Position numbers and translations under genes: made by a program. Below are positions 1-64,000 of a stretch of 64,000 nt of DNA, one piece after another; the stretch's first letter is position 1; every line of letters starts with the position of its first letter. The stretch comes from Bryum argenteum (lineage: Eukaryota > Streptophyta > Bryopsida > Bryales > Bryaceae), in contig CM073321.1 of the NCBI GenBank assembly GCA_037043015.1, forward strand, positions 15,373,001-15,437,000. The letters run 5' to 3'. The notes beneath the pieces are model-generated. The model was not told the DNA's origin. It did not search any database and saw nothing but the letters and a program-made list of their open reading frames with translations.

Positions 1-65
1 GCAGGTACGATAGCCTCAACAGAAATGCCTTAGCGGATATTGAGTTCTACGAGAGAACATGGAGG

Positions 66-530
66 GTGAGGACTCCGTCGCCCTGTAGTGTTAGAGGATC
101 AGAGGAGGAAAGCTTGCAGAACATTGGGATCTCGGCCGATAACGACAATCTCGATGAAGGTGAAGATTTTTCAAACCCTCACCAAGTCGTCATTGCGGAA
201 GACGACAATGAAAGGCATAGTAGTGCAAAGAGTGACAAAGAAGTAGACTACATCGAGGAGACCGATGCAGACACAACTGTAGCTGGAGAAGGAGATTCGG
301 ATTATAACCCAAAGGAGAGTGGATCAAAGTTGACGAGTACTTCTAAATTGACATCAGAGTCTGAGTTAGAAATCACTGCGGATTCTACATCTGCATCCGA
401 AGACAGCAAGTATTGTTCACAGAGAGGGAGAGAATCAAACAAGCAGTCTAGAGAAGTGTGCACTAAACAAACCTTCGTCAAAAACTCCGACCCTCCTTCA
501 CGAAGCTCCTCACCTTCTAACAATCTTGAG
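66..530 (+). CDS. acidic low-complexity exon, function unknown
   Basis: Open frame of about 155 codons ending at a good splice donor (CTTGAG followed by GTAAGATACG at 531). The product is rich in Asp, Glu and Ser, with stretches such as DEGEDFSNPHQ and VAGEGDSDYNPKESG and a Ser-rich tail (PPSRSSSPSNN). It looks disordered, and no domain is recognised. The frame probably enters from outside the window, so the true start is unknown. It may belong to the same broken unit as the exons at 880-1369 and 3218-5453, which share a charged, disordered character on the same strand. Whether this is a host gene or transposon-derived cannot be told from the sequence. Confidence 0.35.
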
Positions 531-879
531 GTAAGATACGTCTTCATGCTAAGTTCCATGAATTTAGAGAAACATAAATAAGCAATGTAATTCCATGAAA
601 CAATCCTCTGATGTTAGGGTTAGTGCATGTTTGAATAATTAGGTTTCTGAGCATCCGTTCATAAGTGCAAGTATAGTGCAACAGAAGTCTCAGTGTCTGA
701 AATGCTTGAAGGGGTATTAGAAATCTGCTTCTACTGGTGTGTCTGAGGATTATGCTGCATAGTGGTGGTAGCTCAAGCAAACTTTGTAGAAAGCAGCATC
801 AAAATTGAAGAGCATGGTTATTAATGGTTTATTCCTTGTTTCTTAGCAGTGTAAAAGTAACAAAGATGGTACTTGCGTT

Positions 880-1369
880 GCAAGATCAAGAAAGGCGAGA
901 GCCATGGGTCAGGAAAGGAAAAACAATCGTTCCTTCTACCAAGGAAACCAGAATGTCTACCAGAGCAGGTGGAAGTAGAGACATCCAAGAGAAGACGAAA
1001 TCTGTGAAAGTACCCGGTCGAAGTCGAGGAGGAAGACAACCTAAAGTTTTGCCACCACCGAAGGGCATGAAGAAATCACAGACGTTGCCAGTAGCGTCTA
1101 CAGAGGTAGTTTTGGAACGAGTACAGAGTGCCACTCTGTATGTTGAAGAACTGCAGAAGAAGAATGAAGAAGACGCTGCAGCTTGTGGAAGAGCCGTGAG
1201 AAAGGTTGCACATCCAAGCACTTGGAAGAGCTGCTCGACTACACATCAAACGAGTACAACTGCAGGTCACATGGAAGATATAATGCAGGGAATTGCTTCT
1301 GAAGGTCCTCAGAGTTCTCGCCAACCATCTACTATTCCGGTGGCAACAGATATGATACTGTACCTATGA
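880..1369 (+). CDS. basic, Lys/Arg-rich exon, function unknown
   Basis: Open frame after a plausible acceptor (TTTCTTAGCAG at about 838-848). The product is basic (GRSRGGRQPKVLPPPKGMKK), followed by a short helical segment (VQSATLYVEELQKKNEEDAA). A second frame over the same bases is also partly open, so the reading is not certain. No family recognised. It lies 350 bp downstream of the acidic exon on the same strand and may be the next exon of the same gene. The stop at 1367 is followed by AT-rich sequence. Confidence 0.25.
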
Positions 1370-3217
1370 ATCCCAAGTGCATGAGTTTACATGTTTGATT
1401 GTATGGGTCCCATACAGCAGTGTATAGTATCATATTTTGTTGGTTCATTCTCGCTGTTAGACTTGAGAGATTCTTGATTTATGAACGAAAGATTTGCAAA
1501 ACAGTTTGTATAGTAACCAATATTGTTTTTAAGTGTCTTGCTAATGCAACTTCGATTCTCATATCACAGTATGTCTACCACATTACCTGATCATTGCTCT
1601 CTGACACCCATGTCAGTCTAAAGTTTTATCTAGAACCGCGCGTATGTCTGTCAGTCGGTAATCATGCATGGTGATTGATCGGTGGCATTTTGATGAACAA
1701 CCAGTATCGAGGTTGATGTAGTTGTCGTGGGTTGCGTATGCGTGTATGAAAAGGTGATCGATGGTGATGGTAAGTTGGTTGTGTTGCGGCTGGCTGTGAT
1801 GACGAAGAGATGGGGGGTAGTGTTGGATTAGAGTTTGCAGTGTGTGCGCATGCAATGGTTGGTAGCTTCTGAGATACGGTATTCATAGTAGAGGCGTTAA
1901 CTTCTCGTGTCAGACACAAATTTGGAGTGAGAGGGGGAGACCTGGATTTGGGGTCACGCAGTTCGTCTGACAATTTGTAAGGTGATCTGCACGAGGTCCT
2001 GCCACCCCCCCCCAAATCTATGTTCTAAATATCTGCTGTGTGTATCTTCAGACCCTCTAGCTAGCCCCCCCCCGACCCCACATTTCGCTCCGGTTCCAGA
2101 TTTAGAATAAATGATGCTCTCCCCGCGAATACATTTGAATCCTCGCCTCACAGACTGCAGCGCGAGTTCTAGTTTCTAACGAGTGAGAATGTAGTTTTAG
2201 ATCGATGATTGACCTGTCAAGTTTGTGCTACCAAGATTTTCGCCGGGTTCATGTCGCATTCTTGTTGAAATCGTTGTACCTGACTCACAATCTAGACGGT
2301 GTTGCTAGTACACAGTCCCCACCGCTACTACCGCAACTGACAACCGACAGCGCGTAGCCGTTGTTCTTGTCTGCTTGATTTCCTTGATCACCTCCAGACT
2401 TGTACAACTTTTGAGTGGTTTCTAGAGAGATTAGATTAGGATACTGCCGTGGTCCAGTAACACCTAACAGTCATGCTGAGTCATAGCTAGATTAGTGCTG
2501 TCAGAGAGGATAGCCGTTGATCAAAAAAGATTGACCGAGTAGGGAGGGGGACGAGAACGTTTTTTGGGGTAGATCAAGTGGTAGGTTCTCGGACGGGAAA
2601 CAGTCAGTGCACCTTCAAAGTGTCTGATAATCCTCTGAATGCGGTAATTATAGTCTTCGCCTTGTGATAAGCTTCAATTGTGGCCGTTTTATTGTTTTCT
2701 TGTTTCCTTGAACTTGTGCTGACGCACCAACCGCCCCTCCCCTTAGCCTCGCCCTGTCTGCGAGCAGTCACTATAGTAACTTACTATATAACCTCCAGCT
2801 CTCTTCCATTCTCCTTCTTGTTGTCTGTACCCACAGAATTTGCTTTAGTCAGCATAAATCGGTAGTTTGTTCTAGAGCCCTCTCTTGAATGATACTGCAC
2901 AGGGGGATTACTTTTTAAGAGTACTTTGAATTAACTTTGAATCTGGTAAAATTGTTGTTAGCCTTTCACTTACACAAATTTGTTGACTATGAACTATCTT
3001 TGTTTTTCAAGAGAATGACATTGAAGGAGTTCAAGATGAAAACGCAGTGTGGAAACAAGAATGACATTGAAGACATCGGTGTACCCCAGCCTTTGCGATT
3101 CACATGGAGATAATGAAGTCGGGGAGCAGACAACACTATAAGGCACAAGAATCAGTCCAAAGCGTGCGTTCAGCCACTTACTTTGGGACAAAGTGGACAA
3201 TGTTTCTTACACTGTAG
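1370..3217. other. no gene seen; C-run-rich spacer
   Basis: No convincing coding sequence on either strand. Two runs of C (near 2005 and 2067) flank a short stretch and give the minus strand G-runs. A 13-base direct repeat (AGAATGACATTGA) occurs near 3011 and 3057. Short open frames here have no family resemblance. Confidence 0.5.
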
Positions 3218-5453
3218 TAGATCCAACACCTTCACCAAGACCACAACGACTTTCAAGGCACGAAGATTATGTCCACAGTCGTTACGAATCGGCATACTCA
3301 AGGAAGAAGTACTATAGGGAAGACGTAAGTTTCCTTCTGTAATGTTTGAAAACTAAGGTGAAATTTAAAATGAAGAGTTTGGAATTTTGATTAATGTATT
3401 TGATATGGTGTCTTCTTTTCTATGTGCAACATTCTGTAAGGCGGGCTATCTGTAACAATTTCCCAAGAGATAGGCATAGAGCACGACGAGAGAGGTCGTA
3501 TGACTCCTTGTCAATTAGCCTCCGCCGTCATCAGTATGGGTACCGTGAAAGATTTGAATCCATCAGCCCCAGTTACAAACGTTCAAGGAGCCCAAGATAT
3601 CGAGGGGGGAGAGAAGTGTTAAGATCACGTCACTACAAGGAAGAGTATGAAAGGGATAATTGGGGTAAGCTTGCTCAAAACCCAGATTGTTATCAATTTT
3701 TGTCATCAATCAAATTTGATGATACTTGTTTTTGAATTTTCATGCAACTATCAGCATTTTGAAGATCTTTTATGACTTTCATTGTCTGTTATGGGAATCT
3801 TCTATGGAGCTTGTTATTTAGTTCCTTGTGCTAGCATTGTTGTTTTCGATTAGCAAAAGTGTAGTTTGTTTTGATTGATTTTTAGGCATGATATCAACAT
3901 CAATAATTGTTTAAGATATTGTTGCTGTTCTAATGAGGTGGATCCTAAAATTCTAATGTGACGCACTTTGCCGTAGTTTGAATTTTGAAGCTCGATTGCG
4001 TTTTTGTATTAGTATAATTGAGGTTTTTTTTATCAACAATTGAAATCGAGCTGTAGACGCTCTTATTCGAAACTGTGAGTGTGTGTTGTTCTCAAAGTGA
4101 GGTTTGTGACTAACTTAGTCATTACGGGATCAAGATATCATAGGAGGTCTCTATCCAAGTCAAATTCTGAAGACTCTCGCAAGAGAGACAGCCGGTCTCT
4201 ATCACCGACTTGCAGACGCTAAAGGCATAGAAAGTCCCGATCCCTTTCACCAAATATTTCAACACCAAGGACTGTCCGAGCCGAAGGAATACAAGACCAG
4301 AGAAGAGAAGCAATGCTGCAGATGGAACAGAGACTGGTTGTAGATGCGGCTAAGGATAAAAGGGCCCGTCGCAAAAAGTAGGCTGCTCGTGAAGAAGAAA
4401 TGGCACGACGACAACGCGATCGGAGGAAAAGCTTTTACTTAACCTTAGACGCCGAGGGAAAGCCGTATGGATTGGGAAAACCCGCCTGGATAGCAGAAGT
4501 AGGGAGATTGCAACATGGTTAGATCCATCATGCACTCATATTACAAGGCAGACCTATGAAGCCGTAACCACTCTGAAAGCCAGACTGAACGATAGTTTTA
4601 AATACTCGGAAACCTTAAACGACGATTATCTGCGTTCTGTAATGGGTAAGGAGGTTACAAAGGAACGGTCTGAATTGATATCCTTGATCAGGAATGGGGG
4701 AGCACAGCCTAATCACATCGACCTTGGAGTCTGGAAGCGGTTGGTGAAGTTGGCTCACAGCAAGCAACGGAAAGACAAGTCTGAGCAAGGAAGATATGCC
4801 AATACCTGCAGGAAGACATATGGGAGGACGGGTTCTAGTGGACTGAATGGCGTAGGCGAAAAACTACGTGAGAAATTGAAAAGATCTCCAGATCCAGAGA
4901 AATCGAAAATGAAATGAATCGCGACAAAGGGTACGGAGGAAAGAAACAGAAAGTAGACATGGAAGCGCTGAAGGTGGAGAAAAACTTTGACGCTGTATCA
5001 ACTGATGCAAATACAGTTTGCTCAGAGTCAGATACTCCTCGATCATACGAGAGTATAAGTGACGAACATGACTGACGCATCCACGACCTTCCAATACCGA
5101 ATACGGTAGTATTGACATAACTCATGCATATCATGCTAGATCAATGAATGACATCCAGTTGTTTCTTATCCATGACTTTTGTATTTTTTGTTTAATTGAG
5201 TAAATTAGTCATCAATGTAACCATTAAACTTTCTCACTGATTGTGATGTCATGTGTAGAACTCTCGCGCAGAAAACAAACTTCAGAAGCGAACTAGGGAC
5301 GTCAGGAGAGGAGAGATTGCCTCCAATAGGAGACCTGCTACAAACCGTGAAAGAAGTCTCACATCAAATGAGAAGTATATCAAACAACTGCAGGATGAAA
5401 TTGATGGTTTGAAAGCCGAAGCTGCAAGGGGTCCAGAATATCAAAGACAATAG
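3218..5453 (+). pseudogene. broken multi-exon gene: Arg/Ser-rich region, Ptta/En/Spm-like domain, C-terminal coiled coil
   Basis: Exon at 3218-3324 (donor GTAAGT at 3325), then about 3440-3664 (donor GTAAGC) coding Arg/Ser-rich sequence (YKRSRSPRYRGGRE). A third block at about 4130-5073 continues Arg/Ser-rich (RKRDSRSLSP), then a basic helix, then a segment with VWKRLVKLAHSKQRKDK and SEQGRYANTCRKTYGRTGS, which resembles the plant Ptta/En/Spm transposase-associated domain. A last block, 5258-5453, encodes a coiled coil (NEKYIKQLQDEIDGLKAE) and ends in TAG. The third block holds two in-frame TAA/TAG stops (near 4209 and 4379) and frame changes near 4500 and 4880, so the gene is dead as it stands. 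SR-like proteins are an alternative reading, but no RRM is visible. A decayed transposon gene is the better guess (inference). Confidence 0.45.
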
Positions 5454-6411
5454 GAGTAGGTAGGTGTACGAAATATATACAATGTTTCTGTATATCACAT
5501 TTAGATAATCTGAAAGTATGTTGAAGTTTGTTTGGGAATGTGCACAAAGTCTTTGAAATATTAGGAGTTAGAGATGTATGTAACAATCATGTTATGTGCA
5601 TGGGGCGTGCAGCGAAGGAGAAATGTGGAGAGGATTGAGAAAGTAGTGAGGGGAACTCACGCGATGATCCACCAAGGTGTTTGTGTAGAACACAATCAAC
5701 AGCAATTCCAAAAAAGCGGTGACCCAGGGCTAGGACGTCTCGAGGTCTTGGAGGCAATAAAAATAAACGTGTCCTGACTGCAATGTAGACGAGATTAAGA
5801 ATGCAGACTTTAAAAGTTGACAATGTTTTTGTTTTTCTCTTCTCTGTTTTGTATGTGTATAGCCAGTGCAGGAAGAGCTTACTGAGTGGTCGTAGAATGT
5901 GGTACTTTTCCAAAACTGATAAACTTTACAACTTTGCAATTACATATGTTAACCCGTTGAATTCTAAAGGACATGTAGTTGGATGTGTATGTCACTCCAT
6001 GTAATCTGTCAGGTACATATGGGCAGCATGTTGTCGCCCCTGTTAAACCACTTTGCGGGATTAGATGAAAGTCTGCTACAGTATATGTATAGAATTACTA
6101 TGTTTTTATGTATGTAAGATAAATGCTCCCAAGGCATACAGGAAATAAATTTTGTATTTGGTATAACAAATTGCACTGTTTCTCATGGTTTGTATAACAG
6201 TAGCAGTTTCTGCTGTGGATCAAAAGGAGTTGCAGGTAAGAGGAGGGTCTGGCGATTGGAGGATAGGAGCGAAGAAAGGCTTTGATTTCTGTGCTAGTTA
6301 TCCATCCTCGATCCAGGACCATACCATCCAATTTTCGGATTCTAGGATGGGGTAGCAAAGTATCAGTAGTTATGGTGAAATAAACGAGGTTTTGTCAGTC
6401 GGTAGGTCAAA
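5454..6411. other. no gene seen
   Basis: AT-rich spacer between the broken Arg/Ser-rich gene and the kinase fragment. Short open frames on both strands show no family resemblance. Confidence 0.5.
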
Positions 6412-6847
6412 TTGGGTAGTGCTACTGTTGTTTTGGCAGCAGGTGTGCCATCATCGCAAGAAAGGCTTTCGACTGGGAGTTATAATAGCAATCAGAGCAA
6501 TGTTCCATTCTCCCCGACACCTGCGCTGCAGCTTGGACGACCCGGTGGAGCTTTGAAGTTTACCATTCAGGAACTCAACAAGATCACTGGCAACTTCTCG
6601 GAATCGCAGAAGATTGGTCAAGGAGGGTTCGGTTCTGTGTACCAGGGAAAGCTCCGGGACGGCACCACTGTAGCCATCAAACGAGCCAAAAAGGTCTGCA
6701 GCTACTCTACTGCTTTCATCATTGTGAGTCAGGTTGTAAACTGACAGTTTTAACGTCTTTTTTGTTCCGCTCTGAAAATGGCAGGATGCATTTGCGACCC
6801 GAGTGTCAAAAGAGTTCTAAACCGAAGTTGATATGTTGTCCCAAGTC
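6412..6847 (+). pseudogene. calmodulin-binding receptor-like cytoplasmic kinase (CRCK-type), N-lobe fragment
   Basis: The first block encodes a Ser-rich leader and the start of a protein kinase domain: FTIQELNKITGNFSES, the glycine-rich loop IGQGGFGSVYQGKL, and the ATP-binding lysine in VAIKRAKK. It stops at a donor-like GTCTGC (6694). A second exon begins after GCAG at 6785 and continues the kinase (DAFATRVSKEF, then TEVDMLSQV), but an in-frame TAA at 6818 separates the two pieces and homology ends near 6847. The order and spacing (lysine, then the alpha-C glutamate region ending in EVDMLSQV) fit CRCK-like kinases. The catalytic loop and DFG region are missing. It is a truncated, nonsense-containing copy lying about 110 bp upstream of symplekin exons on the same strand. 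Confidence 0.7.
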
Positions 6848-7505
6848 ATCCTGCAAGAAAGCGTTTTTTAGTATTAGGTATTGGGAAGCAGTATTTGAGA
6901 AGTGAATTGTGCCTTTTTGCAGGAAAAGTGGGGGTGAGCCTGTTTGGAAGATGAGTAATGCTCAAGGGGGAAGATCGATGCTATCGATCGGATCTCACTG
7001 TGCACATCTTTTGTTTGGAACCAAAGCGGCTGCCACAATTAGACAAATCTCTCAGTCGGCTCTTGGGTGAAGTTCCTGTGGTTCCAATGAACACACTGAA
7101 GCTTGTTGAAGAACTTTGTAATCCAGCAAGTGTAGCAGACTCATCGAAGGCTGAGCATGTTACAGCAGGTCTCACTGCCTTGTGGAGTCTGATCTTGCAA
7201 CGACCACCCATACGGGATACTTGCTTAAATTTGGCACTTAAGGACAGCATTCGCAGCTTCGTGACAAGTTAAATGTACCATTAATGCAAGAGTTTCACGC
7301 GCACAACATGTCTCTCTCATTCTTGTGTTTGCAGTGCACAGTTCACGAATCAGATGACACTGGGGCGAAAGCAGTTCGGCTGGTATGTCCTATCTCTTTT
7401 CGTAAATTTACACTAAAATTATCTCTAACCCGCAAATCAATCATCATCATCATCATCTGCGACGTAAACAAGTTGTGTATTTGTTGAAGAATATTCCATC
7501 GTTTT

Positions 7506-7711
7506 TGTTGTGAGCATGGAGAAAGAGGAAGCAATATATAACTGGTATTGAAAGATCTTCATTGAACCTGTATATGGTTCACATATATATACCCCAGTTA
7601 GGGTAGTAATTTTAGATACTTTTACTTTAGACTTTTACTTAACTTGAACTAACCGGAGAGTAAGATCTAAGTAAGAGGTTCTAGAAGGTTCCGAGGTCGC
7701 TCATCACAACT
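7506..7711 (-). repeat. LTR of the copia element (3' LTR in element orientation)
   Basis: Matches 9653-9838 almost throughout. It carries about 23 extra bases after AAAGATCTTC that include ATTGAACCTG, with CACATATATATACCCC resuming in both copies. Preceded by target duplication GTTTT (7501-7505). Confidence 0.85.
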
Positions 7712-7997
7712 CTCCTCCTCGACTGAGGAACACTTCACAACACTCCTCCTCGAACGATGATCTTCCTCGTTAAAAACACTTCACGATGTTTTGAAGTGAA
7801 AAGAGTAAAGTCATCGTTTGCTATTAATATACACTAACTTAACAGCTGCTATGCTTGATTTTGACTACCATCACAAATGTTGATAACACTGCTTTATAGA
7901 ACGCGTTGTGAAACACTAGAAGTTCTCCTTCCACCAGCTTGTCTATGTCTTCCTTATCCTCCTCGCAAAGGCAATAGGGGTCCTCTTCAATCTTGTT

Positions 7998-8720
7998 CTA
8001 GCCAATCTTGGATGCTGAAATCAGGATCATGGTGTCCGCCATGTTGAAATTCTTCTGTAACTTCTTGATAGACGACTCCAAGTTTGCTCTCATCTGCATA
8101 ACAATTGATCTGCAATCCAAGACACTAGAAATTGCCACCAACATTTCCAATTCAAAGTTAGTATCACTTCGACAGACTTCATGACCCGTTAAAACATGTA
8201 TCATTTGTCTAAGCATGGTCACTCCTGGGTGACCCATCTTTGAGTGCCAAAGTTGAACCTTGTCAGGTATGGCAACTGAATATGTTGAATGGTCGCGGTG
8301 ACCAGTACTGAGAGAAGAGATCGGAATCTCATAGAGGCCGTTAGCTCCACAGTGTGCAGTAGCGAGATAAAGCAGCGCTCCGACCACAACGAGGTACTTT
8401 TGCTCATCCTTCTCATTCTCCTCCTCCTCGCAAGGTCGGTACGGGTCGTCTCTCGTGCTGCTCCTCCCGATCATTGGTGCCGAAAGGGAATTGGCGTTGG
8501 ACATGTTAAATGCCTTGAGGAACTTCTTAGTGTAAGTGTCCTGGTGGAGAAGAATACTCCCGTCGGGAAGATGGCATACCTGAAGTCTAAGACAAAACGT
8601 AGTGCGGCCAAGGAGTTTCATCTCGAACTCAGTAGTGAGAAGCTCCTCAACCTCGGTGCACAATGCGTCAGTACCCACCAAATTGAGGTCATCTACATAA
8701 ACTGCGAGGATAACAAAGAC
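7998..8720 (-). pseudogene. copia RT C-terminal piece fused to GAG-pre-integrase piece
   Basis: Reading leftward, the frame opens at the RT active-site box AVYVDDLNLVG (catalytic YVDD intact), continues with ILLHQDTYTKKFLKAFNM and NSLSAPMIGR as in copia RT, and then runs into LWHSKMGHPGVTML, the signature of the GAG-pre-integrase domain that normally lies before integrase. The RT N-terminal half is absent (a stop lies just upstream of the YVDD box). The fusion keeps one frame of about 230 codons, which suggests a deletion or rearrangement that happened to stay open. An Asp/Glu-rich linker (CEEEENEKDEQK) lies between the pieces. Confidence 0.65.
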
Positions 8721-8897
8721 AGAATCTCAACAAAGCACAAAGATGCAAGGTAAGGCATCGCGGCATGTGAAGCCTTGATGAGTATGGAACCTCCCAAGGT
8801 GATGATATCAGGCGCGCCCCAAGGCATCAACAAGTACCATGAGATTGCAGGAGCGCCTATGCGCTACCACTGCTGAACAAGCGAGTCTCATTGTTGT

Positions 8898-9317
8898 TCA
8901 TTTTATCGCTACCACTGCTATGCAGGAGCGTCTTATGCCACAACTAGGCCTTCGGAAGCACCGCCAGATTACATTCCCGTGGGGCGTCCGCCATGATGGG
9001 TAATGCGTAAAGGCCAGTCGGTCCCGGTATCCATCACCATCAAATTCACCTTCTCCATCAACAATGGAAGCGCGAATGCCAGTGGCAAGCAGAGCCTGGT
9101 AGCTGATCAGACTCCGGGGTGCATCAAGAGCATACATAGCTCTCTCAATCCTGAGGGGGAATCCCCCGGGCAGAACCACTCTTGCCCGGCCCTCTCGAAA
9201 CTTCAAGTTTCGGCTTCCGGTAATCGTGACAAGGTCACAATTCAACCAAGTATCACTCGTGGAATTAAAATTCCGGCTTTCCTTCACTGGGGCATCCTCC
9301 CAATATGGGCAGGGCAT
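8898..9317 (-). pseudogene. copia protease-like region
   Basis: The frame has the layout of a copia protease segment: FNSTSDTWLNCDLVTITG, then RARVVLPGGFPLRIERAMYA and SLISYQALLATGIRAS, the usual strand that ends in LIS..LL..G. The catalytic DSGA triplet is not present; the matching position reads NSTSDTW. It lies inside the element between the 5' LTR and the RT piece on the same strand. It is a decayed fragment rather than a working protease. Confidence 0.5.
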
Positions 9318-9652
9318 AGGCTAGTTACTTCTTCCGTATCGGTGGCGAGGATTGACGTCCCTGTAGAAGTCGCAGCGGTCGCTGTGATAGTACATGTCGT
9401 GGCGCCTCGTATTGGTGTTTCCTCCTTTGAATCTTCGAGTGTGTTATCTCTTAGTTGATATCATTTTTGTACCTGATTGAAACTCTATCATGCATGCGTT
9501 GTGCAATGATGTCCTCTGGTCTTTGGCAAATTCTAAGCAAGCTTCTTTACAAAATACTTTAGACCTTGTGCAAGCTCTCTCCAAAAAGTGTAGAAAAGCA
9601 AAGAGAAAACTAAAATCAAACTCTCGGCTGGTAGAGGCACGTGCTGATAACG

Positions 9653-9838
9653 TGTTGTGAGCAAGAAGAAAGAGGAAGCAATATATAACTGGTATTGAAA
9701 GATCTTCACATATATATACCCCAGTTAGGGTAGTAATTTTAGATACTTTTACTTTAGACTTTTACTTAACTTGAACTAACCGGAGAGTAAGATCTAAGTA
9801 AGAGGTTCTAGAAGGTTCCGAGGTCGCTCATCACAACA
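9653..9838 (-). repeat. LTR of the copia element (5' LTR in element orientation)
   Basis: 186 bp, starts TGTTGTGAGC and ends CATCACAACA on the plus strand; followed by GTTTT (9839-9843). Just inside it, the minus strand reads GTTATCAGCACGTGCC, the place expected for a primer-binding site. Confidence 0.85.
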
Positions 9839-12091
9839 GTTTTGATGAATTTCGAATGTGTTCATTATAAAAGCGTTGAATTAACATCCAAGTGGTCTAG
9901 GTGGCCCATAAGCTCTATCTGCTATTTTTTGTGGCGCGAAGCATTGAACATTTTGCAACTGCTAGCCTTTTTCCAGTGGTCAATCATCCATCGGGAGACG
10001 CCGGAGAGAGTGAATACGTTGGAGAAGAAAGCAGTGGGAAAACCTGAAGCGAAAAATGGAGATCAATAGTCAGTTAAAGCTATAGCTCCTATGGATGTAA
10101 CGATCAATGATGAAGCCCATCAACCTACTAGAACTGCTAGAAGCAGCGAAGCCTGTCGTTATCAGAAGCGCATCGGTCCATGTCGCTGTTTTTTGCCCTG
10201 TGTACTAAGGTATGTACATTATCATCGATCACCTTATTTCTCACATGTGATCGCAGCATTTCATCTTCAGCCGTTGGGCATCTGATTTACAGCAGGTTTA
10301 GGATTCTGAGTTATGTTATGCCCACTTAAATTCCAAGAATTTTTGGTTAGCGCATACTGAGATGTCATGTGTTTTTCACGACGGTGGTGGATGTGTGGTG
10401 AGCTCGATTAGAGTAAGAAGTCTATGTTCATGATCTGAATAGTGAATATCACCCGTTTTCATTTTCTGTCGTTCACGTAGTACTGTCGTTGATTTACTGA
10501 TGTATGTACTCGAATGTTAGCAGAAACACGCTCTATTACGGCAGCTATTTCAGGTTTACGGCAAATCTCCGAAGGCAGTGAAGCAGGTGTGTTGTCATGC
10601 GGGTTCACAAACTCTTAATTTTTTTGGTTGTAGGTTCTTAATTGCCTCGAATATGTTCCACTATGTTATAAGTAACTTCCTTAAGGGAGCAAGTGCCACT
10701 ATTTAAAAAGATTCTTTGCGTGTAGTTTGAGCCTAATTTACGAATTACTTTATACGTTATTTTAATGAAACTGTCGAGAATAAGTACGGTGAGATTGTAG
10801 TGTCCTTCAAGTATTGGTGGTTTAGTCGTTCTTTGATCGTTTATGATTTGCATCTAGTCTTTAGGAATCTAGCTTATTGAGGTAGTAATAAGCACATGTT
10901 AGTGCTTACTACACTAATGTCCTCGCAAACACGTTCTTCGAACTTACGGTTAAAGATGATCAAAACCTTGCCGTTTTTTGAAATTTAAGGACACTCAAGC
11001 TCCGTGAGTCATGTCCCTGAGTCGAGGAGATTTAATTAGTTGTAGTAAGTTGCAGGCTTTTAGTTGCAACCTAAGTACGAACCAGTAAAGTAACATCAAC
11101 GTGTCGCAGGCTGTACAAAGGCATATTTCCATATTATTCCGGACCATTGGGTCTTCATCTCAGGAGCTTCTTCAGTTGATTGCCGATCCCCCAGTCGGTA
11201 GCGATAATCTTCTAATGCAAGTTCGAGTGGGACATCTTTCTGGATCTTTTTCTTAAAAGATTAAGAAATTACGTATAATGAATCCAAATTTTGAGGAGAT
11301 CTTTCAGTGCATCTGGACATGCGCCCTTCATATTGCTTAATTGATGTGACTTTGTCGCATGTGCCTCGTTACTTGGCAGGTTCTTTATACTCTAACAGAC
11401 GGTACTGAGCCCTCCAGGGAATTAATTTCCACTGTTAAGACTCTTTACGACGTGAAATCTCAGGTATGTCACGACCAATGACTCTGAACATTCATGTGTA
11501 CATGTCATATTTAGGAGTAGTGGACTTGTAGAAATTTTGAATCTGCACGTATCGTATGTAAGCAAGTTACCAGCTTTGAGCTGGTTGGGAACTGATTTTG
11601 AACAGGATGCTACCTATCTTTTACCCGTTCTTTCCTCGTTGACGAAGGATGAGGTCTTTCTTCTGCCTTATTTGTTTTACAATTCAAATATTCTAAATCT
11701 TCAATTTTCGCATATTCTTCATAACGGTCTCCGGATCGAACTAGTTCTATTTTTATTCATTATGATCACATCTCTTATTTATTCAAGGATCAGGTTTGAA
11801 GAATGAATCATAATCTATGGCAAGTGATTCCAATGTTTCCTCGCTTGGTAGACTTAAGTAGAGAGATGTTTCAGGTAATAGTCTAACTCGGTCTTCTAAA
11901 TAGCTAAGTTTCTAGTAGGATAGCCCCATGCGGCCAGATTGAGGTTTCTTCTTACTTGGATGTCTTATTGATTACTAGTTTTCCCAAATTCTATAGGGTT
12001 CAGCAGACACTGGACCTGCTCTTACTCCTACCGAGGTTTTGATTGCTCTCCATGGCATTGATCCACACAAAGATTCGACAGAACATTCAAG

Positions 12092-13124
12092 GTACATGAT
12101 ACTTTACACATAGCTATACTACATGAGGAATAAGCAATGATGTAGCAATGGATGTGTTCAATTATGTTCTGTTTTTACATTTTCTTATCTAAGTGAAGAT
12201 CCATATACTCAAGTACTCCAATATAGAAAGTGGTTTCTTTTTATGTACATTTGTGGAGTTTGAGTTTGGCAGTGATATTTTGGTCCCTACCCTCTGTTAT
12301 TCGTCCTGGTGCAGGCTGTAATGAAGGTTAAGTATGGTAATGTGCAGGCTATGATCGAGGGGAAGTGTTCTGAAGTCCAGTAGGATTAGATCCAGTAGAT
12401 GTTACAAATCAGTGTCATGCACAATCCACAATAGATGTGGTGGCCCTTTTGTAATTGACAAGTTTCCAAGTTTACCTTTTCATTTAGTAGACAGTTTTGA
12501 TGTCAAGCATTATTATGAAATAAATAATTTAAGCTGCCTAAATTTTGTTTTATTGGCAATAATTATGTACCAAAAATGGACCTCTAATAGATAGAATTAA
12601 CCAGTAACCATCCACCCACCACCAAACAATTAAGTACATGTGGAGCGTGCATATCGAATATGACCAATAAGAAACCTTCAAAAGTGACACAGGTCAAACA
12701 GGAATTCCCCCATTGGAATTTAAGAATTAAAAAAAAAAAAAAAAAAAAAAAACTCCAATCAAATAATATTCATCTTAGTAACATTAATAAATGATATACT
12801 ATAAAATTTCTTGCTATTGATTTGTCGTTTTAAACTATCATGGACAAAATAATATCTAAACCAACAAATTACTTAATTCTAAACGAATCTACTGTAGACA
12901 AATTGCATGTCTATTTTGCGACCATTAATGAAGTCATTACAAATGTTTATGACGTGGCAGAACCAGGTAACACGAGGGTACACCATCACAATGACCAAAT
13001 CAACAGATGGAATCAACAAAACCGTGTTGGAGAATGTCCTGATCAACGCGATCGAATCAACAGCCAGAATCAACATACTCTTGTCAAATTTCTGTTGAAT
13101 TGGTCACAGAGTTTCTAGTAGTGA
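12092..13124. other. AT-rich stretch without gene; A24 run
   Basis: The next symplekin exon is not found here. A run of 24 A at 12729-12752 could be the tail of a retroposed sequence, but no body is recognised upstream. The frame at 12840-13118 has no family resemblance. Confidence 0.45.
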
Positions 13125-14600
13125 CCCCGGGAACCGGCAACCCGGTCAAGCAGGGCCACCCCGACAACCTCCTTGTTATTCTTCCCAACCAAAGGATCTA
13201 AAGAAGAGGAAGATGAGGAGCAAAAGCAGTGCAAATCCGGTCTCCTTTGAGACATGAGGAGACACCCGGATCGGTAGCCACACCCGGGTCCGCGTCGACA
13301 CCACCACCAGCCCCAACTTCCGGATAGAGACGTACAGGAGGAAGAGTACCTAAAGTAAAGGTAAAAGCTAAGAGGAAGTGGAGGCAAGTAAGTATCGAGG
13401 CCGTTGATCCTGATGATGTAGAAGAAGCATAAGCATTTCCGGATCTTGCTCTAATGCAGGACCCGGAATCAACTCCAATGATCACCCCAACTCCAGGAGC
13501 GCGCCCCAACTTGGATACTCGTAAGAGCCAACGGGTAGACACCAGTAAGGAAATTATGCAGGATTCAGAGGCGTCTCACCGGCCCAGGAAACCGGATTAA
13601 GTTGATCCACCAGCGCCATCTGTCTATGTCACGACCTACACCGGAGACGTTCAACCGGCCTATCTCCCCCGCCACCATCAAAGTGGCTCCCTCAACGCTA
13701 CTCGGACCTACTAACGGGCTTCCTACAGATGGAATCTTGCAGCCAATCCGGTTCGCGATTGAGACGGTGGAGCAGAAAACCCAACAGCTCTTATATGTCC
13801 TTTCCAGCCTCAGCACTCTATTCCAGTTCCGCAACATTGGCATATTTCCGGAGTTCGTGGATGTTCTATAAAAGGAGGCTACGGATTGGGAAGATAGACG
13901 CCTAGAGAGAGGTCAAAGCCTTGTAGAAGAAAGCGAAGGAGCAAGAGGATGTAATCCGGGGACTGCAAACCACCGACCGGACTGTGCTGCAAACGGTGGA
14001 GAAGTTCTTCCGGGCAGAATGAGAGGCCTAGACAAAAGCAGCTTTCTACGACTCCTAACCGAGGTTGGATGAGTCAACACGCTTCGTTGGGCTACTCCGG
14101 AAGTACACTTTGGGAGTGAAGCAGGCTTTGAAGGAGTTCCGGGTAATGACGGGTAAGCCTCTGGCTGTAGTCCTCCTCAGGTTCGGGAGAAGTAGTTCCT
14201 CCGGTTGGCAGCTCTTCTTTGCAGGTTACTAAGCCGACAGAAACTAGACCCCAAGACCCACTTGGTGACCATGGAGTAGGTGCATCTATGGTAGTGCTAA
14301 GTTTGCCGAAGGATAGCGGAATGGTTGCCCTCAGCAAAGATAACGAAGTATTAGCCTTGTCCAGATGCAATCCTCGCTTTGGTGAGAAACCAGATCAGTA
14401 GTAGTCCAGTTACCTTGGGGTTTTGGTTTTGTGCTAATCGAATTAGAATGAACCAGGAGTGACTCTAGAGGTCAATCTGGTAAAGAATAAGGTATGGTTG
14501 TTTGTCGTAAACCGGTCGTTGTAGTGGAAAACCAATATCCTAACTCGGTTGAAACATACTTCTCACTTCATAGAATCTTTGAGGAACGTTACCCGGAAGG
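13125..14600 (+). pseudogene. decayed gag-like / plant transposon protein (copy 1, CCGG-rich)
   Basis: Several short open pieces in plus frames look like the C-terminal half of a transposon gag-like protein: an N-terminal part with IRFAIETVEQKTQQLLYVLS, then a helix AKEQEDVIRGLQTTDRTVLQ with TVEKFFRAE, then RFVGLLRKYTLGVKQALKEF. The last resembles AKTYAIKIKASNKEVKAVL of the copy at 34734-36854. Stops and frame changes are frequent. The tract is GC-rich compared with its surroundings and holds about 20 CCGG tetramers, far above chance. No LTR could be paired with it. Confidence 0.45.
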
Positions 14601-15732
14601 TGGTCCCTTTTGCTAGGTATTATTAGTAGAATGGGGTGTTTTTGGGCCTTCTTTGTTTGGTAACTCACGACATCAACATTGCCTTTCAACAAACTAGAGT
14701 GAAAATTCCTATGTTAAGTTCGACCATGTTTATAGACAAAAAGAGTCTTAACTTCTTTGAAAACTGATGATGGTACAAACAACTTCTGTCCCTAGCTGTA
14801 CTATGTGGTAACTCTAAATTTATCATGAACTCTTATAAGCAGTAAGCTCCACTATCCAAAACCTCTTTATTCCACACTCATACGGTCACACCCACACTTC
14901 CTAGCCCCAACTCCAACTTTTACAAAGAGAGGGAGCTCCCAAATCCCCTCCAAACCTTAGCCGCCACACTAGTCACCCAACATTAATTGCCCTCATTCAT
15001 CCACTCGTTTTCATCCAACAACCTGCATTATAGTGATTCAAAAGTCTAGGCTAGCACTTTCACCGCCCTAGTAACCAAGGAATTACTACCTTATCGGGTA
15101 GGTAAATACTCGGTTAACATTCATGATGATAGGTTTTTTAACAACATGCAAAACGTTGCATTCCATCGAAGAAGTCATTTGCAGCCCACATCCCTCCCTC
15201 CTTTTGTCTCAGAGTGTCTTAGGAACGCGTTCCAACTTTGGGGAGCCATATGTCATAGTTATTTGGAGTTATTTCCAACCATGTAACAAATGTAACATTC
15301 ATAACTCCAAACCTCTCGTTCTTTGGACCCTCAAGTTTGTACTCAAACAAGGTTTCCAACAATGTAAGGCACACCACCAACTTCGTCTCGCACACAACGC
15401 CATTGCGTATTGTTTGCTTGGAACTCTCCTTGGTCACTTTACATTCTCTCTAGCCAAGCACCGGACGTCACCCTTGGGTTCCTCTTGGCTCATCATGGTG
15501 TTCGGACATCCTTTCGAAAGGAATGTGACAAATCTATTGATATATGTTGACAACATACACTTGCAGCCCTTGACCCTCGTATGCTAAACAATACCTTGTA
15601 GAGATAGATGACAATTTTATGTGAGAATGGCTATCAGGTCTTCATTATCATAAATGAAAGTTTTTGAGCCCTTCCACTATGCTTTTGCGCTACCATTGTA
15701 CGATTGCACTTCTCCCAAATGGTTAAAACAAT
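14601..15732. other. no gene recognised
   Basis: One plus frame at 15123-15587 is open for 154 codons but is Cys/His/Leu-rich without a recognisable domain, and the base composition does not look coding. The DUF-type or transposon origin, if any, is unknown. Confidence 0.4.
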
Positions 15733-16136
15733 CACTACATCTCAAATATACTCCTCCTTTGTTTCACTGTTGTTTCAACGTTTGGTGCATTAGTGCACTT
15801 TTTCAAAGTTGTGACAATATTGATTAAAAATTGGTCAATTGTTATATGAAATAGTATTGGAGCATTTTAGGATGTTTAACTATTGGCTCAATGTATGCAC
15901 AAAGTTAAATTGTTTCAACAGTGTGTCAAAGTCGCTCCATTAAGTTTGAAATCTATCCATATTAGCACACCATTTATCCATCATTGAGACAATGTTTAAA
16001 CAACATTATTTAGCCATTCTTAAAACAACAATGAGACATTGTTTGAGCAATAAAGTTTAGCATCATTGATATAAGAATGAAACATTGTTGAAAATATATT
16101 GTATAACAATCATTGTCACAATATTCAAACAATCTT
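15733..16136. repeat. left terminal inverted repeat and subterminal repeats of the Plavaka-like element
   Basis: TIR CACTACATCTCAA, then about eight variants of TTGTTTCAAC, ACATTGTTGAAAA or GACAATGTTTAAAC in both orientations up to the transposase stop codon. In CACTA elements such subterminal arrays are the binding sites of the element's own proteins (family knowledge). Confidence 0.65.
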
Positions 16137-19100
16137 TCAAAATTTCCATCTGTTGAGAAAATAACGACCGGGGTGACCAAAATGTGGGACTACATGAACT
16201 GCCTGCAAAATATTTGCAACATCTACAATAATGTACTCTGGTCTTCTCATTTGCTTGGCCTGTGCTCTTGTCAAATTAGCAGGAAGTGTCCATGAGAGTT
16301 GAATGGACCTTGTCAAAGTATCCCAATAGTCTGGAAATAACTGACAATACATTCGAACCAAAGCAAGACAAAGATCTCCATGGCGTATGATGAGTCTTAC
16401 TTGTCCATACCATGTTTCAATTGGTTGTCCTTCAGCTTCCATTTGTAAAGCGACATCACTATACCAAGGACGTCCATGGTAGCAATATGAAGCCCTAATA
16501 TAGAGTGGCCAGTCACCAAATCGATCTCCAGGGCCTGCAGGGATAGCAAGTGCCTTACATATTCCCAAAATCTGAAAATAATAATAATAAAATTACCATG
16601 GTCACATTATATTGAATAATATCTCAAATCATATACGAACCATTAAAATAAAAATTTAAAATCTACATCAAAAGAAAGGCACAAAAAGTCACTTACTTCA
16701 TGTGAATGCAAGTGGTTATCACATTCGTACTCTTGAAGTAGTCTCGGCAATTGTTGAGCTATTTCGGGTTGGTGGTTTAGTAATTCTTGGATTACTTTTG
16801 GTACCCTAGCGATGTCATAGCCCCTTCCTCTTTGGATATCCTGAACTGAAGCCAAAGGTGTTTGATCCAACTCTCGAGCCAAATGTCTCAACCAAGAACA
16901 ATGCAAATTTGCATATGAGTTTGATAAAACATTAGCACCTGATGCAACAGCCTGCAAATTTCAAGAGAATTTCAAATGCAAATTTTAGTATACATAATTA
17001 TCCAAAAGACAATTAAATAATTGTTTACAAAATTTTGCCTACAGTTTTGTCACCAAAGCTTACCTTGTCTAAAGCAGTCACTTTATCAACATGCACTCTG
17101 TTTGTATCTTCCATTTCTTGTCCAATTTTTCGAAGTATATCAAGGCGTCGATTATGCTTCACAATCTGGGCATTGGCATCTTTTTTATTACTTTTTCTAT
17201 AGGCAGACTTCATGTGCACTATATGGAAATGTTCCCACATATTTGTTGAATATTCCCAAGGTAGGCCTGAACGCTTGATACAATTGGTGAAATGGCCCAT
17301 CATATGTACTTTTATTGTATTGAAATTCGACCTCTGAATTTCACCCAAACTTTCTCTCATAGAAGCCACTACTCTGGATGTTCATATGAAAAGAAAAAAA
17401 ATTGATCAGAATCAATTCTGTATGAAAAGGCATTAAAAACTTAAAATGAAATGCACTAAAATAAATTTTCAAATTTATTAAAAGCACCAAAACTAACTTT
17501 CATACCTTTTCATAAGAAGTTCCATTTCTTGTAAGGTTCCCTCTGTGTGATAAGAACTCCGACATGCTTTAATGTACCACTTAACAAAAAGGGTTATTGT
17601 GTGTACAATATCATCCTCATACAAACCTAGTAAACAAAAAATAAGTACTTGCATCACAGCCCGATACTCGAACCCAGAATAATTAGCTTGAGAGAGGAAG
17701 TAGCCTCCTTTTGCATTCCCAGGTATTCGGAAATTTGGATATCGACAAGTCTCTTTTATCAGCATCAATCTGTCATCAAGTGTTTGTAGTATATGGGGGC
17801 TGACCAATTGGCGTAAGATATCCACCAACATTTTGAAAATCCCAATATCGCTTTGATGTAGAACATCAACATGGATTGAAAGGTACAGATTGCCGAGGGA
17901 TGTCGTTCCTCCATTAAATCCCCAAAGAGCACTTTGTCACAAATTTGAGAACAATTTAGGTGTAAATAATTAAACCTTAACAGCAATTAACATTGAAATG
18001 TTTCAACTTGAGACCAATTTAAATAGAACAAGTACTTACAGGCACACAATAAAGTGACCACTTTTTTGATAAGTCTTGAGCAACCTTTGTAGAAGATGAT
18101 TGCATTGCGTGAAAGAATTTTTGCATTTTTTCTTCTGTCCTACTTGCAAAGGACAATTCAACATCACCAAGATTGTCTTTTCCGCACATGCACAAGCAGC
18201 AAGGGGATTGACACCTATTGGTGTCATATATACATGTAACCTGTGGTTCAATTTGATCACCATGTCATAAACATAAATTAATGTATAAAATAATAAATCA
18301 ATAAATCTATACTAGAATATATATTTAAGCATCTTGTAAATGAATATTTATATATAAATAAATGTAAATAAATAAATGCGGAGTTATAATAATACTTACC
18401 TTACAGCCTTCAGGATGGTCGCATGCACAAACGAAAGAAGTGGATAAAAAAATTGAGGAACTCCCCATGGGTCCATTAAAGCAAGTCCACTGCTCAAGAA
18501 TGTCAAAGATTTTTTAAAAATAAAATAAAATACAATAAAATCTATTGAAAGCCTACCTAATTTACAAGTATTTTACACAAATGTAGTAACACTTGATTTT
18601 TATGATTGAAAAGAAAAACTTACCTAAAACTTGCATCGTTCAAGGGTTTCAATACTAATTGGAGACATTCTTGAAAGATCTCCAATTTTCGTTGTGGTTC
18701 CATTTGAAAATCTGATTAAAGATCAACACTAAATGCACTTAGACATCAATATAGGAAAATTAGCCATTTTGAACAAATTCAAAAAATAAGTTTAAAAGTT
18801 CACCTGAAAGAATAGGAAGGACAGCCAATAGACAATGCCCTTTGTCACCTTCCTTTAAGTCACAAGCAATATTGCCAATTGACATAACCATAGGATAACC
18901 GTTGATCCTTCTATTGTTTGACAGTGACGTTTGATCACTATAAAGCATAAGCGCCGCCACCATAGCTTCGTGACAGTCTATAAAAGTCTACAAACACATA
19001 AAATGTCAAGGATTAGCATTAATATTCATAGTTCATGTCAATAGATATGTCAAATAACAAAACTATTGAGTCATTGCAATACCTCCATTGAGTTCCACCA

Positions 19101-19877
19101 TTCGCAAGTACTTGGAGTTGTAAATACTCGTTCACCATCTTCATTGATTTCCACAATAGAATGAAGTTTAAAACCCAAGCTATTCTCCGGAGCTGAAAAC
19201 AAGTTGCTTAATGCCAAAATAGGGTCCTTGTAGTGTAACACTAGTTGATTTTCACCGCTTCTTTTTTCCAACGCACGAGACTGCCACCCCTACAGAACTT
19301 GAAGTTTCACAATAAGTCAACAAGTAATTAATTTGTAAGAAATGAACAAATAATAAAAAAAAATCAATTAATATTCAACCTTCTAATGTAATTTCTTATA
19401 TTATGAGGATTGAAAACTTACATCATCAACTTTGTATAATTCTGTCCCAAAATTCTTCACATCCTCTGAAGTTCGCACAACCACTTTCTTTACATCGAAT
19501 TCGGGATGAAATAGTATGTTCAACAAGGAGTCCATATCATGTTCGGATAGCCCCTCCATATTTTTGCAGGTACGGAAAAATTGAACCAAATGAAAAGTTG
19601 AATCAAACGTTGGAGGTGGAGTAGGAGTTTTCTCAATTGGACCATTGTAGTAGAACCCTTCCTCTTCATTGGCTGATGAGGTTGTTTGAATCCCAATTTG
19701 ATGCAAATCGTCATTAGGGCTATCTTGAACTGCATGTCCAGCATCAAAATTGGCTAAAGGGGAGGCTACAGGGATACATTGACCCGAATTAATACGACGT
19801 GAGCAATGCCTTACATGGGTTGCAAATCCGGATCCACTAAACTCAGAGGACCTGCAATGAGGGCAACTCGAAGGCAT
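16137..19877 (-). CDS. Plavaka-like transposase, ten exons
   Basis: Exons (minus): 19877-19422, 19289-19083, 18987-18804, 18711-18624, 18489-18400, 18240-18040, about 17946-17506, 17373-17064, 16951-16697, 16571-16137, about 890 residues. Family marks in order: N-terminal zinc-finger-like CPHC..GFATHVRHC; ALMLYSDQTSLSN with GYPMVMSIGNI; IFQECLQLVLKPL; a Cys cluster DHPEGCKVTC with CCLCMC; HVDVLHQSDIGIFKMLVDIL; GYFLSQANYSGFEYRAVMQ; YHTEGTLQEMELLMKR; KVHMMGHFTNCIKRSGLPW with NMWEHFHIVHMKSAYRKS; a C-terminal WYSDVALQMEAEGQP. Most junctions are canonical and in phase. Two blemishes: a one-base frame change near 18430-18435 in exon 5, and an acceptor before exon 7 that I could not place canonically. 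Otherwise no stop interrupts it. Domain assignment is firm; activity is uncertain. Confidence 0.75.
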
Positions 19878-22686
19878 TCTTTCTAGTTTCTTGGTACTTG
19901 TTGCAACATTGTTGAAACAACGCTCACTTCAAATAATAGAGTCTCATTTGAGGCTTCGAATCACCTCCTGTATATCTTTGAAGTTCAACTTCAGGATTCT
20001 CTACTACAAAGCCACAATATCCACCCATTACCAAAACCGACAAAACTAGTTCACATAATTGGACTTCATTACAATGACTTTCATGTAACAACACTACAAT
20101 GGAAGCTTACTTGATCCAAATAAGTGAAGGCTTTCAAGGTTGCTTCAAATCCTACACTTGCAAAATTGTGTTTCTAATCCAGTTTAGGATGTTCTTGTTC
20201 CTACTCAAGCTATTATATAATATAATTTACGTGTGTCCCTACTTGTTTTTGCACATTTAAGAGCATCAAAGTATAGCTTCCCATTGTTTTTCGTAGTCCA
20301 CCTTACCGGCCATTCGAGGGAACCAACCGCTCCTACATCACACAAATTATTGAAATCTCTTTAAGTAAAATTCAGTGATTCACTAGGTCATCAGACCTTC
20401 AACTCACCTGAGATTCTAAGAACTTGACAAAAACATGAAAAACCGTTTACTTATATACAGAGCACGAAGGAATGCAGACCGCCAACAACATACTCCAACA
20501 AATTTCAATTCGACCTCCTCGCTCCACAGGACACGGGGCTTGCTACTTTCGGAACCTTACAATTCTGATGCATAGAGTCACTTATTTCCTCATGCTCCCT
20601 TAAAAACAAAGGAAAAACCGTTTTTCCAAACCTACACAAAAAACAAGAATGTCGTCAACCTATGTACTTCAATTCCTCCCTCCTACATTCTGCCTGGACG
20701 AGAAACTACTGTAGATGAAACCGGTTTTCAACATATCTCTTCGCTACTTAGTTACTAAAATGCAAGAACAACATATCAAGTTACAACAAAACGCAGACCA
20801 TATGAGATACATCTTTAGATACAACCTTCAACCTCTTCCCGCACGAATAGGGAATACTGTAACTACGCAGTTCCTCTGTAAGTTAACGCATCTTGGCTCA
20901 TCGTGTTAGATCAGACCGGAATGTAATGCTAGAGTGAAAAATGTGTTGCAAGCTTGATGAGCAAACTTGCCTCCGGAACTGTGTTTTGGTGGAGCAAGAG
21001 AAATTGCGTGGCTCCATGATTGCGAGCTGACAGCATGAGTGGGAGTTGACAACTTGAGTGGGAGTTGACAGCTTGAGTGCGAGTTAACATCATGAGTGCA
21101 AGTTGGATGAAAATTGTCCAAGTATGAAGTCCTGTATGGATGAATGAATGGATGAAAATTGTCCATGTATGGTTGACAACGCAGTTTTACTGGAGGTTGA
21201 GTGCCACTTGCCGATCACGATTCAAACGCGCCATTTGTGTGCTTGTGGAGTCATTGTCCCGCCTTGCATTGTTGTTGTAGAAATTGAAATCACCATAGCT
21301 GCCACTACGAAGCTCCATGCAAAGCTCCGTGCAAAGCTCCGTCGTCACTTGCCTGTACTCTTGTGCCTCACCACCAACGACCACCCGTGTATGCATTCCT
21401 TTTACGAGGTGCTCCCGTTCTCTTCCTGTGCCACATTAAATTTCTCAGTTGATTTTTAATTTCAATGTCGAGAGCACATGCAATCCACTTTTCTTGTGCT
21501 ACATTCAATTTCTTCGCGAGACTATTAGCATAGGATGCAATTGTTTGATACGGCAATGCTTAATTAGAATTTCTCTTTTTTTTTGGAACGCTTGTATTTT
21601 TTCCTCTTCCTACTTCATTCTATAATCGATTTGTTGCAGCCACTGCAAATGTTTGCTTCTTATTTCCTCTTCTTATTTCATTCTATAATCGATTCGTTGC
21701 AGCCACTCCAAATTTTTGCTTCTTACTTCTTAGTAGTCTTACTACAGTTCAAAATCTCAATTTCATAGAGATGAAGTTGCTAATTTACTATCTTTGTCTT
21801 GTAATTTCCAGTATGATTAGTGAACGCTATTTGATGACAGAGGTGTAGCTCTATTTTTAACAATGTAAATTGAGTCTAACAATAAGATGAACTTGTGCAT
21901 TTTTATGTTAAATTTGATCGCTTGTGTTCTTTTGTGTTATTGGATTTGTTTTGGGGATTACACCTATTGAGAGTGTTTGCTTCTTAGTTATCAATAGTCT
22001 AGAGCTTTGAATATGTGAAATGGAGATGTTTTATTGGATTTTCTAGTAGGATTGATGCACGCTCTTTGGTGTCAAAACATATTTCATAGTGTTTTGCCAC
22101 TTGCTTACACTTAACTATTGAGTCTTGCTTACACTCCTTTCATGTAAGTGTATTGGAAGAGATGAGTTTATCTTGGTAACAGGTTCAATATAAGAGATAG
22201 AACTAAGGTTTTAGTATCCTTTATCTTATTAGTTAAGTGATGGTATTTCAATGGATTTTTATTTTTACATAGTGGTTGTGTGACCTTACAACTTACAACG
22301 TGCAAATGTAATAGTTAACTAATGACAAAATTCTCATTTTGTCTTACATTCATGTTTGTTTGTGTACAGTGGGAAGCTTATACAAATTGAAAGAACATGG
22401 TTCAAGATCATACGGGGATGTGTGTCGTGCAATTGATCTAGAGTTTTTCTAAGTTGTTGCACTCAAGGTGAGATTCTAATCATCTTCATCTCATAAGGAA
22501 TAGATTGAAGTAAAAGTTGCATTCTATTGAAAATAGAGTGCTTGAGATGAAAGTGAAGTTCAAACTTACATAACAATCTTGATATGTTCTTTGCTTAAAT
22601 AATGTGTGGAAAATATGATTCTCATTACTGAGATATAATGATGCAATTAAGGTGTTCTGAGTTTTGCAGTATCTTGATTAAGAATA
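19878..22686. other. interior of the Plavaka-like element between its two divergent genes
   Basis: About 2.8 kb without a supported gene. It holds a roughly 24-bp imperfect repeat (GTGGGAGTTGACA and variants, 21028-21110), three copies of CAAAGCTCCGTG-like units (21310-21345) and a 64-bp tandem duplication at 21598-21728 (ATTCTATAATCGATT with GTTGCAGCCACT). Probably the shared promoter region and leader introns. Confidence 0.45.
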
Positions 22687-24512
22687 ATGGCACCAAGAAC
22701 CATTAGTCAACCCAGCCAATCTCGCTTATAAAATGGATTCAAAGCCAGGATTGGTGTTCAGCGCAAAACCTCACACCGGGTGGAGTCCACCAGAAGTAAT
22801 GCCGCTTGTGTGAGGCAAGCAGCACAAAGCATTCGAACACATGCTTCGCTTGGTGTACAAGCTCATGAAGAGGTGGCTAGACCACATGCAAACAATGTTC
22901 ATCATCGCATTCCGGCTGCACCAAATCCTCCACCAAGTGTTGGCAACCCTCCACCAGTTAACGATCCCCCATCAAATTTTAGCAACCTTCTTCAAGAGGC
23001 TCAGGTAAGTCGCCTACCGATTGACCCTCGTTCTCCCGATGCTCGTCATCCTCCACCTCATGTGCAAGCACAAATCCGCCCAGCTTCCAGAGACAACCTA
23101 CATTTGCCACTTACTGCATACGAGAGACTCAACTACCAGAGAGTGCTAAAAGACAATGAATCTTTGCGCAAACAAGTGGAGCAACTAACTTTGTCCCCTA
23201 GCGTTGCCATGGAAATGAGCAAAGATAAACTACCTTGTTGTGATCGAAAAAATGTTAAGGTTAGTGTACTACCTTGTTAAGATAAATTACCTTGTTGTTG
23301 ATGTGGACCTTGATGTTGAAAGGATATTAACACCCGTTGTTTGGATTTTTACAGCGGCACCTTACTGATATTGTTACCAAGATTCTACTTGGGAACACTC
23401 GTTTTTCAAGCATGTACCCTCCTGATGAAACTTTGATCGAGGCAATACTTACAAATTTTGATGCTCACCAAGATCAAAATAGCAAAGCGGCTTTTATGAT
23501 AGAGTGGGGCTTGCCTGGAGAAGCTAATAGTTAGCGACACTTGGTCTTGAGAAATGTTGCCAATAGGCGAGGAGAATTGACAAGATATGCAAAGGATGAG
23601 CTCTATTTTCTTCTTGGTGTTTTCAAACCTCCATTTGGTGCTCCACGTGATTTGATAAACAAATGGCAAGAAGATCTCCGAGTGCGAAAGGAAGGTGTGT
23701 TACCTCAATAGTCTATTACTTAATAATTGTTAATGTTGATCACTAGTAGTTATATTTAGTTTGTCAATTTTGATCAAAGGATGGTCTATTGGTGTTGATA
23801 ATACACTTTTGGTGTCAAAAATAGAAATGTTGTATTTGATTAAATTCTTGTAGTTGATTATTTATTGCCTATTCATCAACTTTGATGAAAGGTCAATAAT
23901 AAGTTTGAATCTTAATGAAGGCTAAATCTCTCTTTGCTTTCCTATTACTCTCATTTATTAAATACTCATTTAGGGTATCTTTGGAATATCTATGGTAGAT
24001 TATTCATGGCGAAAATCCATAAATGCTAATGGACATATTGATCCTTATGGATCGACAGCCTTCCATGGAGCTATAGCAAGAGCTATCCATGGGAAAAAGT
24101 ATAGTAAAGTGGATCCTATCACTCTAACAGTCGATCAAGGTGGTTTCTTCCTCCATGTTGTAAGTTAAAATTTTCAATTGAAACACTTTGAGATTAAATT
24201 TGTTGATTGATAATCATATTACACTGACCTAATTGACATAATTGATTTCTTTGTATTGTAGCTTGAATTGGGCATGGTAGGGAAGAATCTCAATCCCTTG
24301 GACATGTCAATGAGCTTTGCATGATGAAAGAAGCTGAGAAAAGATTGTTGCAGTCTCGGAGTCAAATGCAACGGGTACTGATTGTTATGAATGGCAATTT
24401 GGATGACGAATTTGGAGCTGATGACGAGTTTGGAGCTCATGACGATGACGAGTTTGGAGCTAATAGTCATGTTTCCTGCACCCCTGAAATGGAAACAAAT
24501 ATGTGTAATTGA
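22687..24512 (+). pseudogene. second gene of the Plavaka-like element, with two nonsense codons
   Basis: ATG at 22687 (MAPRTISQPSQSRL), then an in-frame TAA at 22729, then an open frame continuing in phase to a donor after 23259: Pro-rich (IPAAPNPPPSVGNPPP) and a short coiled coil (QRVLKDNESLRKQVEQL). Exon 23355-23694 encodes RHLTDIVTKILLGNTRF, with TAG at 23532 between GEANS and RHLVLRNVANRRGELTR, ending KWQEDLRVRKEG at a donor. Exon 23974-24159 gives DYSWRKSINANGHIDPYG and FHGAIARAIHGKKYSK. The last part (about 24262-24512) ends in an acidic repeat DDEFGADDEFGAHDDDEFGA. Position and orientation match the accessory gene of CACTA-type elements; no named domain recognised. Confidence 0.55.
24404..24465 (+). 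repeat. coding minisatellite, DEFGA repeat
   Basis: Three copies of GACGAGTTTGGAGCT-like units (GACGAATTTGGAGCT first) within the second gene of the Plavaka-like element, giving a repeated Asp-Glu-Phe-Gly-Ala tail. Confidence 0.7.
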
Positions 24513-24885
24513 AGGTGAGTGGTGCCGTAAACTTGCTGATAGAATCATTTGTCGATCGGCAGTAGTATGATAGATAGTTGACTCATTGCAATGGTGAGTT
24601 GTTGATTATCTTGATCATGACAGTAGCTGTTGAACCATGAATCCATGACAAGCAGGCTTGAGCAACTATCCGTTCCTTGTTTTGAAACATGATCAAATTG
24701 TTACAGTACATGTTCAGATCGATGTATTCACAAGGGTGAGTGATAATTTGCATGCAGGTGTTGGAGGCTTGGAGCAGACAAACGGATGGCACATAAGACT
24801 AGTAGGGTTTGTTTTCTAGTATTGGCGAGCTCATGCACATGCGTCATGGCACTGATGGAGTTGTACCGCAGTTTGTTCTTCTTTA

Positions 24886-25028
24886 TCCGTTTCAGAAAAT
24901 GCCAGAATACGTCTACACTCTACACCAAGAGTTCCTTCACATTCTTACACATTTTTACCGTTTGAGAAAATGCCAGAATACGTCTACACTCTACACCAAG
25001 AGTTTACTCACATTCTTACACATTCTTA
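24886..25028 (+). repeat. tandem duplication, about 72 bp
   Basis: Two copies in a row, sharing AAAATGCCAGAATACGTCTA and CACTCTACACCAAGAGTT and ending in CACATTCTTACACATT. It lies near the right end of the Plavaka-like element. Confidence 0.75.
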
Positions 25029-25359
25029 GAATCTAAAGTTCCATCTTTGACATTTCCACTTAGTGTACTTAGCTGTACATTATTTCTTCTTTAAATGATT
25101 TTTTTTTTTTTTTTTTCATTCTTGAATGTGGTTCATTCTTGCAAAAAGTCTTAATTGATGATATTGGACATATTGGCAAATATGAAGTGACATCATTGGG
25201 ACAACTATGCAAATAATATCATGCAAATGATTTCCATACATTTTCAATTTTATAAACTATAATGTGATTTTATTGTGTACATATCAAATTGTTAAATATT
25301 TTTTCAACTAACATCTCATAAATACTACTACAAGATTGTCCAAAACAAAAAATCCAACC

Positions 25360-25613
25360 ATGAATAATTGTTGATTCAATATTCATACACCACCACATTG
25401 AAAATGTTGAAACAATACATTTGAAAAACTGTTGATTCAATATTCCCACACCACTATATTGCAATTATTGAAACAATACTTTTGATTGACAACATTGAGT
25501 CAATATAACTTGTGACATTGTTGAGACAACCTTGTGTGGCTAGTTTGTCTTTGTCATGTTGTCTCAACAATGTTGAAATATTGATTCAACAATTTAGAGA
25601 AGTTGAGATGTAG
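25360..25613. repeat. right subterminal repeats and terminal inverted repeat of the Plavaka-like element
   Basis: Alternating TGTTGATTCAATATTC and TTGAAACAATAC units, two of each, then GTTGTCTCAACAATGTTGAA, ending in TTGAGATGTAG. Same motif class as at the left end, which supports a single element. Confidence 0.65.
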
Positions 25614-26939
25614 CTCATACTTAACTCCTTTGCAATATAATAAGTTGACAGTAGAGGACTTCGCAACCCTACAATGACTTCTCTTTCTTCCAAGATTGAA
25701 GTTTAGATCTTCATCTCTATCAAATGGAACCACTGTAAGATCCACATGAAGTGTCTCTTATAGATTCTTAATTGAAGTCATGGGAACAATAACAAACACA
25801 TTTACAGACAATGTGCACAGAGCTTATGCTCAACAACTTCGACCTTTACATACACTCACTCTTGCTCCAAACACTCAAGAAGGAAAATCTTCTATGATTC
25901 CGAGACCTCAAGGATCCATTCAATTCTTGCAAGTTAAAGAAGATCTTTGTTGTGGTGTCGCGTTTGAAGCTGATGTTGGTGCAAGCATTTCTGTTGTATT
26001 GAGAACAAGTTTAGGAAGTCTTTAAAAATCTTGAAATTCGTAGTTGTTGACATTCTAAAAAACGTCTCAAATTTAGCAGCTCGGAAATTACAACTTTAAC
26101 TTCCAAGTAATGCAGATACAGTGTAATAATGATCATAGTCTGGCTTCCTGTTTGTTAAAGGGCTAACTTTCACGAGTCTACAAGGTCTCGTAGCCAGGTG
26201 TTTAAAATCCTTGTAAGATTTTCATTCCGAGGTCACTGTTCTAAATAAAACTTTTGCGGCAATTAAAAACTTGAACGTAACTTATTTGTTGGGCATTGTA
26301 CGTGAAATTAGAGATACTTTGAGGAGGGCGAAGGAGAGTACTCTACACAATGGAGATAGGAAAGGTGGACAGAGTCATTGACAAGGTACTGTACACAGAA
26401 CTTTCCCGAACCAAGGGGCGACAGATTCCACGCGGAAAGCGTTCTGGAATCAGTGCTTTGCACAGCCAGAACTGGCCTCCGATGCCTCGAGGTTGCTGAG
26501 CAGGTGCACCGGGAAGCCAAACTATAACAAGGACTCCTGGCCATCGCACATGGAGGATGCCTGGCGGTGGCGGCAGCGCCTTACAGGCTAATTTCGGCCA
26601 GGCGCCGACCGGCCAGCCACGAAGCCGCTCTTGGCCGCCGCAAGACGCGAGTTGCCAGCAGGGTTGACCCACCTCTCCCTCTTTTTTTATTTTTTATTTT
26701 TTAAACTTATTCCCAAGAATCAATATGCATGTTCTTAGTACTTCTCAATATGACTTCTTTTTTACTTTTTTATACTAAATACAAAGTATAGATATTTTGA
26801 AGTTTGATTAATGAATGGGGCCGATTAGAATTAGCCTTCCTTACTAATTAATACATCGGGTTGGATTTACTTTTCCTTGTTTAAAAAAGTGCACAATATT
26901 CTATCTACTTTTGATAAGATAATTTAATATTGTTTCGTA
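25614..26939. other. no gene recognised
   Basis: A plus frame at 25780-26025 is open for 81 codons (starts MGTITNTFTDNVHRAYAQQL) with no family resemblance. A GC-rich patch at 26400-26670 stands out from the AT-rich surroundings but has no clear coding signal. Confidence 0.4.
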
Positions 26940-27640
26940 CAATAAGCCTCAAACCTCTTGCGTTCAAGATCGGCAGAGGATTTCGCATATTCAGCAAATA
27001 AATTTGCTGCAAGTGCAGAATCAACACCGACCTTCCGACGCTTGGAATTCGGCTGCCTGAAAGTCTAGGCCTCGAGCATGCTGCACTTTAGAGCAATGGA
27101 GGCTGTGGGATCGGGGTGTCTTCGTCATCGATAGGTACCGAGCGTTCAAGCGTACGTGGTTGATTCGAAGTCGAGACGCCATTGTCAATCCCTCCCGGTA
27201 TGCCAGTCACTTTGGCGGTGCCTCCGATAATCTCGTTCAGCTTTTCGAAATGACACCACACTTTGCGCAACAACTCCTCTCTGGCTCATCCGATCTACCA
27301 TCCTCTTGTGTTTATCCTTCAACTTGCATATCTTCTCATAACAAGTCTTGTGATTGCGCAAGGGAAAACACGGGTGCGATAGATTCAAAGAATCAGCGAT
27401 GTCTACGAAGTGTTTCCGTGTCAAGGTTCCCCGACCAATGTTGAAGTATGTCTTCCGCATTCAGCTCCAACAAACGTTCCTTGCAGGAGGTATCCCATAC
27501 ATGCCGAGTACTTTGCGTAACGGGAACGTCTGCGGAAACTTGAGAAACGGGAGGAGGAAAAGAAATGGGTGTAATGTCCATGGAAGGGGCCCCCTCATAG
27601 CTAAAAAGAAGTAGAGAAGTGTAATGGTTGGCCATGGTTG
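26940..27640 (-). pseudogene. SANT/Myb-like (trihelix-type) DNA-binding protein, frameshifted
   Basis: Three overlapping minus frames together give one protein: VWDTSCKERLLELNAEDILQ (a Trp-led Myb/SANT-like helix), then KHFVDIADSLNLSHP and TCYEKICKLKDKHKRMVDRM, then WCHFEKLNEIIGGTAKV with GIPGGIDNG, and a basic helical tail (FAEYAKSSADLERKRFEAY) ending near 26945. The reading frame changes twice (near 27395-27450 and 27240-27270) and again before the tail, so it is not functional as read. This layout (Trp box, then C..K.....Lkd..K) is shared by plant trihelix factors and by the SANT-like partner proteins of PIF/Harbinger transposons. No Harbinger transposase is near, so which of the two it was cannot be decided. 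Confidence 0.55.
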
Positions 27641-28433
27641 GAAAGTGGAAAAAATTAGCAAGAAAATGAGAAGAGGCAAGAGGAAGTAGGAGAGAGATTG
27701 GAAATGTGTGTATGTTTGTGTCTATGTTTGTTTTATGGGCATATTTTGGATGATTGTTGAAATAATTTGGTTATGGAAGATGAGGAAGATGCCAAAAAAT
27801 AATGGCAATTGCCAAGGAATGAGGAAAAAATAGGAAGGGGAATACTATGAAAAAGCAAGGGGTAGGTGGGGTGTGGGGATAAGTGGGAGGGACCCAAGTA
27901 GATGGGTCACTTTTGTTTTTTGTTTGTGGGGCAGGTGCTGTAGCGTTTGGGCAGGGTGCCCCAGAGGCCCGGGCGATGACGGGCGCTGACGGGCGCAAGG
28001 TTTTCCCGAAGCCTGCGGTGGAGGCTCACCGTCGGCGTTTGGGGGCGTCACCGTCGGCCTAACGCCTCCGTCGGCCTAACGCCTCATGTGCGAAGGCCTT
28101 CCCACATTTCGTCGATGCTCGACTCCCCCCTCTCTACTTCTCGCTTCGCTCAGCGTTGCCATCCTCATCGTCCTTTCGCCCTTCTTATCGCAGGCCAATG
28201 CAGTCGCCATTTAGACGAGCTCTTCCGCTTCAGTTTATCGTCTCGAATGCTTGTAGAACTAGCCCGAGGTGGACCGGACTAGGGTTTGGGCCGGTGGGGT
28301 TTTATCAGCTCTCGAAGGCATGTAGCTTACATGTAGATCAAGCATGATCGGCTAGAGGAGATTGAAGTGATGGACTGAGACGTTCTTTTATCGTGGAAAG
28401 ACGGTGTGGGTTGAGGTTACGGGATCGGCCTCT
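27641..28433. other. upstream region of the F-box gene
   Basis: No gene. Contains GC-rich short repeats just upstream of the F-box gene: GACGGGCGC twice (about 27976-27995) and CGTCGGCCTAACGCCTC twice (about 28048-28083). The region 28090-28400 probably includes the 5' leader. Confidence 0.45.
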
Positions 28434-29558
28434 ATGCACATTGAACACTTCGGCAGGAACTGCCGCAGGATCTCTTTCTCAATGCCGATGCCTGCGACGG
28501 ACCACTTTGATAGACTGCCAGATTCGTTACTCCTACTGATTTTTAACAAGCTAGCAGACATCAAAGCGTTAGGACGTTGCTGCGCTGTCTCCAAAAGGTT
28601 TCACTCGTTGGCGCCTTTGGTTGACAACGTGGTAGTGAAGGTCGATTGTGTCATTTCTGGGGAGGAGAACAGCTTAAACGCCCGTGGTCGAGGAATTTTT
28701 AGTCATTTTGTTCGTTTCGTCGTAGGAACATTGGTGAAACCTCTCCAGGCTTTACAACACCTTCTCGGACCGAAGAAGACTATTCTTGCTGAAGTCTCCC
28801 ATCATTCTCCCGGTGAGGTTCTAAAAAACTTCAAGGAGATTCAGAATTTGAGGATTGAGCTACCTGGTGGAGAGCTCGGGATTGAAGATGGCGTGTTGTT
28901 GAAATGGCGAGCTGAGTTTGGTTCAACTCTTGAGAGTTGTGTGATCCTCGGAGCTGCATCGCTTGTGAAGGTGGAAGAGGAGAAGAAAGTTCTAAAAGTA
29001 GAGGGCGTTCGGCCATGGTTTCTTAATGGCGATGGAGGAGCTTCTGATGTTGGCAGTGAAACGGCAGTAGCTCCCTTGGATGAAAGTGGAACCATTCCAG
29101 AATCGTTTTACACTGATGGCGGTCTTAAGGTGAGGGTTGTGTGGACTATCAGCTCACTTATCGCTGCTTCTGCGAGGCACTATCTTCTGCAGCAGATTAT
29201 ATCTGATCATCCCACGTTGGAAAGCCTTGTGCTTACGGACGCAGATGGGCAAGGGATGCTGTGCATGAACAGGGAGCAATTGAAAGAATTTCGAGATACG
29301 CCTCCGGCTGCTTCTGCTTCTTCCAACAGGACGCAGGTGCCTGCTTTGAACATGAAGCTCTGGTATGCACCGTATCTAGAGCTTCCTGGTGGGACTGGAT
29401 TGAAAGGAGCAACCCTTGTGGCTATCAGACCGAGCGAGCACCCCGTTCGCAAGGAATCTGAGAGCCTCATCTCGGGAGCGTTCGAAGAGCCGTTCAAGAC
29501 TGCGACAAATCTGCTGGTGAAGCGACGGACTTACCTTCTGGAGATGAACTCATTCTGA
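28434..29558 (+). CDS. F-box protein (At5g46170/At4g18380-like)
   Basis: A single-exon gene of 374 residues from the first ATG at 28434; an in-frame GTG lies 30 bases upstream, and Met at 28482 (MPMPATDHFD) is another possible start, nearer the family's usual one. The F-box occupies about residues 23-65 (DHFDRLPDSLLLLIFNKLAD, then CCAVSKRFHSLAPLVDNVVV). Conserved features follow: LKNFKEIQNLRIELPGGELG, EFGSTLESCVILGA, an Arg-His segment AASARHYLLQQII, and the typical C-terminus KRRTYLLEMNSF. Such proteins are thought to be substrate adaptors of SCF ubiquitin ligases through SKP1; the substrate here is unknown. No frameshift, stop or insertion. It is the only clearly intact ordinary gene in the window and has coding-like base composition on an otherwise AT-rich background. 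Confidence 0.9.
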   Translation: MHIEHFGRNCRRISFSMPMPATDHFDRLPDSLLLLIFNKLADIKALGRCCAVSKRFHSLAPLVDNVVVKVDCVISGEENSLNARGRGIFSHFVRFVVGTLVKPLQALQHLLGPKKTILAEVSHHSPGEVLKNFKEIQNLRIELPGGELGIEDGVLLKWRAEFGSTLESCVILGAASLVKVEEEKKVLKVEGVRPWFLNGDGGASDVGSETAVAPLDESGTIPESFYTDGGLKVRVVWTISSLIAASARHYLLQQIISDHPTLESLVLTDADGQGMLCMNREQLKEFRDTPPAASASSNRTQVPALNMKLWYAPYLELPGGTGLKGATLVAIRPSEHPVRKESESLISGAFEEPFKTATNLLVKRRTYLLEMNSF

Positions 29559-31057
29559 TGCTTATATCAATGTAACATAGTATGTATTGAATGATCACTT
29601 CACAGGCGAAAGGGGAATGTGTCTATCTGCGGCATCTATTCTCTTGTACAAATTGCTGCGAGCTTTCCTTTGATACAAATTACACCGTGTGCGTGTCCAC
29701 CTCAACAAACGGATTGAGCAACCAGTTTGACTTTATCGGAGGTCCCACAAAAAGAGAATGCTCATTGAAGTGGCGAAGAAAGAATATAGACCAAGGTGCA
29801 CAAAGTAATAGAGTGACAATGTTGGATGTCTGAGAGGTCCAATTTTATCGACCTATCATGGCAAGGCGGAACTATACTCAAAAGTTCTGTAACAGTCAGG
29901 ATGGGTTAAGTCTTAGCACATCTCTCCCGTTTAGTTCCATGGCTTTCGTTTACCTTGTTCTCTGTGCCTTAGAAAGCTTCTATGTGCCCTAAATTGTAAT
30001 TAACCTTTTTGAAGTGCGGGACATTATGTGCGAGACCCTTTTCCTTCTGCCACTTATCAGGCCTGAAAAGTTTCTGAGCGCTAGGTCTTCTGTAACATAT
30101 TTTTTGGTCGTAAGTACTTGGCTGGCTAAAGCTCAAGCTGTGTTCACAATCTCCATTCCTGCCTGCTCTTCGTCATATTTTCTTCTCGTGTTGCTTGTGG
30201 CATATAATATACAAAAAGCTCTTGACCTTGTTATGTCTTGCTCTTCAAAGTGCTGAACTGCGTGCAGACTCTGCCATCTCCAGCTTCGACTTCTTGGTAC
30301 GCGGTGATATATTAAGAGGTACAATTGAATAACATTTTCCGTTTACATTATTGCTTCCAGTATTTAATTGCAATATTTGTTTCGGACTATGCCTTACTGG
30401 GTCGTGGATAGCGACTGATCACCATCATTTATCTTCACTAAGATCACTGACTCTCGATTTGTGTTCGTGGTTGTAATATACCATTTATGTCCGACATCTT
30501 GTTTCTGTTCGCTCTCTTATTATGTGATTGCAATATTGTTCTTCGGAATATCAAGTTACATTCTTGTGTCAAGGAAAGCGATAGATCACTATCTCGAAAT
30601 GCCAGATCACCATCTCGAAATGTCACTAATATCAATGACTCTTGCTGTTCGTGGTTGTGATACATCACCTAAGCGCTATACCTTATTCTGTCCCTTCGGA
30701 TGTGGACAGAGCCGACCTTTCAGATCACTCCAAGTGAATGAATGGCCTTGTTCCTCGTAGCTGGCATCATTTCCAGCAGGTTGCGCAATGTGTGCCGTCA
30801 AGGTTGAGACGTTAAGGAGGATTCATTATTTGTACTTGAAAGGCTTCACATTGTTGAGATTCTCTGGTTTCTCGAATGTCCTTTTAGTTCGCAGAGATTG
30901 CTTGTGGTGATGACCATTCGATTTGTCGCTTGTTCGCTGAACTTAGCAGGTGCCAATTTGAAATTTTGACACTGACAGCGCTGCGACAAAATTTGTTTTT
31001 AAGTACAGTAAAGTGCCCAATAATGGCTCAATTTTTGGCACAGGAAATCTATTGGAA

Positions 31058-31140
31058 CGTAACCGTGGGAGCAACCGCGGAAACATAGAGCAAGTGGAAT
31101 CGTGGGAGCAACCGTGGAAACATAGAGCAAGTGGAATCAT
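31058..31140 (+). repeat. tandem duplication, about 40 bp
   Basis: Two copies containing CGTGGGAGCAACCG followed by GGAAACATAGAGCAAGTGGA. Confidence 0.8.
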
Positions 31141-31171
31141 TGTTTTTAGACTCTTCTATAATGAGTTTTAA

Positions 31172-31250
31172 ATTTCTGAAGCTGGAAATATAGGTGTATT
31201 TTGAAGCTGGAAATATAGCTGTCTTTTGAAGCTGGAAATATAGGTGTTAC
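31172..31250 (+). repeat. tandem repeat, about 27 bp, three copies
   Basis: Three copies of GAAGCTGGAAATATAG with spacers GTGTATTTT, CTGTCTTTT and GTGTTAC. Confidence 0.85.
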
Positions 31251-31440
31251 TAAAATGTTGCCCCGAAGTTACCCTATAATGTTTGTAGTGAGTGCATTAT
31301 ATCGTTGAAGGTGAAACTATTATGGTCTTCGATTACTAGAGCTCTAGTATGGGACCTGTCTCACTAACCCCTAAAGCTACGAGGGCTGATTGCAGCATTG
31401 TAGATAGATAGATAGATAAAAGCTCTTGTCCTTTCTAAGG

Positions 31441-34400
31441 GGCTGACGTGAATGAAGTGTCTGTTCGTAACGCTAATATCCCGATGGCCACTAGACAAGG
31501 GGAAATTAGAACAATACTACTTCCCCCTCTCGAGGGTGGACACTATAACTACGCCAGTTTCTAGCCTAGTTACTAGAGCCTTGAAGATACATGACATAGA
31601 ATCCCCTCAAAGGGCTTTGAGGTACCCATACAACACGGTCCAAGGACCTCCCACAACAGTTGGGTTTTCAGCATTGTGCCCTCAATACGACCCTCTTTCG
31701 TTGCAAGCCAAGATCTCCCACTTGGTAATGTATTTTGGAGATTGTAACCTTGGGATCTAGTACCTAACTTGTACATGATGTACAACAAATCTCAAACTAA
31801 AATCCTCATCATTTGTGAGATCATAATGTTCAAAGGTGAAGAAGTTTTTTCGCCTTGCAGCCGAAAGGGTAATCAATTCTTTAGTGTCCAAAAAAACCAT
31901 TCTGAATTTGGTCAAAACCTCTTCCAATTCTTGTTCCTAGGCAAGTTAGGTACATGTTCATATAATTATTACCCTCATGCGACACAAAAAACCTAAAGAA
32001 AAGCTTGATTTTTCACATGAAAGTATCCTGGAATTCAAATACAAAGGCCTATTTTTGATAGTTAAAAAGGCATATGAAGAATAATTAGAGATCATCCAAA
32101 TGGTGAGAACATACCTTGGTACATTCTTTACCTACACAGAAAAAAAACAAAAAAACCCTGAATTTTTTTCTCAAATTTTTCGTGACTTTTCGAAGTTACT
32201 GCAATTTAATTGTTTTTGGGCATAAATTTGAGAATGTAGGGGGACATATTGCACTTTTGGGCATATTTCAGCATGCCCTAATAGTCTTCTCAAACTTTGA
32301 GAGTTAATATCTTTCTAAGTATGAGGCTTGAATGGTTTTGTTGAAAAGATATGCAAAAACTACATCATTTGCAAAAGGTTTAAATTCAATCAAACTATAT
32401 GCTCTACATCAAGAGGCTGACCAAAGTCCAAACGGCCATATTTTGGCCGCTTGAAACTTTAGATGTTAAAGACCACTCTATCACATGTTCTTGCATCATA
32501 GGTGTACTAGAAAAACTCCAAGTTTTAGGATTGTTTTATAGGTGTATATCTAAGATGGGATTTCCAATAACATGACTGTTGTCCAAAAAGTCAGAAAGGT
32601 TACCAAAGTCTAGAAAATACCATCATTTGTTGTTGTAACTAAAAGTGTTGGAATCCAATTTCTATTCATTGACTTCTAGCATATACAAGTCCCTAAAGGT
32701 TCAAGGAGTTAAGTGAAAAACTTAGATGTCTATTCCCTAACTCTTAACCGCTAACTTTCCTTGGTGTTTTTTGGGAGGTTGAAACCTCAAAACTGCAGTT
32801 GTCCACTACCATGCACTCCCGGGGGTGTGAACAAATTTTTTTTCCTTTTTTTAAACTTCTAACGGTAAGATCTTGTACCTAAGACTATTATTAGTTGTTG
32901 TTCCAAAATTTGACCGTTGGATGTTTACCGTTTGAGAAATCGTAACATCCAAAGTTTGTTTCCCAAGTTTATTTGGGCATCGCAAAGATTGGTTTTGAAA
33001 ATTTTGGAGGTTGCCCTTCTAAAATTGGTGAGCTTTTTGACTTGGATTAATTTGAAATTTGAGTAGTGTTTTGGTGATAAACATATTTCCAAAAAAAAAT
33101 TTCAAAAAATTTACTTTTTTAAGCTGCCCTTTTTCGACTTAAAACCTAAAATTTGTAGATGAAGGTTTTAAAATTGGAATTTGACTTTGCAGATTTTACC
33201 ACATACACGTTGTAGTATAAGGAGCACCCAATATAAATTTTAGGCGAAATATTACTCTTAAGAAATTCATCTAGGCTGCCCGAAAGTGCAAAAACCCGTT
33301 TTGGGCTTCAAGGAAAGTTAGGGGTTTAGTCATAAGGAGGTTTTCCCGAAGACAATATATAGACCTTAAACATTCTTAAACATCCCTCGAAGTAAAAATT
33401 TGAGAAGGTGGTCAAAAAGTGCTATTTTCAACTGCCTCTACAAACAGATGGAAGAACTTACTTAGAAATCGAATGGTAGGATCTTCAAGATTGAGTAATG
33501 TGCTAGTATACAAATAGGATCTGATGTCCATATAAAAAAAGCACAAAAAGAGAGGTTGAAATAGTACGAGAATTTCTGTTTATAGGGTTGAAGGGTGAAA
33601 ATCTTACAAATGGAGCAACCAATTGCAACATGCACTGATAAGTAGAGCATAAAGTTAGAAAGAAACTCTAAAAAATAGAACGCCAAAAAAGAATAATGGG
33701 TGTTGGCATGCCACCTTGCAATGAAAGGTGGTCATATCGTTTGTCGGATGCTATGTATCCACGTTGTCTTCCCTTACACGTTTATTAGTGTAATACCCGT
33801 GTTTAGGTGACTCGTGTATCGTTCCAGGGATTTTGTGAAGTGACCAAGACCAAATAGTGCTAACACAACCAACCAAAACCTGTTCTATCTTCAAACTTAT
33901 GTTTAGCCTTGCTTGGCAAGGGTATCCCTTTGCAAAAGAGGATGCACGAAGACTCTTTCCCTTATGTTTACCGTGGCGGAAACTTCCACATCTAAACTCT
34001 ATTCACGCAAACACACACACCCATAGGCATACATTCCATCCTCACAACTAATCCGTCCTCACCGTTCGGCTTAGCAGGTCACGCAAGCCGTCTTAATTGC
34101 CCTATCACTCTTATTACAATGACAAACTCCAAGAGATCCGAATCCGGCTAGAGGACGGCTACACGTATTCCGGTCACGTACTGTTCTTGATTCATCCTCT
34201 GAGACTACAAAGGAATCCAAGGCTGTAGCAGTTGGAGGTCGGATTGGAATCCGGCCTCGCACACTTCACTCCCAGACCCTCCTAGACCGTAAAGTGTTTA
34301 CCACAACAGTTTCACTCTCTCAGACACCTAGACCAACTCAAGACACAAGGCACTCGCTAATACGCTCAAAACGACCTCAACTCCACAGATACGATTTAGC

Positions 34401-34733
34401 AAGGAATCCGGATTCCTAACTCCCAACTTACAACTCAAAAACAGTATATACGATTTCTAAGCATCCAGCCTCAATAGCGAGACAGAGCAAGGATCACACT
34501 GAATATGCGCATAAAAGGTTGTTGATTAAGAAGTAAGGAATGTTTTAGGTGACAAACCCTTCACCTATAAGTACTTCTAAGTCAACGACTTAGAAACCTA
34601 AGTAGATTGCGGCGGCCGACCTACACAGCCTACTCCGCAAAAAGCGACTAGCTTTCCAAAAGATCCTACCTACTGTTCTAATCCGACTTCCTAACCCTCG
34701 GCCAGATTCTAACTTACGGATTCTGAATCTGTC
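31441..34733. other. no gene recognised
   Basis: About 3.3 kb. 31450-33700 is AT-rich with many short T and A runs and no domain on either strand. 33750-34730 is more GC-rich, with ATCCGG-type motifs like those in the adjoining gag-like gene, and is probably the 3' flank or LTR of that element. No second LTR copy was found by eye. Confidence 0.4.
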
Positions 34734-36854
34734 CTACCTCTTTCTCTTCGAGCTCACTTCATGCTTCGGCCATTTCGGGGGTGTTGCTGCAATCCGGCCC
34801 GCCTTGACTCTCTTGCCTATGTCGGTTACGAACTCCTCGTCACTCTCGTCCTCTTCCGTATTAGCATCGCTCTTTAATTCTTCTTGTTCTGAAACGTTGA
34901 TGCCGATCTCGTGGAGCTTCTGAGCGGCTGGGGATTTCTCCCACTCTTTGCTCGTAAGCCGCCTTGCCACTGAGCGGGTATTCTTGGCCGGAGAATCAGA
35001 TGGGTCGGATGCGCCTTCCTCTATCTTCACCTTACCGTTGGCCGGACTCGAAGGTCTTGCATCCGTCCGCTGAACTTCGACCGAATCAGGCGGCCCAACC
35101 GGAGTCTGTGTTGGCGTACCTGCAATGGCCGGAGTTGAGGCCGTTTCCGTAATCCGCTCACGGACGGAGTCCAACACCGCCTTTACTTCCTTGTTGCTCG
35201 CCTTGATCTTTATCGCGTACGTCTTAGCTGCCAGCAGTAACTTGCGGAAGGTGTCCGCCTTGAAAACTTCCGACTCGAGGATTCCAACCTCAAACAGATT
35301 TGCTCTTTGGAGGACCTCGGCCGGATTCTCACAGATCTCCAGGAGCTTGACCACCTGCTCGTAAGAGGTTTGAATGGCTTGTCTATCGATGGCAAGCTCG
35401 TCCTCCCTTTGCTTCATCGTATCTCTTAGGCGTCGATTGTCGATCGTGAGCTTCGTGATCTGCCTCTATAACTGTTGATAGCGCTCCTCGATCGGCTTGG
35501 AGTCCCAGATCGTCATCACTTCCATCAACGTCTGCACTCCAAACTCCTTACACATCTTTGCTATCATCTCCTGATAGTCGAAGTACGTAGTGCAGGCATC
35601 CGTAAAGTGGTGCCATGCCCTCATCATTGGATCCGGGTGGTTTGGGGAGGATATGGCCGGCCGGAGTCTAGGGTCGTTGGGCTGGATCGGGGTTTTCCAA
35701 TCCGCTCCAACCTCCGCCTTGTCCCTAGCCGTAGGAGTTTGGCCACGATCGGTGTGAACTCCGACTGAGGCCGGACGCTAAGTAGGGGACATGGACGGAA
35801 GTATTATTACCTCTCGTGCTGCTGGCGGGGTCGGCTCGCAAACCGGCTCTTGGGGCGCTTCCGGCTCCACCTCTTCGTCCTTGGATCCAGCCTCCTCTTC
35901 CTCATCCGAGTAGACAACCTTGCTGTCTACGTCCTCCTCGGATTCGAACACGCCCTGGTTTTGCGCTGCCAACGCCATCTTGTACGTGTTCTCCTCGTCA
36001 TCCCTCAAAACCTCCTCCTTGTGATATAAGTGGTAAAGGAAGGGGGTTATGGGACTCGGCCGGGTCTTACCAACATTCTCCGCAAGCCGGACGACCAAGT
36101 CCCGGATGATGATGCCCCACTCTACCTCACGCTCTCCACGAAGCGAGCCAAGGACGGTGTTGGCGAGCCGGACGGTGATTCGATACGACTTTTCCGCATG
36201 AATGATCGGCGCCAAGAACATCACCACCGCGCGCTCCCTTGGGTCCTTGCAGTCCTCCACCGCGTATCCATTGTTCTTGTGCGGCTTCTCGTGAAAAGCC
36301 GTCTTCGCCCACTTGTGTTTCCGCCCGCATAACCCGACGCCGTTGTTTCCGACAAAGCCGTAAACGGCCCTCCAGTGGTTGGTTATCCAAGTCGGTGGCT
36401 TGCCTCTGACCGTCCCCTCGAACTCGTTCAGCGCGCCTTTCTTTATCTCGCGCACCATCTCTGCATCACGTATTCCCCACGGAGTGTCCAGCAGGCCGGA
36501 AAGCTCCATTCGATCGAGGTCTTCCTCCAACACCTTTTCTGCGTCTTCGGTCGGAATGACCGGAAGCACTAACTTAATAGAAATCTTGAGCTCCTCCCGA
36601 GCCAGAGTGGAAGCAAATGCCGATCCTGCCATCAAAAAGTAGAACGAAAGAAAGTAGCGAGTGGCTGGGTTGAGATCGGCCAGGGGGCCGGATTTGAACA
36701 GCAGGACGGAAAGCAAGGAGCAGAAAGCAGGATCGCATGAAGGCGAGAAAGCAGGAAAGCGAGAAGGCAGGTAACAACAAGAGCGGACGGGTCGCGTTTT
36801 ATAGGGAGGGTCGGATTCAATTCCGACCATCATACCCTGTCCGTACGCCATCAT
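34734..36854 (-). pseudogene. gag-like / plant transposon protein (copy 2, CCGG-rich)
   Basis: Two long minus frames in the same phase (36854-35778 and 35417-34734) are separated by a stretch that is also in frame but holds TAG stops at 35778 and near 35466, so they were one protein of about 700 residues. A likely start is MAGSAFASTLAREELK near 36630. Features: NEFEGTVRGKPPTWITNHW, SYRITVRLANTVLGSLRGER, VEWGIIIRDLVVRLAENVG, an acidic linker (VVYSDEEEEAGSKDEEVEPE), a helix around LAAKTYAIKIKASNKEVKAV, and a Ser/Pro/Glu-rich tail ending in basic KHEVSSKRKR. This resembles plant transposon gag-like proteins of non-autonomous elements. CCGG, mostly in TCCGG or GCCGG contexts, recurs every few tens of bases. 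Confidence 0.55.
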
Positions 36855-38232
36855 GGCCGTCCTCGTACGGAGCCGTCTTTGGCACCCCCTGTCATTACTG
36901 TCCTTCCACCCACTCTCGCCTTCAGCCGCCGTCTTTAAACCCTGTCTAGCTTTTGACAGTACGTCCTCGTCGTTTGAGTACGGAGTACGGGTTCATGAAC
37001 CCGTTCTTCTTATTAAAAACTACATTCTAAAGTTACTACGTAATTGTTTAAACTTATTTGCCTTATAGTATACGACCTATCACATACTTAGGTCGGATTC
37101 TAGACACTATACTTATTCTTATTGCGCATTTAAACATATTAAGCACCCAATCGAAAAAACAGGGTCCGACATCCTTTCTAGTTTGAGAGACAATATTTCT
37201 CCGTGCCTACAGACGGGTCAACTTCTGAACAAAATGCATGGAAAGGAGAGAAGGCAGAAGGGGGAAAGCAAGCACATTGACAAAATGCAAGTGAGTCTTG
37301 TACTTTTACTACGACACTATATACTTGTGCTTGTAGATGATCTACGAGTTTGTGATGGCCAAATCTAAAAGGAACATAAAGAGTCGGTGCCACCACTTGT
37401 GGCTCTTGCTCTAAGTAGTATACACTCCTTTCAATTGGTCACTGACATCAACCCCCTTGATCTTTGTAGTATATTCAAAATACATGGGAGATTTAGGGAT
37501 TAGGGTAGTCTTATCATTGGCAAACCTTCGCATGACTACGCAAAACTAATCGATTAGGTCACAAAGGCTTGGCACGGGAAGACGAAAGAAGCATGAGCTT
37601 CTTATCAACCCAAACTACGGAGCACAATCAACCCTCCCTTGTAGTATGCATCATCCAATCCATACGTCCTTGAGGTCTTTTCGCCCACTTTTTCTTTTCA
37701 GCCAATAAGCTTGGCAAACTAATTCAATTCCCAACCGTCACGGTTCCATAAGTTCCCAAACCATACATAAGGCCTTATTCATTAAATTGTGACACATTGA
37801 AGTCTCAATTTAATCTCTGCTATAAATAGACTTGTAAATATGCAAATTAAATTGAGACATTCCATTAAATTGATACTTTTGAGTGTTAAGTTATCGTTAA
37901 AATTTATTTTGAAATAGATTAAGTGTTTATATCAAACATCGCATGAGACAATACAAAGTGATTATTTGTTAAACCAATTTGAGACATTCCATTAAATTGA
38001 GATTCTCAAAATCACTTTTCCAAGGTAAATTTTTAGTTAGAATGATATGCTATTTATTTCCAAATTGGATAGAAGAAGTAAATACAAAGTCCGCTTTGCA
38101 CAATCTACTAGCTAGAATACAACTATCAAGGGAATTATTCTATCTATTTCCCACCAAGCAATATCATAACAAAGAAATGCCCCTTTAGACACTAAGACAC
38201 TCTACAATGTGAAGCTTCAACATCTAAAGCAT
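36855..38232. other. no gene; repeat near right end
   Basis: Flank of the gag-like unit and of the first DUF7869-like gene. Contains two copies of AAATTGAGACATTCC with ATTAAATTGA (near 37846-37873 and 37977-38002) and related ATTAAATTGTGACA (near 37785), possibly subterminal repeats of the DUF7869 element. Confidence 0.45.
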
Positions 38233-40070
38233 ATATGATCCTTCTGAAGTAGATGCGTCGTCTTCAGAGTTTGTTGTAAAAGCATTCACTGATGCCTTGA
38301 TGATGTCAATTTGAGTCGTTGGTATAGCTATCTTCAAATTTGAAGTGGATCGCGCGCTCTTGGCTTCCAGGCTGTCATCAAACATGATGTGTTAGACCAT
38401 GTTGGATCCATTGTTCGATCTTTCCGCCACACATTCCCTTTTTTTGTGTCTCATTCGACATACGTGTCCATATTGATATGTTTTCTAGGTGCAGGAGCCT
38501 AATATTGAATTTGGATCATATGTGTATGTCCGGGATCCGGACTTGAATTTGTTAAGGCTCTAGCAAGCCATAATGGCCCTAAGTCATCCTCTACGGGACG
38601 CACTGCAACAAAATATTTTGGAAACGTATCGTGATTTATACGGAATGAAGCACACGGACGATCACGGACACGCCCAGCAAAGGGTGCATCCTCCGCATCC
38701 TCTTCCTGTGAAGTGCCATCTCCATGCATGAAGTCAACCTCGTCAAGGACAATTCTTGAAGCCGGCCAAAATCCATCAACTAAACTTTCACGTGGCTCGA
38801 TCGATGCATTGAGAGCAGCTCGAACACCTTTCCAATAATCTCTTGAAGGATTGTTTTGCCGTCTAAATTCTCCTGAGACATCCTCATCAGCCATTCTTGT
38901 CCAATGTGCAATATACCCATCTAGCCCTTTCTTAACATCATTAAGTGAACTATTATGTTCTAGAATGACACATTTCGGTGAACTAGATGGAACACAAGGT
39001 CTTCCATCTTCAGTCACACTCCACAAGCGAATCTTGTTGCCATATTGTGGTAGCCAATCCTTGTTAGTACACAAATTCTTGTACTCCATTAGACGCCACC
39101 CATTGGAATCCATGCAGAATTTGAATTGCTTTGCCGTGGAATGACCCCATAGAAAGTCATCGCCTGTGCCCTGATAACCATCGCAAAATTCCTTGAAATT
39201 GGGAACCTCCTTAATTATATGGAGAATGACAGGTTGTGTTTCACAGTCCAGAAAGGTTTTTAATAAGCCGTGGGATTGTCGGATAGTCATTTATATTCAA
39301 CTTCGAGCTCCATTGGCCGAACATGACATCTATATCTTCATGCGTGTGTCTAACTATGAGGAAGTTCATGTACCCTTCACGAGAAATTCCTTTGTATATA
39401 AGGAGTGAACAAAAGGCCAAAAGCCATCTATTATTATTATTCCCTGAAACATTATCTAGCTGCAAGACTAGTATATGGGGCAAAGCTTGAGCAGGAACAG
39501 GAGCATCAGGTTGAGGAAGAAGGGAGTCAACGCATGTATCTGAATCTTGCAGAACTGCATTGGATAATGTCGATCGAGTATTCTCATTTGAAAAGAGCTT
39601 ACGAGATGAATTCCTAGGTTGTCCTTTGAGATCACGTAGGAGCTTTGCAAGACATCCAATGGTTGAGTTAGAATTTGCGGGGAAGATACCAAGGCTATAG
39701 TGCGCGAATAAAACATCTCCATGACCATGGGCAGTCATTCCCGTAACCACAACAGGCATTTTTGTGTAAGAATCCGTTGCGTTGGACTTGTGAGAAAAGT
39801 GTGGAGACGCAATCTTGGAGTGATCCATTTTATCATGAATGATGTTCAGCAGCTTTTGAAGAGAATCATCGGAAACGGTCCAGTTGAAATAGTATAGTTC
39901 TCTATGTGCTCGTTGAGAGGTGAGGTGATTTTCAAATTTTTTCGACCACTTTTGCTGTGCATATGATAGAGGTGTGCAAACGCTTTGGAGTTGCTTGTAT
40001 CTATCACACAGGCCACATCGGCAAAAATTAACACCTCGAGCCTTTGGGGCAAATTCTGGAAATGAAGAAC
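38233..40070 (-). pseudogene. DUF7869-like putative transposase, copy 1 (5'-truncated, frameshifted)
   Basis: Reading leftward: a Cys pair in VNFCRCGLCDRYKQLQS, YYFNWTVSDDSLQKLL, the first acidic motif NIIHDKMDHSKIASPHF, GMTAHGHGDVLFAHYSLG, the second motif ILVLQLDNVSGNNNNRWLL, and the third VRHTHEDIDVMFGQWSSKL. This D..D(N)..H-x-E-D-I-D pattern is that of the DUF7869 family, suspected to be an RNase-H-like transposase (family knowledge plus inference). Past a frame change near 39250 come IIKEVPNFKEFCDGYQG and a C-terminal region ending QIQY; a separate last exon (about 38398-38233) has IAIPTTQIDIIKASVNAF. The N-terminal 200 or more residues seen in copy 2 are absent. Aligns throughout with copy 2 at 41592-44468 but is clearly diverged. 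Confidence 0.6.
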
Positions 40071-41591
40071 TGTAAAACGTTTTTCAATGGGTTAAGAGAA
40101 ACCCAAAGAAGGTAGATAGGGGAGTTCTTTGTCGGGAGAGTCTAAGTCGGTCAAAGTTATGCAATTATGGTCACGAATAGAAGAAAAATTAACAATGGTT
40201 TACAAATAATTATAAGTGCTCATTCTTTATTCACTAACACTTTCTTTTAAATCAATGTAAATTTCCGGTTTCAAGTATTCATGTGTTCCATTAAATTATT
40301 CAAAGTTCATTGTCTTCACAATTTATGTACTCCAAACAACCCAAAGCATACACACAAGTATACTTCCAATTTCAATACAAACAATTGGTTTGTAATTTCT
40401 TATTACTCTCAACAATGTTTACAATTTCCAAACTTATTCTCCAATTCATTCAACACTCATGGATCCATTGATTATTCATTAAGTATTATTTATATATTTC
40501 ATAATTTGTTGTTAAAACAACGATTTGTTTTACAAACTCTTTCACAACTCTAAAGTCAATCTTCACAATTCACAGATTCACAGTTTTTTTGAGTGCGGGA
40601 TACACATTTCACTCTTATGTGTTCAAAACACAAATAGGCTTCTTTCTCCTACTAGTATCTCTCAATTTTGTATTCACAACTTTCCATTTCACTCATGACC
40701 GTTCATTTGCTAGCTTTTCACTTAATTTCCCTTCTAATCTTATTTTAGACTTCTATTCGCACTTAAAAAGGAAAATGAAAGGTAATGCAAGCTTTTATCA
40801 CATGAAAAGTCAAAAACATGCTCAAAGTCCAAAAAAATATGTACTACATAGCCCCCTCCTCTATATGTTTGCGTCGCCGCAAATATGAACACATAGAAAA
40901 TAATAGAACCATCTAACGGCGATGACCATTCCTAGGATATCCTCCGGTCCTCCTATCTATGTGTTCCAAGGCTCCAGTAATCGGTGCATCCGTCGCCACG
41001 AGCTAGGGGTTGTCGCGGCGCTGTTGCTGGAGAAAACGGTCTATAGGCCTCATATTCAAGTTGCCAAACTCAATTATCATGGTAAGATGTGCACCAATGA
41101 TAAAATGAGTCAAACACATAGCCTCCAAAAGTCGGTTAAACCCCATATTTGTTAAATTTTGGAACATTTTTATCTCCCAAATTAAAACAAGACAACGGAT
41201 GAAGCAAAAATCAACATTTAGAGGGGTTTCACCATAGGCATATGTACTTTGAATTTACTAATTTCCATTATATTTGGAGATGATATGAGACCTCTTGAAT
41301 CTTAGAAAATATGTTTATCTTAAAATACGTTTCCAACCATACATATATTTGATACGATATATGTCAAGATTAACATACCAACAAGAGATAATTTTCTTTC
41401 AATTGATAATAATGATGGAGTCAACTTAAACAATCTTCTTATACAAAATAAATATATTGAATGTGGATAGTAAAACAAACAAGTATATAATACTCTATAT
41501 ACTAAATATCAAAGTAATATATATGTCAATACCAAGTTTAAGTACTAACACACCTACTTCCATAATAAATACTATATACTAAGAGACTACT
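40071..41591. other. AT-rich gap between the two DUF7869-like genes
   Basis: No supported gene. A short frame at 40922-41155 has no recognisable family. Confidence 0.45.
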
Positions 41592-44468
41592 CTTGAGAAG
41601 ATGAAGCAAGCTCCCGTAAAGAAGCCTTGATGATTTCGACCTGCTTCTTGGGTATTGTAATAATAGCGTCTATACCTTCACTGCTTTCCTCGTCAGAATG
41701 CGTAATTCTTGATTTCCAAGCAGTGAAAATAGCATCTGTAGGTTGCGATGATACATCTACACATTTCTCAACAGTCCAACGAAGCTATCTATTTGTATCT
41801 CAATCTTTGTAATACTTCAGAATTTAATTGGAGCGTAACATTGGATGGAAGAACTGGATGTCGACCGTATTGGGTAGGTCTGGGTTTGAATTTAGATCAG
41901 ACATTGCTCGCCTGAGCCAGAAAGGCCAGCCATCAGTGCCGCATGGACGTAGTGCAACAAAATAATCCTTATAAAGGTCACGTCCAACTCGAAATGAGGG
42001 AGCAGGACGATCACGTCTCTGGCCAACAAAATGATCATCGTCGTCGTACTCTTCGCGTACATTCCCTTCTAAAGTAAACTCATCTTCCATAGCATGTGCA
42101 AGTCGAGTTGACGGCCAAAAACCATGTTGTAACGGTAATGGATCCTTCAAACTTGACGGAATCCCATTTTGCGACGACGCAAGTACATCCATGGATATAC
42201 AAAGAGCATCTTCAACGCCTCTCCAGTAATATGAGAGAGGCTCGTACAATCTCCGCGATTTAATTGACTCACGTAATAATCGTTCCCAATGATCAACAAA
42301 GCCTGAAATCCCTTTCACTACCTCAGGCAAATGGCGCATCTCGTTTGGACGCATAGCATCGGGTTCACCACGTGGCCATAATGATCTGCCTTGAGAATCC
42401 TCCTTCCACAATTTAATACGAGCATGATCACCTCTACGAAGCCATATCTTGTCGTGACAGAAAAATTTGTACTTCATTACGGGGCATCCACTGGGATCCA
42501 TGTAAAACTTGAATTGATGGGCTTTCGTATGCCCCACCAATGCTTTGTCGCCGTCTAACATCCACTCTTCAATGAATTTCTTGAAGTCCGGAACCTCTTG
42601 AACGAGGTGTGGAATAACTGGAAGTTTCTCTATCCTCATAGAAGATTTCATGAGAAGAGGAATGGTAGGATAATCCTCCTTTTGCAACGCCATGCTTCAA
42701 CGCCCAAATAACGCATCTATGTCATCATGAGTGTAACCAATAGCATAAAGTTAACGGATATCTCTCGGAATACTGGTTTTGCTACCAAAAGAGACCAGAG
42801 ACTGAAGACGAATCTATTCTTGTTATCACTCACAGCATTATCCATTTGGACATTCAAAACTAGAGGCAAAGGCCTTGCTGGAACTAGGATGTTAGGAATC
42901 CGGCCTCATGGATCCATACACACCTCTGAACCTCGTAAAAGAGCAGTATACAGTGGATGCAACGAGGGCTCTGTAAAGAGTTGTCTAGATGAGGATTTAG
43001 GTGCAACTTCTAGGTCCCGCAAAAGTTTTGCAAACGAGCCAACCGTTTAATTGGCATCATGTGAATAAACATCTAGTCCATAATGAGTGTAACGCTGATC
43101 TACATGACCATGAGCGAGAATTCCCGTAACTGCAAGAGGTAACTTCATGACCCCGTCTATGTTCTTCACCTTATGAGACAAGGCAGGTGATGTTGTCTTT
43201 CAGTGGTCCATCTTGTCATGCATAATGGTCAAAACATCTTGAGGCGACTCCTTAAACCTAAAGCGGTTGAGGTAGTATAAGTCTCTGTGCGCATATGCAG
43301 AATCTAAGTGCACATTCAACTTCCTCGACCATATAAGAGATGATTGTGTCCCAGGAAGAGTGAGCTTCATCAATGATTGTAACTCATCACACTTAGAGCA
43401 ACGCGCGAAATTGTCCCCCGATCTTTTGGCATAGTATTCTGGATAGCTGAGGCGGCAAATCTTACTAAGGTTTGAAGTTGACACCGGCGGGAGCTCACAC
43501 TCTTCAAGGTGATCATCAAGAAGAAGAATTTGGTCCTTCCACTTAAAACTTGAAGGAAGTACCTTGGCAACGACCTTCTTCCCTCATGGAAGGCTCCGGG
43601 ACTTGTGAGGCATGTGATCGGCATGTCTATCAAGTATTGCCTTTGAGATGGCAGAAGCAACAATCGTATGCCTCCTAAGCTTTCGCAAGCCCGTGTTACC
43701 GTGTAACTGAGCCTTGTGCCCTTCAGCTGGACTCTGGGCGTTGCGATAAAACGTACCGTCGCTCACGCCCATGATTTTCATCCACGCAATTGGACAAACA
43801 TCGATACCCTCTAGAGTGACGACATTTCGCCTTTCAGCATTTCTATGGAATTGCCTATGGACATCGAAATTGACGTGATTCTTGAACTGCACAATTGTCT
43901 TGTCGTACATGTGACACCTGAGAACCTTAATCTTCTCCCTTGAGTATAGTTGAGCACAGTTGTGCCTATAGCAGGTATTACATGCGACCGCATTGATTGA
44001 CTCCGCTGTCATCAGAAACTGTGCTTTGCGCGAAACTGGAGTAGACTCATTCTTTGAAGAATTATCATACGATCGAGTTCAAGATGACTCATGCCGTCGA
44101 CTACGTTCCCGGACCCATCTGTTGTAAACATCTTGCTGTCTATGGTCAAAAAGACTAAGACCGTCTAGAAGGACTTGTTGGATGGGCCACGACTTAAAGT
44201 AGTATATCCAGTCGTTTGGATCCCCGACCGCAACAAACAAAGTTGAAACTTGCACAACAACTCGGGAATCACCGAGTAGGCCATTACAATCAGGTACAGC
44301 GCTAGATCGTAGGTGTTGAAGAAAACCCTCAGCGATTTTGAGTCCTTCGGAATCAAGCATTGCAACAGTCCTCCCTCTCCAGAGCCGTGGAGGAACAACT
44401 TGAGCAGCAAGTAAACCAGGATTCATAGGTGCATCGCCAAAAGTGTCATCGTCTGAAGAGGAATCCAT
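41592..44468 (-). pseudogene. DUF7869-like putative transposase, copy 2 (many stops)
   Basis: ATG at 44468 (MDSSSDDDTFGDAP). N-terminal part LFVAVGDPNDWIYYFKSWPI; then a Cys-rich part ACNTCYRHNCAQLY, GIDVCPIAWMKIMGVSDGTF, and DRHADHMPHKSRSLP; then RCSKCDELQSLMKL, VLTIMHDKMDH, GILAHGHVDQRYTHYGLD, LNVQMDNAVSDNKNRFVFSL, and YTHDDIDALFGR. The C-terminal half (QEVPDFKKFIEEW, RRDRPAPSFRVGRDLYKD) and last exon (IITIPKKQVEIIKASLRELA) follow. In-frame stops lie at 44079, 43584, about 43199, 43048, about 42892, about 42693 and twice near 41790, with a frame change near 42760; most of them are TGA. So it is dead, although the three acidic motifs are still readable. The palindrome array starts 80 bp upstream. 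Confidence 0.65.
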
Positions 44469-44548
44469 CCTGAAATATATTTTCACAAGGCTAAAATTTA
44501 TTTGAACAAAAGCATGGTATGAGAAACGTATGAGAAACGAACACATGC

Positions 44549-45077
44549 AGTTTAGCTCGACTCGAGCTAAACTCACTAAGAGAATACTATCTATAGTGTA
44601 GCTCGACTCGAGCTAAACTGCATTATGTATTTGATCAATTAGTTTAGCTCGCCTCGAGCTACACTATCTAACCTACACCGCCTTGCAGTAAAGCTGGACT
44701 CGAGCAGAAGTGGGAATACAGCCGCGCTTTAGATTAGCTCAACACCAGCTAAACAGATTCACCAGATACATATTAGAGTTTAGCTCGACTCGAGCTAAAC
44801 TGTCCGACAAGTTGCCTACAGCAGTTTAGCTCGACTCGAGCTAAACTGCATATATATGCATGCAGTACAGTTTAGGTCGGGTTGACGTAAACCGCAGAAA
44901 TATGCATGTTCTACAGTTTAGCTCGAATCGAGCTAAACTACATAAACATACATGCCTTACAGTTTAGCTCGACTCGAGCTAAACTGCAGAAATTTGCATG
45001 CCATACAGTTTAGCTCGGCTCGAGCTAAACTGCAGAAATATGCACGGCATACAGTTTAGCTCGACTCGAGCTAAACT
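44549..45077. repeat. 46-bp-period array, twelve units with a 25-nt palindrome
   Basis: Twelve units starting at 44549, 44595, 44641, 44687, 44731, 44777, 44823, 44869, 44915, 44961, 45007 and 45053; all pitches are 46 bp except two (44 then 46). Each unit begins with a 25-nt palindrome: arm AGTTTAGCTCGA, centre C, arm TCGAGCTAAACT. Five units are perfect (44549, 44777, 44823, 44961, 45053), others carry one to several changes, and 44687, 44731 and 44869 are degenerate. Spacers are 21 nt. Spacers 7-11 are relatives of GCAGAAATATGCATG, but spacers 1-6 show no similarity to one another. The array lies just upstream of the DUF7869-like gene copy 2. Confidence 0.95.
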
Positions 45078-45627
45078 GCATGGCAGAATACAAGACTAGT
45101 CCCGAAAATTCCGGCGGTTTTCACGGGATTTGAATAGAATTCAATTTTCCGTTACAACCAGCGCTCTCCCATTCTATAGTCACACGCAGGAATTAAAATA
45201 TACTCTTGTACCAACGTAATCATCAAATTAAAAGAATATGCCAACAACAACGACTCCGAATGCACAAAGGTGAAGTACAAGCCATTAGAATATAACCATT
45301 GAACAGAAATTATCAACTACTACTACTCAAGATAACGAGAAAACTATAAAGAATAATGAAACAAACAATGCGAGAAGCTGTGCAAAGCAAACTGAACGAC
45401 AAACAATTATGCATAAACGCAATCAAGAAACACGTACGCGAAGGTAGAGGGCGAGATGAAGGAAGCACGGAGAACTCGAATACGTCGATGGAATTCAGCA
45501 CATTGAGAGATTGACAAAAGAATCATTTCGTCCTGGATTTCGAAGGTCATTGCGTAGCGCAATGCTGTTTTCGCGCTATTCCAAAAATAGGAAATGGGAG
45601 AGAATTGACGTTCGGATAATTGAAAAT

Positions 45628-45772
45628 TGGCGGGAACCGAAGTCTCGACAAATGAAAATGGACGCGAACTGAAGTGTCAACAGTGAATAATGGGCGGAAA
45701 CAAAAGTGCCGACATTTGATAATTGGCGGGATTGGGGTTATAGGGTTGAGGGTTTAGGGTTTAGGATTTAGG
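45628..45772. promoter_or_regulatory. 32-bp repeats with E2F-like sites next to a telobox tract
   Basis: Three and a half imperfect units of about 32 bp, beginning TGGCGGGAACCGAAGT, TGGACGCGAACTGAAGT, TGGGCGGAAACAAAAGT and TGGCGGGATT. The GGCGGGA core resembles plant E2F sites (TTTSSCGS) but the T-stretch is short of consensus. Directly to the right come GGGTTTAGGGTTTAGG and related units, i.e. the AAACCCTA telobox in reverse. Both motif types are found in S-phase and growth-linked plant promoters. The region lies between the palindrome array and the AT-rich block. Regulatory role is inference. Confidence 0.35.
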
Positions 45773-48600
45773 ATTACTGATTACAGGTGTGTGATAATTG
45801 TTATTGGTCAAAAAAATGTTAATCGTTATACACCTAATGTGAGGTACACTATGTTAGCAAACACTCAATGACACAATAAAATTTTAGTAAAATTACTTGG
45901 AAGCAATACATTGGATACGACTTTCAATTTCATATTTTTGTAAATCGAGTATCCTTAATCTCAATCCTTTCTTTCTAAATAAAGTTCCTATACAATAAAT
46001 TTGATGCAATATTTACCTTAAGGTGAAGTCTTATTAAGTATTAAGCTATTATCTTATCTATAAGTTTAATACTACAAATTTTTTTGTGTGTATGCACTTG
46101 CTAACAATTCTTAATTGAATGTTTAGTATTAAACACTTCAAATTAATTCTATCATATGCAATATCTCGTTAAAAATTGTACGAGTAAACATAATTTTTAT
46201 TAAATTCTGTTTACTTATTTGTATAAACGTAATATATTTGATAATTATATATAATTTAATATAATAAATGATATTTATTACATATTATATTGTATACTAT
46301 TTATCTATAAATGAAAAATATATCTTTGAAATTGTAAATTCATACAATGTAAATATAATCTTAGTATATTATTTGGGGTATCAAATTGATTCAGCTATAA
46401 ACAGTACTGATGAAATCAAATATTTTAACCGTAAATTTTAAATGAAATCATCAAAGTATACCACAATGAAAAATTTATACAATTTGATAAGTAAATTTGT
46501 AAATCTTGTTAAATACACTTTGGAATATTTAATAGAAGAAGTTTTAATGTACATAAAATTTTATATTTAAACTTAATGGCATTGTATATATGCTCAATGA
46601 TATATATGTCATTTAATTGTTTTTAACATAAAGCTTACCAAAATAAGATTACTTTTGAACGTTTTAATTTGATTTGTAGATGTTGAACCTTACAATTGGA
46701 TTTTGTATTGAAATGTTCAAAATCAATTGCAAATATGGACATCTTTTCGTTTGAAATATGCATTTATTAAATACAATCAATACATTCATTGATCTTTAAT
46801 GTTGAATTTCTATTCTGCAAATTTCAGTAACTTTCAAATTATATATTAACTATCGTCTCAAAACACATTTCAATGACTTTAAGCATAGTGTATAATGTAA
46901 GAACTATTAACATAAGCTTTGATCGTCCAAACGCGATCACTATCTAGGATTTTGTACGATGTCAAACAAAACAAATGATTGTGAAGTATGCAGAAGAGCT
47001 GAATATTTTTTTATCGAATGAATAGATTTTGTGTTTGAGTTCAACTGTTTTTTTTTTATTTTCTATATACACCGTCATGTACATCTCTACAAGTGATTGT
47101 AAACATTGCAAGCAGAGTAAAGCCTAATGTTGGGGTTGGTTATGAACTTCCAATGTACATTTGTATTGCGTTTATTCAAAATTATGAGCACTGTGACTGT
47201 TAGGAAACAAACAAAAACAATCTTTGTTGAGCCATTTACAATTTCTTCCTTTCAACACATATTTTACGTGATTCACATTATCGAGATTCTCGAATATAAG
47301 TATAAATATTATTATTACTTTTGAACAATCTTTGAGAGTGATGAACTTCATCGACGTATTTATGTTTTAAACGTGACTTTTCCTTAATAATTTATTCTAC
47401 TACATTATAAATATATTTAAACGCATAATAAAGAACAATAATGTTTTTAAATGAAAATGCAATAAGAATAAATGATCGTTGTACAATGTAAACAACAATG
47501 TGAGCAATAATGTTCATAAATACATGCTTTCTTATTTTTAGAATGTAACCATAGTCATTATACTATCTAAAATATGTCTTTTAAAATTTATATAGCTTGT
47601 AAAATTCTACACAATAGGCAATATTTATAGCTTATAATTTAAGAATTTCATCGAAACCCTCTATGCAATAACATGTTTTTATGGATTCACAGCACTTAAT
47701 ATCATTAACCTATATTAGACATCAAAAAAATTCGAATTTGCACTTCTGCGAACTTTCACTTTTTTACTTATTTAATTATATTTATGAATCTCTTATTTTC
47801 AAATTTTGAATTCTAAAATAATATTCAAATTAATAATTCAATTATTGACTTTTTTTTGTCAAATACTCTATTTATAGAAGTATCAAAAAATTAAAAAATA
47901 TCATATTTCATAATAATCTATATACAAACTAATATATTCTACCATAACTCTATTCAATATCAGCTTATTCGTAAAGAACAAGTGTATTACATATGTATTA
48001 ATAATCTATTCCTAACCTTCTTTCAAATAATCTATTATATAATAATGTATTTATTAATGTCATATACCTAAATAACATATTTATAAAATACTATATTTTT
48101 TGGATTCCCTATTTATTAGTCTTCTGATGTCAATAAAAATATCAATTGAATTTTCCAAATAATCTATTCATTAACCTACTATTTTCAAATACTATATTCA
48201 TAATATCACGTATTGATTGGTGTATTAGTTCACTAAATTATATATATATATATATATATAGTTATATTAATATATTTAGTAAATAGTCTAGTCAATAATC
48301 CCTTATTTCAATGTGTATTCAATAATTTGTTTATTAACAGTCATCTTTGAAAATACTATATTTATAAGATACAGTATCTTGTGCTGATCAATTTATTATT
48401 TGTATATTTATTTATTTATTTACATTAACATATTTATGAAAAGTCTATAAAATATCCACTGATTCACAAATTAAATGTGTATTAAATAATCTCTTCATTA
48501 ATACTTATATTATCCAAACAAATGTACAAATCGCAGTTTGATTGCGAGCTGCTTTGCTCTGAGATCTCCCCCTTGCTTAGTTTGCCAGGTTTTATTGAGC
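45773..48600. other. 2.8-kb very AT-rich block
   Basis: No coding frame on either strand. Long A/T stretches, a (TA)n tract at 48239-48261, and dozens of ATTTATTA-like words. It separates the minus-strand DUF7869-like gene with its array from the plus-strand ParB-like gene. Confidence 0.6.
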
Positions 48601-49397
48601 AGCTCCAGTGAAGAAGTCGGCGGAGGCGAAGAAGAAGAAGAGCATGCTCATTCCCGAAGAGGATGCTTTTACGGCTTTGAGCGAAGCGATTACTGCCATT
48701 CCAAAGAACGTTAATACCGTGGAGGAAATCGACTTCGAGAACGTGAACCTCATCTATCACAAATTCTTCACAGACTGTCAGGATGCTTTCGTCTTTCCTA
48801 AACCTGACACGAAGATGGAGATCGACACGATGAGGATGTTCGAGTCCCCCAACAATGGACAATCCGGGCATTCGAAAAGAAGGGCAAGACGGACTTGATG
48901 AATTTCCTCATCAATATGCCTGACAGATCGCAGAAGCAAACGCTCTGCGTAATGCCCAAGTTAGACGTGAAGCCAAACGGCCTGGAGGATATGCAGGCAT
49001 GCGACTTCTGGATAATCAACGGCCAACACAATGTTGCCGCCTCGAAGCAGATGCTTGAGTCCAAAGTCCCGGAAACAATTCGTAAGGACTTTCGGGTGTG
49101 GTCAGCTTTTGTGGTTTGGACAGAGGATGAAACCAAGCTCCGCAAGATTTTGGCGTTTTACAACAGAGTGAACCGTTTCACTCCGTTTAAGCTGACATGG
49201 GCATCGAACATCCTTGCCGCCCCGGACCGTATGGCAGAACTATGGGCGCCCCCCAAACAGACATGCAGCAGCTGGGGTGGCGGACAAACGAGTGCAAACA
49301 AAGCGAATAATGTTACAATTCGCAAATTTTGACGTAAGTATTACCTCAAGTCCCATAGCAACTCTACCTTCTTTAATTACGAACAACTTCCCGTGGC

Positions 49398-49731
49398 ACT
49401 TTAGCTCGACTCGAGCTAAACTGATGTCAGTTTAGCTCGAGTCGTGCTAAAATGTCATTGCAGTTTCATCATGTTCTACATTTAAATCTAAATTGCTTCT
49501 AACCATGTAGCGCGCACTGGTGTTATATTTATCGTGCGATTTGTTTATCAATTCTAGTTTAACTCGACTCGAGCTAAACTGATAACAGTTTAGCTCGAGT
49601 CGAGATAAACTGATAACAGTTTAGCTCGAGTCGAGATAAACTGTCGCTGCTGCTTATTGAACTCCAACACTTCTTATACTCAACTGCTTCTGAATTTCGC
49701 ATGCGCACTTTAGCTCGACTTGAGCTAAAGT
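49398..49731. repeat. six palindrome copies inside an intron of the ParB-like gene
   Basis: Copies at 49398, 49429, 49556, 49587, 49618 and 49707. Three of them (49556, 49587, 49618) have a 31-bp pitch with spacer GATAAC. Some are in reverse orientation (centre GAGTCG). The copy at 49707 has ACTTTAGCTC on the left and GAGCTAAAGT on the right, a paired change that keeps the arms complementary. Confidence 0.9.
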
Positions 49732-51145
49732 GATCACTCTCTTATACTCCGAAATCTTACACTACTTCTGTGGTGTTGCAGAAATTTGTTGAATCTATTC
49801 GACAAAGATTCTTCATGATCGATGTTGCCAAGGCCCAAGTAGAGGCGAAGAACAAGGTCTTGTCCCTCACGGATGAGCTAAAGATCATCACCTTTCCTGA
49901 TGATCTCTGGGACCTATGAGCAGAGTTAATTGGAAGTGTCGCCCAAGGGACCCTCATCGACCCCTACTCCATGAGGATGCTGTGTGACAAAACAGGGTTC
50001 AAACCAGACAACGACCAAACCCTATCCAGGGAATTTTTTAAGAACCTCGGTAACCTTTCATAGTCGGATCACAGGAAAATCTGTTGACATATGCTGAATA
50101 GGTCAGGTCCGTCTTGGAAACTGGAATATCCAAAGGTTACCCTGAAACAACCAGCAACCCTACTTAGAGATTGCTACTCCGTCAAGGAGTACGTTGAACG
50201 GTTGAAGCTGAAGGCGACCGCCCAACTTCAGATCCACAAGATCCGACCCGCACTCGGGATCTTCAAGAATAACGAGTTCGACGTGGTTGCGTGGAAGAAA
50301 TTTAAAAAGAATTACCACGTCACCAAGGCTTCGAAGCGCGCACTCTTGGATTGGGGTATCCTTGATAAATATTACGAGGATCAGAGGCAAACCCAGGACA
50401 GGAATACCAGTTGCGAGGATCTCTCTCTCTACGCAAAGAGGTTCTTCGAGGTGTTTCTGGAAAAGTGCAAGAAGTTTATAGGCCATGTTGGTAGTGTTAT
50501 ATTCCGTTCCTTCCATCGCAAAACACCACAAAGGCTTGGAGATTGGCCTGAGAACTCATGGCCGGAGGTTGCACCTGAGATGAACATTGGAATCATCGAT
50601 TTCAGACTGGTTCTGGGTAGTGGTAGTATTAGCACCTCCTTGCCACACCACCCATTCTTCGAAATGTTCATGGCGATCTTATCGTCCCACAACAAGCGAG
50701 CTCTGACAGATGTACCCTGCTGGTTATTTATTTGCGGGGATGACAGTGATTACGGGCAAGTTGAGGCGTTTGCGACAAATTTTGCCTACTTCCCAGGGTC
50801 GAACTATAAGCTAATTCCATCATTGTACTACCCATCCCCGCACGAATGGATCGCTCGATTCAATGCAAAAGCAAAGCAAGCCTCGGAGCCCGTGCATCTT
50901 CTCTTCATGATTAGGGAAAATGTGAAACTCGCGGAATTTCCAGCGACCGTGTATCGCGCCCCAAAACACGCGCTTTACGAGAAGCCGCGAAAGTACAACG
51001 AGTCTCGGTATCACATGTACCCGATCATGTTGAGGATGGATTTTTATTTGTAGGTCCTCCGGCTTTTCTGCCATGAGCAGGAGAATATTTTTCTCGTCTA
51101 CGCCGGCGGAAAAGCAGTCTGCGCAAGCGTGATAAGCTTCCCAAC

Positions 51146-51344
51146 AGTTTAGCTCAAGTCGAGCTAAACTGTCACACTCAGTTTGTAATCGTGAGATTTC
51201 CTACAGTTTAGCTCGACTCGAGCTAAACTGTCACTCAGTTTGTTATTGTAGGATGTCCTACGGTTTAGCTCGACTCGAGCTAAACTGTCATACCTAAATA
51301 GACATCATGTGCCCCTCACAGTTTAGCTCGACTCGAGCTAAACT
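51146..51344. repeat. four palindrome copies inside the second intron of the ParB-like gene
   Basis: Copies at 51146, 51205, 51262 and 51320, pitch 57-59 bp; two are perfect (51205, 51320). A single further copy (AGTTTTGCTCGA left arm) lies at 52375-52399 in the 3' flank. Confidence 0.9.
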
Positions 51345-52263
51345 GTCATTTTTATTTTGCAAACATGTCCGCTCAAACTTCAGAGCAATTTCGTTTTCTA
51401 AGTTGCTGTGTTTATTGTAGATGCTGTCCCTCGATGCCTACTCCATATTCGACGCTGAAGATAAAGAGGACATCGACCACGCGTACAATGAAGGGCTTAC
51501 TCTTGATCCTACTGACTTCTCCGTGAATGGATATTTTTTCGACAAAGATGAGTTTCCAGAGGTCGAGGGCATGCTCTTGAAGGGCAAGCGCAAAGCTGTT
51601 GCGTCCTTGGATGCCCTAGACGATGAGGCGGACGTCCCCGACCGGGAGGATTCTGGGTCAAGCGGAAGACTACATCACGGTGAAGGCATCACTTACAGCC
51701 TTGGTTCCGGAGGAGATGACTCCGCTCTAGTCGAAGAGGAAGACATAAAGTTGGACACGACCCCTCGGACACCGCAAGAGTCGCGTATTGCTCCTGGGCG
51801 AGGAGGCGGCATGGTGGGTAAAAAGGGGAAACGTAATCCCTTGTCGAAGGACTCACCCTCAAGTAGGTTCAAGGCTGAGGAGAGTGCCGAATTCGCAGCA
51901 CTACAGCGGAAGATCGAGGAGGAGACGGCACACCGGAGGAAATTAGAAGAGATCCTTGCGCAGCAGCAAATTGTGCAGAAGGAACGCGATAAGATGGACC
52001 TGGAACGCCATGCCGAGATGATGGAGATGATGCGGGTTTTATCTTCCGGCAAGCCATTAACTTCAGTTCAAACAATGGCAATCACTACTGCTCAGAGTGG
52101 TGATGCAAGTGCTCCACATGCTGGTCCTACTACTTCGCAACCACTCACGTCCTCGCCACCTCCAACTACCGAGCCTTCTGCGTTTACGCCTTCCTCGCCT
52201 ACGCCTGAATTACAACTTGTCGGTGCCGCAGAAGAAGAATCTACAGGTCCTCCTTCAACTTAG

Positions 52264-52934
52264 ATCAAAGGTATAGTATTTGAGCTGTAAATGCCGGAAA
52301 GCACATGTACATGTGAAATTTTGTATCAAACTCAGACATTTTTCTGTAATTAATACAGGCCTATACTATTTTGCAGTTTTGCTCGACTCGAGCTAAACTG
52401 TTGCCCTTTTTATATATGCTTTATGTTGGCTCCCATATTCTATTTCCTCCATCCTATTGTTTCCTGATTCCACGAACTTGTATTGCGCTGCCAGATGTTA
52501 ATTTGGATGACGAAGCAATCGATGTTCCAGTCATGGATGATGTTACGCTTGAATGTTATCGCCATGAGCGGGTTCCACCGGTGGAGGGCACACTTAAAAT
52601 GCATGATGTCTCACATACTGAGAATAGATGTCTCACATACTGAGAACTGAGAATTGTTGCTGTCCGTGATGAGATAGATTGCACTCAGCAGTCACTCGGG
52701 TCAATGGGCGTCAAAGTTGACTTAGAAGAGAGCAATTATGATAATCAGGTATATTCAATTCCACACACTCTGCTCTCACCCATCGCCTTGTTGCGATGTA
52801 TTACATAATTCTGACCTTGAATTCATCGCACCAATGACGAAAAATCCCCGGTAATTTTGTCGTGGTGCGCCGTTTTCATTTCAGGGAAACGACGCGTCGA
52901 TCAATAATCTAAGTTCTAGAGAAGGCATAGGTCA
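52264..52934. other. 3' flank of the ParB-like gene
   Basis: Holds the single palindrome at 52375-52399 and a 22-bp tandem duplication (TGTCTCACATACTGAGAA, 52608-52645). A frame at 52440-52640 has no recognised domain. Confidence 0.45.
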
Positions 52935-53317
52935 AGTTCCAAGGAAAACCTCCGGTACTTGGTTAAATGTTGTTATCGACCTCAACTGTGCAATCGCACG
53001 CCATTTTGGGAAGCTAAAGGATACAGAAACCGTGACTTCCGTGTTTACTCGGCCACGTTGCCACACTACAAGGAGAATAGTATCCTAATTGACGAAATTT
53101 TGACAAAAACCTGCCAATTGTTCCGTCAATTAGGAGACCCTGATTCGGTCACTCAATTGACAGAATTCTATCATTCATTTGTCAATTTGGACGAAGTTCT
53201 ACAATGCAAAAAAATTAAAAATTCGGAAATTTTGAGGAAACATTTCTCTGCCCGGGCACGCCGGGCAGCAGCGTTGGCACAACGTAAAATAGCGCGGGCC
53301 CCATCAAGGGGGTAGCG
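52935..53317 (+). pseudogene. FCP1/NIF phosphatase-like fragment, copy A
   Basis: One frame gives GTWLNVVIDLNCAIARHF, where VIDLN resembles the first motif of HAD/FCP1-type phosphatases (normally DLDGT or DLNG). A second frame gives RVYSATLPHYKENSILIDEI, then LFRQLGDPDSVTQLTEFYHS, which lines up with the last part of copy B (NVLLLPSW..DSILLDEVLP). Two frames within one short piece mean it is rearranged. The C-terminus is Arg/Ala-rich and runs up to the SINE-like sequence. Alternative: unrelated ORF. Confidence is low. Confidence 0.25.
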
Positions 53318-53339
53318 AGGGCCCTACCGCGGGAAATGC

Positions 53340-53433
53340 GAGCCCTACCGGTGGAGGCTCACAAGTGGTATGTTAGGGGATTCGATCCCTTGACCTCACG
53401 GGTATAGTCCAAGTGACTAGCCAACTCACCTAC
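53340..53433 (-). repeat. tRNA-derived SINE-like head
   Basis: On the minus strand a TAGGTGAGTTGG (53432-53421) fits an RNA polymerase III box A (TRGYNNAGYTGG), and GGATCGAATCC (53388-53378) fits box B (GGTTCGANNCC) with one change, 33 bp apart as in tRNA-derived promoters. The body does not fold as a clean tRNA end to end and no tail was identified, so this is a SINE head or a tRNA-like relic. Confidence 0.5.
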
Positions 53434-53454
53434 TATCTAATTTCATGTCCGAAG

Positions 53455-54130
53455 ATACGTTTTTTTTTATATATATATGCTTTAAGTACAAGTACAGCAG
53501 ACTTTGAATATTTTTCACGATGTAAAAAAAAAAAAATTTCAAAATTTTTTTTTGAAATATTCTATGCAGGTATTTTTTTATATGTATAAAAAATTTCAAT
53601 TTTTTTTGAAATTTTTTTTTTTTATGCTAGGGCCTTTTTTTACTACCGAGTAGACTTTGAATATTTTTCACGATGTAAAAAAACTTTTTTTTTTCAAAAT
53701 TTTTTTTTGCACTATTTCATGCAGGTATTTTTCCATATGAAAACCAACCCAAGTGATTTTGTCCAAAACGGAGTCCGGATGAAGAAGTTATAGTTCTTCA
53801 AAGTTTCTGCCCTTCATGCAAAATGTCGTATTTTGGCATTTTGCATCAACTTTGAACGTTATGATCTCACAAATGGAGAAGATCCAACGGTTGAAAATTT
53901 CAGCGGTAGCTCAAAAACAAGTAAATTACAAGATCCTACGGTTAAAGTCTACAAAAAGTTTTAGCAATTCCATGCTTGTCGTAAATAAAAAAAATTGACA
54001 AGAAGTTGACTAGAATTTGACAAGAAGTTGACAAAAACATTAATAATGTCCAAAGTGACAGAGTTGGGCTGCGGGATGCTGACTTCGTCATTTCGGACAT
54101 TTTTTTGTCAACTATTTGTCATCTCGGGCC
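53455..54130. other. homopolymer-rich tandem repeat region
   Basis: Two copies of a roughly 130-140-bp unit with GACTTTGAATATTTTTCACG, long A and T runs, and ATGCAGGTATTTTT (about 53500-53590 and 53647-53735), then non-coding AT-rich sequence. Confidence 0.6.
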
Positions 54131-54139
54131 CCATTTCCT

Positions 54140-55758
54140 TGTAGTGCCAACAGAGGTGGGGAAGAAGCTTGTATGGGTGAGGCGCAAGTGTAAGGACTTC
54201 CTCTCACAGGTGGCATCGTTTGCTATCATCACGGTTTGGAGTTAGATGATGACAACAACCACAGAAGCCATTTGTGATTTTCTCATTGGTCCTATAAACT
54301 CTATAAGGCCCCTACATAATCTTGGTTAAGAAGACTATGACATGATTCTCTTGAAATTTGGTGGAAGCCGACCTTTGTTCATGAAGGAACCGGGAACTCA
54401 GAAGTCTATCTTCCTTAAGACCTTGTCAGCTCATCTCTTCAAAAGCTTCGATGGTTTTTATACGGAGGCTAATACGCTGATCATGGATGATAATCCGGTT
54501 AAGCACGTGCTTAATCAGCGGAAAAATGTTCTTTTACTACCATCTTGGTCTCACAAGGACAATAGGGCATACGAGGATTCTATTTTGTTAGATGAGGTTT
54601 TGCCGTACCTGTTAGATCTCCATGAGTTTGACGGTCCCCTTAGCAAGTTTTGGTCATCGTTTCAGTTTGGACGTGCCATGTTATATGATGATCGTGCATC
54701 AATAGATCTGTATAATGATATACAAAAGGCATTAATAGAATGAAAAATTATTTTATATCCTATTGTTGGGTAATTTTTGACCCTTTGGTTTAATTTGAAT
54801 TCGTATCTTAGAATGTGAAGCTCCTGTAGTAGCTTTGTAGGACTTTTCATATGTTTGTGAATTTTCATTTCGTGAAGATGAAGACAATGTGATCTTTAGT
54901 TTTCTTCAACACAAGCCTCTCTTGCATGAACTTTATGTTCTCTGGATAATTGATGATTTGTTTGGAATATTGTTGAAATAGATTACGCAAGGTGATTGTC
55001 GTGCTTCTGTGGATTCTCTGATGAATGATGCAGATTTCGGGCCTTCGTTTTGGAGTAGAGGACGATTATTGCAGACTGCTGAAACGGCTCAATGGATTTT
55101 TCAACAATGGTGGTAGAAGATGGAGTAGTTAATAGCCCTGTCACTAAGCCATCACCTCCGAAAGTGATGCAATCCGCTTCCCCAGTGTGTCCTCCAACGG
55201 TAAATCATAATGGTTCTCCTCTTCAAATAACATGTACACCTACGAAGCGTATGTTGTACGACATTGGCGTGAATATTTCTGAAGAAGTTTTTGTAAAGGT
55301 TTGTTTCTTCATCCCTTGAGAAGTTACTCCAGAGTGTCCAGTTTATACTTTAAGTTAAGTGTTTACAAGAACGAATTAGTATTTGTAGATCTACTACTAT
55401 ACACTCTAATACGTTAGACAATTCTTAAACATTGGACTCATATGCTACCTATTGCTCGTATGTATCTTTTAGCTCCTTCACTTATAAGAAATGCCGTTGT
55501 TTTTTTTTGTTCAGGATCGTGTTTTGGAGAGTCCAAAACCATGTTCTTCGAAGTCTACGGAATAGGGAGCAATCAAACCTTCGTGAGATAACCGCCGCCA
55601 CTCGCTACCTAAGTCAAGCATTGAGGACCGGCGTCGCAAAAGATTGCAACGCCTTCTTGATAGTCCATTGATGCAAGACAATGATCCTAGCTGGACACGT
55701 CGACGTCAACGAGCATTCATCCAATCTCGTATTGTTGCTTATGGTGGAACTCCGTAGT
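54140..55758 (+). pseudogene. FCP1/NIF phosphatase-like gene, copy B
   Basis: First block: GKKLVWVRRKCKDFLSQVA then FAIITVWS and an in-frame TAG before MMTTTTEAICDFL, as in the middle of FCP1-type phosphatase domains (RP..FL......I..W......A). Next FGGSRPLFMKEPGTQKS and SFDGFYTEANTLIMDDNPVK, where MDDNP is the late HAD acidic motif, then NVLLLPSWSHKDNRAYEDS and LLDEVLPYLLDLHEFD. The first HAD motif (DxDxT-like) is not in this copy. A later Pro/Ser-rich exon (55092-55303, donor GTAAAG) and a last basic piece (DRRRKRLQRLLDSPLMQ to VAYGGTP, stop 55757) follow, with a TAG and a frame change between them. It lies downstream of the ParB-like gene on the same strand and may be a captured gene of the same mobile unit (inference). 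Confidence 0.5.
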
Positions 55759-56350
55759 AGTTACATCTATTAGCTACAAGAGTAATTATGTACAGATTTG
55801 ATAGTCATCACTCTTGTATGACATATTTTGTGAATCATGATTGATATTCACAAGCGATTAAACGGAATATTCTTTTATTCCCATCCTCTTTCTATGGTTT
55901 GTTCACAGCGATGTCTCTATTTGCATATATTTATATCATGTTTGATGCATGATCTGGTACTTTATGCTTAACATTGTACGATATTTTAGATGATTCTCTC
56001 CTCTTAAATCTCCCAAAGTCCAGCATATTTCCCAATATAACGAATATGGGGTTGTTAATTCGAGTACACTAGTACTGGAGTTTGAGAGTAAGCCAAAACT
56101 CTGGGTGGTCAACCGTTTGAGAAATAATTCCATCATTACGTACATCTACATCAATCCAGACTCTGAAATCAAGACACCACTTTGCAAGAATGTTGCAAAA
56201 AATGGCAGCTCTATAGCAAACCGGATCCTGGCAATGTCGGTGTCGGATTCAAAAGTCCCGGTATGTACTAAAACACTCTTGAGGAGTCCTCTTGAATCCT
56301 GGTATGATTGGCCAATTATACTCGATGGAGTCAATGGTGGCCGTCGGATT
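55759..56350. other. no gene recognised
   Basis: Spacer between the FCP1-like pseudogene (+) and the gag-like gene (-). Nothing supported. Confidence 0.45.
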
Positions 56351-58320
56351 CTACCAATCCCAACGTGGACAATTACAAAATTTTGGGTCATCCCGGACAG
56401 CTGGTGGAGGTGTTCGTGACCAGTTTCGAGACTCCTGTCTATAAACAATATCACCGGGAGTAGTCTCCACATGGGACTGTCCATAGTCCTTCAGGATCCA
56501 TGCTAAGGCCTCCCACGTTGATATAGGCTGCTCACTGACATAGCGAAACAAAGCATCATAATTGCCTTGGTACTGTAGGAGAACAACCAAAACCTCCGGA
56601 GTATCAAGATTAGTGACTCCTTGGTCTATGGTCTGTTGTTGAAGTTCTTGCCGTAGTTGAAGAATGATGTGTTGTTCTGCTTCAATCTGTCATTGTGCCA
56701 CCTCAATTTAATTGTTGACTCTCTCGTAACTCGCCTTCTAGCTAGGCTATAGTCTGTTGTTGGATGCGCCCTCAGTCTTCAGTTGCTTCTAACTCCTCAG
56801 TTAACTGGTCTTGTAGCCTAGTAACTTCACTTTTACTCACAGTTAACTGGTCACAGTTAACATAGTGTTTGTTTGACGCATCTCCTCCATCTCTTTCTTG
56901 TTGCTGTCTATAGTCTTAGCTTGTTCCTCCCGCATCTCTATCACTTCTTCTTGCTCATTTTTCAACCTCTTATTCATCAACTCCCGTCAGACTTGCTGAA
57001 GTTCCAAGTTGAGACTGACTATAGTCTTATTTTGGTCTTCTTCTTTTGCTAGGGTATGCGCAACGTCGACCTTGGCTTTTTCTTCTAACAGCTCCCTTCG
57101 AACTTTGAAGAGCTCCTGTTTTATCCGATTGCTAGCCTGCGCTCTCTCGGTAAACTAGGGTTGCATCCTAGCAAGATCTTGACGTGCTCGCGTCAGCTCT
57201 TGATGTACTTGATCTATAGTCTCTTCAAAATTTCTCTGCTCCCTCGTCTCTATAGAGGTGGATCCGGTTTGCCTCACAGTTGCAAGCTCTTCATTGACTG
57301 TCTTTAACTCATCCTGTAGTTGGACTATAGTCATGTTCAATTCCTTGATCATAGTAGTGGTTTGATGACGGGCCACTGTGAGCGCATCGTCCTCGTTCTT
57401 GGCTTGTTGGATCGTCGATTTCCGAATCGTATCCCCACAGTCTATAGTCTTATTCAGAGTTGAGATCACATCATCCTTCTCCTTGATAATATGAGCTTGC
57501 TCTTCTGCTTGGACGAGTAGATCTCGCACTCTATCTTCCATTTCGGTAACACGTGAAGTTTCCAAAGCTAAGCGGGATTCTAATTCCTCACGGGCTGCAT
57601 CGTCAAACTGTGGTAATATCGGCACCTTCTGTTACTTCTTACATGGTGGCCTCTCTAGTGTTCAAGTTTCCGCACGTACCCTTGTTTGTTTTGGTGCCAA
57701 TCTAGCCGAACTAGCACCTACCGCTACGATAGAAGGGCTCGGTGGTGCCTCCTACGCCGCAGCATCCAAATTGAGCATGTACATGTAAGCTCTGAAATCC
57801 TTTTTCTCTGATAGGATGCCAAGCTGCTCCCACAAAACTCGCCTCAAATGTTTGTCTACAATCCTTGCCCAATCCAATCGAACTCCTCTCCATGCTGCTA
57901 CCGCCATGACCAACATTTCATAATTAGGAGCCCTGGGAGATTGTTCGAATGCAAACATCTGGTTGATGAACACAAACCACTCTCCATGGTTCGTTGGCTT
58001 TGTCAATTCTCCAAAAATCTCCATTTTCAACACTCATTCCTCCTCCAAAAATACTGATCAGTTCGTCTGCTGCAAGCTTCTCGTGAGCGCTAGGGTGTAT
58101 CACATCGATCATCTCTGGAATTTGCAGGCCTCTACTGATGTCTGCGTTGGTAACCACTATAGGTCGGTGGTTGATCTTCCCCTTCAGCACCTCTCGATCG
58201 TCCATAGTCTTGAAAAAGGGCAAAATCGTCTGTTCTTCGGGCCATGGTCTACTCCCACTCTCCCTCACAAACGCCCACAATCCTGCCTTTGTAAGAGACT
58301 CCTTGTTGTCCCGCCATGTT
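56351..58320 (-). pseudogene. gag-like protein with long coiled coil (copy 3, GACTATAGTC-rich)
   Basis: N-terminal part WAFVRESGSRPWPEEQTILP, RPIVVTNADISRGLQIPE and IHPSAHEKLAADELISIFGG; after a frame change near 58030, FGELTKPTNHGEWFVFINQM and RGVRLDWARIVDKHLRRVLW, the Trp-rich segment seen in plant gag-like transposon proteins (compare VEWGIIIRDLVVRLAENVG of copy 2). Then in-frame stops at 57752 and around 57640, and a long coiled coil: ELESRLALETSRVTEMEDR, KELNMTIVQLQDELKTVNEE, continuing with further stops to about 56640. The C-terminal region (56590-56351) includes YQGNYDALFRYVSEQPIS. At least five nonsense codons, so not functional as read. Confidence 0.5.
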
Positions 58321-60300
58321 GAGGTTAACTTTGTTTTCTCTTTCTGTTGCTGAATCGCCTTTCCTTTGCCCTGCTCAAGACATAGTCATTGTAATCTTAG
58401 CTTTACACCCACACAGATTTCTACTACACATGGCTATAGTCTTCCTTTTTATTCCTTGTTTGAAGTTTTTCTCATGGTTTTTTCCATTCATTCCTTAATT
58501 CACGTGACTATTGTCTTACTGAAGTGGAATTTTGCACACACAATTTCATTATAGCTTGATATGGCTATAGTCTTATCTTCTTCTTTTCTATCTGTTTCTC
58601 TCCATCTAATTACAATTACAACCTTAAAAAGTTTCTTTGTAACAGCCCTCGGTTACCATCTTTATTGACTATAGTCCTTTCATTTCTCGGTACGTTACAA
58701 TGTTCTCTCTTCGTTATTCCACAGCCATGGTCGAGTCTCACTCATTCACCCATGCCATGACTGAGACTGTAGTCTTTCATCTTTCTTTCTCTTTTGTTCT
58801 TCTATCACCATCATTTCTGACTTTAGTCTTATCCATCAATAAGTGTGGTGGTTAGATAAAACGTCCTTAGCTTCCTTATTCAAGTTCCTCTTATAATCAC
58901 AATCAAATAGTCCAGATGAATCCTTTTAGCATGCAGTTCTTGAGATTTCTAATCTGATTAAGTAATACGGCCCAACTTGTTGTTCGAAACAGGTTTCAAT
59001 AAGGAAATAATTTCCGAAATTACGTATTGTGGTGGTAGTGGTCGATGCTGGAGTGTGCCGGATCACGACACCCCGTTCTTGTGCTGGTGGTGCTAGTTCC
59101 TCCTCTATCTTCTTCAATTTCACCATCGTTACTCTCTCTCCTTCCAACTATAGTCTTATCGTATGGACTGCTTCTGTACAAGGTTGTGGTGACCATCACT
59201 ATGTTTGAACGAGGATTACATCATCAATCTTATCAAAGCTTGACTATAGTCTTCAGGCATCAGTATCCATTTCGTACAGGTTCATTTCTTAATCTTAGGC
59301 TGGTTCTCCATCCTCATAATTCTTATCTTTGTTCATCCAATTTGTTGTCGAAATCAAAGGAACGACCATCGTCTTACTTATATTTGGAATTGATCTGTCA
59401 CTGCAGGGTTTGACTATAGTCTTCAAAACTATATGCAGGCTCTACACGGCCCTCCACTCCGTTGAGATAACTAAATCCTCCTCTTCGATTGCTTGGCCTT
59501 CCCGACTATAGTCTTTGCTGATTTCGATTCGTTCATACAAATTTTGATACATACAACTATTGTCTTTCTTTCTCTTTGCATATGAGTTAATCGACTCGTT
59601 CGTTAGTTTCATGTGACTATAGTCTTACTCAGATGAAACAATGATTCTTTCAGTAGCAGAAACGAAGACTTGAGCATTTGGTTGGTTCATGCTATGAAAT
59701 CAAACTATAGTCTTTTCTCGTTTCTTAGTCTATAGTCTTTGCATTGGTATCCATTCATATACGAGGTTTGTTGCAAGTTTGCTTCTTTATACTTCTGTAT
59801 TGCATCTTTGGAAAAGGAACATCATAATGCGAGAAAGGGCTGATACATACTTAGCTTTTAGAACCTTCGTGCAAGGTTTGTCGAGTCTTCCTCTTCACTT
59901 TCTCCACTTCTAGCCGGGTGCAGTCGATAGTCTCTATCGAACCACACAGCAGCGTCGGTCTCCAAAATTGCAATGGCTTCTTCTCTTGTAATAAGACTAT
60001 AGTCTTTTCTTTCACCGATTTGCTCTGGCTATAGTCTTGAATTCTACACTCCTCGAAGGCTCATAGCAGGAGAAGGTTCAAAGACAAGTCATAGACGAAG
60101 CAGAAAATGGTTGCTCGAAGGTGGAAGCCAGAGGTATGGAAGCAGAGTGGTTCTAACTAATTTGTATCCGCTTTTCAAAGTAGAATTCATTATAATGTCA
60201 ACATCCAGCTTGTCAATGGCCTTTTATGAATCCCATACCATCTCATGATGATACATGCGTCCACATGGTGGATTCCATGATTAGTATTTCAAGACTATAG
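56624..60300. repeat. about 25 dispersed copies of the palindrome GACTATAGTC (often followed by TT)
   Basis: Copies or one-base variants at 56624, 56745, 56906, 57017, 57212, 57323, 57440, then in the 58.2-60.3 kb non-coding flank near 58201, 58435, 58504, 58563, 58667, 58823, 59148, 59243, 59411, 59503, 59554, 59613, 59704, 59729, 59992, 60027 and 60290. The most frequent form is CTATAGTCTT. Within the coiled-coil part, the copies at 56906, 57017, 57212, 57323 and 57440 are all spaced by multiples of three and read ACT-ATA-G in the same frame (Thr-Ile-Asp/Val). The cluster stops at about 60300. Confidence 0.9.
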
Positions 60301-60309
60301 TTTGGGTTG

Positions 60310-61080
60310 TTTAAGGTGTACAACCCTTCTTTGTAGCACTTTTTTTGTTTACTTTTGATTGCTGTACTAAATGGTCTTTTTCAAGTACTTAGAAAAAATT
60401 GAATTTTAACCTTTTGTCCAGTCTAGATTTACTAATTGAATGAGTAAACTATATTTTATTAGGATTTAGTGTTTCTAAATTTCTATTTGTAGTTTTGAAT
60501 TTATTGTAGGCCTTGTAAAGAGGTAAATAAATCACTGTTTTATCAATTTCTCTAAATAAATGTTTTCAATCATATCTTTCCGCTTTCTTTTAGAATCTAG
60601 CTTTAAGATTTTGTAGTTTTACTTGTATTTTCATGGAGTCATAAAGTAATTTGGATATTGTTTGTTACTTGTTCCGCTAATCCATATCAATATCAATGAT
60701 ATATTTACCCTTGAAAGTGACACACTATCCGCTTTTTCACATAGTCTTTCTATTGTTTTTGCCTATTGGATCTCATTATATTTGATTCGGTGAAAGTTTT
60801 ACGTATTTACATTTCATTTGAAATTACTATAGTCATGATAACTATGATGCGTTTCTTGCATATTGGTGAAGTGAGTGGAGGTTAAGATAAGTGGAATCAT
60901 CATTATTGATTCCTCTTTAAGCTTCTCCAAAATTTAGATTTCACACTTCTTGTCATAAGTTCCTTATAAATTGGTCATATGTATTTGCAAATTGTAATTG
61001 CTACATACTATGTTTGTAATTATATACTTCTTTAATTAGAGTATTCATATATCATAAAATATGTTTATAATTAAGTTGCA
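60310..61080 (-). repeat. partial 3' LTR of a Ty3/gypsy element
   Basis: On the minus strand the sequence after the polypurine tract (61096-61083) begins TGCAACTTAATTATAAAC, as an LTR start should. The far end cannot be placed because the partner LTR lies outside the window. The GACTATAGTC cluster ends near 60300, which suggests the boundary. Confidence 0.45.
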
Positions 61081-61082
61081 TG

Positions 61083-61096
61083 CCTCCCCCCTCTTT
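61083..61096 (-). other. polypurine tract of the gypsy element
   Basis: AAAGAGGGGGGAGG on the minus strand, just downstream of the pol stop and abutting TGCAACTT. Confidence 0.65.
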
Positions 61097-61112
61097 AGCA
61101 TTAAACTTGTCC

Positions 61113-62190
61113 TCAAGTTTGATATAACTTAAGTCGATTTCCGTTATATCGCGTTGCGTGGATGTTGCCTTGTAAATCTTGCAAGTCCATAGAATCATTT
61201 GCATAATTTTTATAAATTTTGTATAGACCAAACCACCGCATTATGAATTTCCCTAGAAATTTTTAAAAACGACTATTATATAATAATACCAAATCTCCAA
61301 CTTTGAGTTCTTTGGGTTTAAGTTTGCTATCGTAATAGCTTTTGCGCCTATTTTGGATTGATGCCATATATAAATAAGCTTGGGCTCTTTTTTTGTCCAA
61401 TTGTTCTAGCTCATAACACTTTGTTTTAAAGATTTGACATCGTCCAATCTATTGTCAATTGCTGTACGTACTGATTGAATTTTGAATTCAATCAGCAAAA
61501 TGGCCTCTTGGCCATAAACAAGTTGAAATGGAGTATGTTTTGTGGTTACTTTGTATGCCGTGCGATAAGCCCATAGGGCATCAAAAACCCTTTCATCCCA
61601 ATCCATATTGGATCCTTGAACGGTTTTAGTAATTATTTTAAACAAAATACCATTGGTCTTCTCGGTTTGTCCATTGGCTCTTGGATGATATAGTGTTGAC
61701 TTCCTATATTTGATGAAATAAATATTTAATAAATTCTCAATGATCATGTTCACAAAATGGGTGCCTCCATCACTTACAAGTTCTTTGGGGCATCCGAAGC
61801 GAATAATTATATTTTCATTAGCAGCGGTTTCGGCATCATCTGTATTCGTTGGCATGGCTTCTGCCCACTTTGTTACATACTCCGTAGCAATCAATATATA
61901 TCGATATCTTCCTTGTCTACTTGGAGGTTTGATTGGTCCTACAAAGTCAATTCCCCATTTTTTGAAGGGTATTTGTGCCAAGATTGGATGTAAAGGCATA
62001 GCCAAAGTAGTTGTTGGTTTACCAACTCATTGGCATGGATCACATTTCTTCACGTATTTTGCTGCATCTTTCAATGAAGTTGGCCACCAATAGCCAACAT
62101 TTAAGGCTTTTGTGGCCGTTACAAAATGCCCTCCACAAATTGAATCATAGCATGCTTCCAAGATTGATGAAACTTCACTTGGATTTATGC
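61113..62190 (-). pseudogene. Ty3/gypsy integrase
   Basis: Zinc-binding tail KKCDPCQ followed by an in-frame TGA at about 62028 and VGKPTTTLAMPL, then the core: KKWGIDFVGPIKPPSRQGR (first Asp), PKELVSDGGTHFVN (second Asp), YHPRANGQTEKTNG (Glu), DALWAYRTAYKVTTKHTPFQ and VYGQEAILL. All three catalytic acids are present. Near 61410 a one-base frame change moves the frame to ELEQLDKKRAQAYLYMA and LKPKELKVGDLVLLYNSRF, then a TAA, then KFLGKFIMRWFGLYKIYK and the end RYNGNRLKLYQT. The C-terminal region shows the usual GKF....GPY-like block and no chromodomain. Family is Ty3/gypsy; inactive as read. Confidence 0.8.
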
Positions 62191-62191
62191 A

Positions 62192-62779
62192 TCACCTTAA
62201 AATGCCATCTTTTCCTTTCTTGTACAACACTTCTCCTATCATAGTATAAGGAGCCGCTTTGTAAATTGATTTGTCTCTTTCTTTAGAAGTATATTCTATT
62301 GGAATACTTCCATTTTGCAAATAATGAATAATCTCGGCATATTCAAAAGGTATCACGTCTACTTCGAAGAGTTGTGCATCTGGTAAGTCGTCGTTTATTG
62401 GTTCCGGATTTACTTCATTGGACATCCGCGATAAATGATCAGCATTTAAGTGGCATTTTCCGGGTTGTACTTGTATGACAAAATTGAATTCTTGTAGTAG
62501 AAGTACCCATCTTGCAATTCGACCACTAAGTTGTGGTTTATTTATCATATATTTAAGTGCGTCGTGATCAACATAGAAGGTGAATTTGTAGCCAAGTAGG
62601 TAATGTCTATACTTTTGTACGGAAAATATCATTCCTAATGCTTCTTTTTCGGTGACCGAGTAATTTCGTTCGGCGGCATTTAATTGCCGGCTTGCAAAAT
62701 ATATTGGATGGTTTCTTCCTTTGTCGTCTTTTTGACTTAATATGCTTCCAATAGCCATATTTGAAGCATCCACATACAC
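62192..62779 (-). pseudogene. Ty3/gypsy RNase H
   Basis: Open frame with YVDASNMAIGSILSQKDDKG, HPIYFASRQLNAAERNY, VTEKEALGMIFSVQKYRHYL, LGYKFTFYVDHDALKYMIN and HLNADHLSRMS: the RNase H-like fold used by gypsy elements (Asp, Glu, Asp, Asp residues all visible). It ends at about EVLYKKGKDGILR, just before the integrase zinc region, where a TGA breaks the polyprotein. This stretch itself is undisturbed. Confidence 0.85.
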
Positions 62780-63103
62780 TTCAAAGTCCTTGTCCCAATT
62801 TGGGGAGACTAAGATTGGTGCAATTATTAATTTTTGTTTTAAAGTATTAAACGCCTTGACACAAGTAGGTGTCTATACCGCAGTAGTTTCACTTTTCTTC
62901 AAAAGATGCGTCAAAGGTAACGCAATGTCGGCATACTTGTAAATATATCTTCTATAGTAGCCAACATAGCCTAGAAAACCTTTGACTTCGGAGACGGTGT
63001 TCGGTGGTGGTAGATTAGCAATTATTGCTACTTTATCCGGGTCGGTTGCCATGCCTTCCTTGGATACAATATGGCCAAGTAATTTTCCAAATAGAACTAT
63101 GAA

Positions 63104-63987
63104 TTATGATTTCACCGCATTTATGGATATACCATATTTGTTGCATTGTTGAAAACACTTGGATAGTCGATTTGTGCAATCTTCCTTTGACCTAAATACA
63201 CAAAAATCATTAAGGAATATTTCCATGAATTTCTGTAAATATTTTTGAAAAGCTGTTGTCATTGCTCTTTGAAATGTGGCTGGCGCATTGCATAAGCCAA
63301 ATGGCATTTTATTATATGCAAACGTACCCCAATCCGTTGTAAATGTTGTAAGTGGTCTATGCTCCTTGGCAATTTGCACTTAATTGTAGCCTGAAAATCC
63401 ATCAAGGAAAGAATACGTTTCATGTCCGGCCACACTATCTAATAATGTATCCGTAAGTGGTAAAGGAAAATGATCCTTCTTTGTTGCGGCATTTAATTTT
63501 TGGAAATCTTGGCAAATTCGAAGTTTTCCATTTTTCTTTGGTATCACGACTATCGGTGAAACCCATTCACTATATGGAACCGGATATATAATTTGTATAA
63601 TAATTCACATTCACATTCCAATAATTTGTCAATCTCTTCTTTGACCGATAAGGAATATTTTGGATTCATGCGATATTGTCTTTGTCGGATAGGCTTTGTA
63701 TTTTCTTCTAAAACAATTCAATGTTCACAGATTTTAGGTGGGATACCTCTAAGGTCTTTGTATGTCCATGCAAAGCTCTTTTTGTTTGCTTTGAAGAATT
63801 TGTGCCAAGTTGTAAATTCCTGTGAAGTTAATTCTTCATATACTTTTATTACTTGGAGTTCTTCCTCGGTTCCGAAATTCATATCTTGGCAATTTAATTT
63901 CAAAGAGCCAAGTTGAGTAGGAACTTGATCTGTTCCACTTAAAACCCCTTCACCCTCTTTTAGAATCCAAAGTGGAATTAGATTCAC
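63104..63987 (-). pseudogene. Ty3/gypsy reverse transcriptase, catalytic residue altered
   Basis: Starts with the post-protease linker LTSQEFTTWHKFFKANKKSF (63840-63780), then after a frame change near 63580 SEWVSPIVVIPKKNGKLRIC and LNAATKKDHFPLPLTDTLLD, a TAA (about 63379) within FSGYN-VQIAKEHRPLTTF, then WGTFAYNKMPFGLCNAPATF and the active-site region MEIFLNDFCVFRSKEDC. Gypsy RTs have YLDD here; this copy reads FLND, so the first catalytic Asp of the pair is Asn. Further RT sequence reaches 62950. The protease and gag are outside the window. Confidence 0.8.
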
Positions 63988-64000
63988 TTATGGATTTGAA

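Follow-up and report, generated by a model that had tools for sequence, protein, structure and literature searches.

What does a single palindrome do when it recurs many times through the noncoding DNA of a mobile element? In Bryum argenteum, a preliminary description of the window (the whole 64-kb stretch of DNA analyzed here) had noted the same 25-mer, AGTTTAGCTCGANTCGAGCTAAACT, in an array upstream of a DUF7869-like gene, in two introns of a "ParB-like" gene, and once in the 3' flank of the latter. The whole window was scanned for this 25-mer at up to 7 mismatches, and the recurrence was confirmed in all four places. The scan yielded 23 sites, every one within 44549-52399. The palindrome array immediately before the DUF7869 start codon (array 1, 44549-45077) consists of 12 registers with 46-bp spacing, two of them at 6 mismatches and one at 5. 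Palindromes of other sequence in the window were judged by eye to be singletons. Exons had been described as free of the palindrome, and this was also the case in our data: none of the 20 window sites at up to 4 mismatches overlapped a coding match. Of 413 sites taken from 24 sources (the window and 23 loci, with 81 kb of coding matches), likewise none did; exons there were tblastn matches, and one locus with sites and without a coding match (L009) was left out.

The best reading of the sequence is that the window sites belong to a giant Sola-like DNA transposon with terminal inverted repeats, a 4-bp target duplication and a DUF7869 transposase-like gene. Copy comparison and end alignment put the whole element at 41139-56053 (14,915 bp). 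Its left terminal inverted repeat (AACCCCATATTTGTTAAATT..., plus strand) was aligned at 41139-41161 and its right one (AACCCCATATTCGTTATATTGGG, read on the minus strand) at 56031-56053, and the target site duplication GTTA is found on the left at 41135-41138 and on the right at 56054-56057. A search for terminal repeats around 40.9-41.6 and 52.4-53.3 kb had been proposed; the left location was nearly correct (41139), but the right end lies at 56053. Inverted repeats that match each other, flanked by 4-bp target duplications, were present in the window and in two further copies, D and Q. The repeats (AACCCC...) extend over about 20 bp at both ends in all three, and 4-bp duplications were seen in 3/3 copies with both ends: GTTA (window), AGAA (D), and AACA (Q). 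A 4-bp target site duplication is given as a feature of the Sola superfamily in the accessible text of PMC10741241. All window palindromes fall inside the element, and the 49 kb of the window outside it contained no site at up to 7 mismatches. Two full-length copies measured 17.6 and 18.6 kb. The right end, in a 34-bp form, occurred 66 times genome-wide at up to one mismatch, a count that does not include the more divergent end of the window copy itself. Not all of these 66 right ends belong to full elements: copy P retains just 110 bp of right end, and its 28-kb stretch is free of palindromes.

The DUF7869 transposase-like gene (41587-44468, minus strand; PF25273) is split into several frames in the window copy. 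E-values for PF25273 were 2.9e-4 for the window piece, 2.9e-44 for copy D, and 5.6e-42 for copy Q. Sola elements have a DDD transposase; acidic motifs of the gene (HDKMDHSK, Q(M/L)DN, and HTH(D/E)DID) were conserved in two families, and pairwise dN/dS was 0.09-0.25. The DUF7869 profile gave no match against PDB, and a literature search for "DUF7869" found no paper. For a KDZ transposase with CxC zinc domains there was a single CxC2 hit below cut-off (E 0.037) in one window piece, and none of these domains was found in the copy D and Q pieces scanned, among which the matching D segment was not included.

The "ParB-like" gene lies on the plus strand. A remnant of its exon 1 with the motif IINGQHNVAAS was located at 48597-49333 by tblastn and alignment to copies, and pairwise dN/dS in this exon was 0.14-0.16. 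The putative intron 1 (49334-49780), placed by GTAAGT...GCAG, contains six palindromes over 49398-49731 (at 49398, 49429, 49556, 49587, 49618, and 49707). Exon 2 (49781-51130) has stops in the window copy, and the putative intron 2 (51131-51420), with a donor unlike that of other copies, contains four palindromes over 51146-51344 (at 51146, 51205, 51262, and 51320). Exon 3 (51421-52263) is charged, of low complexity, includes the stop codon, and is fast-evolving (ratio 0.47, window vs. D). The one palindrome in the 3' flank (52375-52399) separates this gene from a third gene and has the same place in copies D and Q and in the C6 copy. The third gene, NIF/dullard-type HAD phosphatase-like (approximately 52495-55900, plus strand), is interrupted in the window. 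Its PF03031 match had an E-value of 8e-15 in copy D and of 0.0032, below cut-off, in the window piece, and TIGR02251 matched at 1.9e-7, below its cut-off. The two-gene mobile unit of the preliminary description is thus one element as proposed, but with a third gene that had been overlooked. The interruption at 53064-54146 is a nested, non-autonomous CACTA-type insertion with CACTACAAGGA ends and the 3-bp duplication CCA, and it was missing from copies whose match spans its place. At 48524-48596 the window has the junction of an internal deletion of about 4.8 kb relative to copy I: 4,807 bp of that copy, with array 2 and the first part of the ParB-like gene, are missing between the flanking matches. 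The window copy is broken by this deletion and by the CACTA insertion.

The DUF7869-like and ParB-like genes were found together and in the same order in 8/9 other copies fetched on both sides (B, D, E, F, G, H, Q, and R), and copy A has lost the DUF7869 side. Together with the element ends, these copies bear out the proposal that the DUF7869-like and ParB-like genes are divergent parts of one element. Every copy read had a defect in at least one of the three genes: stops interrupt DUF7869 in D, the ParB-like exons of Q are frameshifted, and the C6 copy has one frameshift in exon 2. The copies form two lineages, a main and an E-like one, whose key protein is about 55% identical (exon 56%). Synonymous sites between them are saturated (pS 0.76; dS about 1.2 in DUF7869).

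Genome-wide, the 25-mer was present 3,805 times at up to one mismatch and exact 27-mers 1,256 times. The reversed control gave 0 in either search, and chance is therefore excluded as the source of the palindrome. Among 100 of these sites, in 8 clusters, one cluster (C1 3.6155-3.6196 Mb, 7 sites) was without a counterpart among the ParB-like matches listed. Core positions in the main lineage held 1.74 bits of information on average, compared to 0.10 bits at positions 16-30 from the centre. The idea that each family has its own palindrome was not supported, as both lineages read have one common palindrome. The earlier suggestion that the site is kept and not the surrounding sequence did hold up: diverged lineages share core sequence and core location although their spacers are unrelated, and because of this, and because 0/413 sites fell in coding matches, we conclude that the site itself is selected. 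Array homogenisation through slippage, unequal exchange or conversion could keep copies alike without function, and the 46-bp tandem units of the array do expand and contract between copies. This explanation is hardly credible, since within one array the cores are fixed and the spacers nearly random, and isolated single sites such as that in the 3' flank are also kept. The E-like array 1 retains some 46-47-bp spacings, and the lineages therefore differ only in part in their array periods. The sites might alternatively be bound by a host protein, a repressor or an architectural factor, which the element exploits or through which it is silenced. We consider this unlikely given that both the window outside the element and the 28-kb stretch of copy P are free of sites, and that a parasite would lose, not keep, the site of a host repressor. 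Sites decay by C to T changes at CG and CHG positions, a pattern which suggests that many element copies are or formerly were methylated.

The A and T flanking the palindrome centre were kept at 97-99%, and the centre was strand-symmetric (181 C and 179 G of 386), a pattern that fits the reading of duplex DNA by a symmetric protein. Perfect arms could also fold as hairpins in transcripts, and such hairpins in 5' leaders and introns might regulate splicing or feed small-RNA pathways. Action through RNA is nevertheless very improbable: the +/-1 positions, which are hardly pairable in an RNA loop, are among the best conserved, several transcriptional contexts hold the same site, and only 13 of 4,032 arm pairs in the main lineage show a complementary double change, vs. 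270 single-arm changes. A compensatory change had been reported at site 49707. The paired change is present (-11 G to C with +11 C to G), but the site also has an unpaired C to T at +2, and the neighbouring site 49398 bears a left-arm change without a right-arm partner. Over 336 main-lineage sites the 13 complementary double changes compare to 5.0 expected, and 10/13 are at position 11, possibly representing few inherited events. In the E-like lineage there were 2 vs. 1.2 expected (83 sites). The +/-11 compensation is real, yet it is weak evidence for site maintenance.

The "ParB-like" identity was unsupported by Pfam, NCBIfam, PDB sequence-profile search, and hhalign. No ParB family was matched in Pfam or NCBIfam at E limits of 1-10, and hhalign to relatives of SopB of plasmid F, the ParB comparison sequence, gave 0.1%. 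AlphaFold of exon 1 yielded an unusable model (mean pLDDT 31.7). A weak model (pLDDT 41.5) was obtained from the stop-free exon of copy C, and Foldseek of this model returned METTL3, METTL14, or MTA1 for each of the best 50 of 142 matches (best E 3.6e-3, none at 0.001 or below). Judged from this weak model, the second half of the protein may resemble a beta-class adenine methyltransferase without the catalytic motif. Catalytic motif IV of beta-class N6/N4 DNA methyltransferases is (D/N/S)PP(Y/F/W), e.g. DPPY or DPPW; at this place in exon 2 the window copy reads DFRL, and IIDFRL was found in every copy with a frame reaching there, in both lineages. PF01555 had no match in the element pieces scanned and two weak matches across the genome (C4 and C7), neither at listed element places. 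Comparison by hhalign to 29 YhdJ-type methyltransferase sequences returned nothing with an alignment of very low diversity (Neff 1.5), a PDB sequence search returned nothing relevant, and a phage tblastn with one exon piece returned nothing.

The palindrome centre reads GANTC, and the methyltransferase-like half might methylate the adenine (or cytosine) there and thereby label the element as self. The core (...CTCGANTCGAG...), with its central base free in the E-like lineage (24 C, 23 T, 19 G, and 17 A in 83 sites), would agree with this, as would the METTL3/METTL14/MTA1 matches of the weak model and the suggestion, in the accessible text on Ectocarpus, that proteins of this type bind the transposon that encodes them and modify it (PMC12477816). 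We find self-marking doubtful: the main-lineage centre is almost exclusively C or G, and a GA/TC centre would arise by chance one time in 16. Both lineages have DFRL instead of DPPY/DPPW, neither PF01555 in the scanned pieces nor hhalign gave a match, and the model reached a pLDDT of only 41.5.

Sites occur immediately before the transposase-like and ParB-like start codons, and in the ParB-like introns. From the element and genes observed, and from where its sites lie and how well they are conserved, we infer, with a probability of roughly one half, that this Sola-like giant transposon has a self-recognition system in which its own protein binds the palindromes for anti-silencing or transcription control. 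The putative binder would be an element protein, most likely the ParB-like/methyltransferase-fold product acting as a dimer on the 25-bp palindrome; it could instead be DUF7869, the NIF-like protein or a host factor. Binding would stop host silencing from closing the promoters and gene bodies of the element, or would adjust transcription, and its effect would be limited to DNA bearing the palindrome code, a proposed parallel to VANC acting on VANDAL. In favour of this reading count also the low pairwise dN/dS of DUF7869 and of ParB-like exon 1 and the VANDAL21-like layout. Against it count the missing sequence support for ParB, the gene defects in every copy read, the fast evolution of exon 3, the C to T decay of the sites, and the constancy of a site whose VANC counterparts vary between families.

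VANDALs are Mutator-type elements, and the Bryum element has a 4-bp duplication. Motifs bound by VANC21 in VANDAL21 of Arabidopsis form tandem repeats before VANA and within introns of VANC and of VANB, according to the accessible text of PMC5735166, and the Bryum element likewise has noncoding motif arrays in accessory-gene introns and upstream of its transposase gene. The VANC21 motif is described in the accessible texts as a 9-mer arrayed in one orientation, with targets that differ between VANDAL families (PMC5735166, PMC10398659), whereas the Bryum site is a 25-bp palindrome unchanged across 55% protein identity. The VANC domains DUF1985 and DUF287 are a feature of VANC, and neither was matched in the element pieces searched with Pfam. 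By analogy, a transposon of another type seems to have come independently to the strategy of VANC, in which promoters and introns carry arrays of a motif specific to the element. Bacterial ParB-parS systems combine a ParB protein with clustered palindromic sites and have a role in segregation. The Bryum element similarly encodes a putative ParB-like protein beside clustered palindromes, but there is no detectable sequence relation, no partner ATPase was seen in the element, and the role would be in chromatin or transcription, not segregation. A tentative and more specific version of self-recognition, which we regard as possible though improbable, is that a catalysis-dead protein of ParB-methyltransferase fold reads the fixed 25-bp GANTC-centred palindrome as a nuclear counterpart of parS, protecting or switching on every coded copy. 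The code, confined to promoters and introns of the element, would have remained constant as the identity of the protein fell by half. CACTA/EnSpm elements have many short subterminal TnpA motifs and a 3-bp duplication, and numerous short candidate binding motifs per element are also seen here. The palindromes could, like CACTA subterminal repeats, serve the transposase or an accessory protein in synapsis, as enhancers or in copy counting; there are many dimer-type sites per copy, and the element has moved. That they are transposition sites is rather unlikely, since the outermost sites of copies D and Q keep a distance of about 3.4 kb from the left end and about 2.4 kb from the right, and the sites instead hug start codons and introns. 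The motifs are thus internal and not subterminal, and the element ends are AACCCC, not CACTA, with a 4-bp duplication.

Also close by description is Ectocarpus Sola1-1_Ec32, likewise a giant transposon whose accessory gene and transposase are encoded on opposite strands. In the accessible text it is 21.5 kb long, and its ParB-like plus DNA methyltransferase gene (1104 aa) is predicted to make 4mC or 6mA (PMC12477816). Unlike this protein, the Bryum product has DFRL as motif IV. Palindrome arrays and a NIF-like gene, both present in the Bryum element, are not mentioned in the accessible part of that paper. The literature searched, in its accessible portions, named no target site for ParB-methyltransferase proteins of giant algal transposons. 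The window provides a precise candidate target for a protein of this type, one that can be compared between two lineages and exists in thousands of natural copies, and the site is long, palindromic and frozen when VANC motifs are short and changeable. Through this candidate site, the means by which a transposon maintains the activity of its copies become directly testable.

Strict confinement of the element to contig C1, first suggested by 37/40 scored, was rejected, and strong enrichment was retained. This contig holds 47/66 right ends, 82/100 main-lineage exon matches (hand count), and 23/35 E-like copies at at least 68% identity (hand count, without a 57% match on C10 that has 14 stops).

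Scanning the window at up to 7 mismatches revealed 23 copies of the 25-mer palindrome, all within 44549-52399, at every place named in the preliminary description; no site was found in the window outside the element. Genome-wide, 1,256 exact 27-mers and 3,805 25-mers at one mismatch were detected vs. 0 for the reversed control of each, and the palindrome thus recurs far above chance. Among 100 listed genome sites (at least 3,805 in all), 93 fell in seven clusters, each no more than 10 kb from a match to the ParB-like gene; an eighth cluster comprised 7 sites with no ParB-like match among those listed. At up to 4 mismatches, element copies D and Q carried 38 and 23 sites, respectively, located directly upstream of the DUF7869 start (array 1), directly upstream of the ParB-like gene (array 2), in both ParB-like introns, and at one spot downstream. 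A diverged copy on contig C6 had sites at the same five places, with 15 in array 1 and, in locus L035, 20 in array 2, 7 in intron 1, 5 in intron 2, and 1 downstream. The reported absence from exons held: 0 of 413 sites overlapped coding matches in the 24 sources that had them (the window and 23 loci; matches spanning 81 kb). Nor were sites found in a 28-kb stretch (P) carrying only a 110-bp element end.

Alignment with other copies placed the element ends at 41139 and 56053. Terminal repeats had been expected around 40.9-41.6 and 52.4-53.3 kb; the left prediction was close, whereas the right one was not. Three copies had both ends fetched (window, D, and Q); in each, both ends start with AACCCC(A/G)TATT(C/T)GTTA(T/A)ATT and are flanked by a perfect 4-bp target duplication (GTTA, AGAA, and AACA, respectively). 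Copy D (contig C1) measures 18,560 bp and copy Q (contig C8) 17,640 bp. Comparison with copy I shows a loss of approximately 4.8 kb from the window at 48524-48596; the corresponding segment of D and Q contains array 2 together with the first half of exon 1. In addition, a non-autonomous CACTA-type insertion of 1.08 kb (53064-54146; ends CACTACAAGGA, CCA duplication) lies within the third gene. The window copy is therefore non-autonomous.

The preliminary description treated the DUF7869-like and ParB-like genes as parts of one element, and they did occur together and in the same order in 8 of 9 other copies with both sides fetched; the sole exception, copy A, has lost its left (DUF7869) side. 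In the C6 copy, gene order is read across 3 kb lying outside the fetched sequence. The DUF7869 gene is on the minus strand (PF25273, 2.9e-44 in D, 5.6e-42 in Q, and 2.9e-4 for the best window piece). The three-exon ParB-like gene is on the plus strand and is followed by the third gene, which encodes a NIF domain (PF03031 at 8e-15 in D; TIGR02251 at 1.9e-7, which does not reach its cut-off). Pairwise dN/dS was 0.09-0.25 for DUF7869, 0.14-0.16 for ParB-like exon 1, 0.47 for exon 3 (window vs. D), and 0.24-0.34 for the NIF-like gene; all three genes have therefore experienced purifying selection, ParB-like exon 3 least. None of the copies read had every gene intact: DUF7869 is interrupted by in-frame stops in D, the ParB-like exons by frameshifts in Q, and exon 2 by a single frameshift in the C6 copy. 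The active site of NIF-type phosphatases usually starts DxDx(T/V); that of the NIF-like gene (window 52495-55900, copies D, Q, and C6) reads DLNG. Just outside the element, at 38499-40083, lies a second, different DUF7869 gene (PF25273, 2.3e-31), 39-50% identical to the element's and with no palindromes nearby.

Each arm position matched the consensus in 89-99% of 386 sites (up to 4 mismatches), with conservation near background from about ±16. Mean information per core position was 1.74 bits vs. 0.10 in the flanks for the main element lineage (336 sites) and 1.78 vs. 0.12 for the E-like lineage (83 sites), the core values being inflated by selection of sites on similarity. The same core is found in both lineages despite 56% identity of the ParB-like exon and saturated synonymous sites (pS 0.76; DUF7869 dS about 1.2). 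The claim that the site rather than the surrounding sequence is kept was thus borne out, whereas the suggestion that each family has its own palindrome was not, for these two lineages. Spacing is mostly 46 bp in main-lineage arrays and mostly 54-60 bp plus longer in E-like arrays, of which array 1 retains a run of 46-47 bp. The centre is C or G in 331 of 336 main-lineage sites, and this lineage has a flanking C...G; in E-like sites the centre base is free and the flank unconserved. Because positions beside the centre, hardly pairable in an RNA loop, are kept at 97-99%, duplex DNA is a likelier substrate than RNA. Compensatory arm changes had been offered as evidence for maintenance of the site. 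An excess of complementary double changes exists in the main lineage (13 vs. 5.0 expected), but the argument is weak: 10 of the 13 fall at position 11 and the E-like set yielded 2 vs. 1.2 expected. Sites decay by C to T changes in CG and CHG contexts; this decay and a TTTAGGG tandem array in the related locus L016 point to a plant as the probable source. Intermediate ParB-like lineages, 68-77% identical to the C6 copy, were observed on C1 at 35359870, 39014963, and 1575444, the last with palindromes 9 kb away.

The ParB-like label is based on an IINGQHSVAAS-type motif resembling ParB/DGQHR-type motifs. It found no support in Pfam, NCBIfam, a PDB profile search, or hhalign to SopB relatives, and the fold model was not usable. 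The last part of exon 2 resembles, by eye, a beta-class methyltransferase of permuted order. A Foldseek search used a low-confidence model (pLDDT 41.5) of the exon from copy C, which is free of stops: METTL3/METTL14 or MTA1 accounted for all of the best 50 of 142 matches, the lowest E being 3.6e-3 and none ≤1e-3. An hhalign comparison with 29 YhdJ-type sequences yielded no match. In both lineages, motif IV is DFRL in every copy with a frame that extends to it, which makes catalysis doubtful. A Sola1 element of Ectocarpus is reported to encode, opposite its transposase, a protein with ParB-like and DNA methyltransferase domains (PMC12477816). Given this agreement, that ParB-methyltransferase family is the most likely one, with the gene a candidate member. 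Weak N6_N4 methyltransferase matches (26.8 and 26.7 bits) occur at C4:20498341-20498493 and C7:9878472-9878624.

In VANDAL21, VANC21 is reported to bind tandemly repeated motifs that lie within introns of VANC and VANB and also upstream of the transposase gene, causing silencing marks to be lost (PMC5735166, PMC10398659). Our site layout, in introns and upstream of a transposase-like gene, mirrors that arrangement as described there. Because of this likeness, we hypothesize that the element's own protein would bind the palindrome as a dimer at element promoters and introns, and that this binding would keep copies expressible. Unlike the VANC motifs, the site is long, palindromic, and fixed across deep divergence; the protein lacks VANC domains, and the element is Sola-like, not Mutator-like. 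Alternatively, the protein might mark its own palindromes, whose centre is GANTC, the target of CcrM-type adenine methylases. The portions of open-licence literature searched contained no report of a Sola-like or ParB-methyltransferase transposon with palindrome arrays of this kind; such arrays are apparently unreported, although this is not proof.

Contig C1, to which the window belongs (44.1 Mb, 17% of the 258.8-Mb genome in 25 contigs), is strongly enriched in element copies. It held 47 of 66 element right ends and, by hand count, 82 of the 100 exon matches of the main lineage and 23 of the 35 E-like copies, all lower bounds because only the best candidates were scored. Ignoring frameshifts, main-lineage exon matches were free of stops in 13 of 18 cases off C1 vs. 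18 of 82 on C1 (Fisher p = 8e-5), and a longer query gave 8 of 12 off C1. Thus, C1 holds most decayed copies, a pattern expected of a non-recombining sex chromosome, which C1 may be. At the P locus (L029-L031, near 4961659 on C1), the 110-bp right end (94% identical), with no further similarity to copy D, represents a truncated or miniature derivative. Telomere-like TTTAGGG repeats lie within element copies at window 45744-45771 (degenerate) and L016:8311-8434 (17 tandem units). Open frames at window 61406-62872 were judged by eye to be fragments of the integrase and reverse transcriptase of a Gypsy-like retrotransposon.
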